A stretch of DNA of 43,560 nt from a virus, in the IMG/VR virus record IMGVR_UViG_3300044609_000155, positions 1-43,560 of that record, one strand, 5' to 3'. Of the stretch, positions 1-43,560 are shown one piece after another. The translations under genes were made by a program, and so were the position numbers. A model generated the notes under the pieces. It saw only the letters and a program-made list of their open reading frames with translations, was not told the origin of the DNA and searched no databases. Position 1 is the first letter of the stretch, and each line of letters begins with the position of its first letter.

Positions 1-104
1 GTATCTCCGGCACCTTCAACTACATGCTGGTGTTCCAGGCTGAGCACAACATCCTGATGCACCCCTTCCACATGCTTGGTGTGGCTGGTGTGTTCGGTGG
101 CTCC
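1..104. repeat. Terminal overlap, identical to 43457-43560
   Basis: The first 104 bases equal the last 104 bases exactly, and the psbA reading frame continues through the join. This is the expected signature of a circularised assembly with an untrimmed overlap. It is not a biological terminal repeat by itself, because it cuts through the middle of a gene. The unique genome length is therefore 43,456 bp. Confidence 0.95.
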
Positions 105-536
105 CTGTTCTCCGCCATGCACGGTTCACTGGTTACGTCTTCGCTTGTACGGGAGACTACTGAGGAAGTGTCTCAGAACTATGGGTACAAGTTCGGGCAG
201 GAAGAAGAAACGTACAACATTGTTGCGGCGCATGGCTATTTCGGGCGCCTCATTTTCCAATACGCAAGTTTTAATAATAGCCGCAGTCTCCATTTCTTCC
301 TTGCTGCTTGGCCAGTGGTGGGTATTTGGTTCGCTGCCCTTGGCGTATCTACTATGGCCTTCAACCTGAATGGCTTTAACTTTAACCAATCTCTTCTTGA
401 TAACAATGGCCGGGTGGTTAATACTTGGGCTGATGTACTTAATCGAGCTGGCTTGGGTTTTGAAGTGATGCACGAGCGCAACGCTCACAACTTCCCCCTC
501 GACCTGGCTACACATCAAACTCCTATCATTGGATAA
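1..536 (+). CDS. psbA: Photosystem II D1 protein, C-terminal part (continues from 42931)
   Basis: This is the 3' part of psbA; the 5' part is at 42931-43560 across the circular join. Together they give 1,062 nt, or 353 aa. D1 is the photosystem II reaction-centre core protein that binds the special-pair chlorophylls, QB and the manganese cluster. This part holds the [14 protein letters not shown] helix, the RETTEE stromal region, the [22 protein letters not shown]-pocket segment and the [13 protein letters not shown] end that ligates the Mn cluster. The C-terminal extension after the processing Ala is only 8 residues (THQTPIIG), about half the usual cyanobacterial length. Phage copies replace rapidly turned-over host D1 during infection (established for cyanophages). 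Two small genes and a structured spacer follow, then the capsid gene. Confidence 0.98.
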
Positions 537-538
537 TC

Positions 539-715
539 ATGGCGAAAGCTGCCCCATTTGATCCGAAGGTATCTTCGGTAACTGTTCAGTATGTCACCAA
601 TCTCAAGGCATCTCCTGCCTTTGCTAGTGCATACGGTGAGGCCAATCAAACCCTAACTGAACTGAGCCCTAAGGGTGTCAAGGTTCAAGCTGGAACACTT
701 GCTACGTGGCCGTAA
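539..715 (+). CDS. Small hypothetical protein (58 aa)
   Basis: The ORF starts at an ATG two bases after the psbA stop and encodes 58 aa beginning MAKAAPFDPK and ending TLATWP. It has no membrane segment and I recognise no domain. Its stop overlaps the next start (TAATG), so the two genes are probably translationally coupled. Position and coupling suggest co-transcription with psbA and a role in the head gene block, but function is unknown. Confidence 0.7.
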   Translation: MAKAAPFDPKVSSVTVQYVTNLKASPAFASAYGEANQTLTELSPKGVKVQAGTLATWP

Positions 716-864
716 TGGCTAAGCAGGGATTATACGCAAATATCCATGCTAAACGTCTTCGCATCAAGAATGGATCTAATGAGAAGATGAGAAAGCCTGG
801 ATCAGCTGGTGCCCCTACTGCAGCACAGTTCAAGCGGTCTGCAAAGACTGCCAAGAAGGGTTAG
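715..864 (+). CDS. Small basic conserved phage protein (49 aa)
   Basis: The gene overlaps the preceding stop by one base. The 49-aa product is very basic, starting MAKQGLYANIHAKRLRIKNG and ending in a Lys-rich tail. From memory, very similar short proteins with the MAKQGLYANIHAKR start and a KMRKPGSxGAPT segment occur widely in marine podoviruses near structural genes; their function is not known to me. A virion or DNA-binding role is only inference from charge and position. Confidence 0.8.
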   Translation: MAKQGLYANIHAKRLRIKNGSNEKMRKPGSAGAPTAAQFKRSAKTAKKG

Positions 865-1175
865 GACACCAGGACAACTGTCACCAATAGGCACCATGCT
901 GTCAAGCGTGTGGCAAAATATTAAAGGCTAGGGACCGTGGCTGGGAAAGCCGAGCGCCCCAAGATCCTGCAGACATTGATCTTGCGGGGCACGCCTTGGA
1001 GTCAGGCACCTCAGTGTCGGACCTGACTCCTCTTGACTATTGGCCGGTACGCCGACAACCTTTAGTCATGACAGTCGGAGAGACGACACCAAAACAAACA
1101 AATTGAACACATGTCTATTCATGTGATTCTCTAAGCGCTTAGAGAGAAACGACAAACACTTCTCTCTTTACTATT
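865..1175 (+). other. Structured untranslated region upstream of capsid gene
   Basis: About 310 bases without a gene. Strong stems are visible: 956-966 pairs with 978-990 (GCCCC plus AAGATC arms, with a GC bulge); 998-1006 pairs with 1022-1030 (GGAGTCAGG / CCTGACTCC, perfect); CACATG/CATGTG arms lie at 1108-1125; a perfect 18-base palindrome lies at 1128-1145. It may be a structured 5' leader, RNA-processing site or ncRNA for the capsid transcript. I could not match it to a known RNA family, and no terminator-type U run is present. Confidence 0.5.
1128..1145. promoter_or_regulatory. Perfect 18-bp palindrome before capsid start
   Basis: TCTCTAAGCGCTTAGAGA is its own reverse complement and sits 30 bases upstream of the GTG start of the capsid gene. 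It directly follows a CACATG/CATGTG hairpin. It could be a protein operator, a hairpin that shapes capsid mRNA translation, or an RNase cleavage site, as found before T7 gene 10. Function is inference. Confidence 0.5.
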
Positions 1176-1529
1176 GTGGCTAACACTTCTGTTACTTCTG
1201 TAGGTCGCGTAAATAATACGAGCGCGACCCCTCTTGCTCTTGGTACTGCTTATGATACCAAGTATGCAACTTATCTGAAACTGTTCTCTGGCGAGATGTT
1301 CAAGGCGTATGAAAGCGCCACTATCGCCAAGGGCACTGTGCAGAGCCGTACCCTGAAAAATGGAAAGGCTATGCAGTTCATTTTCACGGGCCGCATGGAG
1401 GCGGCGTACCATGAGCCTGGTACCCCGATTCTGGGCTCTGGGGATCCCCCGGTGGCTGAGAAGACCATCATCTGCGACGACCTGCTGATCTCCAGCGCTT
1501 TCGTCTACAGCCTTGATGAGACACTGGCT
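1176..1529 (+). CDS. Major capsid protein, exon 1
   Basis: First exon (118 codons) of the T7 gp10-type HK97-fold major capsid protein that forms the icosahedral head. GTG at 1176 is the only usual start, because an in-frame TAG lies upstream at 1140 with no ATG between. The sequence runs MANTSVTSVGRV ... KLFSGEMFKAYE ... TLKNGKAMQFIFTGRMEAAYH ... DDLLISSAFVYSLDETLA, matching the gp10 N-terminal half. The in-frame TGA at 1530 is not a true stop but the first bases of a group I intron. Removing 1530-1734 joins DETLA to HYSLRSEIAAKIG in phase 0, giving a 339-aa protein, close to family size. No strong Shine-Dalgarno is seen. Confidence 0.93.
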
Positions 1530-1734
1530 TGAGTATTGGGTCAGTATAAATTGGAAGAATTGCTGGAACCCTAAGTCCGAACGGATATGGCAATCAGCAG
1601 CCGAGCCTCTTACGCTTAAGAGGAAGGTTCAGAGACTAGGTGGTTTGGGAAGCGTCCCATGTAATACACCATAAGAATCCAACACCAAATGGTGAAGATA
1701 TAGTCCGAACCTAGCCGAAAGGTTAGTATATTTG
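1530..1734 (+). ncRNA. Group I self-splicing intron in the capsid gene
   Basis: A 205-nt intron with the group I core. P1: exon CTGGCT (1524-1529) pairs with 1539-1544 and leaves the U.G wobble at the 5' splice site. P3: TTGGA 1551-1555 with TCCAA 1678-1682. P4: TGCTGG 1561-1566 with TCAGCA 1594-1599. P6: GAGCC 1603-1607 with GGTTC 1626-1630, with an apical P6a. P7: GACTA 1634-1638 with TAGTC 1701-1705. P8: CACC/GGTG hairpin 1683-1694. P9: AACCT 1708-1712 with AGGTT 1720-1724. It ends in G1734 (omega G). Extra stems between P7 and P3' (GGGA/TCCC) resemble P7.1/P7.2 of subgroup IA. There is no ORF inside, so any mobility would need an endonuclease encoded elsewhere. Confidence 0.93.
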
Positions 1735-2400
1735 CATTACTCGCTCCGTTCGGAGATCGCTGCAAAGATCGGCCACGCTCTGGCCGAAGCTTATGACAAG
1801 AAGATCTTCCGCACCATTGCTAAGGCTGCTCGTGAAGCACACCCCATCACTGCTGCCCCTGGCCCTGAGCCCGGTGGTTCGGTAATCCAACTTGGTGTCA
1901 ACAAAGAGTATGACGCACAAGCCCTGGTGGACGCCTTCTTTGAGGCTGCTTCCATCATGGATGAAAAGAACCTGCCCAAGCAGGGTCGCACCGCTGTGCT
2001 GTCTCCTCGTCAGTACTACGCTCTGATCAGTCAAGTTGATACCAACATCCTGTACCGCGAATTTGGTAATAACCAAGGTTCTATGAACTCTGGTGATGGT
2101 CTCTATGAGATCGCTGGTATCAGCATCAAGCGTTCTAACAACCTGCCCTTCCTGGCTGGCAACATTGCCGCTGTGAACGGTGAGAACAATAACTACGCTG
2201 GTGATTTCAGCACCCACTGTGGTCTGATCTACCAGAAGGATGCCGCTGGTGTGGTTGAGGCCATTGGTCCTCAAGTACAAACCACTGGCTCCGACGTGCG
2301 CACCATGTACCAAGGCGACATCATTGTGGGTCGTCTGGCCATGGGCTGTGGCACTCTGAATCCCGCTGCTGCTATTGAACTGCAGTCTGCTCGTTCCTGA
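1735..2400 (+). CDS. Major capsid protein, exon 2
   Basis: Second exon (221 residues) of the gp10-type major capsid protein, beginning HYSLRSEIAAKIGHALAEAYDKK, which continues the helix region after DETLA. It includes QGRTAVLSPRQYYALISQVD and the C-terminal VGRLAMGCGTLNPAAAIEL typical of podoviral capsid proteins. A separate start here (TTG 1732) is unlikely, because the exon 1 homology would be lost and the intron between has a full ribozyme core. A Shine-Dalgarno (AAAGGAGA) after the stop serves the next gene. Confidence 0.93.
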   Translation, partial: HYSLRSEIAAKIGHALAEAYDKKIFRTIAKAAREAHPITAAPGPEPGGSVIQLGVNKEYDAQALVDAFFEAASIMDEKNLPKQGRTAVLSPRQYYALISQVDTNILYREFGNNQGSMNSGDGLYEIAGISIKRSNNLPFLAGNIAAVNGENNNYAGDFSTHCGLIYQKDAAGVVEAIGPQVQTTGSDVRTMYQGDIIVGRLAMGCGTLNPAAAIELQSARS

Positions 2401-2415
2401 TAAAGGAGAGATCAG

Positions 2416-2745
2416 ATGGGATTCGCACCTGTTGACGGTGTGGGCGTGACTATTAGTTCTACTGCCTATTTCCGTCCTCCTATTGAGCCTGGTCGCGAAG
2501 GTGGCACTGTGGTAAGCGTTGTACGTCTTACCGCTGGTACTGGTCAAACGGCTGGTACTAAAGCCACCACTGATGACAACATCAATGGCGCTGGCTGCAC
2601 TCTCACTACTACTGTGACGAGTGGAGCTGTTACTGGCCAAACTGTTGCCGCTGGTGGTGATGGCTATCGCATTGGTGATGTGCTGACTGTTGCTGGCACT
2701 ACTGATGCGACCTTCCGCGTCACTTCTGTTTCTTATACCAACTGA
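2416..2745 (+). CDS. Putative head-associated structural protein
   Basis: The 109-aa product starts 15 bases after the capsid stop, behind AAAGGAGA. It is rich in Thr, Gly and Val, with alternating beta-like stretches and a segment AAGGDGYRIGDVLTVAG. This GYxxGDxLTV pattern is common in phage virion proteins. Position directly after the major capsid gene and before the terminator suggests high expression and a head decoration or similar role; this is inference and I do not recognise a named family. Confidence 0.75.
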   Translation: MGFAPVDGVGVTISSTAYFRPPIEPGREGGTVVSVVRLTAGTGQTAGTKATTDDNINGAGCTLTTTVTSGAVTGQTVAAGGDGYRIGDVLTVAGTTDATFRVTSVSYTN

Positions 2746-2756
2746 GGTAATATCCA

Positions 2757-2939
2757 ATGGCCGCTTCTGTAGCTGCTGGTGGCAATGGCGTCTGCTCTAC
2801 TGATGCAGAACGTATTTCTGTCGCCAAGACTCAGCGTCGCTTCGGCGGTGCTGCTATTCCCGACTCCGCTGTGAAGTCGGTTACCAAGGGTCTGCGTACT
2901 GCATATCCTGGCGTTGAGTGCAACATCACTAACGTCTGA
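2757..2939 (+). CDS. Small hypothetical protein (60 aa)
   Basis: ATG at 2757 follows a GAGGTAA Shine-Dalgarno-like stretch. The product begins MAASVAAGGNGVCSTDAERI and has two Cys residues near the ends and no membrane segment. It is the last gene before the capsid-operon terminator and is probably co-transcribed with capsid. Function unknown. Confidence 0.65.
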   Translation: MAASVAAGGNGVCSTDAERISVAKTQRRFGGAAIPDSAVKSVTKGLRTAYPGVECNITNV

Positions 2940-2945
2940 TTTATT

Positions 2946-2972
2946 GGGGGTCCCTAGCGGCCCCCTTTTTTT
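2946..2972 (+). terminator. Rho-independent terminator after capsid genes
   Basis: Stem GGGGGTC (2946-2952) with GGCCCCC (2959-2965) around loop CCTAGC, followed by seven Ts. It sits just after the capsid block and before the tail tube genes, the same place as T7 T-phi after gene 10, so it should boost capsid over tail transcripts. Confidence 0.9.
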
Positions 2973-2999
2973 ATTTCCCTTGCTAACAACATTATTGTT

Positions 3000-3611
3000 A
3001 TGCCGTTCCCTACCACTAACGCTCAGACTGAGCTTCAAGCTGTTAATGAAATTCTGGCGTCAGTTGGTCAGGCGCCTGTAACCACTCTCGAACAAACCAA
3101 CCCGGACGTTGCGATTGCATACGACACACTGTTACAGGTGTCACGGGAAGTGCAGGCAGAGGGATGGACATTCAACATCGAATATGATTATCCGTTCATC
3201 CCAGATAATAACAAGGAAATCCTGATACCCAATAACGTACTGCAACTTGACTTAAGTCCAGACTATCGAGACAGGGATGCTGTACGTCGTAATGGAAAGC
3301 TTTACGACCGAACTGGACACACCTATCAATGGGATGATTCAGAAGTAAAGTGCGATGTAGTTTGGCTATTTGACTGGGTTGATCTGCCGATCCCTATTCG
3401 TGACTATATTGTTTCAAGGGCAGCTGTAATTGTTTCGAGCCGAATTGTTGGCGACAGCGGTCAATATCAAATGCTTCAGCAACGTGAGGTTTACACACGG
3501 GCTATGGCGTTGGAGTTTGAATGTAACCAAGGAGACTTTACATTCTTTGGTCATCCCCGTGGAGCCAACTTTTACAACAGCTATGAACCATACAAAGCAC
3601 TGTATCGCTAA
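3000..3611 (+). CDS. Tail tubular protein A (gp11-like)
   Basis: The 203-aa product has the gp11 start (TELQAVNEILASVGQAPVTTL), the middle motif QAEGWTFNIEYDYPF and a C-terminal region similar in size to T7 gp11 (196 aa). It forms the adaptor ring between portal and nozzle of the short tail. Its stop overlaps the gp12-like start (TAATGG). Head-tail order capsid, gp11, gp12 agrees with the T7 plan. Confidence 0.92.
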   Translation: MPFPTTNAQTELQAVNEILASVGQAPVTTLEQTNPDVAIAYDTLLQVSREVQAEGWTFNIEYDYPFIPDNNKEILIPNNVLQLDLSPDYRDRDAVRRNGKLYDRTGHTYQWDDSEVKCDVVWLFDWVDLPIPIRDYIVSRAAVIVSSRIVGDSGQYQMLQQREVYTRAMALEFECNQGDFTFFGHPRGANFYNSYEPYKALYR

Positions 3612-6049
3612 TGGCAAGTATTACACAAAGGGTACCTAACTTTCTAGGTGGTGTATCCAGACAACCTGATGACAAGAAGTTTCCAGGGCAATTGCGTGAA
3701 TGCCTGAATGCATATCCAGACCCAACTCTTGGTTTGCTGAAAAGGCCAGGAATGAAGCACGTGGCAACAATTGCTTCAAGTCCAACAAGCTACAGCAATG
3801 CCAAGTGGTTTTATATTAACCGTGATAACACCAATGAGATTTACATTGGCTGCATAAACGGGGCTGGAATACAAATCTGGAATGCCACAACTGGTGCTGC
3901 CTGCACTGTTAGCTATGAGAATAGCGCAACTAGCTACCTAACTGGTGGTAAGAATAACTACGACATTCTGACTGTACAGGACACAACGCTGGTCGTCAAC
4001 AACACAGTTACGATAACCACGAAAGCCGCTTCTAGTTACACAGCAAATAAAACGGCTACAATTCGTGTCTACAATGCTGGATACGGTTCAGAATATAAGG
4101 TAACGATTAACGGAAACACTAGGTCGTTTACCACTAAGAATACAGAGGATCCTGCACTAAGCAACACAACAACAACAAAGGTGTTGAATATCGGGGAGAT
4201 CATTGATCGCCTTGATACTGAGATTGCAGCGATGAGCATCTCTGGTCTGACAAGAACCAAGCTCAAAGGATCACTAGAGCTGAGCTGTACATCTGCATTC
4301 ACGATCAGCGTCACTGGTGGTATCAGTGGTGAAGACATTAAAGCATTTCAAGAAAGCGTAAACAACATCTCAGAGCTTCCTAGCGAAGCCATGCATGGGA
4401 GAGTTGTCACAGTAACAAACACAGTTGGAAAGGAAGACACCTACTACGCTAAGTTTATTGCTGAGAATGGTGTCTCAGGTAAGGGGTACTGGGAAGAAAC
4501 AATCAAGCCTGGTATATCAGAAGGCTTGACAGAGAGCACAATGCCTCATGAACTGCTGAACCTGAGTACTAATACATTTCTGTTTCGACCACTGATTAAA
4601 GACGTTAGCAACAGTGCTAGGTCCTTCTGGGAACCACGTCTAGTTGGTGATGATGATACCAATGAGCATCCAAGCTTTGTTGGAAAGAAGATCCAGAAAG
4701 CATTCTTTCATAACAACCGTCTTGGTTTCTTAACCGAAGACAATGTGTCAATGAGTCAGACAGGTGAGTACTTCAACTTCTACCACGTCAGTGCCTTAAC
4801 ACAGGTTGCTTCTGATCCGGTAGACATTAGCTGCTCAAGTCTGAGGCCAACAGTTCTTCATTCAGTGATTCCTGCAGCTCAGGGCTTAGTTCTGTTTGCA
4901 CCAACACAGCAATACATGTTGTATGCGGATAACGGGATCCTTACGCCACAAACAACGGTTATCAGGACTATTGCAAACTATGAGTGTGATAGCACGATCA
5001 AGCCTGTTGATGTTGGTACTAATATGGTATTTGCATCCAGAACTCCTGGCTATACACGTGTCTTTGGGATGGTCACTAGGGGTCAACTGGAGAATCCTGA
5101 AGTAGATGAGATTGGTCGTATTGTTGCTGAATGGATTCCAGATAATATCGACAATCTAATTGCAAGCCCCCAGAACAGCTTCATTGCGATGTCTGGTAGA
5201 ACATCAAAATATGTCTATTTCTACAGGACATACGGAACAGGTGAGCAGGCAACAATGCAAGCCTGGTTTAACTGGAAACTTCCAGGTGATGTTCAGTACT
5301 GCATCGCAGATAACGATAACTTCTGGGCAATCACATACCAAGCTGGTCAGTACACACTACTGAAGACGAGCCTGAACCAAACACCAGATCAGCAAATCCT
5401 AGTAACTGATCAAGGTAAGACTGTACAGATTTGCATGGATATGTACAAGCTGGCTGCATCAGTTACATACGATGCAAACAGTGAGACTTCCAAATGCTAT
5501 CTCCCGTATGCAGATGTAACAGCACTCGAACCTGTAATCATCATTGCAGGTGCCGTGCAAAACAATTCGATCTACGAATCTGGATTTACAGTTACACCGA
5601 CACGTGGCACTGATGGTACAGGACCATACTTTGCTGTATCAGGTAAGAATCTAACAAGTCAAGCATCACAAGTCTATGTAGGTTACAAGTATAACTTCGA
5701 CGTTGAGTTACCTGATATGTATTACATGTTGGGTGAAGGAAAGTCGGATTATACAGCTACATTAACTATAGCCCGCATGAAGTTTTCCGTTGCACTTTCA
5801 AGCAACCTTGGATTTAAATTAAAGGCAAGGGGTGCTGCAGAATGGTATGACGTGCAGTCAGTGCAGAATGCTGATTACTATCTTGGTGATGATGTGCCGT
5901 TAGAAGAACAGTCTGTCTTCACATTACCTATCCATCAACGCAACAACAACTTTAGCTTAAGAGTCTTTAGTGACTCACCATTCCCTGTCGCTCTTACTTC
6001 GATGATGTGGGAAGGTAATTACTCGCCACGATATTATAGGAGGACTTAA
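3611..6049 (+). CDS. Tail tubular protein B (gp12-like, nozzle)
   Basis: The 812-aa product opens MASITQRVPNFLGGVSRQPD, the characteristic gp12 start, followed by LRECLNAYPDPTLGLLKRPG. The segment KAFFHNNRLGFLTEDNVSMSQTGEYFNFY is also typical of the family. It builds the distal tail nozzle through which DNA passes. Length matches T7 gp12 (794 aa). It is coupled to the gp11 gene by a one-base overlap and followed three bases later by the gp14-type gene. Confidence 0.95.
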   Translation: MASITQRVPNFLGGVSRQPDDKKFPGQLRECLNAYPDPTLGLLKRPGMKHVATIASSPTSYSNAKWFYINRDNTNEIYIGCINGAGIQIWNATTGAACTVSYENSATSYLTGGKNNYDILTVQDTTLVVNNTVTITTKAASSYTANKTATIRVYNAGYGSEYKVTINGNTRSFTTKNTEDPALSNTTTTKVLNIGEIIDRLDTEIAAMSISGLTRTKLKGSLELSCTSAFTISVTGGISGEDIKAFQESVNNISELPSEAMHGRVVTVTNTVGKEDTYYAKFIAENGVSGKGYWEETIKPGISEGLTESTMPHELLNLSTNTFLFRPLIKDVSNSARSFWEPRLVGDDDTNEHPSFVGKKIQKAFFHNNRLGFLTEDNVSMSQTGEYFNFYHVSALTQVASDPVDISCSSLRPTVLHSVIPAAQGLVLFAPTQQYMLYADNGILTPQTTVIRTIANYECDSTIKPVDVGTNMVFASRTPGYTRVFGMVTRGQLENPEVDEIGRIVAEWIPDNIDNLIASPQNSFIAMSGRTSKYVYFYRTYGTGEQATMQAWFNWKLPGDVQYCIADNDNFWAITYQAGQYTLLKTSLNQTPDQQILVTDQGKTVQICMDMYKLAASVTYDANSETSKCYLPYADVTALEPVIIIAGAVQNNSIYESGFTVTPTRGTDGTGPYFAVSGKNLTSQASQVYVGYKYNFDVELPDMYYMLGEGKSDYTATLTIARMKFSVALSSNLGFKLKARGAAEWYDVQSVQNADYYLGDDVPLEEQSVFTLPIHQRNNNFSLRVFSDSPFPVALTSMMWEGNYSPRYYRRT

Positions 6050-6052
6050 TAG

Positions 6053-6931
6053 ATGGTAGCAGCAATTATTGGTGGTGTTCTTACTGCAGGTAGTATTGGC
6101 CTTAATCTAGCTGGTGGTGCTGCAAAAGATCGAGCAGCACAGGAGGCAGTAAATCGACAATACAAGTCTGACATAAGGAATTATCGCTTCCAGAATCAGG
6201 AGATGCGTCGTCGTTATAGATACGACAAAGAAGCTCTTGGTATTCTGAAGGAAAATAATGAGACAGAGCTTTCATACAAAGAGCAGACAGCGAAAAGGGA
6301 GTACGGTTATCAGCTTGCTATCCAGGCATACGAACAGCGTAATGCTGAACGTCAGTGGCAGCAATCTGAAAAGATCTACAAACAACAGCTATCGTTCAAT
6401 AATATCGCTGCTGCTCGTGCGTATGAATCAGAACGTCGCAAGCTAGAAGAAATCAAGATTGGACAGGCATTCCAAGCACAAGACATGCTTGTAGAAAGCT
6501 TGCAGGATCAAGGTAAGGCAGCTCTGATGCAGTCTGGTAGATCCGCAGGTAAGGGTGCACAGGTAAGTCTTGCTTCATATGGAAGGAACATTGCAATCTT
6601 GGAAGAGAGCTTGAAGAGTGCTCAAAAGCAGCACATCTCAACTCTTCAGAAGATTGACTTGGAGAAGCTTGGAAGTGATCTGGCAGCAGAAGCAGCAAGG
6701 ATGATCAAACCAGAACGTCTACCTGAAATTCCTCCTCCGCTTGCATTACCACGTCCAACATATCAAAAGGTATACAAGCCCAAGAAGCCGCCGAAGCCAA
6801 TCAAAGGTGCTGCAGCTTCTGGGGGTTTCTCTGGTGCATTGGCAGATAGTGTTGCAACACTTGGTTCGTTGAATTGGGGAGCAGCATTCCCCACAGGTGG
6901 TGGATTTGAATTTGGCAAATTATTTGGCTAA
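6053..6931 (+). CDS. Internal virion protein (gp14-like)
   Basis: The 292-aa product has an N-terminal hydrophobic segment (IIGGVLTAGSIGLNLAGGAA) followed by a long Gln/Arg/Glu-rich, likely helical coiled-coil region (about residues 25-210) and a Pro/Lys-rich C-terminus ending in Gly-rich sequence. This layout and position between gp12 and the large internal proteins fit T7 gp14, which is ejected to form the outer-membrane pore. Sequence identity to T7 is not evident, so the call rests on layout and order. Confidence 0.8.
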   Translation: MVAAIIGGVLTAGSIGLNLAGGAAKDRAAQEAVNRQYKSDIRNYRFQNQEMRRRYRYDKEALGILKENNETELSYKEQTAKREYGYQLAIQAYEQRNAERQWQQSEKIYKQQLSFNNIAAARAYESERRKLEEIKIGQAFQAQDMLVESLQDQGKAALMQSGRSAGKGAQVSLASYGRNIAILEESLKSAQKQHISTLQKIDLEKLGSDLAAEAARMIKPERLPEIPPPLALPRPTYQKVYKPKKPPKPIKGAAASGGFSGALADSVATLGSLNWGAAFPTGGGFEFGKLFG

Positions 6932-6937
6932 TCTTTA

Positions 6938-9919
6938 ATGGAACAAATCAGTTATCAAGGGTACGCCCAGGCTGAGGGTTTCAATCCAATTCAGGTGTCT
7001 CAGGAGTCAGTCAATCGCATTGCGAAAGATGGCCAACGTACCATACGTGGTATGCAAGAGGCAGCCCAGCAGGACATTAGAAACCGTGAACGTTATCTAG
7101 AGGGGATGCAATCGGCTAGTCGTATTGAACAGCAAAGCCGACAAGTCTCCTTTGAATCCAAGAGTCGTTCCCGTGTAGCAAGGCAGGAAGCATTAACTGC
7201 TAATGCTGAGCGGGAAAGGCAAAACACACTGATTAAAGGTGACAGTCAAGCCGCCACCATGAAGAGTCTGTCATCACTGAGCATGACAGCTTCTAAATTG
7301 GCTGGCACCTTAGAACGTGAAATGTTTGAACGTCAAGCTGATGATGAATATCAGAAGACGTTAATGAATGCGTATGAGAATGGGATCCCAGCAAAGGATC
7401 AAATCACTCATGCAAGCAATGAACATGCACTAAGGATTGCAGGTGAAGCAATTGAAAATAGGGCTGATCAGCTCAAAGCCGCAGGTGCTGAGCCTGCTCA
7501 GGTCGATGCTGTCCGTAGTCTGAACAGAGCACGTCGTTATGGACGTGATAAGGCTATGGCTGAGCTTGCCGGACAGTCGTTCAAGAGTGAAGCACAGAAG
7601 TTTCTAGAGACCAATGAGGAACTAGAAATTGATATCCCTGATGAAGTAAATGGTGGAACACGGAAGATTAAGCCAATTGAGGCTACTACCAGTGCTGAAA
7701 AGGCAGCAGTCTTAACTGCATTCATCCCAGAGTTCCTCAAACAGAAAGGGCTGTACGGGAGGAAGACTGAGTTCTTGTCTCCTACGCTTGTCAAGATGCG
7801 TACAGGCATTGAGGAGATCGTGTCTGGTGCTCGTGCTGATGAAGCAAGGGTGGCAGATCAGACACGCCTCACAGAGGCCACTGAAGCCGCGTCAGCGTCT
7901 CGCTCTGTCGAGTCTTTGCATGACTTGTACCGTACTGTTGCACGTAGTACTAATCCCCAGACAGGACGTAGTTACACACCAAAAGAGGCTCGTAACTTCA
8001 TCTTTGAATTGGTAGGTACTCAGGTTGATGAGAACGGGCAGCTGCTGTTTTCTGAATCAGAACGTCAGTCATTCTTTGATTCAGCGTTCTTTGACCAACC
8101 TAACAATCCCATTGGCAAGCGGTTTGCCACTGAAATTGCAGACGCCAAACGTCAAACACGAAATGCTGAAACACGGTATTTCGAGGAGATGGAGGCTAGC
8201 AAAGATCTAGAAAACAAGCAGGCTCTACGTGACCTTAAGGATAACTGGCTTAAGAGTTGGGATGGTAATGCAGAGGAGCTAAACGGTCTCATTGAAGCAG
8301 CAACAGGTGCTGGTAACTTTGAAGCTGCTCGATGGCTGAGTAACTTTGCAGGGACTACAAACGAAGCAAAGAACGACCGTGAGTGGGAGAACATCTGGCA
8401 AGAGAAGATGTTGCTTGGTGTCTTAACTCCTGGTGAAGTTCAGAATGCTGTTGGTGTCTCTACTGAAACCAAGCTGAAATGGCTTCCGAAGGCACAAGAA
8501 GCTGAAACAACAGCTATATCAAAGGATGATGCAACTGCCTTCAAGCAGTCCATTGATAACGCACTAAGAGCACAATCCAAGCAGCAGAACCTACAGCAAG
8601 CTGCAGATAGGACACTACCTCTTGCGCAGCTGTACGCATGGCGTCAATTCCAATCGGACTACCGCCAGGCAATGATTGACACCAATGGGAATCGTAATGC
8701 TGCCAAGGATTATGCGTTTGGTCGCTTTGAAAAGGAGATCCAGAACCAAAGTGGCATCTACTCAGTCGTAGATCGCAAGACTGTCAATGGTCAAACTGTA
8801 ATGGGTAATGGCTTCAGAGGCTTCCAAGTAAGTCCTCAGTCTGCCAAACCTTTTGCTATGACACACACTATTGATGTGTTGAAGCAGAATCCAGGAGCTA
8901 TTGACACTGAACCATTGATTGAGAAAGGTGTTCTGGAACGTGTGAGCCAGCGTGCTCGCAATGGTCAAGGTATCAGCATCCCTCCTCAGATCCAATACAT
9001 CAGTGATCGATTTGGTGGCAAGTTGTCACCTATTGACATCATTAATCGTCAAGCAAAGCTTCAGGGTGTAGAGCAGATTCCCCTTCAGTCGTATGAGCGT
9101 ACTGTTACCAAGATGGTGAATCCTGAATACATGCGTTTACTGAACTACTTTGGCAATACAACTCGTTATCGCATTGCTACGGTTGGAAGTGGAACAGTAC
9201 CTGCAACAGCACCCAAAACAATCCGTTCTGGTAGTGCTGGATATGTGGATCTGACGCAGACACTGTTAGCTGCTGGCTTTGAGGCAAAAGATGTTCCACT
9301 GTTCACTGCTATTGCAATGGCAGAATCGTCAGGTAATGTCCGTGCATCACGTCGTGATACGGATGTACATGGTCTATGGCAGATTCGTTATCCAGTCCAC
9401 GTAGACAAACTACGTTCTCTTGGAATTAGTAACCGTGAGGGCCTCTATAATCCACTGAACAATGCTAAAGCTGCTTATGCCATCTATAAGAGTCAAGGTG
9501 TAGGAGCGTGGTCTGCGTTCACCAACGGTGCCTATAAGCAGTACCTAGGCGCTGCACAGGCAGCAATGAAGAGCTATGGACAAACACCTTGGAGACAGGG
9601 ATCAAATATGAACCCACGCATCCTTGAGTACCTAACTGGTGACACTTCCCACAGAGGTTACAGGGCTGATCATGGTGGTGGTAATTACCACGAACACCTA
9701 GCCTTTGCATCCCCTGAAGAAGCACGAGCTGCAGCTGCACGACTAAATGCAGCTGGAATCAAGACGACAGAACTAAAGGGTGTAAATCCTGTTGGTAGAC
9801 ACTCCCAAAACTCATACCACTACTCTGGACAAGCTTTTGACGTACCTGCTGCACAGGTTCCCATCGGCAAAGAACAAGAACTATCAAGACGTGTACGAAG
9901 CATTCTTGGCATCTCATAA
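6938..9919 (+). CDS. Internal virion protein (gp15-like) with C-terminal cell-wall hydrolase domains
   Basis: The 993-aa product is mostly helical, charged sequence as in core proteins of T7-like virions. Near residue 790 an SLT lysozyme-like domain appears (FTAIAMAESSGN, then VHGLWQIRYPVHV and NPLNNAKAAYAIYKSQG), with Glu in AMAESSG as the likely catalytic acid. The last about 80 residues contain RHSQNSYHYSGQAFDVP, resembling the zinc-binding His...Asp pattern of M15-type or related peptidases. In T7 the transglycosylase domain is in gp16, so here it is on the neighbouring core protein. It would open the peptidoglycan during DNA entry. Confidence 0.85.
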   Translation: MEQISYQGYAQAEGFNPIQVSQESVNRIAKDGQRTIRGMQEAAQQDIRNRERYLEGMQSASRIEQQSRQVSFESKSRSRVARQEALTANAERERQNTLIKGDSQAATMKSLSSLSMTASKLAGTLEREMFERQADDEYQKTLMNAYENGIPAKDQITHASNEHALRIAGEAIENRADQLKAAGAEPAQVDAVRSLNRARRYGRDKAMAELAGQSFKSEAQKFLETNEELEIDIPDEVNGGTRKIKPIEATTSAEKAAVLTAFIPEFLKQKGLYGRKTEFLSPTLVKMRTGIEEIVSGARADEARVADQTRLTEATEAASASRSVESLHDLYRTVARSTNPQTGRSYTPKEARNFIFELVGTQVDENGQLLFSESERQSFFDSAFFDQPNNPIGKRFATEIADAKRQTRNAETRYFEEMEASKDLENKQALRDLKDNWLKSWDGNAEELNGLIEAATGAGNFEAARWLSNFAGTTNEAKNDREWENIWQEKMLLGVLTPGEVQNAVGVSTETKLKWLPKAQEAETTAISKDDATAFKQSIDNALRAQSKQQNLQQAADRTLPLAQLYAWRQFQSDYRQAMIDTNGNRNAAKDYAFGRFEKEIQNQSGIYSVVDRKTVNGQTVMGNGFRGFQVSPQSAKPFAMTHTIDVLKQNPGAIDTEPLIEKGVLERVSQRARNGQGISIPPQIQYISDRFGGKLSPIDIINRQAKLQGVEQIPLQSYERTVTKMVNPEYMRLLNYFGNTTRYRIATVGSGTVPATAPKTIRSGSAGYVDLTQTLLAAGFEAKDVPLFTAIAMAESSGNVRASRRDTDVHGLWQIRYPVHVDKLRSLGISNREGLYNPLNNAKAAYAIYKSQGVGAWSAFTNGAYKQYLGAAQAAMKSYGQTPWRQGSNMNPRILEYLTGDTSHRGYRADHGGGNYHEHLAFASPEEARAAAARLNAAGIKTTELKGVNPVGRHSQNSYHYSGQAFDVPAAQVPIGKEQELSRRVRSILGIS

Positions 9920-9921
9920 CT

Positions 9922-12900
9922 ATGACTGACTATTTTAATCCTTCTACACCTGAAATCATCAACGATCCAGATGAAGAGAAGTATGTTCACCAACTAAATC
10001 AACAGGCGGTCATTGAGCAACAAGAAGACTCGCTACAAAAGGTTCAGCAAGAACAACAACGTGTTCAAGCTGAAGCTACAGCAAAGAAACAGAAGGCTGA
10101 TGAAGAGGCAAATTCTTTAGGTGGTCAGCTTAAAGAAGCTGCTGTAATTGCAGCAACACCGGTCTTAGGTGTTGGTGACTTTGTTAGTGACTTTGCTCGC
10201 CTCTTTCCTGGAGGCAAAGGTATTGATGATTGGTGGGACGAAAACTCACCAAAGTCAAAGCACGGTCTAGTGAATGGCCTCCGAGATATTGCTGGTGTTG
10301 TCCTTCCGTCACTTATTCCTGGTGGCTGGGCAATTCGGGGTGCAAGTCTTGCTACCAAGGGAATGCAGCTCACTAAACTCCAACGAATGGCTGGAACAAT
10401 TGCAGCCACTGTTGGTATTGATACTGGTGTAGCTGCTATCTCAGAAACTTCAGAAAAAGGTGATAACCTTGGTACACTTCTCAATAACACACTTGGTTGG
10501 GATGTACCTTGGGCTATTCGTGATGGTGATAGTCCTGATGTACGACGTGCTAAGAACATCCTTGAAGCTGCTGGTCTGACAGGTGGTGTTGAACTGCTGC
10601 TGGCCAAGTTTGCTAAGCGTGGAACTCAACTGATCCCTAAGGATGAGACAGCTGCACGGGTGCTTGCTGCAGAGGATGCAGCGAAGACCATTGATGATGT
10701 ACCTGAACCGACTTCAGACTCTGTAGAGCTTCTACGTAGGCAACGTCAGTTTGCTCAAGATGAGGAGATGATCCGTGCTCTGGAGGCAGATCCTCAAGGG
10801 TTCAATGGATATAACGCTTTCATCAATGAACCTGCTGAGTCACAAGCTCGTGCTGTGATTAACTTTGATGCTAATGGTATCAGAGCCAAGGCAGATCAAG
10901 CTGTAATCCAGGCTAACAACGGAACAAGTAATGGTCGAATGACTGCGGCTGCCACACCATCCTTCCAAAAGAAGTTTATGGAGGCTGCTGACGGTACTGA
11001 GCGAGCACAAGATCTTAATGAACTGTTCGGTACGATTGCTCCCAGTGTTGACGTTATCCGCAACGGGAAGAAGATTCCCGCTGATCAAGTCAATGCAGCA
11101 GTCGATGTACTTGTAAAGGCTGTACATGGCCTTGATCTTGCTGACTTTACCAAGACAGTAGAGCAGATGAAAAAGAACCTGTACGAAGGTCAGTCATTCT
11201 TCGGTGAAGAGGAGTGGTTGATCGCCGCTAACTCCTTCAAGCAGGCATTTGAAGAAATCTACAACCCAAATCAAATCCGAGCATCCGCAATGCTGACTCA
11301 AACAGCAGCAGATAACGTAGCTGATGTGTCTCGTGCTGCCAACTTGATTGGTGATATTGCTGACACATCACGTCAACAAGAGATGGCTTTTGAGAACATG
11401 CGCCTTCTGGGAAGTGAAATCCGTGCCAACCAGTATATCGCTGGTAAGTCTCTTGAAATGAAGAAGCTGATTAAAAACGGAAACCCAGCTGAGCAAGCTG
11501 CATGGATGTCTATGCAAAAGGCTCAGTTTGAAGAAGGGTTGAAGGCTGCCAAGGAGAAGGGTGCAAGGATTGTTGACACCCTTCAAGAGATCCGAAAAGA
11601 GAATCCTGAGTACCTGAAGCCTCTGATTGCTGCGTATGATGCAACTAATGGTAAAGTAGATGACCTGTACAAGCTTCAGCGTTATGCAGAAGAGAACATT
11701 GGTCTAATTAAGAAGGGAATTATTGACGGTAACCCTGAAGTCCCAAGTCAAGTTATCCAGGGCTTGCAAGCTGTGCGTTACAACAACGTATTGTCTGGTA
11801 TGTCCGCTGTACGTGCTGCTGCAGGTAACATTGTGACCACTGTAGCCAAACCTGTCTCTGTATTTGCTGGAGCATTAGTAACAGATCCTACGGGAAAGAA
11901 AGGTGTTCTAAAGCGTGCAATGTATACCTTTGGTGGGGTATCGGAGAACTTCAAGAGGGCCATGAAACTGATGGGTGAAGAGTGGAAGTTTGCTGTCTCC
12001 AATCCTGAAGAAGCCATGACTCGTGGCCGTGGTGATCTCATGCAAGCCAAGCTGGATAACTATGAAGTTATGGAAGCAATGGCTGAAGCTTGGACACAAA
12101 ATGGTCAGCATGGTAAAACTGCCATGTGGAACTTCTCCAAGGTTCTCAGCTGGTACAACAATAATCCATTTGTTAAGTACGGCACCAATGCAATGTATGC
12201 CCTTGACGGATTCTTGAAGTCAATGATGGCAAGTGGTATTGCCCGTGCTAAGGCATACGATGAAGTATTCCAAGCAACAAACGGGGCTTTTGATGATGTA
12301 CTTTTTAATCAAAAGCAAAGTGAGTTGTATAGCAAAGCATTCGATAAGACAGGCCTCCTAACTGATGAGGCTGCAAAGTTTGCTTCTGGTGAGCTTGCAC
12401 TCAACCTAGACAACGAGATTGTTCAACGCCTTGAACATCTGATGGAGAAAGTACCGTTCATGCGGTCTCTCTTCATGTTCCCACGTACTGGTGTTAACGC
12501 ACTGGAGTTTGGTTGGTCATTCAACCCCGTCAGTGGTCTTGGTGGCGCTATTGGCCGTGTCCGCAAGGTGATGAATGCCAAAACCCAAGATGAGATCACA
12601 GAGGCGCTTGCAGAGCACGGTCTGGAATACAGCGATGAAGCCTTCCACTCGCTGAAAGCTGAGTACACAGGTCGTCAGTTGATGGGATCTGCTGTAGTTC
12701 TTGGTGCTGGTCTCTGGGCTGCAGAAGGGAACCTGACTGGTAATGGTCCCCAAGATGCTGCTGAGAAGAAGCGGATGATGGATATGGGCTGGAAGCCACT
12801 CTCCGTTCGTGGACCGGACGGTAACTGGTATAGCTACCAAGGTTTTGAACCATTTGACTCACTGCTTGGTCTTGTCGGTGACTGGGCATTCCAAGCAAGC

Positions 12901-13755
12901 CGGGTTGATCAGGCCTGGTCTGAGGCCATCGGACGGAAGATCATGTACTCAATCTCGATGAACGTTGCTAATAAGACGTTCCTCAGTGGGTTTGAACCGC
13001 TTGTATCAATGTTATCTGGTGATGAAGGTGCCTGGAACCGCTTCCTTGCGATGCAAGCCGATTCCATGATCCCCTACACAGGTGTGCGTAGTATGTTGTC
13101 TAAGGCGATCACGCCCCAACTGAAGGATGTAGAGAACGACTTCAACTCATATCTTGCTAACCGCAATAAGTTTCTATATGGAAATAATGATGCGTTGAAG
13201 GATCTACTCGATATTTATACTGGGCAACCCATTAACTACCATGAACCTCTGACTGCAGCAGCAAACGCAATGATGCCGTTCTTCAAGAGCAATGGTGGTA
13301 TGGAGCCGTGGAGGCAATGGTTACTAAGAACAGGTTGGGATAACCTTCAAACAGTACGTACTAACCCTACAACCAAAGAACCTCTTACACCTACTGAACG
13401 TCAGTTTGTTAATAACTGGATTGCTCAGAATGGTGGTTTGGCTGATCAAGTCGAACGAATGAGAACGGCACCAGATAAGTTCTGGGATTCAAAGATCAAA
13501 GAATATGTCAAGGCTCGTGGGTTAAAAGATCAGGCAACCATGCCAATCAAGAAAATGGTTGTCCATGAAGAACTAGATCGCATCCATAACGAAGCCTTTA
13601 ACATGGCATTCACTGCACTTGAGCAGCAAAATGCAACTAGCTCCATGATTGGCGGATATAAGTCCCGTCGAGATCGTCGCCTTGGTATTGGTGACATCCA
13701 AGGAGCATCATCTGACGCCACCCAAGTACAAGAACTACTGCAAATTGCAAAATAA
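9922..13755 (+). CDS. Internal virion protein (gp16-like)
   Basis: The 1,277-aa product is the largest in the genome and follows the gp15 gene by two bases. The N-terminus is Gln/Glu-rich (QQEDSLQKVQQEQQRVQAEA), with hydrophobic stretches around residues 70-85, 140-175 and 625-660. It matches gp16-type ejection proteins in size and place; T7 gp16 is 1,318 aa. It probably spans the inner membrane during ejection. No transglycosylase motif is seen at its N-terminus, consistent with that domain sitting at the end of the preceding gene. Confidence 0.85.
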   Translation: MTDYFNPSTPEIINDPDEEKYVHQLNQQAVIEQQEDSLQKVQQEQQRVQAEATAKKQKADEEANSLGGQLKEAAVIAATPVLGVGDFVSDFARLFPGGKGIDDWWDENSPKSKHGLVNGLRDIAGVVLPSLIPGGWAIRGASLATKGMQLTKLQRMAGTIAATVGIDTGVAAISETSEKGDNLGTLLNNTLGWDVPWAIRDGDSPDVRRAKNILEAAGLTGGVELLLAKFAKRGTQLIPKDETAARVLAAEDAAKTIDDVPEPTSDSVELLRRQRQFAQDEEMIRALEADPQGFNGYNAFINEPAESQARAVINFDANGIRAKADQAVIQANNGTSNGRMTAAATPSFQKKFMEAADGTERAQDLNELFGTIAPSVDVIRNGKKIPADQVNAAVDVLVKAVHGLDLADFTKTVEQMKKNLYEGQSFFGEEEWLIAANSFKQAFEEIYNPNQIRASAMLTQTAADNVADVSRAANLIGDIADTSRQQEMAFENMRLLGSEIRANQYIAGKSLEMKKLIKNGNPAEQAAWMSMQKAQFEEGLKAAKEKGARIVDTLQEIRKENPEYLKPLIAAYDATNGKVDDLYKLQRYAEENIGLIKKGIIDGNPEVPSQVIQGLQAVRYNNVLSGMSAVRAAAGNIVTTVAKPVSVFAGALVTDPTGKKGVLKRAMYTFGGVSENFKRAMKLMGEEWKFAVSNPEEAMTRGRGDLMQAKLDNYEVMEAMAEAWTQNGQHGKTAMWNFSKVLSWYNNNPFVKYGTNAMYALDGFLKSMMASGIARAKAYDEVFQATNGAFDDVLFNQKQSELYSKAFDKTGLLTDEAAKFASGELALNLDNEIVQRLEHLMEKVPFMRSLFMFPRTGVNALEFGWSFNPVSGLGGAIGRVRKVMNAKTQDEITEALAEHGLEYSDEAFHSLKAEYTGRQLMGSAVVLGAGLWAAEGNLTGNGPQDAAEKKRMMDMGWKPLSVRGPDGNWYSYQGFEPFDSLLGLVGDWAFQASRVDQAWSEAIGRKIMYSISMNVANKTFLSGFEPLVSMLSGDEGAWNRFLAMQADSMIPYTGVRSMLSKAITPQLKDVENDFNSYLANRNKFLYGNNDALKDLLDIYTGQPINYHEPLTAAANAMMPFFKSNGGMEPWRQWLLRTGWDNLQTVRTNPTTKEPLTPTERQFVNNWIAQNGGLADQVERMRTAPDKFWDSKIKEYVKARGLKDQATMPIKKMVVHEELDRIHNEAFNMAFTALEQQNATSSMIGGYKSRRDRRLGIGDIQGASSDATQVQELLQIAK

Positions 13756-13761
13756 AGCGTC

Positions 13762-16209
13762 ATGGCTGTCACTCAGAATACGTATACAGGGAACGGTTCT
13801 ACCGTTCTCTTTTCTTTTACCTTCCCATATCTTGAGACCACTGACATCAAAGTAAGTGTCAATGGTACGATTACAACTGCATATACCCTTGCCAACGCCA
13901 CAACTATTCAGTTCAACACGGCACCTGCTAATGGCGCTGCTATTAGGATTTATCGTGAAACTGACGATAGTAGTCTACAGGCTACGTTCTATCCTGGATC
14001 CGCTATTCGATCTAGTGATCTGAATGATAACTTCACGCAGAACCTGTACGTAACACAGGAAGCTAATAACGTTTCTTCTGCTGCTACGACAACGGCTAAC
14101 ACTGCACTGACGAACGCTAATACGGCTATCAGTACAGCCAACACTGCACTGAGCACAGCCAACACTGCCTCAACCAACGCCAGTGCTGCAGTCACCACAG
14201 CTAACACAGCTAGCACCAACGCTAGTGCTGCTGTGTCTACAGCTAACACTGCAAGCACCAACGCATCAGCGGCTGTAACAACGGCTAACAGTGCTGCTGC
14301 TGATGCTGCTACTGCTCTTAGCACAGCAAACACTGCACTCAGCACAGCCAATACAGCCAGCACTAATGCCTCTGCTGCTGTCTCCACAGCTAACACTGCA
14401 TCTACCAATGCAACGGCTGCTGTAAGCACCGCCAACACAGCCTCCAGTAATGCCTCGTCTGCTGTAAGCACTGCTAATACAGCCTCTAGCAATGCCTCTA
14501 CTGCACTGTCTACAGCTAACACTGCTATCAGTACCGCTAACGCTGCAGCCTCTGCTGTGGCTAATGCCATTCTGTATGACACCGTAGCCAACGTTGCTGC
14601 GATCCCAGGATCTCCCTCTAACAACGATGCTGTAGAGGTTGTCAACTCCACTGGTATTCAGAGCTTCACTCCGCTGAGTGGTTTGCCTTCTGGCTTTGTT
14701 GGTGACTCTGGGCTTAGTGTTCGTCTTGTCTACACGACCACTGGTGCAACGTGGAACTGGATTCAATACTTCCCGAATGATCCAGAAGATCGGTATGGGG
14801 ATGCGATCACCACACTTCAGGGTGATGTACTTGGTCTTGATAACAACAAGCTAGCTCTTGCTGGTGGCACCATGACGGGTGCTCTGGTCCTCTCTGCTGA
14901 TCCTACGGTAAACCTTGGTGCTGCTACCAAGCAGTACGTTGATAACAACCTTCCTCCAGGCACTACAGTTAGTGATACTGCACCATCTTCTCCAGGTGTT
15001 GGTGATCTCTGGTATGACAGCACTGGTGGTCGTTTGTATGTCTGGTACAACGATGGTAGTAGTTCTCAATGGGTTGATGCTTCGCCGTCTGCAAGTATTG
15101 AACAGTATTGGAACCGCGTAGGTACAACGCTTAGCCCTGCTACTGGTGGGGATGTAGTTAACCTCAGTGCGGGTACTGCTGGTGCTCCGGGCATTACTTT
15201 CAACGGTGATGTCAACACTGGTATTTACTCTCCTGGTGCTGATCAACTTTCGTTTAGTACAAATGGTACGCATCGGGCAACAGTAGACAGCTCCGGCAGG
15301 CTCTTAGTTGGCACGTCTACTGCGCGTGCAAACTTCTTTAATACGACTACAAGTTCGATCTTTCAAGTTGAAGGTAATTTAAGCAGTGGGTCACTAGGGC
15401 AGGCGATTTCTCATGTCTACGGAGAAAACGCTGCGTTAGGTGGTCCTTACTTTATTTTTGGCAAGCACCGATCAGGATCTATTGGAGGCACGACACTCGT
15501 TGCAAGCAACGATCAACTCGGTGCAATTTCATTTAAAGGTGCTGATGGCACTGAGTTTGTAGAAGGCGCACGCATCCAAGCATTTGTAGACGGCACCCCC
15601 GGTGCTGACGACATGCCAGGCCGTTTAGTGTTCTCCACTACCGCCGACGGAGCGAGCAGCCCGACGGAGCGAGTCAGAATAACTCAGAGTGGCGACGTAT
15701 TTATTGGAACCACAACCTCAGGACTATCAAACTCCAATGGCTTTGGCTTTAACAATGCGTCAGGGCAATCCTATCTAAATGTTGGCCACCCATCCGGAAC
15801 GAATAGCGGCTTTGAGTACATCGGCTTTAGTTATGCTGGCTCGCAGATCGGATCAATCAGACAAAGCGGAACAACTGGTGTCAGCTTTAACACTTCCTCT
15901 GACTACCGCCTAAAAGAGAATGTGGTGCCACTTGAAGACGCTACTCTTCGCGTCAAGCAACTTAAGCCTAGCCAGTTCAACTTTATTGCTGAACCCTCTA
16001 GGACAGTTGATGGATTTATTGCCCATGAAGTCCAAGCTGTTGTTCCTGAGTGCGTTACTGGCGAGAAGGATGCTGTTGATGAAAACGACAACCCCGTCTA
16101 TCAAGGCATTGACCAAAGCAAGCTGGTGCCGTTGTTGACTGCTGCGCTGCAGGAAGCGTTGGCTGAGATCGAATCTCTGAAGGCTCGCGTTACTGCGCTA
16201 GAGGCATAA
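13762..16209 (+). CDS. Tail fibre protein (gp17-like) with S74 self-cleaving chaperone
   Basis: The 815-aa product has a T7 gp17-type N-terminus that attaches to the tail (MAVTQNTYTGNGSTVLFSFT and YPGSAIRSSDLNDNFTQNLY), a Thr/Ala/Asn/Ser heptad-repeat stalk (about residues 105-265), then beta-rich fibre sequence with VGTSTARAN-like segments. From about residue 712 it has SSDYRLKENVVPLEDA followed by GFIAHEVQAVVPE, the peptidase S74 intramolecular chaperone with a Ser-Lys active pair. That domain trimerises the fibre, then cuts itself off. The C-terminal helix (EALAEIESLKARVTALEA) is typical. It determines host binding. Confidence 0.93.
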   Translation: MAVTQNTYTGNGSTVLFSFTFPYLETTDIKVSVNGTITTAYTLANATTIQFNTAPANGAAIRIYRETDDSSLQATFYPGSAIRSSDLNDNFTQNLYVTQEANNVSSAATTTANTALTNANTAISTANTALSTANTASTNASAAVTTANTASTNASAAVSTANTASTNASAAVTTANSAAADAATALSTANTALSTANTASTNASAAVSTANTASTNATAAVSTANTASSNASSAVSTANTASSNASTALSTANTAISTANAAASAVANAILYDTVANVAAIPGSPSNNDAVEVVNSTGIQSFTPLSGLPSGFVGDSGLSVRLVYTTTGATWNWIQYFPNDPEDRYGDAITTLQGDVLGLDNNKLALAGGTMTGALVLSADPTVNLGAATKQYVDNNLPPGTTVSDTAPSSPGVGDLWYDSTGGRLYVWYNDGSSSQWVDASPSASIEQYWNRVGTTLSPATGGDVVNLSAGTAGAPGITFNGDVNTGIYSPGADQLSFSTNGTHRATVDSSGRLLVGTSTARANFFNTTTSSIFQVEGNLSSGSLGQAISHVYGENAALGGPYFIFGKHRSGSIGGTTLVASNDQLGAISFKGADGTEFVEGARIQAFVDGTPGADDMPGRLVFSTTADGASSPTERVRITQSGDVFIGTTTSGLSNSNGFGFNNASGQSYLNVGHPSGTNSGFEYIGFSYAGSQIGSIRQSGTTGVSFNTSSDYRLKENVVPLEDATLRVKQLKPSQFNFIAEPSRTVDGFIAHEVQAVVPECVTGEKDAVDENDNPVYQGIDQSKLVPLLTAALQEALAEIESLKARVTALEA
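14089..14565 (+). repeat. Heptad-coding repeats in tail fibre stalk
   Basis: About 160 codons of imperfect repeats of 7 and 14 residues of the type STANTASTNASAAV, with variants TTAN, STANTAL and SSNASSAV. The DNA repeats are degenerate at third positions, so the protein pattern is conserved more than the DNA. This fits a trimeric coiled-coil or beta-helix-like stalk whose length may vary by repeat gain and loss. Confidence 0.85.
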
Positions 16210-16248
16210 GTCCTACTCACTAATAACCTTATCTAAAGGTAACCTATC

Positions 16249-16446
16249 ATGATCACTATTCTTGGCATCAAAGTGTCCTATGAGGCACTTGCTTTTCTTG
16301 CACTATTCCTTGGCTCCGAGATCATCGGTGCATCCAAGCTGAAGGATAACGGTGTTGTACAACTCATCCTTAGCGGCATCAATGCTCTGAAGCCTCTGCG
16401 TAAGGAAGACGATCAAATCCAACGCATTAAGGATACCCTCAAGTAA
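16249..16446 (+). CDS. Small membrane protein, candidate holin
   Basis: The 65-aa product begins MITILGIKVSYEALAFLALF and has one clear hydrophobic segment (about residues 10-30) followed by a charged C-terminus (KPLRKEDDQIQRIKDTLK). AAAGGT upstream of the ATG is a plausible Shine-Dalgarno. Size, single membrane segment and position right after the tail fibre and next to a cell-wall peptidase gene resemble the T7 gene 17.5 holin. This is inference from context; it could instead be a small virion protein. Confidence 0.7.
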   Translation: MITILGIKVSYEALAFLALFLGSEIIGASKLKDNGVVQLILSGINALKPLRKEDDQIQRIKDTLK

Positions 16447-16451
16447 ACATC

Positions 16452-17006
16452 ATGGTACTGCTCAGCGTTAAGCAGTACTACCCACAAACAGATAGTGCAA
16501 CAGGTCACGGAGATCGGATGTGCTTTAGCTCAACGTGTGCTATGGCCATCAAATATCTCCGTCCTGATGCGCTGAAAGGTAGTAATGCAGATGATGATTA
16601 CTTGAGAACAGTTCTCAAATACGGTGATACAACCCAATCCACCAGTCAAATCAAAGCCTGCCAGCAGTACGGAGTGTTTGCTACCTTCTACACCAAAGGA
16701 ACAAGGCAATCACTCATCAATGAATTAAAAGCAGGCTATCCAGTTGGTACCGGCATCCTCCATCGGGGACACGTCTCCAAACCCACTGGTGGTGGTCACT
16801 GGATGCTGCTGATTGGTGATGATGGTGAGCGTGGTGTCTTCCATGATCCATACGGGGAGATGGATGCAGTTAATGGTGGCTATACCACTGTTGGCTCAGG
16901 TGGTAAGGACGTTAAATACTCCTGGAAGAACTGGCTTCCTCGTTGGGAAGTAGAAGGTAAAGGTACTGGATGGTTCATGACATTCAGACCCATCAACCCG
17001 AAGTAG
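16452..17006 (+). CDS. C39-like cysteine peptidase, candidate endolysin
   Basis: The 184-aa product shows a papain/C39-like catalytic layout: Cys at about residue 23 (DRMCFSSTCAMAIKYL), His at about 116 (GGGHWMLLIGDD) and Asp shortly after (VFHDPYGE). Peptidase_C39_2-type proteins in phages are used in lysis or as virion peptidases. It follows the holin-like gene by five bases and precedes a membrane/coiled-coil gene, so a lysis cassette is the best reading. No signal peptide is seen. Confidence 0.8.
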   Translation: MVLLSVKQYYPQTDSATGHGDRMCFSSTCAMAIKYLRPDALKGSNADDDYLRTVLKYGDTTQSTSQIKACQQYGVFATFYTKGTRQSLINELKAGYPVGTGILHRGHVSKPTGGGHWMLLIGDDGERGVFHDPYGEMDAVNGGYTTVGSGGKDVKYSWKNWLPRWEVEGKGTGWFMTFRPINPK

Positions 17007-17010
17007 GCTA

Positions 17011-17256
17011 ATGATTGAAGCCATCATCACGGGAGTTGTATCTCTCGTTGTGGGTATTGGTGGAGGAGTAATGACTCTAAGTTCTAAAGCTAATTCACGT
17101 ATGGATCAAATAGACAAGCGCATCGACTCTATCGAACTTCGTCTGGCTGAGAAATACGTCCCAAGGCAAGAACTGGCCAACGCCCTTCAAAAGATGGAGG
17201 ATCACATGATCCGCATCGAAAACAAATTAGATCAGATTGTATTGAGAAATGGCTAA
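17011..17256 (+). CDS. Membrane-anchored coiled-coil protein, possible spanin or holin
   Basis: The 81-aa product has an N-terminal membrane segment (AIITGVVSLVVGIGGGVMTL) and then a heptad-rich charged helix (RMDQIDKRIDSIELRLAEKY, later MEDHMIRIENKLDQIVL). This layout matches inner-membrane spanins and some small phage holins. It lies between the peptidase and small terminase genes, where T7 carries its Rz-like gene. It overlaps the small terminase start by eight bases. Confidence 0.75.
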   Translation: MIEAIITGVVSLVVGIGGGVMTLSSKANSRMDQIDKRIDSIELRLAEKYVPRQELANALQKMEDHMIRIENKLDQIVLRNG

Positions 17257-17500
17257 CAAGAAAGCCACAGAGGATATGTTCAATGAGTTACATAATATGG
17301 TAACCAAAGAACTCCTCAACCGAATCAAATCCGGCGAAGCAAGCACTGCTGATTTGAAGGCAGCATGTGATTGGTTAGCCAAAAATGACATTAGTGGGGT
17401 GGCTATGGAAGGTAGTCCGTTGGAAAAACTAGCCACAATTCTCCCAAAAGTAGACCCAGAACTTGTTCAGACGAGGCTTTATGGCAGGAAAGACTTCTGA
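17249..17500 (+). CDS. Small terminase subunit (gp18-like)
   Basis: The 83-aa acidic/basic helical protein begins MANKKATEDMFNELHNMVTK and contains NRIKSGEASTADLKAACDWL, a pattern typical of cyanopodoviral TerS. It recognises concatemeric DNA and regulates the large terminase during packaging. Length agrees with T7 gp18 (89 aa). The gene overlaps its neighbours on both sides and lies about 2 kb upstream of terL, as in related cyanophages. Confidence 0.85.
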   Translation: MANKKATEDMFNELHNMVTKELLNRIKSGEASTADLKAACDWLAKNDISGVAMEGSPLEKLATILPKVDPELVQTRLYGRKDF

Positions 17501-17738
17501 TTACTACAAACAGAACCCAGAAGCCCGTCAACAACGTCTCAAACAACAGAAACGTTATAACAAGACTGCTGAAGGTCTAAAGATTCGCTCTAAAGCGAAC
17601 AAATTAAACCGTGAACTCGGTACATATGGCAATGGAGACGGTATGGATGCGTCTCATACAGGCCCAAATACCGGGAAAAAGGAAAAACCAGCGTCAAATC
17701 GACGTAGACCACGTACTGGTAAGAAGTACGCATCATGA
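17481..17738 (+). CDS. Basic conserved phage protein in packaging region
   Basis: I chose ATG 17481 (MAGKTSDYYKQNPEARQQRL), which overlaps the TerS end; an upstream start at 17463 is possible. The 85-aa product is Lys/Arg/Gln/Asn-rich and has YGNGDGMDASHTGPNTGKK in its C-terminal half. Similar proteins with a GNGDGxDxSH motif occur near terminase genes of many podoviruses (from memory), with no established role. DNA or RNA binding is likely from charge. Confidence 0.8.
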   Translation: MAGKTSDYYKQNPEARQQRLKQQKRYNKTAEGLKIRSKANKLNRELGTYGNGDGMDASHTGPNTGKKEKPASNRRRPRTGKKYAS

Positions 17739-18061
17739 CACCGCTGCTACCTAGTCCTGATCACTATCTCCACAACCTCATAACCATGACAAGCCCTGAA
17801 GCAAAGCGCCTTTGGAGGCGTGCGATTAAGGAACACTTTAATTGTCAGTGTGTCTATTGCGGAGAAACCTATGAATTACACGAACTTACACTCGACCATG
17901 TTAAACCTAAGTGCTATGGAGGAGAAGATCTTACCTCAAACCTCGTACCTAGTTGTTGGAAGTGTAATCAGGATAAAGGTAGCAACAACTGGCTCTCTTG
18001 GATGAGAGCGACTTTTGGAATCACTCCTCGGGAGAACCTCATTCTTTCACATATTAACTAA
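17735..18061 (+). CDS. HNH endonuclease next to terminase
   Basis: The 108-aa product has a zinc-finger HNH fold: Cys39 and Cys42 (CQCVYCGE), LDHVKPKCYGGEDL with Asp54-His55, then SNLVPSCWKCNQDKGS with Cys74, Cys77 and Asn78. It nicks or cuts double-stranded DNA. HNH proteins beside terminase genes are known to assist cos or concatemer cutting in some phages (established for several siphoviruses). A homing role is the alternative, notable because the capsid intron has no endonuclease of its own. Start ATG overlaps the previous stop; 17786 is an alternative start. Confidence 0.88.
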   Translation: MTPLLPSPDHYLHNLITMTSPEAKRLWRRAIKEHFNCQCVYCGETYELHELTLDHVKPKCYGGEDLTSNLVPSCWKCNQDKGSNNWLSWMRATFGITPRENLILSHIN

Positions 18062-18063
18062 TT

Positions 18064-18879
18064 ATGGCATATAAAACAGTCCGCAGAAATGGTCGGGATG
18101 TCCTGATTGATACCCGTACTGGCAAAGAAGTCAAGCCAGGACAGCGCTTGATGAATGAATTAAGGTGGGCCGGTCAAGGGATCACAGACAACTACACTTA
18201 TTCTGATAAAGTCGATGCAAAGTCTGGCCGTCGCCTGACCCCTGCAGAAGTTCGTAAGGCAGAAAAGCCGAGTAAACCTGCTGCTACGTCTTCATCTAAG
18301 CCTGCAGCAAAACCCGCTGCCAAGCCTGCAGCCAAACCCACAGCTAAAGCACCAAAGAACGGAGATCGTACAGTTAAAGAAGGCAATGTATTTGTCTTCA
18401 ACAACGGTCAGTGGACCCTTGCGCCCAAGCCCGCTGCAAAACCCCAGTCAACCACTAACCGTCCAGCAGCAACACAACCCAGCCGCCCCGCTGCAAGCCG
18501 TCCCTCAGCTCCTGCAGCTCCTGCAAAACCTGCATCCCCTGCAGCTCCCAAAGACCGCCGTGTCTCCGCAGCGACTGCTAACCGTGAGTCAGGTAACTAT
18601 GGCACTAGCCGAACCAATAACCCCATGATCGACGACGCCATGAAGGCTCGGATGCGTCAACGGGAAGATGCTGCTGGTGTCGGTCCTGTTAAGGATGGTG
18701 CTCGTTATGCAGCTGATGTGAAGAGCAACACCCAAGGTGTCGGTCCAGTTAAGGATGGTGAGCGCTATGCAAGTAATGTGAAGCCCTCAGCTTCTACCGC
18801 AGGTAAGAAGAAAGAGGACGAAACCAAGAAAATGTCCATCGCTGAACGTATGCGTCGGCGTCGTGCAGGTCTTGCATAA
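18064..18879 (+). CDS. Ala/Pro/Lys-rich low-complexity protein
   Basis: The 271-aa product has a short ordered N-terminus (MAYKTVRRNGRDVLIDTRTG), a long disordered stretch of KPAAKPAAK-type repeats (about residues 75-165), two copies of a GVGPVKDGxRYA unit near residues 202-232, and a basic end (SIAERMRRRRAGLA). No family is recognised. It closes the tail/lysis/packaging operon before a terminator. The disordered, basic nature suggests a scaffold-like, virion or nucleic-acid-binding role, but this is inference. Confidence 0.75.
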   Translation: MAYKTVRRNGRDVLIDTRTGKEVKPGQRLMNELRWAGQGITDNYTYSDKVDAKSGRRLTPAEVRKAEKPSKPAATSSSKPAAKPAAKPAAKPTAKAPKNGDRTVKEGNVFVFNNGQWTLAPKPAAKPQSTTNRPAATQPSRPAASRPSAPAAPAKPASPAAPKDRRVSAATANRESGNYGTSRTNNPMIDDAMKARMRQREDAAGVGPVKDGARYAADVKSNTQGVGPVKDGERYASNVKPSASTAGKKKEDETKKMSIAERMRRRRAGLA

Positions 18880-18895
18880 CCCATAAACACTCTCT

Positions 18896-18930
18896 AAGGC
18901 CTTTCTAAGCCCCAGGAAGGCCTTTCTTCT
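18896..18930 (+). terminator. Rho-independent terminator
   Basis: Inverted repeat AAGGCCTT (18896-18903) with AAGGCCTT (18917-18924) around a 13-base loop, followed by a T-rich tail (TTTCTTCT). It ends the operon that runs through the low-complexity gene and leaves the sulfotransferase-terL pair to later initiation or read-through. Confidence 0.8.
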
Positions 18931-18953
18931 ATACTTTAGGTATCATCCCACCC

Positions 18954-19499
18954 ATGAGCCGTTTAATCCTTGTTACAGGTCCACAGAGAAGCGGTACGAC
19001 AATAGCTGCTGCAACACTAGCTGATGACTTCAATCTAACTTTCATTGATGAGACCGGATTCATACCTGGCAACTCTTATACAGACGCCGTAATCCAAAGT
19101 CCTAACGCCTTGGACAGCTATGTCATCTTGCATCACATGTATCCACAGGCAGAGTTTGTCTTTGTGCGAAGAAATAAAGCCGACATTATTGCCAGCATGA
19201 AACGGATCGAATGGCTGAAGGATGATGTTGAAGACTGGGAGTCATTTCTTAGTGACTATGTAGACAACAGGTTTGAGTTATGGGACAAGCTAAAGACCTA
19301 CCTACCAAAACAGACCCAAGAGATTCCATACAATGCACTCAAGGGTCATCGGTTCTTTGTCAACAAGGAACACCGTACAAGCTTTACGACCAAGCAATGG
19401 CAAGCAGGGAAACCACTAGGACCAAAGACTTGGCCTAACAATCAACAAGGTATTCAAGAGCTTTATCGTGAACGATATTCTGGCAGCACTGAAGGGTGA
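18954..19499 (+). CDS. P-loop sulfotransferase-like protein
   Basis: The 181-aa product begins MSRLILVTGPQRSGTT, where GPQRSGTT (residues 9-16) is the 5'-phosphosulfate-binding loop of sulfotransferases, and later has AEFVFVRRNKADIIASMKR, similar to the 3'-phosphate-binding region (RNPxDxxxS pattern). Such enzymes transfer sulfate from PAPS. The protein is shorter than most full-length sulfotransferases, so it could be another P-loop kinase-like family. It overlaps the terL start by 32 bases and sits alone between a terminator and terL, a typical place for an acquired gene. The substrate is unknown; cell-surface or virion modification is conceivable. Confidence 0.65.
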   Translation: MSRLILVTGPQRSGTTIAAATLADDFNLTFIDETGFIPGNSYTDAVIQSPNALDSYVILHHMYPQAEFVFVRRNKADIIASMKRIEWLKDDVEDWESFLSDYVDNRFELWDKLKTYLPKQTQEIPYNALKGHRFFVNKEHRTSFTTKQWQAGKPLGPKTWPNNQQGIQELYRERYSGSTEG

Positions 19500-21207
19500 C
19501 TTCAAACTCTTCTTACAAGCCCTATGGCAACAACTAGACCTTCCTTCCCCAACACGAGCACAATACGCCATTGCTGACTACCTGCAGCACGGACCCAAGC
19601 GTCTACAGATCCAAGCTTTCCGAGGAGTCGGTAAATCGTGGATCACTGGTGCTTTTGTGCTGTGGACACTTTTCAATGATCCAGAGAAAAAAATCATGAT
19701 CATCTCGGCTTCTAAGGAACGGGCAGATAACATGTCCATCTTTCTTCAGAAGCTGATCATTGAAACACCATGGCTGATACATCTACGACCAAAGAGCGAT
19801 GACAGTCGTTGGAGTCGTATCTCCTTTGATGTGAACTGCTCACCTCACCAAGCACCATCCGTTAAATCCGTTGGTATTACGGGTCAGCTCACTGGTTCTC
19901 GTGCTGACCTGATGATTCTTGATGACATCGAAGTTCCCGGTAACTCGATGACAGAAATGATGCGAGAGAAGCTACTGCAGCTGTGTACTGAAGCTGAGTC
20001 CATCCTGACACCAAAGAAAGACTCACGCATCATGTACCTGGGTACACCCCAGACCACCTTCACCATCTACCGTAAGTTAGCTGAGCGTAACTACCGGCCC
20101 TTTGTCTGGCCTGCTCGATATCCACGTAAAGACAAGCTGAGCCAGTACGAAGGTTTGCTGTCTCCACAGATCGTGGAAGACATCGAGATGGGAGTAGAAG
20201 AGTGGACACCAACAGATCCTGACCGCTTCACCAGTGATGACCTACTAGAACGGGAAGCAGCAATGGGTCGTAGCAACTATATGTTGCAGTTCCAACTTGA
20301 TACAACCCTAAGTGATGCTGAGAAGTTCCCACTTAAGTTTTCTGATCTCATCATTACTTCTGTTAACCCAACCCAAGCACCTGATGCTGTGGTGTGGTGC
20401 AGTGATCCACGTAATGTTCTCAAAGATCTGCCTACTGTAGGACTTCCTGGAGATTACTTCTACTCTCCTATGCAGTTGCAAGGTGACTGGGGTCCCTATA
20501 CAGAAACAATCTGCTCAGTAGACCCATCAGGTCGTGGTACTGACGAAACAGCAGCTACATACATCTCTCAAAAGAATGGCTTTCTCTACGTTCACGAAGT
20601 ACGAGCGTATCGCGACGGTTATAGCGACAATACACTTCTTGACATCCTTCGTGGGTGTAAGCGCTATAACGTTACCAAACTTGTTGTCGAAACAAACTTC
20701 GGTGACGGTATCGTCGCAGAACTGTTCAAAAAACATCTCCAACAAACCAAGCAAGCCATAGACGTAGAAGAAGTCCGGGCCAACGTCAGGAAAGAAGATC
20801 GAATCATCGACACCCTAGAACCTGTCATGAACCAGCACAGGCTCATCATTGATCGAGCGGTGGTGGAATGGGACTACGCCTCCAATAAAGACGCTCCTCC
20901 AGAAGACCGCCTCCTCTACATGCTCTTCTACCAGATGAGTCGCATGTGCCGGGAGAAGGGTGCAGTCAAACACGATGACCGCCTAGACAGCCTTGCACAG
21001 GGGGTCAAGTACTTCACAGATGCCATGTCCATCAGCGCCTATGAGGCTGTAAAGACCCGTAGACAAGAAGACTGGCATGATCTGCTGGAGTCGTTTATAG
21101 ACGATCCTCAGGCTGCTACAGATCACCTTGTGATGGGTTTCGACCTAGATAAAAGACGGCAAGCAAGAGGTTCAAGGGGTCGGTCATCCGTACCGACATG
21201 GGTTTAA
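19468..21207 (+). CDS. Terminase large subunit (gp19-like)
   Basis: The 579-aa product starts at GTG 19468 (MNDILAALKGDFKLFLQALWQ), matching the T7 gp19 N-terminus. The ATPase has Walker A-like FRGVGKSW (about residue 50), SASKERADNMSIF, SVKSVGITGQLTGSRADL, and Walker B LMILDDIEV. The nuclease half has SVDPSGRGTDE, VVETNFGDGIV and HDDRLDSLAQGVKYF with acidic metal ligands. It pumps DNA into proheads and cuts concatemers. Length matches T7 gp19 (586 aa). Confidence 0.97.
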   Translation: MNDILAALKGDFKLFLQALWQQLDLPSPTRAQYAIADYLQHGPKRLQIQAFRGVGKSWITGAFVLWTLFNDPEKKIMIISASKERADNMSIFLQKLIIETPWLIHLRPKSDDSRWSRISFDVNCSPHQAPSVKSVGITGQLTGSRADLMILDDIEVPGNSMTEMMREKLLQLCTEAESILTPKKDSRIMYLGTPQTTFTIYRKLAERNYRPFVWPARYPRKDKLSQYEGLLSPQIVEDIEMGVEEWTPTDPDRFTSDDLLEREAAMGRSNYMLQFQLDTTLSDAEKFPLKFSDLIITSVNPTQAPDAVVWCSDPRNVLKDLPTVGLPGDYFYSPMQLQGDWGPYTETICSVDPSGRGTDETAATYISQKNGFLYVHEVRAYRDGYSDNTLLDILRGCKRYNVTKLVVETNFGDGIVAELFKKHLQQTKQAIDVEEVRANVRKEDRIIDTLEPVMNQHRLIIDRAVVEWDYASNKDAPPEDRLLYMLFYQMSRMCREKGAVKHDDRLDSLAQGVKYFTDAMSISAYEAVKTRRQEDWHDLLESFIDDPQAATDHLVMGFDLDKRRQARGSRGRSSVPTWV

Positions 21208-21266
21208 TAGACCAAAATAAGACACAAAGACACATTCCTTGAGATCCTTTCTGCTGGAATGGATTT

Positions 21267-21295
21267 GGGGCGGTCCCTGACGTATACAGGGAGAG
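21267..21295 (+). promoter_or_regulatory. 28-nt element shared with the RNA polymerase gene
   Basis: Matches 27911-27938 at 25 of 28 positions and contains CCCTGACGTATACAGGG, whose CCCTG/CAGGG arms can form a hairpin. The 11-mer CGTATACAGGG also occurs at 13781 in the tail fibre start. The CGTATACAGGGAGA end loosely recalls the initiation end of T7 promoters (CTATAGGGAGA). It could be a phage promoter or a remnant of a small duplication. Confidence 0.4.
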
Positions 21296-21322
21296 GGAAG
21301 GGTGGACCCGAACTCTGTAAAG

Positions 21323-21366
21323 GGGGAAGACAAGAAAGACAAGCTTCCTTGTCTTCCCCTCTTTTA
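21323..21366 (+). terminator. Strong Rho-independent terminator after terL
   Basis: Twelve-base-pair stem GGGGAAGACAAG (21323-21334) with CTTGTCTTCCCC (21348-21359) and a T-rich tail (TCTTTTATATA). It follows terL and ends the late rightward transcripts. Confidence 0.92.
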
Positions 21367-21533
21367 TATATGAAGTGCTCGTGGTGCACTTCTCGTTATT
21401 ACTAATTTTATCTTCTATCTTTTCCTCCGACTCTAACCACCACCTTATCCGGTATTACTATATGATCTAGACGTGCTCTTAATGCACGTACAGTATCATA
21501 TATAAATATACCTCCTTAGCACCTGCTTGATTA

Positions 21534-22178
21534 ATGATTACTAACCACTCAGTCAATCTAATCCACATCACACCTAATGCTGAAGAACTTATCAGCTACA
21601 TGGCACGTGTATCTAACCCTTCTAATCAATCAAACACTCAGACAAGTGCTAGGTTGATTAAATATCTCATTGATCATCAACACTGGTCTCCTTTTGAGAT
21701 GGTGAACATGTGTGTAGAGATCAATACTACTCGGTCTATATGTGCTCAGATTCTTCGACATAAGAGCTTCTCATTTCAAGAGTTTAGTCAACGGTATGCA
21801 GAGGTAACTGAGTCGGGAGTAATACCCGAATTAAGAAGGCAGGATACTAAGAACCGACAGAACAGTGTTGATGACTTAGATCCGTATGATGTGCAAGGAT
21901 TGAGGACTGAGATAGAAAGACACTTCATTGAAGCAGATCAATTGTATGATCGATTACTTAGTTATGGTGTCGCTAAAGAGTGTGCTAGGGAAGTATTACC
22001 ACTAGCTACACCAACTCGGTTGTATATGAATGGGTCTATTCGGTCTTGGTTACATTACTGCGATCTAAGGACTGGTCATGGTACTCAGAAAGAACATGCA
22101 GTGATTGCTGGTCAGATTCAAGACTTGTTGTATGAACATCTTCCGTCAGTGAGTGAGGCGATGTGGTCTGATGATTAG
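21534..22178 (+). CDS. thyX: Flavin-dependent thymidylate synthase
   Basis: The 214-aa product has the ThyX signature region RHKSFSFQEFSQRY (about residues 74-87; the usual RHR third position is Lys here), plus RLIKYLIDHQHWSPFEMVNM near the N-terminus and ECAREVLPLATPTRLYMNGSIRSWLHYCDLR at the FAD/dUMP site. It methylates dUMP to dTMP using methylene-tetrahydrofolate, FAD and NADPH. It supplies dTTP alongside the phage ribonucleotide reductase. It starts a small operon after a terminator; its end overlaps the next gene. Confidence 0.96.
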   Translation: MITNHSVNLIHITPNAEELISYMARVSNPSNQSNTQTSARLIKYLIDHQHWSPFEMVNMCVEINTTRSICAQILRHKSFSFQEFSQRYAEVTESGVIPELRRQDTKNRQNSVDDLDPYDVQGLRTEIERHFIEADQLYDRLLSYGVAKECAREVLPLATPTRLYMNGSIRSWLHYCDLRTGHGTQKEHAVIAGQIQDLLYEHLPSVSEAMWSDD

Positions 22179-22350
22179 TGACTTGCAGAAGTACCTCACT
22201 GTTGCATTGGCTATTGCGATAGTTGGTATCAGCTATTACTTTCTTCTTTTACCAGCTAATGAACGAATTGAATCACGTTGTGCTGCATCTGGTGGGTATG
22301 TCTTAATTCGACCTGGTTCCATCAGTCAGTGTTTACGGTCAGCCCGTTAG
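22171..22350 (+). CDS. Small single-pass membrane protein
   Basis: ATG 22171 overlaps the thyX stop. The 59-aa product begins MISDLQKYLTVALAIAIVGI with one membrane segment (about residues 9-28) and a short Cys-containing periplasmic or cytoplasmic tail (SRCAASGGYVLIRPGSISQC). No family is recognised. Coupled translation with thyX implies co-expression. Confidence 0.65.
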   Translation: MISDLQKYLTVALAIAIVGISYYFLLLPANERIESRCAASGGYVLIRPGSISQCLRSAR

Positions 22351-22363
22351 CTTTGTATGTCAT

Positions 22364-22654
22364 ATGGAACTAAAACTAGCTGAATTCCGTCTCCTTTATC
22401 GGACATGGAAGCGTGGTGTTCCCTGGATTGATCATCTCCTCCTTGGTCTCCTTGTGTGGCTGGAGGAGAAGTTGATTAATACTCGGGTTAAGGTGGAGGT
22501 GGATGAGGCTATTGAGGAGTATAAGAAGATTGAACCTTCTTTACCTGACTATGTGTCTCCTGTTTACACAGAGAAGCCGTCAGACACCTCTACAAGCCTC
22601 CCTGAGATGCGTCTAACGGCTCCTTGGTACGATGTAACGTACGATGAGAAATAA
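22364..22654 (+). CDS. Hypothetical protein (96 aa)
   Basis: The product begins MELKLAEFRLLYRTWKRGVP, has a hydrophobic patch (HLLLGLLVWLEEKL), an acidic helix (VEVDEAIEEYKKIEPSLPDY), and a C-terminus LTAPWYDVTYDEK. No known domain is recognised. It closes the thyX operon and its end faces the minus-strand RHH gene. Confidence 0.65.
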   Translation: MELKLAEFRLLYRTWKRGVPWIDHLLLGLLVWLEEKLINTRVKVEVDEAIEEYKKIEPSLPDYVSPVYTEKPSDTSTSLPEMRLTAPWYDVTYDEK

Positions 22655-22669
22655 GCGGCTTACAGAGGC

Positions 22670-22852
22670 TTACAGGTGTGTCTCTAAAATATAAGCCATT
22701 AGGTTGCTTATACTGCGTCCTTCCTTGTTGCTGCGTTCAATGAGTGCCTGATGGATAGACCAAGAGACTGTTGCTGTTAATCGTACTGGTTTCCTGGAAG
22801 AGATTCGGAAGGTTTCTGGTCTTTTTGTGTCTTGGGAATCAAAATGATTCAT
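22670..22852 (-). CDS. Ribbon-helix-helix (CopG/Arc-type) DNA-binding protein
   Basis: This is the only convincing minus-strand gene. The 60-aa product ends PVRLTATVSWSIHQALIERS NKEGRSISNLMAYILETHL: a beta-strand with alternating residues, then two helices joined by EGRS, the RHH fold. Such proteins bind palindromic operators as dimers and often repress their own promoter. An inverted repeat CTCAA-N7-TTGAG lies at 22856-22872, just upstream of its start. The gene is convergent with the thyX operon, and a GGCTTACAG direct repeat (22657-22675) spans its 3' end. Confidence 0.8.
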   Translation of the reverse strand: MNHFDSQDTKRPETFRISSRKPVRLTATVSWSIHQALIERSNKEGRSISNLMAYILETHL

Positions 22853-22855
22853 CAG

Positions 22856-22872
22856 CTCAATGCATAGTTGAG
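22856..22872. promoter_or_regulatory. Candidate operator for the RHH gene
   Basis: CTCAA and TTGAG arms separated by seven bases, placed four bases upstream of the minus-strand RHH start codon. RHH proteins typically autoregulate from such repeats; here this is inference from position and symmetry. Confidence 0.4.
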
Positions 22873-23043
22873 TTGGTCACGGGGCAGGAGCTGCAACTCG
22901 CTGTCCCACCACAGCTTATCAGCCTCAAATTACAACAAAAATTTCTCAAGTCTTATATACGCCCCCCAGGGCCGCAGCTCCCCCCATGGCGGGTCGTGTT
23001 CCCAGGCATATGGGCGGGCCTAGACTACTAATCTAGTGGCCTT

Positions 23044-23062
23044 TGGTATCACTATTATACCA
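23044..23062. promoter_or_regulatory. Operator-like palindrome TGGTAT-N7-ATACCA
   Basis: Perfect 6-bp arms with a seven-base spacer, in the non-coding region ahead of the early genes. The size and symmetry suit a dimeric regulator such as the adjacent RHH protein or the MarR-like protein at 25550. No experimental link can be read from sequence. Confidence 0.4.
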
Positions 23063-23289
23063 TTCACCATGCCACATGCAGGCGTAGGCATGGCTTATTG
23101 AGAACGGTTCGCAACAACAGACATATGCCATATGAAAATATCTGTATGCGATCCCTTATCAATCAACTACTAAACGATAAGCATAGCTAATCAATACACA
23201 CCTACTACTCATAGCCACAACCTAGCAGCACCAACCGATCACAGCCGACACAACTCGTAACATTACGGAATATTACAGTTCCTCGCCAC

Positions 23290-23297
23290 TTATCCAC
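23290..23297 (+). promoter_or_regulatory. TATCCAC-family motif, copy 1
   Basis: TTATCCAC followed by TCCAGC. One of a set of same-strand motifs between 23.2 and 34.5 kb with core CTATCCAC; this is a divergent copy. It lies in the gene-free region before the early genes. Confidence 0.35.
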
Positions 23298-23387
23298 TCC
23301 AGCACATACGATGTAGTCATGCGGGGGAACGAACCACTTCTCCTGCATATGTGCCGCACGACAAAGCGTCACAACCTCACTTCACTA

Positions 23388-23395
23388 CTATCCAC
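23388..23395 (+). promoter_or_regulatory. CTATCCAC motif, copy 2
   Basis: CTATCCACTTCTGGG in the gene-free region. The downstream TGG keeps the pattern CCAC-N3-TGG seen in several copies. Confidence 0.5.
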
Positions 23396-23547
23396 TTCTG
23401 GGTACAGTGAGTTCACGCACCTGGACAACCGAATAACCCACAGCCCACATGCGCCGAGCAACAGGCCTTGTTGGATCATTGCACTCTGCCTGCAAGGACG
23501 CAGGCTTTCTGCAGTGTTCAACGCTGCTCCGATGGCGACTAGCCGTC

Positions 23548-23557
23548 ACCTATCCAC
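23548..23557 (+). promoter_or_regulatory. ACCTATCCAC motif, copy 3
   Basis: ACCTATCCACCTACGGGAAA ends just before the GTG start of the first early gene at 23572. Position suggests a promoter or operator for that gene. Confidence 0.55.
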
Positions 23558-23571
23558 CTACGGGAAACACC

Positions 23572-23850
23572 GTGACCAACACCACCTACAACGGCTGGGC
23601 AAATCGTGAGACCTGGGCCATTGGCCTGCATCTCATGGACACAGTGGTTGACTGGATCAATGATGACATTGATGCATGGTCCAAGGATGACACCAAGGAC
23701 GCAGCCGTACTGTTTCAAGATCTAGTTGCAGAACAAATTGAGGGGGCAGAACTTTCTTCTACCTTCCCATTGCTGCTTGATCTTCTCGATTTGTCTTCCG
23801 TTAACTGGAAAGAACTAGGCCAAAGCGCCCTTGATTCTGTCTTTGATTGA
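23572..23850 (+). CDS. Early protein with NGWxNRETW motif
   Basis: I chose GTG 23572, giving VTNTTYNGWANRETWAIGLH at the N-terminus; the longer upstream frame has no matching sequence. The YNGWxNRETW motif defines a small conserved family found in cyanophages, other phages and bacteria (DUF7249-type, from memory). The 92-aa product continues with acidic helices (DWINDDIDAWSKDDTKDA). The function of the family is unknown to me. It is the first rightward gene after the control region, so probably immediate early. Confidence 0.8.
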   Translation: MTNTTYNGWANRETWAIGLHLMDTVVDWINDDIDAWSKDDTKDAAVLFQDLVAEQIEGAELSSTFPLLLDLLDLSSVNWKELGQSALDSVFD

Positions 23851-23867
23851 CTCTCTCCAATTGCCCT

Positions 23868-23877
23868 ACCTATCCAC
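23868..23877 (+). promoter_or_regulatory. ACCTATCCAC motif, copy 4
   Basis: ACCTATCCACTTATGGAAAG, in the 83-base gap between two early genes, 57 bases before the next ATG. A GAGGG/CCCTC hairpin (23899-23913) lies between the motif and the gene. Confidence 0.55.
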
Positions 23878-23933
23878 TTATGGAAAGGTGGGTTCTTTGA
23901 GGGACTCACCCTCTCAACTACACAAGGACGCAC

Positions 23934-24128
23934 ATGTTCACCACCTACGAAGATTCAGTCATCGCACATGCTGATGATGACGGCAACTTGTCTCGTAATG
24001 ACGCTATCAAGCTGCTCTCTGATCATGGGTTCTCGTTAGATGACATGTACGAGGACAATCATGGGGTCAGTTGGGCACACCTTGATGCCCGCAATGCTGA
24101 GGCATTACTTGCTTGGCTTGGTTATTGA
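23934..24128 (+). CDS. Small acidic early protein (64 aa)
   Basis: The product begins MFTTYEDSVIAHADDDGNLS and is Asp/Glu-rich with SLDDMYEDNHGVSWAHLDARNAEALLAWLGY at the end. AAGGA upstream of the ATG serves as a Shine-Dalgarno. Small acidic early proteins are often host-takeover factors, but no family is recognised. Its stop overlaps the start of a 23-aa membrane peptide. Confidence 0.7.
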   Translation: MFTTYEDSVIAHADDDGNLSRNDAIKLLSDHGFSLDDMYEDNHGVSWAHLDARNAEALLAWLGY

Positions 24129-24199
24129 TGATGATCCTTCTCCTACCACTACCACCCGTTCTCTTACTTCTCGCCTGTATCTACTGGCTGAAGCGTTGA
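24128..24199 (+). CDS. Micro-ORF for a 23-aa membrane peptide
   Basis: Begins at ATG overlapping the previous stop (TGATGATG) and encodes MMILLLPLPPVLLLLACIYW then LKR. It is almost entirely hydrophobic with a basic end, a plausible single membrane helix. Stop-start overlap supports coupled translation. It could be a chance ORF; evidence is composition and overlap only. Confidence 0.45.
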   Translation: MMILLLPLPPVLLLLACIYWLKR

Positions 24200-24272
24200 C
24201 TCTCTCACTTAGGGACGCACTCTGTTGCGTCTCCCTTTCTGAGGGACTCTTTGTCTCTCAAAGTATTCATTC

Positions 24273-24434
24273 ATGCACACCATGATCAAGACAATCACTC
24301 ATCACATCATGTGCACGACGTTAATGATTGCCTGTTATTCAGGTGCAGCAGCTGTCACTCTTACATCAGTTGATCTTATCAACACTGAACTAGAGAAGAT
24401 GGCAGATGCCCGCATCGAAGCACTGACTAAGTAG
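24273..24434 (+). CDS. Small protein with N-terminal hydrophobic segment (53 aa)
   Basis: ATG 24273 (or 24282) gives MHTMIKTITHHIMCTTLMIA, a hydrophobic signal-like segment with CYSGAAAVTL, then a short acidic helix ending IEALTK. The Cys after the hydrophobic run could hint at a lipoprotein signal, but the context is weak. It is preceded by an imperfect hairpin with AGGGACGCA/TGCGTCTCCCT arms near 24212-24237. No family recognised. Confidence 0.5.
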   Translation: MHTMIKTITHHIMCTTLMIACYSGAAAVTLTSVDLINTELEKMADARIEALTK

Positions 24435-24490
24435 TTGGTGCTTTTTCTATGCCTAGCTCTTTTCACAATCATCAATGTAAAAGCACAGTT

Positions 24491-24649
24491 ATGCGTGCAA
24501 ACTACCAGGCCATTCTCAGTGAATGCATCGAACGTGGAATCCTGAATTACATGCGAAGCATCGACATTGTTAATCCTGCAATGTTGCAATCACTAGAGAG
24601 TGAGATTTGGCTACAGCTTGATTCCTTTCTTATCTTTGAGGAGCCATGA
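24491..24649 (+). CDS. Small early protein (52 aa)
   Basis: I chose ATG 24491 (MRANYQAILSECIERGILNY), because the 14 residues upstream from 24449 look non-homologous. The product is helical and acidic, ending WLQLDSFLIFEEP. Its end overlaps the next start (ATGA). Unknown function. Confidence 0.6.
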   Translation: MRANYQAILSECIERGILNYMRSIDIVNPAMLQSLESEIWLQLDSFLIFEEP

Positions 24650-24837
24650 AACCACCATCAGACATTGTTGTAGGTCAATACCTACAGCTGATTTGCTTGT
24701 GTATTGCTGCTGCTATTGCTGCTGTCTATACAGCTGGCTATGTAGCGGGAACACAAGTTCACCGAATGAATGAGTTTGTAACGGAGGTATTTGTTTCTTG
24801 TCTATTTTCCTTCCGTCAAATCAAAGCACTAAGTTAG
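24646..24837 (+). CDS. Small membrane protein (63 aa)
   Basis: Begins at ATGA overlapping the previous gene. MKPPSDIVVGQYLQLICLCIAAAIAAVYTAGYVAG contains one membrane helix (about residues 9-33) followed by a short soluble tail. No known family. It overlaps the next ORF. Confidence 0.6.
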   Translation: MKPPSDIVVGQYLQLICLCIAAAIAAVYTAGYVAGTQVHRMNEFVTEVFVSCLFSFRQIKALS

Positions 24838-24980
24838 AACAATACGAATGCCTGACGGCAAGTGGCCAGGGCGTCAAGGTCATGGCCGCCAACCAAGAAC
24901 ACGCTTTTCTGAGCTGTTCTGAGCTGTTGTCCACAGCCACAGGTGATCTTATACACATCCGTTTATGTCATGAGTGGTAA
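24798..24980 (+). CDS. Small early protein (start uncertain)
   Basis: Open frame whose conserved-looking part is LEQYECLTASGQGVKVMAAN to the end (GDLIHIRLCHEW). There is no ATG near it; TTG 24798 is the available start, which would overlap the previous gene by 40 bases. A perfect 10-bp tandem repeat TTCTGAGCTG lies at 24907-24926 inside the frame. No function assigned. Confidence 0.5.
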   Translation: MSIFLPSNQSTKLEQYECLTASGQGVKVMAANQEHAFLSCSELLSTATGDLIHIRLCHEW

Positions 24981-25281
24981 AAAGAACTACTTTCCTAACA
25001 ACTGGCAGGAGTACAAGGACGCTGAGGACAGCGACTTTATCCCGCATACGTTTGAGGAAATCATGTCTTGGAAGGTTGGGGGTTGGGAACTACCCAGCAG
25101 TGTCTGCTGTGTGATCCGAACCACTAACTTAGAGACCAAAAAGACCAAGGAGTTTGTCTACCAGAAGTACGGCATGGCCCAACGAAAGGTAGAAGAACTG
25201 CTGAAAGATCCCAAGATCGAGTTCACAGTCTGTGATCACGACTCCATCCACCACCTATCTCCCCACGAAATCCATGAGTGA
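24970..25281 (+). CDS. Conserved early cyanophage protein (103 aa)
   Basis: ATG 24970 (MSGKKNYFPNNWQEYKDAED) overlaps the previous stop. The sequence FEEIMSWKVGGWELPSSVCCVIRTTNLETKKTKEFVYQ and a C-terminal VCDHDSIHHLSP look ordered. From memory, similar proteins with NYFPNNW and LPSSVCC occur in the early region of marine cyanopodoviruses; role unknown. Confidence 0.75.
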   Translation: MSGKKNYFPNNWQEYKDAEDSDFIPHTFEEIMSWKVGGWELPSSVCCVIRTTNLETKKTKEFVYQKYGMAQRKVEELLKDPKIEFTVCDHDSIHHLSPHEIHE

Positions 25282-25414
25282 AGAGACATTCAACCGGCGA
25301 CTGGATCAGCTGATCAAGGAAGTTATGCAACACCCGCATAAAGATGAGCTGCTGCGAATCGCCCAAGAGCAGCTTGCGGATGATACCTTTGTACTAGCCT
25401 CGGACCCATCTTGA
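25274..25414 (+). CDS. Small helical protein (46 aa)
   Basis: ATG 25274 overlaps the upstream stop (ATGA). MSEETFNRRLDQLIKEVMQH continues to LRIAQEQLADDTFVLASDPS; it is charged and helical. Last gene of the early cluster before the MarR-integrase region. Unknown function. Confidence 0.6.
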   Translation: MSEETFNRRLDQLIKEVMQHPHKDELLRIAQEQLADDTFVLASDPS

Positions 25415-25495
25415 CGCTCTTTTCTCTAGGCCCGCTTTACATTGGCACCGCTTGTGCTGCAGATTGCTGCATTTATCATGCTGATTCTGCATGGG

Positions 25496-25511
25496 TTATC
25501 CACTTGTGGAT
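25496..25511 (+). promoter_or_regulatory. TTATCCAC palindromic motif before MarR-like gene, copy 5
   Basis: TTATCCACTTGTGGATCA contains the perfect inverted repeat ATCCAC-TT-GTGGAT, 54 bases upstream of the MarR-like ATG in a 135-base gap with no gene. It may be an autoregulatory operator for the MarR-like protein or a copy of the CTATCCAC promoter class. Confidence 0.5.
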
Positions 25512-25549
25512 CATCCGTCTAGAATGGGACTGTATCCGACCAAAGGATC

Positions 25550-25903
25550 ATGGATCCACTCAGAAGAACCCTGACCAATCCGGACATGGATCGTCTGGGC
25601 AGAGTCATGAACTTATTGCGGATGCTTGACAAAGAAGTTCCGGCTCAAGCATTGGCAGTTCTCTTCTATATTGCGAGTCATGACAACTGTCACAAGACAG
25701 CAATAGAAGAAGATCTCAACATGCCCAATTCAAGCACGAGCCGAAACATCGACCGCCTTACAGAACACCACCGTTTGAATAAGGCGGGCATGGGCCTAGT
25801 TATTAAGGAGGAAGACCCATCTAACAGACGCAGACTTCAACTTAAGTTGAGCCACAAGGGACACGAACTCATGAAACAAATTGAGGCTATCCTTTATGGA
25901 TAA
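25550..25903 (+). CDS. MarR-like winged-helix transcription regulator
   Basis: The 117-aa product has ALAVLFYIASHDNCHKTAIEEDLNMPNSSTSRNIDRL (helix-turn-helix) and the wing VIKEEDPSNRRRLQLKLSHKGHEL, the DPxxRRxxxLxLTxxG pattern of MarR proteins. ATG 25577 is an alternative start. A MarR-like gene directly before the integrase is also found in P-SSP7 (established). It overlaps the integrase start by eight bases, so the two are one operon; it likely senses conditions or controls the integrase. Confidence 0.85.
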   Translation: MDPLRRTLTNPDMDRLGRVMNLLRMLDKEVPAQALAVLFYIASHDNCHKTAIEEDLNMPNSSTSRNIDRLTEHHRLNKAGMGLVIKEEDPSNRRRLQLKLSHKGHELMKQIEAILYG

Positions 25904-26819
25904 AAGGACGCAAAGGATCCTGGATCGCATCCCAAAGAAAGCAGCTATTAAAACGTTTAGCCAAGCGTTTGATCATGCTTGCACGCAGGTCACTGCCTGG
26001 GATGAAAGAACAAGCAACGGTGAGAATGTCAGACGACATCTCAAACAGTTTGAACAGATTGCTGGTGACCCTGCTCTCACAATCATGACATCGCCTTTCA
26101 TCAAGGCTGTTGTGGAGGATGCCATTGATACCTTTCAATGGTCAGAGGGAAGTGCCAATCGTTTCATCTCAACGATCAGCATGACTCTCAAGGTTGCAGC
26201 ACGGGATGGCTACATCCAAGGTGTTCCGGTGATCACCCGTTACAAGGAAGGAGAAGGTCGTACCAACTGGTACACCAAAGAACAGATTGATCTTCTGGTC
26301 AACCTAGCCCGTGAACGTGGTGATTGGGAAATGGCTGATCTGATTCTCCAAGCGGTTTACACCGGTTGTAGACAAGCAGAGATCAGGCGGTTGCGAGTTA
26401 GGGACGTGGACTTCCGTCCAGCCAACCCCGTCCTTCATGTCGGTGGTACACCTGACTCGGTAACCAAGGCCAAGAACTACCGGCAAGTTGGGATCAACGA
26501 CAAGATCGCTGAGCTGCTGCAACGCAGGATCCAAGGGCGTGATTCACAGGCTTTGGTCTTTGGGGACACCTGGATCAACCGCCAGATGATCAACCGCCAC
26601 TTCAACAGAGTGCGGGACAAGGCGATCCGTCTTGACCCATACATTGATGAGTCGTATGTGTTCCACACCTTGCGGCACACCTATGGCACCTGGCAGATCG
26701 CTGCAGGCACACCTTTGATGCACGTCAAAGAGAGCATGGGCCATCGCAACGTCGCCACGACGGAGCGCTACGTCCATAACACACAGGCGTCTGTGATGTC
26801 CTGTGCAAACAACATCTAG
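25896..26819 (+). CDS. int: Tyrosine recombinase / integrase
   Basis: ATG 25896 (MDKRTQRILDRIPKKAAIKT) overlaps the MarR-like stop. The 307-aa product has a SAM-like N-terminal domain and a catalytic domain with Arg in YTGCRQAEIRRLRVRDVD (about residue 160), HTLRHTYGTWQIA (about 258-261), GHRNVATTERYVHN with His and the nucleophile Tyr (about 291). It catalyses site-specific recombination between phage and host attachment sites. A tRNA-Leu-like attP candidate lies about 90 bases downstream, and a terminator follows. Confidence 0.95.
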   Translation: MDKRTQRILDRIPKKAAIKTFSQAFDHACTQVTAWDERTSNGENVRRHLKQFEQIAGDPALTIMTSPFIKAVVEDAIDTFQWSEGSANRFISTISMTLKVAARDGYIQGVPVITRYKEGEGRTNWYTKEQIDLLVNLARERGDWEMADLILQAVYTGCRQAEIRRLRVRDVDFRPANPVLHVGGTPDSVTKAKNYRQVGINDKIAELLQRRIQGRDSQALVFGDTWINRQMINRHFNRVRDKAIRLDPYIDESYVFHTLRHTYGTWQIAAGTPLMHVKESMGHRNVATTERYVHNTQASVMSCANNI

Positions 26820-26904
26820 CGCCCGTCTAGGTGTGGTACGATTTCGCTGCTACGATGGATTCAAAGGACGAATCTCAGCAATGAGAATCGCTGGAATCCC
26901 AGTG

Positions 26905-26943
26905 GGAGCGTGCCGGAATTGGTAGACGGACTCGACTCAAAAT
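26905..26943 (+). other. Candidate attP: 5' half of a tRNA-Leu gene
   Basis: The segment GCCGGAATTGGTAGACGGAC and following CTCGACTCAAAAT reads as the 5' part of a tRNA-Leu: D-arm GGAATTGGTAGAC and anticodon loop CTCAAAA (anticodon CAA). The match stops after the anticodon loop; no T-arm or 3' acceptor follows, so it is not a functional tRNA. P-SSP7 carries a similar tRNA-Leu identity next to its integrase (established). It is the likely attachment core. Confidence 0.8.
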
Positions 26944-26978
26944 TTGGCGTCTAGAACTGTCCACCTTCACACTCATCG

Positions 26979-26998
26979 GGGCCACTAGGCCCTTTTTT
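26979..26998 (+). terminator. Rho-independent terminator after int/att
   Basis: GGGCC-ACTA-GGCCC hairpin followed by six Ts. It separates the MarR-int operon from the RNA polymerase gene, which therefore needs a promoter of its own downstream. Confidence 0.88.
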
Positions 26999-27010
26999 AT
27001 TGGGGTTCTC

Positions 27011-27020
27011 ACCTATCCAC
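27011..27020 (+). promoter_or_regulatory. ACCTATCCAC motif before RNA polymerase gene, copy 6
   Basis: Lies 13 bases after the int terminator and 83 bases before the RNA polymerase ATG, exactly where a promoter is required. Followed by ATCCAGATATGGACAG. This placement is the best argument that the motif is a promoter or transcription operator. Confidence 0.6.
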
Positions 27021-27102
27021 ATCCAGATATGGACAGATACCTATCGAGTCCGTGGATTGTTGTGAGACTTAACACCTGTAACAACTCGTATTGATCGCGC
27101 CT

Positions 27103-29442
27103 ATGGCAACACCAGCCTTGATCGAAGCCCAATGCAACCTGGAACGAGAACAGATCCACATGGGGATCGTTGGCCTGCACCAAAACACCCGAAAAGTGGA
27201 GGAGCGGTCCTACGCCTCAGCAAGCATTTATGGCTCTGCAAGCATCAACGCATTGATGCCCAAGCTGGTTGACCGGATCACAGCCAAGCGCAACCGGATC
27301 TTTGAGGGCAAAACCGGGGCAGCCTTCAAGGAGATTGCGACCCACCTCAAGGACATCGAACCTCTAGCTGCTGGAGGGATCAGCATCAAGGTCACGTTTG
27401 ATCGTGTCTTCAGCTACCGCAAGGGAGCCAACCTCACCCAAGAGGTATGCGCCGCCATTGGTGGATCGCTGGAGGCCGAGTGCCAGATGCGCCACTACGA
27501 ACAAGTGGCACCAGGGTTGTTAAAAAGTATTAAGCAGAACTACTGGCACGCCAGCTGCGGGACACAGCAACGTCTGACCGTCGTCAAAACGATGATGAAC
27601 AGGCACGAGGTGGAAGCGTGGCAGCCATGGGGTCGTCACACCCGCATCAAGTTGGGTGGCTGGCTCCTTGACTGCATCATGGAGAGCAGTGGCTGGTTTC
27701 AGCGCGTCAATCGGCGTGAGGGGAAGCACACCAAGAGCTACATCGAACCAACACCCGAATTTATCGAAGTCAAAGATCAGGTGATGGCAAGTGCTGAGCT
27801 GTTTGCTCCACTGGCCTGGCCGATGCTGATCGAACCCAACGATTGGGCCAACGACAAGCAAGGCGGATACCTGCTCAATGAGGTGATGCGGGGCCATGAC
27901 CTAGTGCGGAGGGGCGATCCCTGCCGTATACAGGGGGAAGCGCCGCTGGCTTTTGTCAACAAAGCACAGAAGGTTGCTTACCGTCTCAACCCCTTCATTG
28001 TTGAAGTGGCTGAGCACCTGTTTGAGCGGGGTCAAGCGGTGGGGAAGTTTGTCCCCGTCGTGGAAATCCCTCTGCCTCCCAAGCCCGTAGACATTGCTGA
28101 GAACTACGATTCTCGCAAAGACTACAGACGCCGTGCTGCTGAGGTGATGAACCAGAACGCCCATGCGTTCAGACGTTCCTGCCGCACACGCATGACGATG
28201 GAAGCGGTGAAGCGATTCAAGAATGTCCCAAGGTTCTTCCATCCATTTTCGATGGATTACCGGGGCCGTCTCTATCCAATCCCTGCCTTTCTGACACCCC
28301 AAGACACAGACTTTGGAAAGAGTCTGCTGAAATTTGCCGATGAGTCATTCATGACGGATGAGGCAGAAGGCTGGCTGGCTTTTCAAGTCGCAACCACCTA
28401 CGGCTTGGATAAGGCTCCCATGAAAGAGCGGTTGGAATGGGTGTCTCACAATCACAGTCTGATCAGCCGCATTGCCAAAGATCCCATCGGGTGTCTTCCT
28501 GAATGGGAAGCAGCTGATGAACCATTTCAGTTCATGGCGGCGTGTGAAGAGTTCTATCACTGCGTAATCGCAGCTGATCGTCAATTCACATCGCTCCCAG
28601 TCGCGGTTGACGCCACCTGTTCTGGCATCCAGATCTTGGCTGGCCTGTGCCGTGATCGCAGTGCTGCAACGCTTGTCAATGTCTTGCCTAGCGATAGGCC
28701 ACAAGACGCATACAAGGTTGTCGCAGAAGCAGCAACACCTCATTGCCCAGCATCAATCCGTCCACATATGGATAGGAAGACTGTCAAGCGCGTGGTGATG
28801 ACTCTGCCTTACTGTGCAAAACCATTTTCAAATCGTGCTTACATTCGTGAAGCACTTTCTGAGAAACGTGTAGAGATCGACAAAGAAGATCTCACTGCAA
28901 CCGTGAAGGCTGTGCGAGAGGCGATGGCCAAGGTTCTACCAGGACCGATGGCTGTGATGAAGTGGATTGAATCAGAAGTCGCTCAGACCATTCGATCTGG
29001 TCGTCAGTATCTGGAATGGACAACACCATCTGGGTTTGTTGTTCATCAGAAGCTGAACAAGAAACAGATTGAGTCAATCGAGCTACAGCTCATGGGTCGT
29101 TGTCAACTGCGTACAGCGGTCGGTGAAACGGATGAGGTTGATCTTGCCCACCACAAGAATGCAACCATGCCAAATCTGATTCACTCACTGGATGCCTCAC
29201 TGTTGTGCTTAGCAACCCTGAGATTCGATGCACCCATCGCATTGATTCATGACTCTGTGCTCTGCCGGGCAACTGACATGTCCGTTCTATCCACTTTGGT
29301 ACGAGAGACGTACATGCACCTGTTCGCAGAGCACGACTACTTGCGGGACTGGGCCGAGCAAATCGGAGCACAGTCCGAACCCCCGATCATCGGAGACCTT
29401 GAACCGGAATCCGTAATCGAATCCACCTATTTCTTTTGTTAA
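27103..29442 (+). CDS. T7-like single-subunit DNA-dependent RNA polymerase (gp1)
   Basis: I chose ATG 27103 (MATPALIEAQCNLEREQIHM); TTG 27091 would add four residues. The 779-aa enzyme shows the polymerase core: SMDYRGRLYPIPAFLTPQ, VDATCSGIQILAGLCRD with the first catalytic Asp (about residue 502), KTVKRVVMTLPYCAKPF with the essential Lys and Tyr (about 561-568), and ALIHDSVLC with the second Asp (about 715). It transcribes phage middle and late genes from its own promoters. Length is below T7 (883 aa), mainly at the N-terminus, as in other cyanopodoviruses. It includes the 28-nt repeat at 27911. Confidence 0.96.
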   Translation: MATPALIEAQCNLEREQIHMGIVGLHQNTRKVEERSYASASIYGSASINALMPKLVDRITAKRNRIFEGKTGAAFKEIATHLKDIEPLAAGGISIKVTFDRVFSYRKGANLTQEVCAAIGGSLEAECQMRHYEQVAPGLLKSIKQNYWHASCGTQQRLTVVKTMMNRHEVEAWQPWGRHTRIKLGGWLLDCIMESSGWFQRVNRREGKHTKSYIEPTPEFIEVKDQVMASAELFAPLAWPMLIEPNDWANDKQGGYLLNEVMRGHDLVRRGDPCRIQGEAPLAFVNKAQKVAYRLNPFIVEVAEHLFERGQAVGKFVPVVEIPLPPKPVDIAENYDSRKDYRRRAAEVMNQNAHAFRRSCRTRMTMEAVKRFKNVPRFFHPFSMDYRGRLYPIPAFLTPQDTDFGKSLLKFADESFMTDEAEGWLAFQVATTYGLDKAPMKERLEWVSHNHSLISRIAKDPIGCLPEWEAADEPFQFMAACEEFYHCVIAADRQFTSLPVAVDATCSGIQILAGLCRDRSAATLVNVLPSDRPQDAYKVVAEAATPHCPASIRPHMDRKTVKRVVMTLPYCAKPFSNRAYIREALSEKRVEIDKEDLTATVKAVREAMAKVLPGPMAVMKWIESEVAQTIRSGRQYLEWTTPSGFVVHQKLNKKQIESIELQLMGRCQLRTAVGETDEVDLAHHKNATMPNLIHSLDASLLCLATLRFDAPIALIHDSVLCRATDMSVLSTLVRETYMHLFAEHDYLRDWAEQIGAQSEPPIIGDLEPESVIESTYFFC
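27911..27938 (+). promoter_or_regulatory. 28-nt element copy inside RNA polymerase gene
   Basis: Differs from the element at 21267 at only three of 28 positions and keeps CCCTGCCGTATACAGGG. Here the sequence encodes GDPCRIQGE, a region conserved in phage RNA polymerases, so coding constraint alone may hold it. The copy after terL could then be the derived one. Confidence 0.35.
29287..29294 (+). promoter_or_regulatory. CTATCCAC motif near end of RNA polymerase gene, copy 7
   Basis: CTATCCACTTTGGTA inside the RNA polymerase coding sequence, 148 bases before the SSB start. Same strand as the others. It could drive the replication operon from within the upstream gene. Confidence 0.4.
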
Positions 29443-30011
29443 TGACACGCACCATCCACGTCACCCAAAGCCCTGTAGTTCTTGATGGCTTCCAAGCTGT
29501 CATGAAGCCTGGCAAGTTTGGTGGTCATAACTTGGCTGCTCTGATTGATAAAGATCTGATTGATCATCTTGAGCAAGAACGAGCTGAACTGCTGAAATGG
29601 CAGGAAAGCAAGCTGAAGAATCCCAAGCGGGCCATCCTCAACCCTGAACCGTGGGAGGAGGTTGGTAATGGTCAGTACCGAATCAAATTCTCCTGGAAAC
29701 CTGAGAATATGCCACCAATTGTGGACACAGAAGGTACTCCCATTACAGACGAGAGTACTCCGCTCTATAACGGTTCCAAAGTTAAGTTGGCCTTCCGGCA
29801 GAAACCTTATTCCATGCCTAGTGGAACATGGGGGACTTCGGTCAAGATCATTGGCATTCAGCTCATTGCCCTGAGCAATGGCGCTGGTATTGATGCTGGT
29901 GATCTAGATGAAACTGAAGTAGCTGCCCTGTTTGGTCAGACCAAAGGGTTCAAGGCCAATGATCCCAACGTCACCGTCACCAACACTTCGGAAGACGACG
30001 ACGAGTTCTGA
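29442..30011 (+). CDS. Single-stranded DNA-binding protein (gp2.5-like)
   Basis: ATG 29442 overlaps the RNA polymerase stop (TAATGA). The 189-aa product has an OB-fold-like body (NGQYRIKFSWKPENMPPIVD, SKVKLAFRQKPYSMPSGTWG, VKIIGIQLIALSNG) and an acidic C-terminal tail ending TSEDDDEF with terminal Phe, as in T7 gp2.5. The tail contacts DNA polymerase and helicase. It protects single-stranded DNA and organises the replisome. Confidence 0.93.
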   Translation: MTRTIHVTQSPVVLDGFQAVMKPGKFGGHNLAALIDKDLIDHLEQERAELLKWQESKLKNPKRAILNPEPWEEVGNGQYRIKFSWKPENMPPIVDTEGTPITDESTPLYNGSKVKLAFRQKPYSMPSGTWGTSVKIIGIQLIALSNGAGIDAGDLDETEVAALFGQTKGFKANDPNVTVTNTSEDDDEF

Positions 30012-30364
30012 TGAAGTATCGCTCTGGTCTTGAGAAGCAGGTTGCTGATCTTCTCAATGGGCTAGGCGTGAAGTTTGAGTATGAAAGCACGAAGGTGCCA
30101 TACCAGTTGATGTGTAACTACACCCCCGACTTCCTCCTTCCCAATGGTGTCTATCTAGAAACCAAAGGACACTTCACTCCTGAGGATCGCCGCAAGATGC
30201 TTGCTGTTAAGAAAGCGAATCCGGATCTCGATATTCGGATGGTCTTTCAGGCTCCTCACAACAAGATTGAAAAACGTTCAAAGACCACCTACGCAATGTG
30301 GTGCGAAAGGAATGGGATTCAACATTGCGCCTATCACTCCATCCCTATTGAATGGCTGACCTGA
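30011..30364 (+). CDS. Endonuclease I, Holliday junction resolvase (gp3-like)
   Basis: The 117-aa product aligns closely in pattern with T7 endonuclease I: RSGLEKQVADLL, VKFEYESTKVPY, then NYTPDFLLPNGVYLETKG with Asp40, Glu50 and Lys52 at the same spacing as T7 Asp55, Glu65 and Lys67. It resolves branched DNA and helps degrade host DNA. Its start overlaps the SSB stop. Confidence 0.95.
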   Translation: MKYRSGLEKQVADLLNGLGVKFEYESTKVPYQLMCNYTPDFLLPNGVYLETKGHFTPEDRRKMLAVKKANPDLDIRMVFQAPHNKIEKRSKTTYAMWCERNGIQHCAYHSIPIEWLT

Positions 30365-30498
30365 CACTGATTAAGGATCTAGCCATGAATCTCATCATGG
30401 CACTCGATAAACACGCATCACCCAACGATGTAATCGAAGGCTTTGAGGATGCCCTTGATGCCTACGAAGAACTTATCAAGCAGTACCACCAGAAATGA
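30352..30498 (+). CDS. Small acidic protein (48 aa)
   Basis: ATG 30352 overlaps the endonuclease end by 13 bases and the stop overlaps the next ATG. The product, MADLTLIKDLAMNLIMALDK then HASPNDVIEGFEDALDAYEE, is a short helical acidic protein. It fills the gap between gp3 and gp4 genes. Unknown function. Confidence 0.6.
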   Translation: MADLTLIKDLAMNLIMALDKHASPNDVIEGFEDALDAYEELIKQYHQK

Positions 30499-30704
30499 AG
30501 TACGTCGATTACGGAACCCCTGAGTTCTACGCAGAAGGCTTCAGTGACTACCTCGCTGATGTTGATGCCAGTGATCCAAAGACAACAGAGAACCTGATTG
30601 AAGGGTTCTACCGCGCACTCGACTCTTGGTTCGATTATCACGATGCACAAGCACGAGCCTACGCAGACATGCGAAAGCGAGTTCGTGAGGCACTTGCCGT
30701 GTGA
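30495..30704 (+). CDS. Small acidic hypothetical protein (69 aa)
   Basis: Starts MKYVDYGTPEFYAEGFSDYL, contains VDASDPKTTENLIEGFYRAL and ends in a basic helix. ATGA overlap with the preceding gene supports coupling. Its last 62 bases overlap the primase-helicase start. No family recognised. Confidence 0.6.
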   Translation: MKYVDYGTPEFYAEGFSDYLADVDASDPKTTENLIEGFYRALDSWFDYHDAQARAYADMRKRVREALAV

Positions 30705-32244
30705 ACACTGTGGGTCATCGGATGCAAACTCCTTGTATTCCGATGGTCACACTTTTTGTTTCAAGTGCAACACCTATGGCCACACCGAAGAGCCGGTTCA
30801 CAATCATCAACGCATGTCCTCCAATGTCACGCTCAAAGGAGAAGCCGTCCGGCTTAACAAACGAAACCTGTCAGAGAAGGTCTGCCAACAGTACAAGATC
30901 TACAAAGACGGAGACATTCTACGGTTCCATTATTTCGATGATGCTGGAATCCTGCGAGGCTGCAAAGTAAAGACAAAGGAAAAAGTCTTTAAGTATGAAG
31001 GAGATGTCTCTGGAACACTCTTTGGACAACATTTGTTTCCCGCCTCTGGAAAACGAGTCGTTATCTGCGAGGGCGAGCTTGATGCGGCTTCATGTCAAGA
31101 GGCTATGCCGGGGTGGCCGATGGTGTCTCTACCTAGCGGTGCCGCAGCGGCCAAAAAGTCGATTCAACGGGCTCTCCCCTGGCTCCAGAATTTTGAGGAG
31201 GTTGTCCTGTTCTTCGACAATGACGAGGCAGGCCGTCAGGCGACGGAGGAAGCAGCAGGCGTATTGCCACCTGGCAAGACAAAGATCGCTGCACTCAAAG
31301 GTGATTACAAAGATGCGTCAGATGCCTTATCTGCCAATGACGCTGAGGCAGTTCGTCGAGCTATTTGGGACGCGAAACCTTACCGTCCAGATGGGATCGT
31401 CGAAGGAAAATCTCTTCTAGAGCTAGTCACTACACCGACTCCACCAGCTGATCATGACTACCCATTTGAAGGTCTCAATAAGAAGCTTCACGGGATTCGT
31501 TATGGCGAATTGGTGACGCTGACTGCAGGATCAGGTGTAGGGAAATCATCCGTGTGTCGTGAACTAGCAACACATCTTCTCAAGAAAGGAGAACGTATTG
31601 GGTACCTAGCTCTCGAAGAAAGTAATCGTAGAACAGCACTTGGCCTAATGTCATCGGCATTTGGCAGATCACTTCACCTAGGCGAACATGACCGAGCTAC
31701 TCTCACCGAAGCTTATAACAGCACTCTTGCTGACTGGAACCTCTATCTTTTTGATGGCTTCGGTTCTTTCGATCCCGACATCATTTATCACCGAATTGAA
31801 TATCTTGCTTGCGGGCTAGATGCACGGGTGATCTTCTTGGACCACCTCAGCATCTTGCTGTCAGGCCTTGACGGTGATGAGCGGCGGATCATTGATCAAA
31901 CGATGACCCGTCTACGCAGCCTTGTTGAACGAACAGGTGTTGCCATGTTCCTTGTTTCACACCTTCGGAGAACTAACGGTGACACAAACCATGAAGAAGG
32001 TGCCCGCGTCACTTTGGGACAGCTGCGTGGATCTGCAGCAATTGCACAGCTGTCTGACGGAGTTATTGCGCTCGAAAGAAACCAGCAGAGCGCATCTGGA
32101 GGAAGTGATACGACTGTGCGAGTCCTCAAGAATCGCTATTCAGGCGAAGTTGGCGTCGCGTGCACTTTGAAGTACGACCTATCCACTTGCAGATTTAATG
32201 AAACTGAACACGAAGATGGGTTCGATCCCACCACTGATTTCTAA
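30643..32244 (+). CDS. Primase-helicase (gp4-like)
   Basis: ATG 30643 gives the zinc-binding domain directly: LPCEHCGSSDANSLYSDGHT with Cys20, Cys23, Cys39 and Cys42. Next comes a Toprim fold (VVICEGELDAAS about residue 140; VVLFFDNDEAGRQA about 186) and a DnaB-type helicase with Walker A GSGVGKSS (about 295) and VIFLDHLSIL. It ends in an acidic tail with terminal Phe (EHEDGFDPTTDF), as in T7 gp4, for polymerase contact. The 533-aa protein primes and unwinds the replication fork. Confidence 0.95.
   Translation: MHKHEPTQTCESEFVRHLPCEHCGSSDANSLYSDGHTFCFKCNTYGHTEEPVHNHQRMSSNVTLKGEAVRLNKRNLSEKVCQQYKIYKDGDILRFHYFDDAGILRGCKVKTKEKVFKYEGDVSGTLFGQHLFPASGKRVVICEGELDAASCQEAMPGWPMVSLPSGAAAAKKSIQRALPWLQNFEEVVLFFDNDEAGRQATEEAAGVLPPGKTKIAALKGDYKDASDALSANDAEAVRRAIWDAKPYRPDGIVEGKSLLELVTTPTPPADHDYPFEGLNKKLHGIRYGELVTLTAGSGVGKSSVCRELATHLLKKGERIGYLALEESNRRTALGLMSSAFGRSLHLGEHDRATLTEAYNSTLADWNLYLFDGFGSFDPDIIYHRIEYLACGLDARVIFLDHLSILLSGLDGDERRIIDQTMTRLRSLVERTGVAMFLVSHLRRTNGDTNHEEGARVTLGQLRGSAAIAQLSDGVIALERNQQSASGGSDTTVRVLKNRYSGEVGVACTLKYDLSTCRFNETEHEDGFDPTTDF
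32177..32186 (+). promoter_or_regulatory. ACCTATCCAC motif at end of primase-helicase gene, copy 8
   Basis: ACCTATCCACTTGCAG within the last codons of the helicase gene, 30 bases before the next small gene and about 200 bases before the DNA polymerase exonuclease frame. Confidence 0.45.
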
Positions 32245-32392
32245 GCCTCAAGACTACGGATACCCTCAGTATCTTGATGAATATAACGACCCATCATACG
32301 GGCTCCCGCTGAAGCGACCCAACCCTCCGACTCCTCAAGCAGTAACCAAAGCACAATTCGTTGATAAGACGTTTGTGTGGAAGCCTCAATGA
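32216..32392 (+). CDS. Small Pro/Tyr-rich protein (58 aa)
   Basis: ATG 32216 (MGSIPPLISKPQDYGYPQYL) overlaps the helicase end; an earlier ATG at 32198 is possible. It is rich in Pro, Tyr and Asp and probably unstructured, ending FVDKTFVWKPQ. Its stop overlaps the DNA polymerase exonuclease start (ATGA). Unknown function. Confidence 0.65.
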   Translation: MGSIPPLISKPQDYGYPQYLDEYNDPSYGLPLKRPNPPTPQAVTKAQFVDKTFVWKPQ

Positions 32393-32907
32393 ATCTGATC
32401 TTCGACATCGAAACAAACGGTCTTTACGATGATGTTACCGAGATCCACTGTATTGGTATCTACGATCTCAACAGTGAACAGATGTTGGTCTTCAATGATG
32501 AAGGTACTGAGCAACCAATCACAAAAGGGATTCAGCTTCTTGAAGATGCGTGCACCATTATTGGGCACAACATCATCGGGTACGACCTACCAGTAATAAA
32601 GAAGCTGTATCCCTGGTTCACGCCAAAGGGTACAGCGCTTGATACTTTCCTGCTAAGCCGCTTGTATCACGCTGACATTCTGGAGATCGACAAAAAGCAA
32701 AAATGGGTTCACATGCCAATACAGCACTATGGTCGACACTCTCTGGAATCCTACGGTTATCGCCTAGGCGAATACAAAGGGACCTTTGGTAAGACAGCTG
32801 ACTGGAAGGAATGGTCACAAGAGATGCAGGATTACTGCTTACAAGATGTCAACGTTACAAGAAAGCTTTGGAAAGACTTCCACAAATACCTGACTGGATC
32901 CAACTAG
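32389..32907 (+). CDS. DNA polymerase, 3'-5' exonuclease part (gp5 N-terminal)
   Basis: The 172-aa product begins MNLIFDIETNGLYDD (ExoI motif DIET), then HNIIGYDLPVIKKLYP (ExoII) and MQDYCLQDVNVTRKLWKDF (ExoIII). This is the proofreading domain of a T7-type family A polymerase. The frame stops at TAG 32905, while homology continues in the -1 frame from PDWIQLEHRVAQ onward. A joined protein would be about 580 residues, normal for cyanopodoviral gp5. Whether two proteins, a frameshift product or a sequence error is undecided. Confidence 0.88.
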   Translation: MNLIFDIETNGLYDDVTEIHCIGIYDLNSEQMLVFNDEGTEQPITKGIQLLEDACTIIGHNIIGYDLPVIKKLYPWFTPKGTALDTFLLSRLYHADILEIDKKQKWVHMPIQHYGRHSLESYGYRLGEYKGTFGKTADWKEWSQEMQDYCLQDVNVTRKLWKDFHKYLTGSN

Positions 32908-34136
32908 AGCACAGGGTTGCTCAGATTCTTACCGATCAACAACTACATGGATGGTACTTTGATGAGCCTTCTGCATGGGAACTTGAATCAACTCTCCGAA
33001 GAGAGCTTGAGGAAATTAGTCAGGTACTACGAAACAGGTTTCCTTACGTACTCGGATCGGAATTTACTCCTAAACGAGATCTCCGGACACAGGGATACGT
33101 CGGGGGAGCAACTTTCTCTCGACTAAAGGATCTCAATCCAACAAGCCGTGATCACATTGCGTGGATCATGAAGACGTACTACAAATGGAACCCAACTGAA
33201 TTCACTGACAAGGGGAAACCAGTCATTGACGAAGTAGTTCTCAAAGACATCGGAACAGAGGTTGCTCTGCAGTTCTTCCGGTGCTTGGAGCTGACAAAGT
33301 TCCTTGGCATGTTGTCTGAAGGAGTGAATGCATGGCTGAAGCTAGTACGCAACAACCGAATACATCACCACTGTTCAGTGGCTACTATCACACATAGATG
33401 TGCACATCGTAAACCAAATTTGGGTCAAGTTCCAGTTGAACCTGAATTTAGGAAGCTATTCCGCGCTAGCCCTGGTTATGTCATGGTTGGTGCTGATCTA
33501 GCAGGCATCGAGCTAAGAATGCTAGCCCACTATTTGGCTAGACATGATGGGGGCCGCTACGGAGACGTACTTCTCAATGGCGACATACATCAAGAGAATG
33601 CCAACAAGATAGGTATCTCCAGAAAGCTAGTCAAGACCGTTACTTATGCGTTCCTTTATGGTGCTGGCGATCAAAAGATTGGGCTATCATATGATGCCCA
33701 GCTTCCCCCGAACAAGGCAAAGAAAAAGGGTAAGGAAATTAGGCAGGCCTACATGGATGCTATTCCTGGTCTTGAGAAACTTGTTAATGCTACTAAGACA
33801 GCTGCAGAAAGAGGTTACATACGCAGCATCGACGGTAGGCATATCAGCTGTAACTCGCCACATAAGGCATTGAATATGCTCCTGCAGTCAAGTGCAGGTG
33901 TTATAGCAAAACGGTGGATGCTGTTAACGCATGAAGCCATTATCAGAGCTGATATTAAAGCTCACCAATTAGCGTTCGTTCATGACGAACTGCAGTTTGA
34001 AACTAAACCTAACTTTATAGATGATCTCAAGTTCGCCCTCCTGTGGGGTGCAGCTGGAGCTGGAGAATATTACAACCTTAGGATCCAGATCGCAGCTGAC
34101 GCCAAGTCAGGAAGAGATTGGTCAGAAGTCCACTAG
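32811..34136 (+). CDS. DNA polymerase, polymerase part (gp5 C-terminal)
   Basis: Open frame with ATG 32811; residues from about 27 (PDWIQLEHRVAQILTDQQLHG) are homologous. Polymerase motifs: A, MVGADLAGIELRMLAHYL; B, RKLVKTVTYAFLYGAGDQKIG; C, AFVHDELQFE. It ends GRDWSEVH with terminal His, like T7 gp5. The first 26 residues are encoded by DNA that also codes for the exonuclease in another frame, so independent initiation here would give an unrelated N-terminal stub. A GGAAGGA stretch abuts the ATG, too close for a normal Shine-Dalgarno. Confidence 0.9.
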   Translation: MVTRDAGLLLTRCQRYKKALERLPQIPDWIQLEHRVAQILTDQQLHGWYFDEPSAWELESTLRRELEEISQVLRNRFPYVLGSEFTPKRDLRTQGYVGGATFSRLKDLNPTSRDHIAWIMKTYYKWNPTEFTDKGKPVIDEVVLKDIGTEVALQFFRCLELTKFLGMLSEGVNAWLKLVRNNRIHHHCSVATITHRCAHRKPNLGQVPVEPEFRKLFRASPGYVMVGADLAGIELRMLAHYLARHDGGRYGDVLLNGDIHQENANKIGISRKLVKTVTYAFLYGAGDQKIGLSYDAQLPPNKAKKKGKEIRQAYMDAIPGLEKLVNATKTAAERGYIRSIDGRHISCNSPHKALNMLLQSSAGVIAKRWMLLTHEAIIRADIKAHQLAFVHDELQFETKPNFIDDLKFALLWGAAGAGEYYNLRIQIAADAKSGRDWSEVH

Positions 34137-34443
34137 CAAGTGTTTTTTGTGTAAGGCCGAATTACCACTTGAAGCCTTTCATAGAAACAAGAATAGGGGA
34201 TGTGGCGTTCAATATGAATGCAAGGAATGCAAGAAGAGGTATGCGAGCGAAAGAAAGAAGTATGTGCTGCCAGAAAATGAGATATGCCATTGCTGTAAAA
34301 GGGCACCAGCAACACACTGGGATCACTGCCACAGTACATGGCAGTTTCGTGGATGGTTGTGTAACCAGTGCAATGCAGGTATTGGTTACCTAAATAACAG
34401 CATAGAAATTCTGAAATCAGCCATTAACTACCTATCCACCTAA
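34021..34443 (+). CDS. Endonuclease VII-like HNH nuclease
   Basis: The conserved part begins near 34124 (STSKCFLCKAELPLEAFHRN) with CxxC pairs, CKECKKRY, CHCCKRAPATHWDHCH and FRGWLCNQCNAGIGYL, the endonuclease VII (His-Me finger) signature with its zinc ligands. T4 gp49 resolves Holliday junctions; phage relatives are often free-standing homing endonucleases. No ATG lies near the domain; ATG 34021 (or GTG 34048) lies inside the polymerase gene in another frame and would add about 35 unrelated residues. So the true start, or a shift from the polymerase frame, is open. Confidence 0.8.
   Translation: MISSSPSCGVQLELENITTLGSRSQLTPSQEEIGQKSTSKCFLCKAELPLEAFHRNKNRGCGVQYECKECKKRYASERKKYVLPENEICHCCKRAPATHWDHCHSTWQFRGWLCNQCNAGIGYLNNSIEILKSAINYLST
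34430..34439 (+). promoter_or_regulatory. ACCTATCCAC motif, copy 9
   Basis: ACCTATCCACCTAAGCACAC overlaps the stop of the endonuclease VII-like gene and precedes the next ATG by 10 bases. Last copy seen; none was noticed in the capsid-tail half of the genome. Confidence 0.5.
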
Positions 34444-34449
34444 GCACAC

Positions 34450-34587
34450 ATGGCAACCAAATCCAAAACATCTCTTGGTCGAGTTGAGTTTCAATCTCGT
34501 GCCAAGTTCAAACACACCCGCCAAGGCAATGGAACTCGATCACTCCCCAAAGGAACAAAGAAGCTCCGTAGGGGGCAAGGTAAATGA
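34450..34587 (+). CDS. Small very basic protein (45 aa)
   Basis: MATKSKTSLGRVEFQSRAKF then KHTRQGNGTRSLPKGTKKLR and RGQGK. Its stop overlaps the gp6-like start. Basic proteins with VEFQxxAKxKHTRQGNG occur between polymerase and exonuclease genes in cyanopodoviruses (from memory). Likely nucleic-acid binding from charge; role unknown. Confidence 0.75.
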   Translation: MATKSKTSLGRVEFQSRAKFKHTRQGNGTRSLPKGTKKLRRGQGK

Positions 34588-35351
34588 GTCTGCTGATTGA
34601 TGCTGATTTCATTGTCTACAAATGCTGCGCTGCCAGCGAAACAGAGATCGACTTCGGAGACGATCTCATCGTCGTCACTTCCAAGTTCACCGAAGCATAC
34701 GAGTACGTCGAACGTGAACTCTATAACATCGCCAACGACCTTGGATGTTTCGATGAGTCTATTCTGTTTTTTTCTGATTCTGTCAACTTTCGTAAATCTA
34801 TTGATCCAGCGTATAAAGGACATCGAAACAGAAAGAAACCGTGTGGTTACAAAAGGGTCATCAATAAACTCAAGGAAGACTATCACGTTGTTGTGATGCC
34901 GAGTCTTGAAGCGGATGATGCTCTTGGCATCTATGCAACAAAAGAGTCCGGTCACATCATCTGCAGTCCTGACAAAGACATGCGGCAGATTCCTGGTGAC
35001 CTGTACGACCTGACTAACGAAGTCGTCACAATCACCAAAGAAGAAGGTGACCGCTGGCATCTGATCCAGACAATGGCTGGTGATCAAACAGACGGTTATG
35101 GCGGAGTACCAAGTATCGGAATCAAGAGAGCGGACGCTTTACTGACTGAGAAAGGTGCAACATGGAATACCGTTCTGGAGACCTTCCTGGAAAAGGGTCT
35201 CACTGAAGACGAAGCATTGATGAATGCACGTCTAGCAAAGATCCTACAAGTGGAAGATTATGATTTCACCAATCAAGAACCAAGACTTTGGTCTCCCATC
35301 TCCGATAGTCGAAATGACGATGGAGCAACAGTTCAAGCTGAAGCAGATTGA
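34584..35351 (+). CDS. 5'-3' exonuclease (gp6-like, FEN family)
   Basis: The 255-aa product starts MSLLIDADFIVYKCCAASE, with the first metal Asp cluster, then RKSIDPAYKGHRNRKKPCGY, VVVMPSLEADDALGIYAT and IICSPDKDMRQIPGDLYD, with the second Asp cluster and AGDQTDGYGGVPSIGIKRA (helix-hairpin-helix). It is of the T7 gp6 type, removes RNA primers and degrades host DNA. Overlaps the downstream small gene by about 90 bases. Confidence 0.93.
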   Translation: MSLLIDADFIVYKCCAASETEIDFGDDLIVVTSKFTEAYEYVERELYNIANDLGCFDESILFFSDSVNFRKSIDPAYKGHRNRKKPCGYKRVINKLKEDYHVVVMPSLEADDALGIYATKESGHIICSPDKDMRQIPGDLYDLTNEVVTITKEEGDRWHLIQTMAGDQTDGYGGVPSIGIKRADALLTEKGATWNTVLETFLEKGLTEDEALMNARLAKILQVEDYDFTNQEPRLWSPISDSRNDDGATVQAEAD

Positions 35352-35547
35352 AAATGCATTACGTGATCCAGAAACAAAACTGGAGGATGTAATCACTATC
35401 TTCTTGGCTCTACAGCATCAGAACTTTGTACTGAGTAACTCACTTTCTAACTTAGTCAAAAAATGGCCGACTCCAACACCACAGGTCCAAGCTACTACAG
35501 GCGAGGATCAATACAAGTTTGGGACTTCATCCGAGACCAAGGATTGA
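35260..35547 (+). CDS. Small hypothetical protein (95 aa or shorter)
   Basis: ATG 35260 gives MISPIKNQDFGLPSPIVEMT; later starts at 35314 or 35320 (MEQQFKLKQIENALRDPETK) are also reasonable and reduce the overlap with the exonuclease gene. The body is helical (LEDVITIFLALQHQNFVLSN). The C-terminus overlaps the DUF3310-like gene. No function assigned. Confidence 0.65.
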   Translation: MISPIKNQDFGLPSPIVEMTMEQQFKLKQIENALRDPETKLEDVITIFLALQHQNFVLSNSLSNLVKKWPTPTPQVQATTGEDQYKFGTSSETKD

Positions 35548-35762
35548 GCTTCCATCTTGGCAATGCAATTAAGTACATCTGCCGTGCTGGATATAAAGAC
35601 AGCAAGATTTCCGATTTAACCAAAGCCATCCACTATCTACAGAATGAACTCGAAAACGAAATCTTTCATCAGCGACCAAGCAAAGGAATTCCGGAAAAGT
35701 TTCCAGGTCAGGAACAGTACGAGTCCAGCTTCACGGACTATGCAGCGGAATTTGATCGTTGA
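35463..35762 (+). CDS. DUF3310-like nucleotide-metabolism-region protein
   Basis: The 99-aa product has YYRRGSIQVWDFIRDQGLSF and HLGNAIKYICRAGYKDSKIS then LTKAIHYLQNEL, the DUF3310 pattern. Members are common in phages near replication and MazG genes; biochemical function is not established to my knowledge. Overlaps both neighbours, so translation is likely coupled. Confidence 0.88.
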   Translation: MADSNTTGPSYYRRGSIQVWDFIRDQGLSFHLGNAIKYICRAGYKDSKISDLTKAIHYLQNELENEIFHQRPSKGIPEKFPGQEQYESSFTDYAAEFDR

Positions 35763-36033
35763 GGAGTTCAAAGAGTTCCTTGATGCAGAAAATCAGTTGA
35801 TCATGGGTCTTCGGATCAATGCAGCTGATTGCTTGAAAGAACTGGCTGACATGGTGTATGTCGCATACCAGTATGCCGAGAACCTGAATTGGGATCTTGA
35901 TGAAGCTCTCAATCGTGTTCACCAAAGCAACATGAGCAAGCTTGGTGAAGACGGGCAACCCATCCGTCGTGAAGACGGCAAGGTTCTGAAAGGACCGAAC
36001 TATCAACCCCCTAACCTTACTGATCTTGTTTGA
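35644..36033 (+). CDS. MazG-like nucleotide pyrophosphohydrolase
   Basis: The 129-aa product has the all-alpha NTP-PPase motifs VEEFKEFLDA (ExxE) and CLKELADMVYVAYQYAENLN (ExxD), then WDLDEALNRVHQSNMSKLGE and EDGKVLKGPNYQPPNL. It hydrolyses NTPs or related nucleotides; cyanophage MazG proteins were proposed to tune host nucleotide alarmones or supply dNMPs, though this is debated. It directly precedes the ribonucleotide reductase genes. Confidence 0.9.
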   Translation: MNSKTKSFISDQAKEFRKSFQVRNSTSPASRTMQRNLIVEEFKEFLDAENQLIMGLRINAADCLKELADMVYVAYQYAENLNWDLDEALNRVHQSNMSKLGEDGQPIRREDGKVLKGPNYQPPNLTDLV

Positions 36034-36034
36034 T

Positions 36035-37435
36035 ATGTCTACCACCACCAAAGAACTCATTGCCCGTACTGGGCGAGTGCAATCCTGGATTGACGATCCC
36101 ACCTCACGACTTCCTGTTTCTTGCACCGTGTTCGTGGTGGAAGACACAATGGAAGGTCCTAATGGAATCGAAGCATCCTGGCGTTTTGTTTCCCACGCTC
36201 TCCGCTACGGAGCTGGCGTGGCTGTCCATTTATCCAAGCTCCGACCCAAAGGCGCTGAAAATGGCAAGGGACTTGTGGCTAGCGGTCCAGTATCCTTTGG
36301 AAAGATCTACTCCACCCTCAACGAAATCCTGAGGCGTGGTGGTGTTTACAAGAATGGAGCTGTTGTATGTCATCTGGATCTTAACCATCCTGATGTGCTT
36401 GAGTTTATTACTGCTAGTCGTAGTGAGCTGCCTTGGGTTAAGCGCTGTGTCAACATTAACGACCACTGGTGGGAACAAGCGACTGAGAACACCAAAGCAG
36501 CGCTCCTAGATGGAATCCGCAAAGGAGACATCTGGCTCAACAAAACAAAGGTAGATAAGAATGGAAATCGAATCCGGGGTAACGTATGCCTGGAAGTCTA
36601 TCTCCCAAGCAGGGGCACCTGTTTACTTCAACATGTCAACCTCGGCGGATGCGAACTCGATGACATTCAAGGTGCATTTGTCAACGGAATGTCCGAACTG
36701 TGTGCACTACACGGCAAGACAAATGTTGGAGAAAGCGGAGAATACCTCCCTTCAGAGACAGATCGCCAAGTCGGTCTCGGAATGCTGGGACTTGCCAACC
36801 TTCTGAGGCGATACGGTGTTACGTACAAAGCCTTTGGTGAAGCACTTGAAAAGCTGAACGCTGGACAAGACTTCCGCAACTACGACTACACACCAGCTAT
36901 CAGTCTTGCAAAGGAGCTGCAAGCTGGTATCAAAGCTGCGGCTGAGGTGGCCAAGGCAAACAACATGGACCGCGCCTTCGCCATCGCTCCTACTGCCTCG
37001 TGCAGCTACCGCTACACCGATCTTGATGGGTACACCACCTGTCCTGAGATCGCTCCTCCTATTGCCCGCCAAGTTGACCGCGACAGCGGTACGTTTGGTG
37101 TCCAGAGCTTCGACTACGGTCCTGTTGAGATCGCGTCAGATGTTGGCTGGGAAGACTACTTTGCTGTAGCAAATGGCATCGTGAAGATGCTTGATAAGAC
37201 AGGCCTCCTGCATGGTTATTCATTCAACTCTTGGAGTGACGTGATTACCTATGACGAAGCCTTCATTGAAGAGTGGCTTGCATCTCCGCAAACCTCCCTT
37301 TACTACTCGCTTCAAGTAATGGGAGACACACAAGATAAGTCGAGTGCCTACGCTGCACTGGATGAATCTGAAGTCGATGATTACCTGGATGCGCTTCTAA
37401 ATGATCCCGTACCTGACTGTAATTGTGGAGAGTAA
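36035..37435 (+). CDS. Class I ribonucleotide reductase, alpha subunit (cyanophage type)
   Basis: ATG 36035 (MSTTTKELIARTGRVQSWID) follows the MazG stop by one base. The 466-aa protein is short for an alpha subunit but has SELPWVKRCVNINDHWWEQA, NVCLEVYLPSRGTCLLQHVN, LGGCELDDIQGAFVNGMSEL and IAPTASCSYRYTDLDGYTTC (substrate and catalytic core), and C-terminal Cys462 and Cys464 (PDCNCGE) as the redox pair. It reduces ribonucleotides to deoxyribonucleotides with the beta subunit encoded next. Proteins of this type were first annotated as class II and later shown to be class I. Confidence 0.9.
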   Translation: MSTTTKELIARTGRVQSWIDDPTSRLPVSCTVFVVEDTMEGPNGIEASWRFVSHALRYGAGVAVHLSKLRPKGAENGKGLVASGPVSFGKIYSTLNEILRRGGVYKNGAVVCHLDLNHPDVLEFITASRSELPWVKRCVNINDHWWEQATENTKAALLDGIRKGDIWLNKTKVDKNGNRIRGNVCLEVYLPSRGTCLLQHVNLGGCELDDIQGAFVNGMSELCALHGKTNVGESGEYLPSETDRQVGLGMLGLANLLRRYGVTYKAFGEALEKLNAGQDFRNYDYTPAISLAKELQAGIKAAAEVAKANNMDRAFAIAPTASCSYRYTDLDGYTTCPEIAPPIARQVDRDSGTFGVQSFDYGPVEIASDVGWEDYFAVANGIVKMLDKTGLLHGYSFNSWSDVITYDEAFIEEWLASPQTSLYYSLQVMGDTQDKSSAYAALDESEVDDYLDALLNDPVPDCNCGE

Positions 37436-38148
37436 TGAACCCCTATCAGAAACTATTTAATCGAAAGAGGAAGTGGTCTCCTGTTCAGACCACAGCCGGT
37501 GCTGTAAAGGAGGGCTCGGAGGAAACTATCTTCCGGGCTCTTGCCCTGCGGCACATGGAACTCCCCGTTGGGGATTTTATTAAAGATGCACTAACTAATG
37601 AAGTTCCGGCACTTTCGCACGACTTACTGCTGTCCAATATCCGGGACGAAGAAAACCACGACTTGGCTCTCGGCTACATCGCAAACGCTTACGGCGTTGA
37701 CGAGAAAGCTGAAGCCGAAGCAATGCGCCTCCGGGATGCTTGGGTCTCGCATCCTGATCACACTATCCTCAAAGCGATGGTTGCCGAGCGTGCAATTTTC
37801 TTCGTACTACTCCCATTCTTCCGGTTTAATGGTGACGCTGGAATGCGAACAGTAAGTGCTGACATCTCACGTGATGAGCAAGTACATGTTGCAACGAATA
37901 GCTTGGTATGTCGTGAGCTTAGCCTCACTGTGTCTCCTTCTTTGGATAAGCTCCGGAAGGCAACCATCAATTGGGTAATGCAGCCGCTAAAGCGGTCCGA
38001 AAATAAGTACCTAGACAAACAATTCTGGTTGGATCAAAGCGACAGTCTGATGTATGCAGGCAAAGCTGAAGGTCTAATCGAAACACAACGTGCTCGGATG
38101 CCTGCATTCTTTGAGCACGCCAATCCTAATCTACCCCAATACGCCTAA
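37435..38148 (+). CDS. Class I ribonucleotide reductase, beta subunit
   Basis: ATG 37435 (MNPYQKLFNRKRKWSPVQTT) overlaps the alpha stop. The 237-aa ferritin-like protein carries metal-ligand motifs EETIFRALALRHME, RDEENHDLALGY (Glu72-x-x-His75), MVAERAIFF (Glu118) and ISRDEQVHVA (Glu148-x-x-His151). At the position four residues after the first His, where Tyr122 of E. coli NrdB sits, it has Leu79. So a classical tyrosyl radical is unlikely. It generates the radical that starts nucleotide reduction in alpha. Confidence 0.88.
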   Translation: MNPYQKLFNRKRKWSPVQTTAGAVKEGSEETIFRALALRHMELPVGDFIKDALTNEVPALSHDLLLSNIRDEENHDLALGYIANAYGVDEKAEAEAMRLRDAWVSHPDHTILKAMVAERAIFFVLLPFFRFNGDAGMRTVSADISRDEQVHVATNSLVCRELSLTVSPSLDKLRKATINWVMQPLKRSENKYLDKQFWLDQSDSLMYAGKAEGLIETQRARMPAFFEHANPNLPQYA

Positions 38149-38179
38149 CCACCCGTGACAACACACACCGAACAGATTC

Positions 38180-39088
38180 ATGGCAAAGCAAAAGAAACCG
38201 CAGCAGAAGACCGAAGAGCGTCGTAGTAAGCCAATCCCAAAGGCTGCTGAACGTGTAGTGTCTCGGGCCACAAAAGATGGCAATGTAACCAAAACTGAGA
38301 GGCGTGACATTCGTCAGGCTGTTCGGGGCTCAGGTGGCACAAAAGCTCAAGCCAAGGCCACCGTTAAGTCTGCCAAGACTACAAGCAACAATAGCTATAG
38401 CAATAATGCGATTGGCCAGTACGCACGCACTGCAGATATGTATGGCATGGGTACTGCAGATCAAGGTGTCTTTAGTGGTGCATCCTGGAACCAGGCAAAG
38501 GCTGCAGGTTATACGGACCAGCAAATCCGAGACTACTTGTCAGGTGGTAACACTGGACTGATGATTGGTAACCGTGTCCAGGAAGTGTTGAACAACTACG
38601 ACAACATGGCAAGCCCTGCACCTGATATGCCCGCAGGATATGATCCACGAGGTGAGGGAAGAGAGATCGCGCCTAGCACAGCATCGCGGCCCGATGTATT
38701 CTTCTCACCTGTGAACATGGAGGGCATCAATAATATGTGGGGCAATCCAATGGGCAACGGTGTAATGACGAGTTCGGTCGTTGGTGATGGTAAGAACTGG
38801 CAAGATCCTGCTAATGCTGCAGAGCTTGCACGCTACCGCACACCAGAGATGATTATGAATGGATTGAATGGTGCATACGCTATGTCAACTGCCAATCCCA
38901 ACCTGGCCCAAAACATGGCAGCATTTGTCGATAGTGGGCACCGTGAGTCGCTATTGACTGGAAAGACGCCATCAGCCAATCCACAAGGTTGGAATGAGCT
39001 GTATCCGGCAGCAATGGGTACTGCGTCTACGCCCTGGTCTCAAGCATATGCTAACCAGCTTTCGTATAAGTCGCCTTGGATGAAGTGA
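38180..39088 (+). CDS. Putative virion protein with basic N-terminus
   Basis: The 302-aa product has a Lys/Arg-rich N-terminus (MAKQKKPQQKTEERRSKPIP), then TKTERRDIRQAVRGSGGTKAQ, and a Gly/Asn/Met-rich body (YGMGTADQGVFSGASWNQAK). No domain recognised. It starts the block leading into the portal gene, so a head-assembly or internal role is likely. The last 13 bases overlap the next ORF. Confidence 0.75.
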   Translation: MAKQKKPQQKTEERRSKPIPKAAERVVSRATKDGNVTKTERRDIRQAVRGSGGTKAQAKATVKSAKTTSNNSYSNNAIGQYARTADMYGMGTADQGVFSGASWNQAKAAGYTDQQIRDYLSGGNTGLMIGNRVQEVLNNYDNMASPAPDMPAGYDPRGEGREIAPSTASRPDVFFSPVNMEGINNMWGNPMGNGVMTSSVVGDGKNWQDPANAAELARYRTPEMIMNGLNGAYAMSTANPNLAQNMAAFVDSGHRESLLTGKTPSANPQGWNELYPAAMGTASTPWSQAYANQLSYKSPWMK

Positions 39089-39273
39089 GTCAAGACACCA
39101 TAATGCTCAATTCATTGGAAACGTTCGGCATGACAATGCGTGAACTTATCAATGAGCTTGAAGATAATTATCCATCCTTTATTCCGCATCCGTCCGAAAC
39201 AGACCGAATGATCATGTACAAAGCCGGTCAGCGTTCTGTAGTGGAGTGGATCACAAGTAGACTAGCCGAGTAG
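39076..39273 (+). CDS. Small hypothetical protein (56-65 aa)
   Basis: ATG 39076 overlaps the upstream gene; ATG 39103 (MLNSLETFGMTMRELINELE) avoids overlap and gives the conserved-looking part, ending RMIMYKAGQRSVVEWITSRL. It is acidic and helical. No function known. Confidence 0.65.
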   Translation: MDEVSQDTIMLNSLETFGMTMRELINELEDNYPSFIPHPSETDRMIMYKAGQRSVVEWITSRLAE

Positions 39274-39277
39274 AGTC

Positions 39278-39979
39278 ATGGCAAAGAAAAGGAATGAAAA
39301 CCAAAGGCAACAAGAACAGCGTCAAGAAGTAACACAACTTCTACGTCAAGCTGCTAGCAACGGTAATCTTGGTGGACGCGAGTTCAAAGAGATCCTTGAT
39401 GCTGGTGGTAATGTCAACCGCATTCTTGAGCGGGCTGTAGCAAACAAAGGCTTGACGATTGCGTCTGGCGTGGTGAATGCCTACAACAAAGGCGAGTACT
39501 TTACGCCAAAAGATTATTATAAGTATAGCACTTATAATCAGCCCTTCAACCCGATCATCAATCAGATCAAATCTGCAGGTACTCTTGATCCAAAGAGTGC
39601 CTTATTTATTGGTAGTCGCGGTAGTACAGCAACTGTGCTTCCAAGGGCAATGGGTGCAGGTGGTACAAAGACAAAGGCACCTATCGCTGATCCAATCAGC
39701 AATGATGCTGGCCTTAATCAAGAGCCACTAGGTAGTGACTATGGTGGTGATGTTAGCGACGCTGGTGGCTTTGACACGGGCTTCAATGACGCGACCACAG
39801 ATAACACTGCTGATAACACCAATATGCTTCAGGGTTCAACCCTAGGTGGCGGTGATGGTATGGCTGGCGCTCTTGGTATTAAATCGAAGAAGTCAAGCCG
39901 CAGACAAGCTGGTGTAGCAAGTAAAGGTACATCTCAGCTGAATAGAGATTCATTGAAAATCGCACTTAACTTTGGCTAA
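39278..39979 (+). CDS. Putative virion protein upstream of portal
   Basis: The 233-aa product begins MAKKRNENQRQQEQRQEVTQ, has a helical N-terminal third (LLRQAASNGNLGGREFKEIL), then YFTPKDYYKYSTYNQPFNPI and a Gly/Asp/Thr-rich low-complexity tail ending LNRDSLKIALNFG. Its stop overlaps the portal ATG (TAATG). Position suggests a head or connector component; no family is assigned. Confidence 0.75.
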   Translation: MAKKRNENQRQQEQRQEVTQLLRQAASNGNLGGREFKEILDAGGNVNRILERAVANKGLTIASGVVNAYNKGEYFTPKDYYKYSTYNQPFNPIINQIKSAGTLDPKSALFIGSRGSTATVLPRAMGAGGTKTKAPIADPISNDAGLNQEPLGSDYGGDVSDAGGFDTGFNDATTDNTADNTNMLQGSTLGGGDGMAGALGIKSKKSSRRQAGVASKGTSQLNRDSLKIALNFG

Positions 39980-41592
39980 TGTCGGCAAAAACAAGATATG
40001 ACTATTTATCCAGTGACCGTTCACAGTTTCTAAACGTAGCAAGACAAGCAGCCGACCTGACTCTTCCTTATCTCAATCGAGGTGAAGAGGAATGGGTAAA
40101 AGGTGCACGTCATCTCCCAACACCTTGGCAAAGCGTTGGTGCAAAAGGGGTTGTCACTCTGGCATCTAAGTTGATGCTAGCTCTACTGCCCCCTCAAACC
40201 AGCTTCTTTAAGCTACAGGTTGATGACAGTGCACTTGGTACTGATATTCCAGCTGAGGTTAGGTCAGAGCTAGACCTATCATTTGCAAAGATTGAACGAA
40301 CAATCCTTGATTCAATCGCTGCTTCCAGTGATCGAGTAGTTGTTCACCAAGCAATCAAGCATCTGGTGGTGACTGGCAATGCATTGATCTTCATGGCAAA
40401 GGATCAGTTGAAGCTGTATCCGCTTAACCGCTACGTAGTAGAAAGAGATGGCAACGGCAACGTGATTGAAATAGTCACAAAAGAACGTATCTCAAAGAAA
40501 TTACTGCGAAAAATTCTACCAGAATCAGTACCTAATCGGCCAGATGGTAACGAATCAGATCGGAATGACGAGTGTGACATTTACACCCATGTTCGTCGTG
40601 ACAACAATAGGTTCATCTGGCATCAGGAATATGAAGACAAGATCATTCCTGGGACGATGGGTAAAGCTCCTATTGAAGCAAACCCTTGGTTGGTCCTCAG
40701 ATTTAATACTGTGGACGGTGAGGTGTACGGCAGGGGTCGTGTAGAAGAGTTCCTCGGGGATCTACGTTCCCTTGAAGCACTCTCTCAGGCACTTGTAGAA
40801 GGCTCTGCAGCAGCTGCCAAAGTTGTCTTCGTAGTATCACCCTCAAGCACTACTAAACCCGCCACGCTTGCCGCTGCAGGCAATGGTGCTATCGTGCAAG
40901 GGCGACCCGATGACATTGGTGTAATCCAAGTCGGCAAGACGGCTGACTTCAAGACTGCGTATGAAATGATGCAGTCCCTTGAAAGGCGTCTTAGCGAAGC
41001 ATTCCTAATTCTTTCTGTTCGTCAATCGGAACGTACGACAGCAGAAGAAGTAAGGATGACACAAATGGAACTTGAACAGCAGTTGGGAGGATTGTTCTCT
41101 CTTCTTACTGTAGAGTTTCTTGTTCCGTATCTAAATCGGAAGCTAACTGTCTTCCAAAAGACTGGCGAAATTCCTCGTCTACCCAAGGATATTGTCAAAC
41201 CAACCATTGTTGCAGGTATCAATGCTTTGGGTCGTGGGCAAGATCGGGAGAGCCTTGCAGCTTTCCTAGGTACTATCGCCCAAACAATGGGTCCAGAAGC
41301 TTTGTTAAAGTACATTAACCCAGAAGAAGTTATCAAACGTCTTGCAGCTGCTCAAGGTATTGATGTTCTCAACCTTGTTAAGAGTATGCAAGAAATTCAG
41401 GGTCAGATGCAGCAGAACATGGCAATGCAGAAGGAGATGGCGATCACTAACCAGATTGGCCAATTGGCTAAAACTCCAATCCTTGACCCAAGTAAAAACC
41501 CACAAGCAATGGAGATGATCAGTGGACAAAACAACCCCGTCCCGTCCGCAGCGGACCAAGAACAAGCCGGTTCCGCCCCCGTTGTCGGTTGA
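39979..41592 (+). CDS. Portal protein (gp8-like head-tail connector)
   Basis: The 537-aa product matches T7 gp8 in length (536 aa) and features: YLNRGEEEWVKGARHLPTPW, GAKGVVTLASKLMLALLPPQ, ENPW-type segment IEANPWLVLRFNTVDGEVYG, GSAAAAKVVFVVSPSSTTKP and RQSERTTAEEVRMTQMELEQ. Twelve copies form the DNA entry and exit ring at one head vertex. A Gln/Met-rich helix region precedes the C-terminus. It overlaps a small GTG-start gene at its end. Confidence 0.96.
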   Translation: MSAKTRYDYLSSDRSQFLNVARQAADLTLPYLNRGEEEWVKGARHLPTPWQSVGAKGVVTLASKLMLALLPPQTSFFKLQVDDSALGTDIPAEVRSELDLSFAKIERTILDSIAASSDRVVVHQAIKHLVVTGNALIFMAKDQLKLYPLNRYVVERDGNGNVIEIVTKERISKKLLRKILPESVPNRPDGNESDRNDECDIYTHVRRDNNRFIWHQEYEDKIIPGTMGKAPIEANPWLVLRFNTVDGEVYGRGRVEEFLGDLRSLEALSQALVEGSAAAAKVVFVVSPSSTTKPATLAAAGNGAIVQGRPDDIGVIQVGKTADFKTAYEMMQSLERRLSEAFLILSVRQSERTTAEEVRMTQMELEQQLGGLFSLLTVEFLVPYLNRKLTVFQKTGEIPRLPKDIVKPTIVAGINALGRGQDRESLAAFLGTIAQTMGPEALLKYINPEEVIKRLAAAQGIDVLNLVKSMQEIQGQMQQNMAMQKEMAITNQIGQLAKTPILDPSKNPQAMEMISGQNNPVPSAADQEQAGSAPVVG

Positions 41593-41740
41593 AGACAAAG
41601 AGTTCTTCGATGATTCCGGCAACAAATATGCACCCAAAACCAAGATCGGCAAACCAACTATCGGTGTTCCAAACCGTATTGAACGTGTTGGTCTTGGCAA
41701 TCTGAAAGTAATTACCACCAATGGCTACACTGACAGTTGA
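41522..41740 (+). CDS. Small protein between portal and scaffold (72 aa)
   Basis: Starts at GTG 41522 inside the portal gene end (MDKTTPSRPQRTKNKPVPPP), then LSVEDKEFFDDSGNKYAPKT and IERVGLGNLKVITTNGYTDS. It bridges the otherwise gene-free 128 bases between portal and scaffold and overlaps both. The C-terminal part looks ordered, so I consider it real; role unknown. Confidence 0.65.
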   Translation: MDKTTPSRPQRTKNKPVPPPLSVEDKEFFDDSGNKYAPKTKIGKPTIGVPNRIERVGLGNLKVITTNGYTDS

Positions 41741-42485
41741 TACGTCTGAGTATCAGGAAGGAGAGTTTACAGCAGAAGAGCTTGATTCTTTGCAGGTTGG
41801 AGAGCAGCTTGCACAAGAAGAAGCAGCACTACTTGCTGGTAAGTTCAAAGATGCCGAAGACTTAGAGCAAGCTTACATTGAGTTGCAACGCAAACTGGGA
41901 GACCCTTATCAACGAGAAGTTGAGGATGAGGTTGAACAGGAAGTAGAGCAGGAAGAAGAAGAAGAACAAGAGACTCTGGATCCGTCATTCCTTGATCGAC
42001 TGTGGGAAGAATCTCAAGATGACTATAGTGAAGAAACACTAGAAGCTCTTGAGAAGATGGATGCAGCTGATCTTGCTCAAATGTATCTGGACTATCGAGA
42101 CCAGATAGAAAGCAGTAAGGTTCTGTCTGAAGAAAATGTAAGTCAGCTAAAGGGTGTAGTTGGTGGTGACGAGAGTTATGACCAGCTCATGGCATGGGCA
42201 GGCGAGACCCTGAACGATCAGGAGATTGCTATGTATGATGCTGTAATGGATAAAGGTGATCCTCTTGCCTGCTTCTTTGCTGTAAAGGCGTTGCAGTATC
42301 GCTACATGGATGCAGCTGGTTATGAAGGTGAACTGATTACCGGTAAAGCACCTGCAAGTAATGTTCAAGGCTTCCGTAGTCAGGCAGAACTGGTACGTGC
42401 AATGAGTGATCCCCGCTATGACAATGATCCTGCATATCGTGCAGACGTTGCAGCAAAACTTGAAATCTCTGATCTGAACTTCTAA
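41721..42485 (+). CDS. Scaffolding protein (gp9-like)
   Basis: The 254-aa very acidic helical product (QEVEDEVEQEVEQEEEEEQE-like stretch around residues 73-90) lies between portal and capsid genes. Other segments: AGKFKDAEDLEQAYIELQRK, which is typical of podoviral scaffolds, and MAWAGETLNDQEIAMYDAVM. It guides procapsid assembly and is then released. ATG 41721 overlaps the previous small gene; its stop overlaps the next micro-ORF. Confidence 0.9.
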   Translation: MATLTVDTSEYQEGEFTAEELDSLQVGEQLAQEEAALLAGKFKDAEDLEQAYIELQRKLGDPYQREVEDEVEQEVEQEEEEEQETLDPSFLDRLWEESQDDYSEETLEALEKMDAADLAQMYLDYRDQIESSKVLSEENVSQLKGVVGGDESYDQLMAWAGETLNDQEIAMYDAVMDKGDPLACFFAVKALQYRYMDAAGYEGELITGKAPASNVQGFRSQAELVRAMSDPRYDNDPAYRADVAAKLEISDLNF

Positions 42486-42544
42486 TGGCTAACGGTAAAG
42501 GCTGCAAAGGCGGCAAAGGAACAGGAACCAAAAAAGGTTACTGA
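42485..42544 (+). CDS. Micro-ORF, Gly/Lys-rich 19-aa peptide
   Basis: ATG overlaps the scaffold stop (TAATGG). It encodes MANGKGCKGGKGTGTKKGY. Overlap with the scaffold stop and skewed composition suggest a coupled small peptide. It may be chance; no homology can be judged at this size. Confidence 0.4.
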   Translation: MANGKGCKGGKGTGTKKGY

Positions 42545-42554
42545 GCATAAGTAG

Positions 42555-42585
42555 ATCCGTCAGTACTGCGAGTGTATTGGCGGAT
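42555..42585 (+). promoter_or_regulatory. Stable hairpin before RlpA-psbA genes
   Basis: Twelve-base stem, 42555-42566 with 42574-42585, with two G.U wobbles and loop TGCGAGT. No T run follows, so it is not a classical terminator. It may stabilise the 5' end of the RlpA-psbA message or act as an RNase processing site between the scaffold and psbA transcripts. Confidence 0.5.
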
Positions 42586-42605
42586 TTGAAGGAGTGAGCA
42601 ATATC

Positions 42606-42629
42606 ATGTCCTTCGCTATCTTATTATGA
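42606..42629 (+). other. Leader mini-ORF MSFAILL overlapping RlpA start
   Basis: The only good Shine-Dalgarno here (AAGGAG 42589-42594) is placed for ATG 42606, which encodes seven residues, MSFAILL, and stops in TGA that overlaps the RlpA ATG by three bases. Joined to the RlpA N-terminus by a -1 shift, it would complete a signal-peptide-like hydrophobic segment. It may be a coupling leader, a recoding site or a sequencing indel. Confidence 0.45.
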
Positions 42630-42922
42630 TTCCTATTCTAACTACTCTGTCGGTGATTAGCTCATGGTATGGTCCTGGTTTTCACGGTAGCCTTACTGCA
42701 AGCGGATCTCGATACAATCAACACGGCCTTACTGCGGCTCACAAGTCACTCCCGTTTGGCACACGACTTCGAGTGTGTCGCCAACGGTGTGCTGTGGTGA
42801 CGGTCAATGATCGTGGCCCCTACATTTATGGAAGGGGGCTTGATCTCAGTAAAGGTGCGGCTGATGCTATCGGTCTCACTGCCTCTGGAGTTGGACGGGT
42901 ACAAGTAACTCGACTAAACTAA
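42626..42922 (+). CDS. RlpA-like double-psi beta-barrel protein
   Basis: The 98-aa product has the RlpA core: [56 protein letters not shown] and [20 protein letters not shown]. RlpA-type domains bind or cleave peptidoglycan; the active Asp/His region (VNDRGP) is present. The N-terminal hydrophobic stretch ([14 protein letters not shown]) is too short for a normal signal peptide, unless extended by the leader ORF at 42606. It lies nine bases upstream of psbA and probably shares its transcript. Possible roles: late lysis helper or wall modification. Confidence 0.88.
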
Positions 42923-42930
42923 TTCCAATT

Positions 42931-43560
42931 ATGACTGCTACTATCGCAGCCCCACGCTCTCAAGACAATACTTGGGAGCGTTTTTGTAGCTGGGTCACCA
43001 GCACTGATAACCGTCTTTATGTTGGGTGGTTTGGGACATTGATGATTCCATGTCTCCTTACTGCCACTATTTGTTTTGTCATTGCATTTATTGCGGCTCC
43101 CCCTGTCGATATTGATGGCATCCGAGAGCCCGTAGCTGGGAGTCTTCTTTATGGAAACAACATCATATCGGGAGCCGTCGTTCCGAGCAGCAATGCCATC
43201 GGACTACACCTCTACCCAATTTGGGAAGCTAATTCACTTGATGAATGGCTCTACAACGGGGGCCCATTCCAACTCACAGTGTTCCACTTCCTCATTGGCA
43301 TCTATGCTTACATGGGACGGGAATGGGAACTTAGCTATCGACTAGGGATGAGGCCCTGGATCTTTGTCGCATACTCAGCACCCGTTGCCGCAGCGACGGC
43401 AGTCTTCCTCGTGTATCCGTTTGGTCAAGGTAGTTTCTCGGACGCCATGCCCCTGGGTATCTCCGGCACCTTCAACTACATGCTGGTGTTCCAGGCTGAG
43501 CACAACATCCTGATGCACCCCTTCCACATGCTTGGTGTGGCTGGTGTGTTCGGTGGCTCC
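42931..43560 (+). CDS. psbA: Photosystem II D1 protein, N-terminal part (continues at 1)
   Basis: ATG 42931 ([20 protein letters not shown]) begins D1; the frame runs to the window end and resumes at base 1. Segments visible: [20 protein letters not shown] (first helix), [40 protein letters not shown] (donor side), [17 protein letters not shown] and [18 protein letters not shown]. The residue equivalent to position 130 is Glu (GREWEL), as in high-light D1 isoforms. Part 43457-43560 duplicates bases 1-104. Confidence 0.98.
43457..43560. repeat. Terminal overlap, identical to 1-104
   Basis: Right-hand copy of the assembly overlap. The psbA reading frame is continuous when the copies are merged. 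Confidence 0.95.

What the first reader, a model, noticed from the sequence alone, without database searches (positions are those of the whole stretch)
1530..1734. ORF-less group I intron interrupts the phage major capsid gene
The capsid frame hits TGA after DETLA, and HYSLRSEIAAKIG resumes 205 nt later in phase. The intervening RNA shows P1 with a U.G at the splice site, P3, P4, P6/P6a, P7, P8 and P9 pairings and ends in G. Group I introns are established in cyanophage psbA (S-PM2) and in T4 and other phage genes; I am not aware of one in a cyanopodoviral capsid gene. The most highly expressed structural gene then depends on splicing, which could time or limit capsid production. With no internal ORF, mobility would have to come from a separate nuclease.
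Basis: partly seen in the sequence, partly recalled or inferred. Interest (0 to 1): 0.9.

Follow-up and report, generated by a model that had tools for sequence, protein, structure and literature searches.

The report
Self-splicing intron inside phage capsid gene
The major capsid gene of this uncultured cyanobacterial virus is split by a small self-splicing RNA (a group I intron), one of a previously unnoticed family of such introns found at seven places in the capsid genes of related viruses, so these viruses probably must splice RNA before they can build their shells.

Summary
Confirmed. Bases 1530-1734 are a 205-nt group I intron (Rfam RF00028, 68.5 bits, E 2e-15, full-length match) in the T7-type major capsid gene of a complete, circularly assembled cyanopodovirus genome. 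Joining 1529 to 1735 gives a 339-aa protein that aligns end to end, without a gap, with uninterrupted capsid genes (96.5% identical to isolate S-SRP01). All core helices, a U.G splice pair, P10 and the IA2-specific P7.1/P7.2 are present. In 15 distinct homologues at the same site, 97.3% of pair cells hold and 25 of 63 pairs show double changes (0 of 500 shuffles).

Beyond the finding: the intron belongs to a family of ORF-less IA2 introns. I delineated 50 in cyanopodovirus capsid genes of IMG/VR contigs at seven sites; one capsid gene carries four. Close kin sit in cyanophage psbA. At this site the introns form one clade, but the capsid exon tree forces at least ten gains or losses, so the intron moves. 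No linked homing endonuclease was found. The HNH gene here is a core gene of intronless isolates too.

It is a new member of a known kind. Capsid introns are known in Tuc2009 and LittleE. I found no report of one in cyanopodoviruses. Splicing itself is inferred, not shown.

The parts
1176..1529 (+). [quoted passage not shown]
   Evidence: PHROG major head protein; aligns with S-SRP01 and IMG/VR capsids; dN/dS 0.05-0.09 against three intronless relatives
1530..1734 (+). Group IA2 intron, 205 nt, no protein-coding ORF; in-frame UGA is its first codon
   Evidence: RF00028 68.5 bits E 2e-15; exact empty sites; 23 contigs including this one hold an intron at this site
1735..2400 (+). [quoted passage not shown]
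   Evidence: PHROG major head protein E 1.5e-47; dN/dS 0.06-0.09
1523..1529 (+). P1, exon side ACUGGCU; U1529 pairs with G as the conserved U.G at the 5' splice site
   Evidence: 7 of 7 pairs; tracks exon changes in the homologues
1539..1545 (+). Internal guide sequence GGUCAGU (P1, intron side)
1533..1538 (+). P10 strand GUAUUG, pairs 5 of 6 with exon 2 CAUUAC (1735-1740)
   Evidence: 97.3% of pair cells hold, two pairs with double changes
1551..1555 (+). P3 5' strand, partner 1678-1682
   Evidence: invariant pairing in 15 homologues; Rfam alignment
1560..1600 (+). P4 (1560-1565 with 1595-1600) enclosing P5 (1569-1570 with 1589-1590) and a distal P5 helix (1575-1578 with 1583-1586)
   Evidence: P4 shows U-A to G-C double change in 3 homologues
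1601..1627 (+). P6 (1601-1602 with 1626-1627) and P6a (1606-1612 with 1617-1623)
   Evidence: 4 P6a pairs with double changes
1634..1638 (+). P7 5' strand GACUA, partner UAGUC 1701-1705 (guanosine-binding helix by homology)
   Evidence: invariant in 15 homologues; Rfam alignment
1639..1670 (+). P7.1 (1639-1642 with 1667-1670) and P7.2 (1646-1650 with 1655-1659), joined through GUA: subgroup IA2 mark
   Evidence: 5 pairs with double changes; IA2 criterion as stated in PMC3428280
1683..1694 (+). P8 (1683-1687 with 1690-1694)
   Evidence: 4 pairs with double changes
1711..1726 (+). P9 (1711-1716 with 1721-1726) closed by a GAAA loop
   Evidence: 5 pairs with double changes
1734..1734 (+). Terminal G of the intron at the 3' splice site
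   Evidence: sequence
17735..18061 (+). Free-standing HNH endonuclease beside the terminase genes; considered as the intron's mobiliser and judged unlinked
   Evidence: Pfam HNH_5 E 2e-11; same gene at 55-94% identity in isolated cyanopodoviruses, S-SRP01, S-CBP3, P-SSP7 and others
34021..34443 (+). Endonuclease VII-like gene after the DNA polymerase, distant relative of F-CphI (30%); considered and judged unlinked
   Evidence: Pfam E 1e-15; 32 kb from the intron; no match in 4 of 6 intron-bearing contigs over 38 kb

Best explanation
Bases 1530-1734 are a group IA2 intron in the major capsid gene of a T7-like cyanophage. Shown by sequence: the intron with all core helices, exact empty sites in relatives, and conservation of its fold by compensatory change. 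Inferred from the known biochemistry of group I introns: the RNA folds, binds free guanosine in P7, cuts after U1529 (held by the U.G pair of P1), aligns exon 2 through P10, joins 1529 to 1735 and leaves as a linear RNA ending in G1734, restoring the 339-aa capsid mRNA. The in-frame stop at the intron's first codon stops ribosomes on unspliced RNA at the splice site, so unspliced RNA can yield only a 118-aa fragment and the ribozyme core stays untranslated. The intron is mobile over evolutionary time within this site. Because neither it nor its neighbourhood encodes a nuclease, it most likely moves by recombination with intron-bearing phages during mixed infection, perhaps started by a nuclease not carried nearby. 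That last step is inference.
For: RF00028 full-length hit 68.5 bits. The join gives 339 aa without a gap against 80 IMG/VR capsids and isolates at up to 97% identity. Exons are under purifying selection, dN/dS 0.05-0.09. Homologous introns at the same codon boundary in 22 other contigs from many samples. 63 proposed pairs: 97.3% of cells paired, 25 pairs with double changes, 0/500 shuffles, and sliding the partners destroys it. P1 follows exon changes. In-frame stop within 12 nt in 32 of 36 distinct capsid introns, against 9.5 expected from shuffles. Introns at this site form one clade (100/98) while the exon tree forces at least 10 gains or losses, with this phage nested among intronless capsids.
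Against: No RNA data: splicing, its efficiency and its products are not shown. P5 is weakly paired in its inner part and P10 has one mismatch. Gains and losses on the exon tree (quick tree, SH-aLRT support only) could be mostly losses by recombination with intronless phages rather than gains.
Confidence: 0.96

Rival explanations
1. The insert is a dead, unspliced relic and the capsid gene is a pseudogene, or an assembly chimera put it there.
For: The frame is closed and no transcript is known.
Against: Both exons are under purifying selection; ribozyme helices are kept by double changes; the same junction recurs in 22 other contigs from many samples; the contig is a complete genome with a 104-nt terminal repeat.
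Confidence: 0.02
2. The capsid is made as two proteins (a split gene): exon 2 is translated from its own start (TTG 1732) and the insert is a structured RNA that is not removed.
For: A TTG-started frame 1732-2400 exists.
Against: Intronless relatives make one uninterrupted 339-aa protein with no gap at the join; other capsid introns of the family interrupt codons (phase 1 and 2 sites 78, 111, 212, 308), where two separate proteins would lose the codon; the insert matches a splicing ribozyme in every core part.
Confidence: 0.01
3. Collaborative homing as described for psbA: the intron is spread by a free-standing nuclease of the genome (HNH 17735-18061 or EndoVII-like 34021-34443) that cuts intronless capsid genes at this site.
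For: Both genes belong to nuclease groups that include homing enzymes; in cyanophage psbA, related introns have EndoVII-type genes next door, and F-CphI cuts there (PMC6083498); the intron is mobile.
Against: The HNH gene lies 16 kb away and is conserved in isolates with intronless capsid genes; the EndoVII gene is 32 kb away and had no match in four of six intron-bearing contigs over 38 kb; no member of the nuclease panel lies near any of the 43 capsid-intron loci, though short flanks limit this for some.
Confidence: 0.12
4. [quoted passage not shown]
For: S-PM2 psbA splicing rises in high light (PMC5931967), and its intron is about 71% identical to this one over 64% of the query; the family sits in two of the most needed late products, capsid and D1.
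Against: Many capsid genes at this site lack the intron and the exon tree shows repeated gain or loss, as expected of a near-neutral mobile element rather than of a needed switch.
Confidence: 0.15

Closest known systems
Group I (IA2) intron of cyanophage S-PM2 psbA, with the free-standing nuclease F-CphI
   Same: ORF-less intron in a late cyanophage gene, about 71% identical over 64% of the query; introns of psbA and capsid sites fall in one family
   Different: Host gene is psbA rather than the capsid gene; a specific nuclease gene lies next to it, none here
Major capsid gene intron of mycobacteriophage LittleE (PMC3706429)
   Same: Probable group I intron in a phage major capsid gene; splicing shown by RT-PCR there
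   Different: Larger, carries a putative homing endonuclease on the other strand, unrelated phage
Capsid gene intron of lactococcal phage Tuc2009 (cited in PMC3706429)
   Same: Intron in a phage capsid subunit gene
   Different: Unrelated phage; known here only from the citation
IA2 intron of T7-like cyanophage Pf-WMP3 DNA polymerase gene
   Same: IA2 intron in a T7-like cyanophage, P7.1 and P7.2 joined by GUA, no P2
   Different: Different gene, encodes the nicking nuclease I-PfoP3I
Short introns of Jug huge phages (PMC12363816)
   Same: About 206 nt on average, many per genome, splicing supported by metatranscriptomes for 37 of 76 tested
   Different: Gut Bacteroides/Phocaeicola phages, many genes such as terL and nrdD; no capsid site named in the passages read

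Membership tests
Group I self-splicing intron | Conserved core P3-P4-P6-P7-P8 scored by the Rfam covariance model | tested here: met
   RF00028 model positions 1-253, 68.5 bits over a 50-bit cut-off
Group I self-splicing intron | Exon 1 ends in U paired to G of the internal guide sequence; intron ends in G | tested here: met
   U1529.G1539 and G1734; U.G in all 15 homologues
Group I self-splicing intron | Fold kept by compensatory change | tested here: met
   25 of 63 pairs with double changes, 0/500 shuffles
Group I self-splicing intron | Precise removal restores the host gene | tested here: met
   Exact empty sites in relatives
Group I self-splicing intron | Guanosine-dependent splicing of the RNA | not testable with these tools
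   needs RNA
Subgroup IA2 | P7.1 and P7.2 between P7 and P3, joined by GUA | tested here: met
   1639-1670, pairs with double changes; criterion from PMC3428280
Intron with its own homing endonuclease | Nuclease ORF inside the intron | tested here: not met
   205 nt with all frames closed; 50 capsid introns are 194-233 nt, longest ATG ORF 56 aa
Collaborative homing (F-CphI type) | Specific nuclease gene adjacent to the intron-bearing gene | tested here: not met
   No panel nuclease near any of 43 capsid-intron loci; HNH is a core gene of intronless phages; GIY-YIG absent from 24 contigs
Collaborative homing (F-CphI type) | A nuclease that cuts the intronless allele at the insertion site | not testable with these tools
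   needs a cleavage assay

The most novel reading that the evidence does not exclude
A distinct family of short, nuclease-free introns has specialised on late, highly expressed cyanophage genes: seven sites in the capsid gene, up to four introns in one gene, and four sites in psbA. It spreads between sites and phages without any dedicated nuclease, and its splicing is coupled to infection state so that capsid output is set at the RNA level.
Probability: 0.15. Interest if true: 0.8.

Novelty: new member of a known kind. Interest (0 to 1): 0.58.

Why it matters
Cyanopodoviruses are major killers of the ocean's main photosynthetic bacteria, and capsid genes are used as markers to count and classify phages. 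In some lineages this gene is cut into two to five pieces, which automated gene calling will report as fragments or miss. The family also gives a natural series (seven sites, with and without introns, closely related phages) in which the open question of how introns without a nuclease spread, and whether splicing controls a late gene, can be tested.

Tried and rejected
Pattern hit L083 was a chance match with no capsid or intron; L095 and L096 likewise. P-SSP2 and P-SSP3 capsids looked split in tblastn, but the P-SSP2 gene is one open frame with an in-frame insertion, not an intron. The first delineation script picked wrong 5' ends because of a score cut-off and was redone. RNAalifold cannot show the P3/P7 pseudoknot and put other partners there, so named pairs were counted instead. 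P1 pairing was scored within the first 22 intron bases only and is not conclusive for sites 40, 211, 212 and 308. I looked for a co-conversion tract around the insertion: exon identity to the intron-bearing L084 is not raised next to the site compared with intronless relatives.

Full report
What the window is. The window is a whole IMG/VR virus record. Its first and last 104 bases are identical and psbA runs across the join, so it is a complete, circularly assembled genome of about 43.46 kb. It carries T7-like RNA polymerase, DNA polymerase, primase-helicase, connector and tail genes. The capsid protein is closest to cyanopodoviruses: 96.5% to Synechococcus phage S-SRP01 and 86-90% to S-CBP1/3/4 and DSL-LC07.

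The observation. The capsid frame from GTG 1176 reaches TGA at 1530. The same protein resumes at 1735, and every frame between is closed. Rfam gives one hit in the genome, RF00028 Intron_gpI at 1505-1727, full length, 68.5 bits against a 50-bit cut-off, E 2e-15 (region alone 3.3e-17). Of the joins tested, that of 1529 to 1735 satisfies both the group I splice-site rules (U before, G at the end) and the relatives' protein. The 80 best IMG/VR relatives and the isolates read through this point with no gap. Exons are under purifying selection: dN/dS 0.05-0.09 in both exons against three intronless relatives.

Anatomy. P1 is ACUGGCU/GGUCAGU with the U.G pair at the 5' site. P10 is GUAUUG with CAUUAC of exon 2 (5 of 6 pairs). 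P3, P4, P5, P6, P6a, P7, P7.1, P7.2, P8 and P9 are at the coordinates listed in parts. P7.1 and P7.2 joined through GUA mark subgroup IA2 by the criterion used for Pf-WMP3 (PMC3428280). On an alignment of 15 distinct introns of the same site, 97.3% of pair cells are standard pairs and 25 of 63 pairs have changes on both sides. 0 of 500 shuffles reach either value, and sliding the partners by 1-3 columns drops pairing to 30-46%. The internal guide sequence follows exon changes, for example codon GCU with GGUCAG and codon UCU with GGACAG. At this site all 15 distinct introns open with an in-frame stop codon, and 32 of 36 distinct capsid introns have one within 12 nt, against 9.5 in shuffles. I read this as keeping ribosomes out of the ribozyme; that is inference.

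A family in capsid genes. A scan for this intron's P7-P7.2 region returned nine contigs, every one in a cyanopodovirus capsid gene. A looser scan returned 114 contigs. Delineating each intron against known capsid proteins gave 50 introns, 194-233 nt, at seven sites (window protein residues 40, 78, 111, 119, 211, 212, 308), 23 of them at this site. Three sites fall between codons and four inside codons. Several genes carry two; the contig of L165 carries four (sites 40, 78, 212, 308). The same scan gave 58 introns at four psbA sites, many with an endonuclease VII-type gene just downstream. A few lie in other genes: a Pfam Phage_capsid gene (L162; L144, L168 and L197 look the same), an unnamed protein (L100, L105, L114, L188, L189), and a DNA polymerase with a LAGLIDADG frame (L186). 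Because the scan was seeded with this family, these numbers are not a census of phage introns. No capsid intron was seen among the roughly 60 best-matching isolate and fosmid records.

Mobility. Introns of this site form one clade (bootstrap 100, SH-aLRT 98), and this phage's intron is sister to that of L084 (99/92). On the capsid exon tree (203 distinct rows, 18 with the intron), well-supported branches force at least 10 gains or losses. This phage is nested among 15 intronless relatives in a supported set of 16. The intron is 91% identical to that of L084, while 60-nt exon stretches compare at 57-95%. So the intron has moved between phages or been lost repeatedly, or both. Site 78 holds two separate intron lineages, so at least that site was probably filled twice.

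What could move it. No nuclease ORF lies in any of the capsid introns (longest ATG frame 56 aa). GIY-YIG is absent from 24 intron-bearing contigs. The window's HNH gene (17735-18061) is a core gene, 55-94% identical in isolates with intronless capsids. The EndoVII-like gene is 32 kb away, a distant F-CphI relative, with no match in four of six contigs over 38 kb. No member of a nuclease panel lies near any of the 43 loci, but for about half of them less than 1.3 kb of flank is held on the shorter side. Collaborative homing as known for psbA (PMC6083498) is therefore not supported, and a nuclease acting from elsewhere is not excluded.

Known and new. Capsid-gene introns are known in Tuc2009 and LittleE (PMC3706429). 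Cyanophage psbA introns and their light-dependent splicing are known (PMC5931967). Short introns in large numbers are known in Jug phages (PMC12363816). Literature searches found no report of introns in cyanopodovirus capsid genes, but the library is open-access only. The intron is therefore a new member of a known kind. The multi-site capsid family, with up to four introns in one gene, is the part that a specialist would not expect.

Noticed in passing
L331:1-3001 (contig IMGVR_UViG_3300020414_000298): A cyanopodovirus capsid gene split by four group I introns into five exons (sites 40, 78, 212, 308).
   Followed up: partly
L162, L144, L168, L197: Introns of the same family inside a different, HK97-type capsid gene (Pfam Phage_capsid tested in L162).
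   Followed up: partly
L100, L105, L114, L188, L189: Introns of the same family inside a gene for an unnamed phage protein that may be another capsid type; no clear family match.
   Followed up: partly
L103, L110, L132, L164, L180, L198: psbA genes with two introns of the family (sites 298 and 336 or 338), most followed by an endonuclease VII-type gene.
   Followed up: partly
L133 and L143: Relatives with the same psbA-capsid gene order as the window whose psbA carries an intron while the capsid gene beside it starts intact.
   Followed up: no
L088:5330-5386, L089:626-681, L090:12469-12519, L091:2317-2371, L093, L094: A Glutamine-II riboswitch lies shortly upstream of the intron-bearing capsid gene; not found in the window at Rfam's cut-off.
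   Followed up: no
window:1-104 and 43457-43560: Identical 104-base ends indicate the record is circular as assembled; psbA runs across the join.
   Followed up: yes
L081:3001-4314 (P-SSP2, also P-SSP3): The capsid gene has a large in-frame insertion relative to other cyanopodoviruses, read through as one frame.
   Followed up: no
window:18064-18879: A 271-aa frame between the HNH gene and the region of the large terminase with no Pfam or PHROG match.
   Followed up: no
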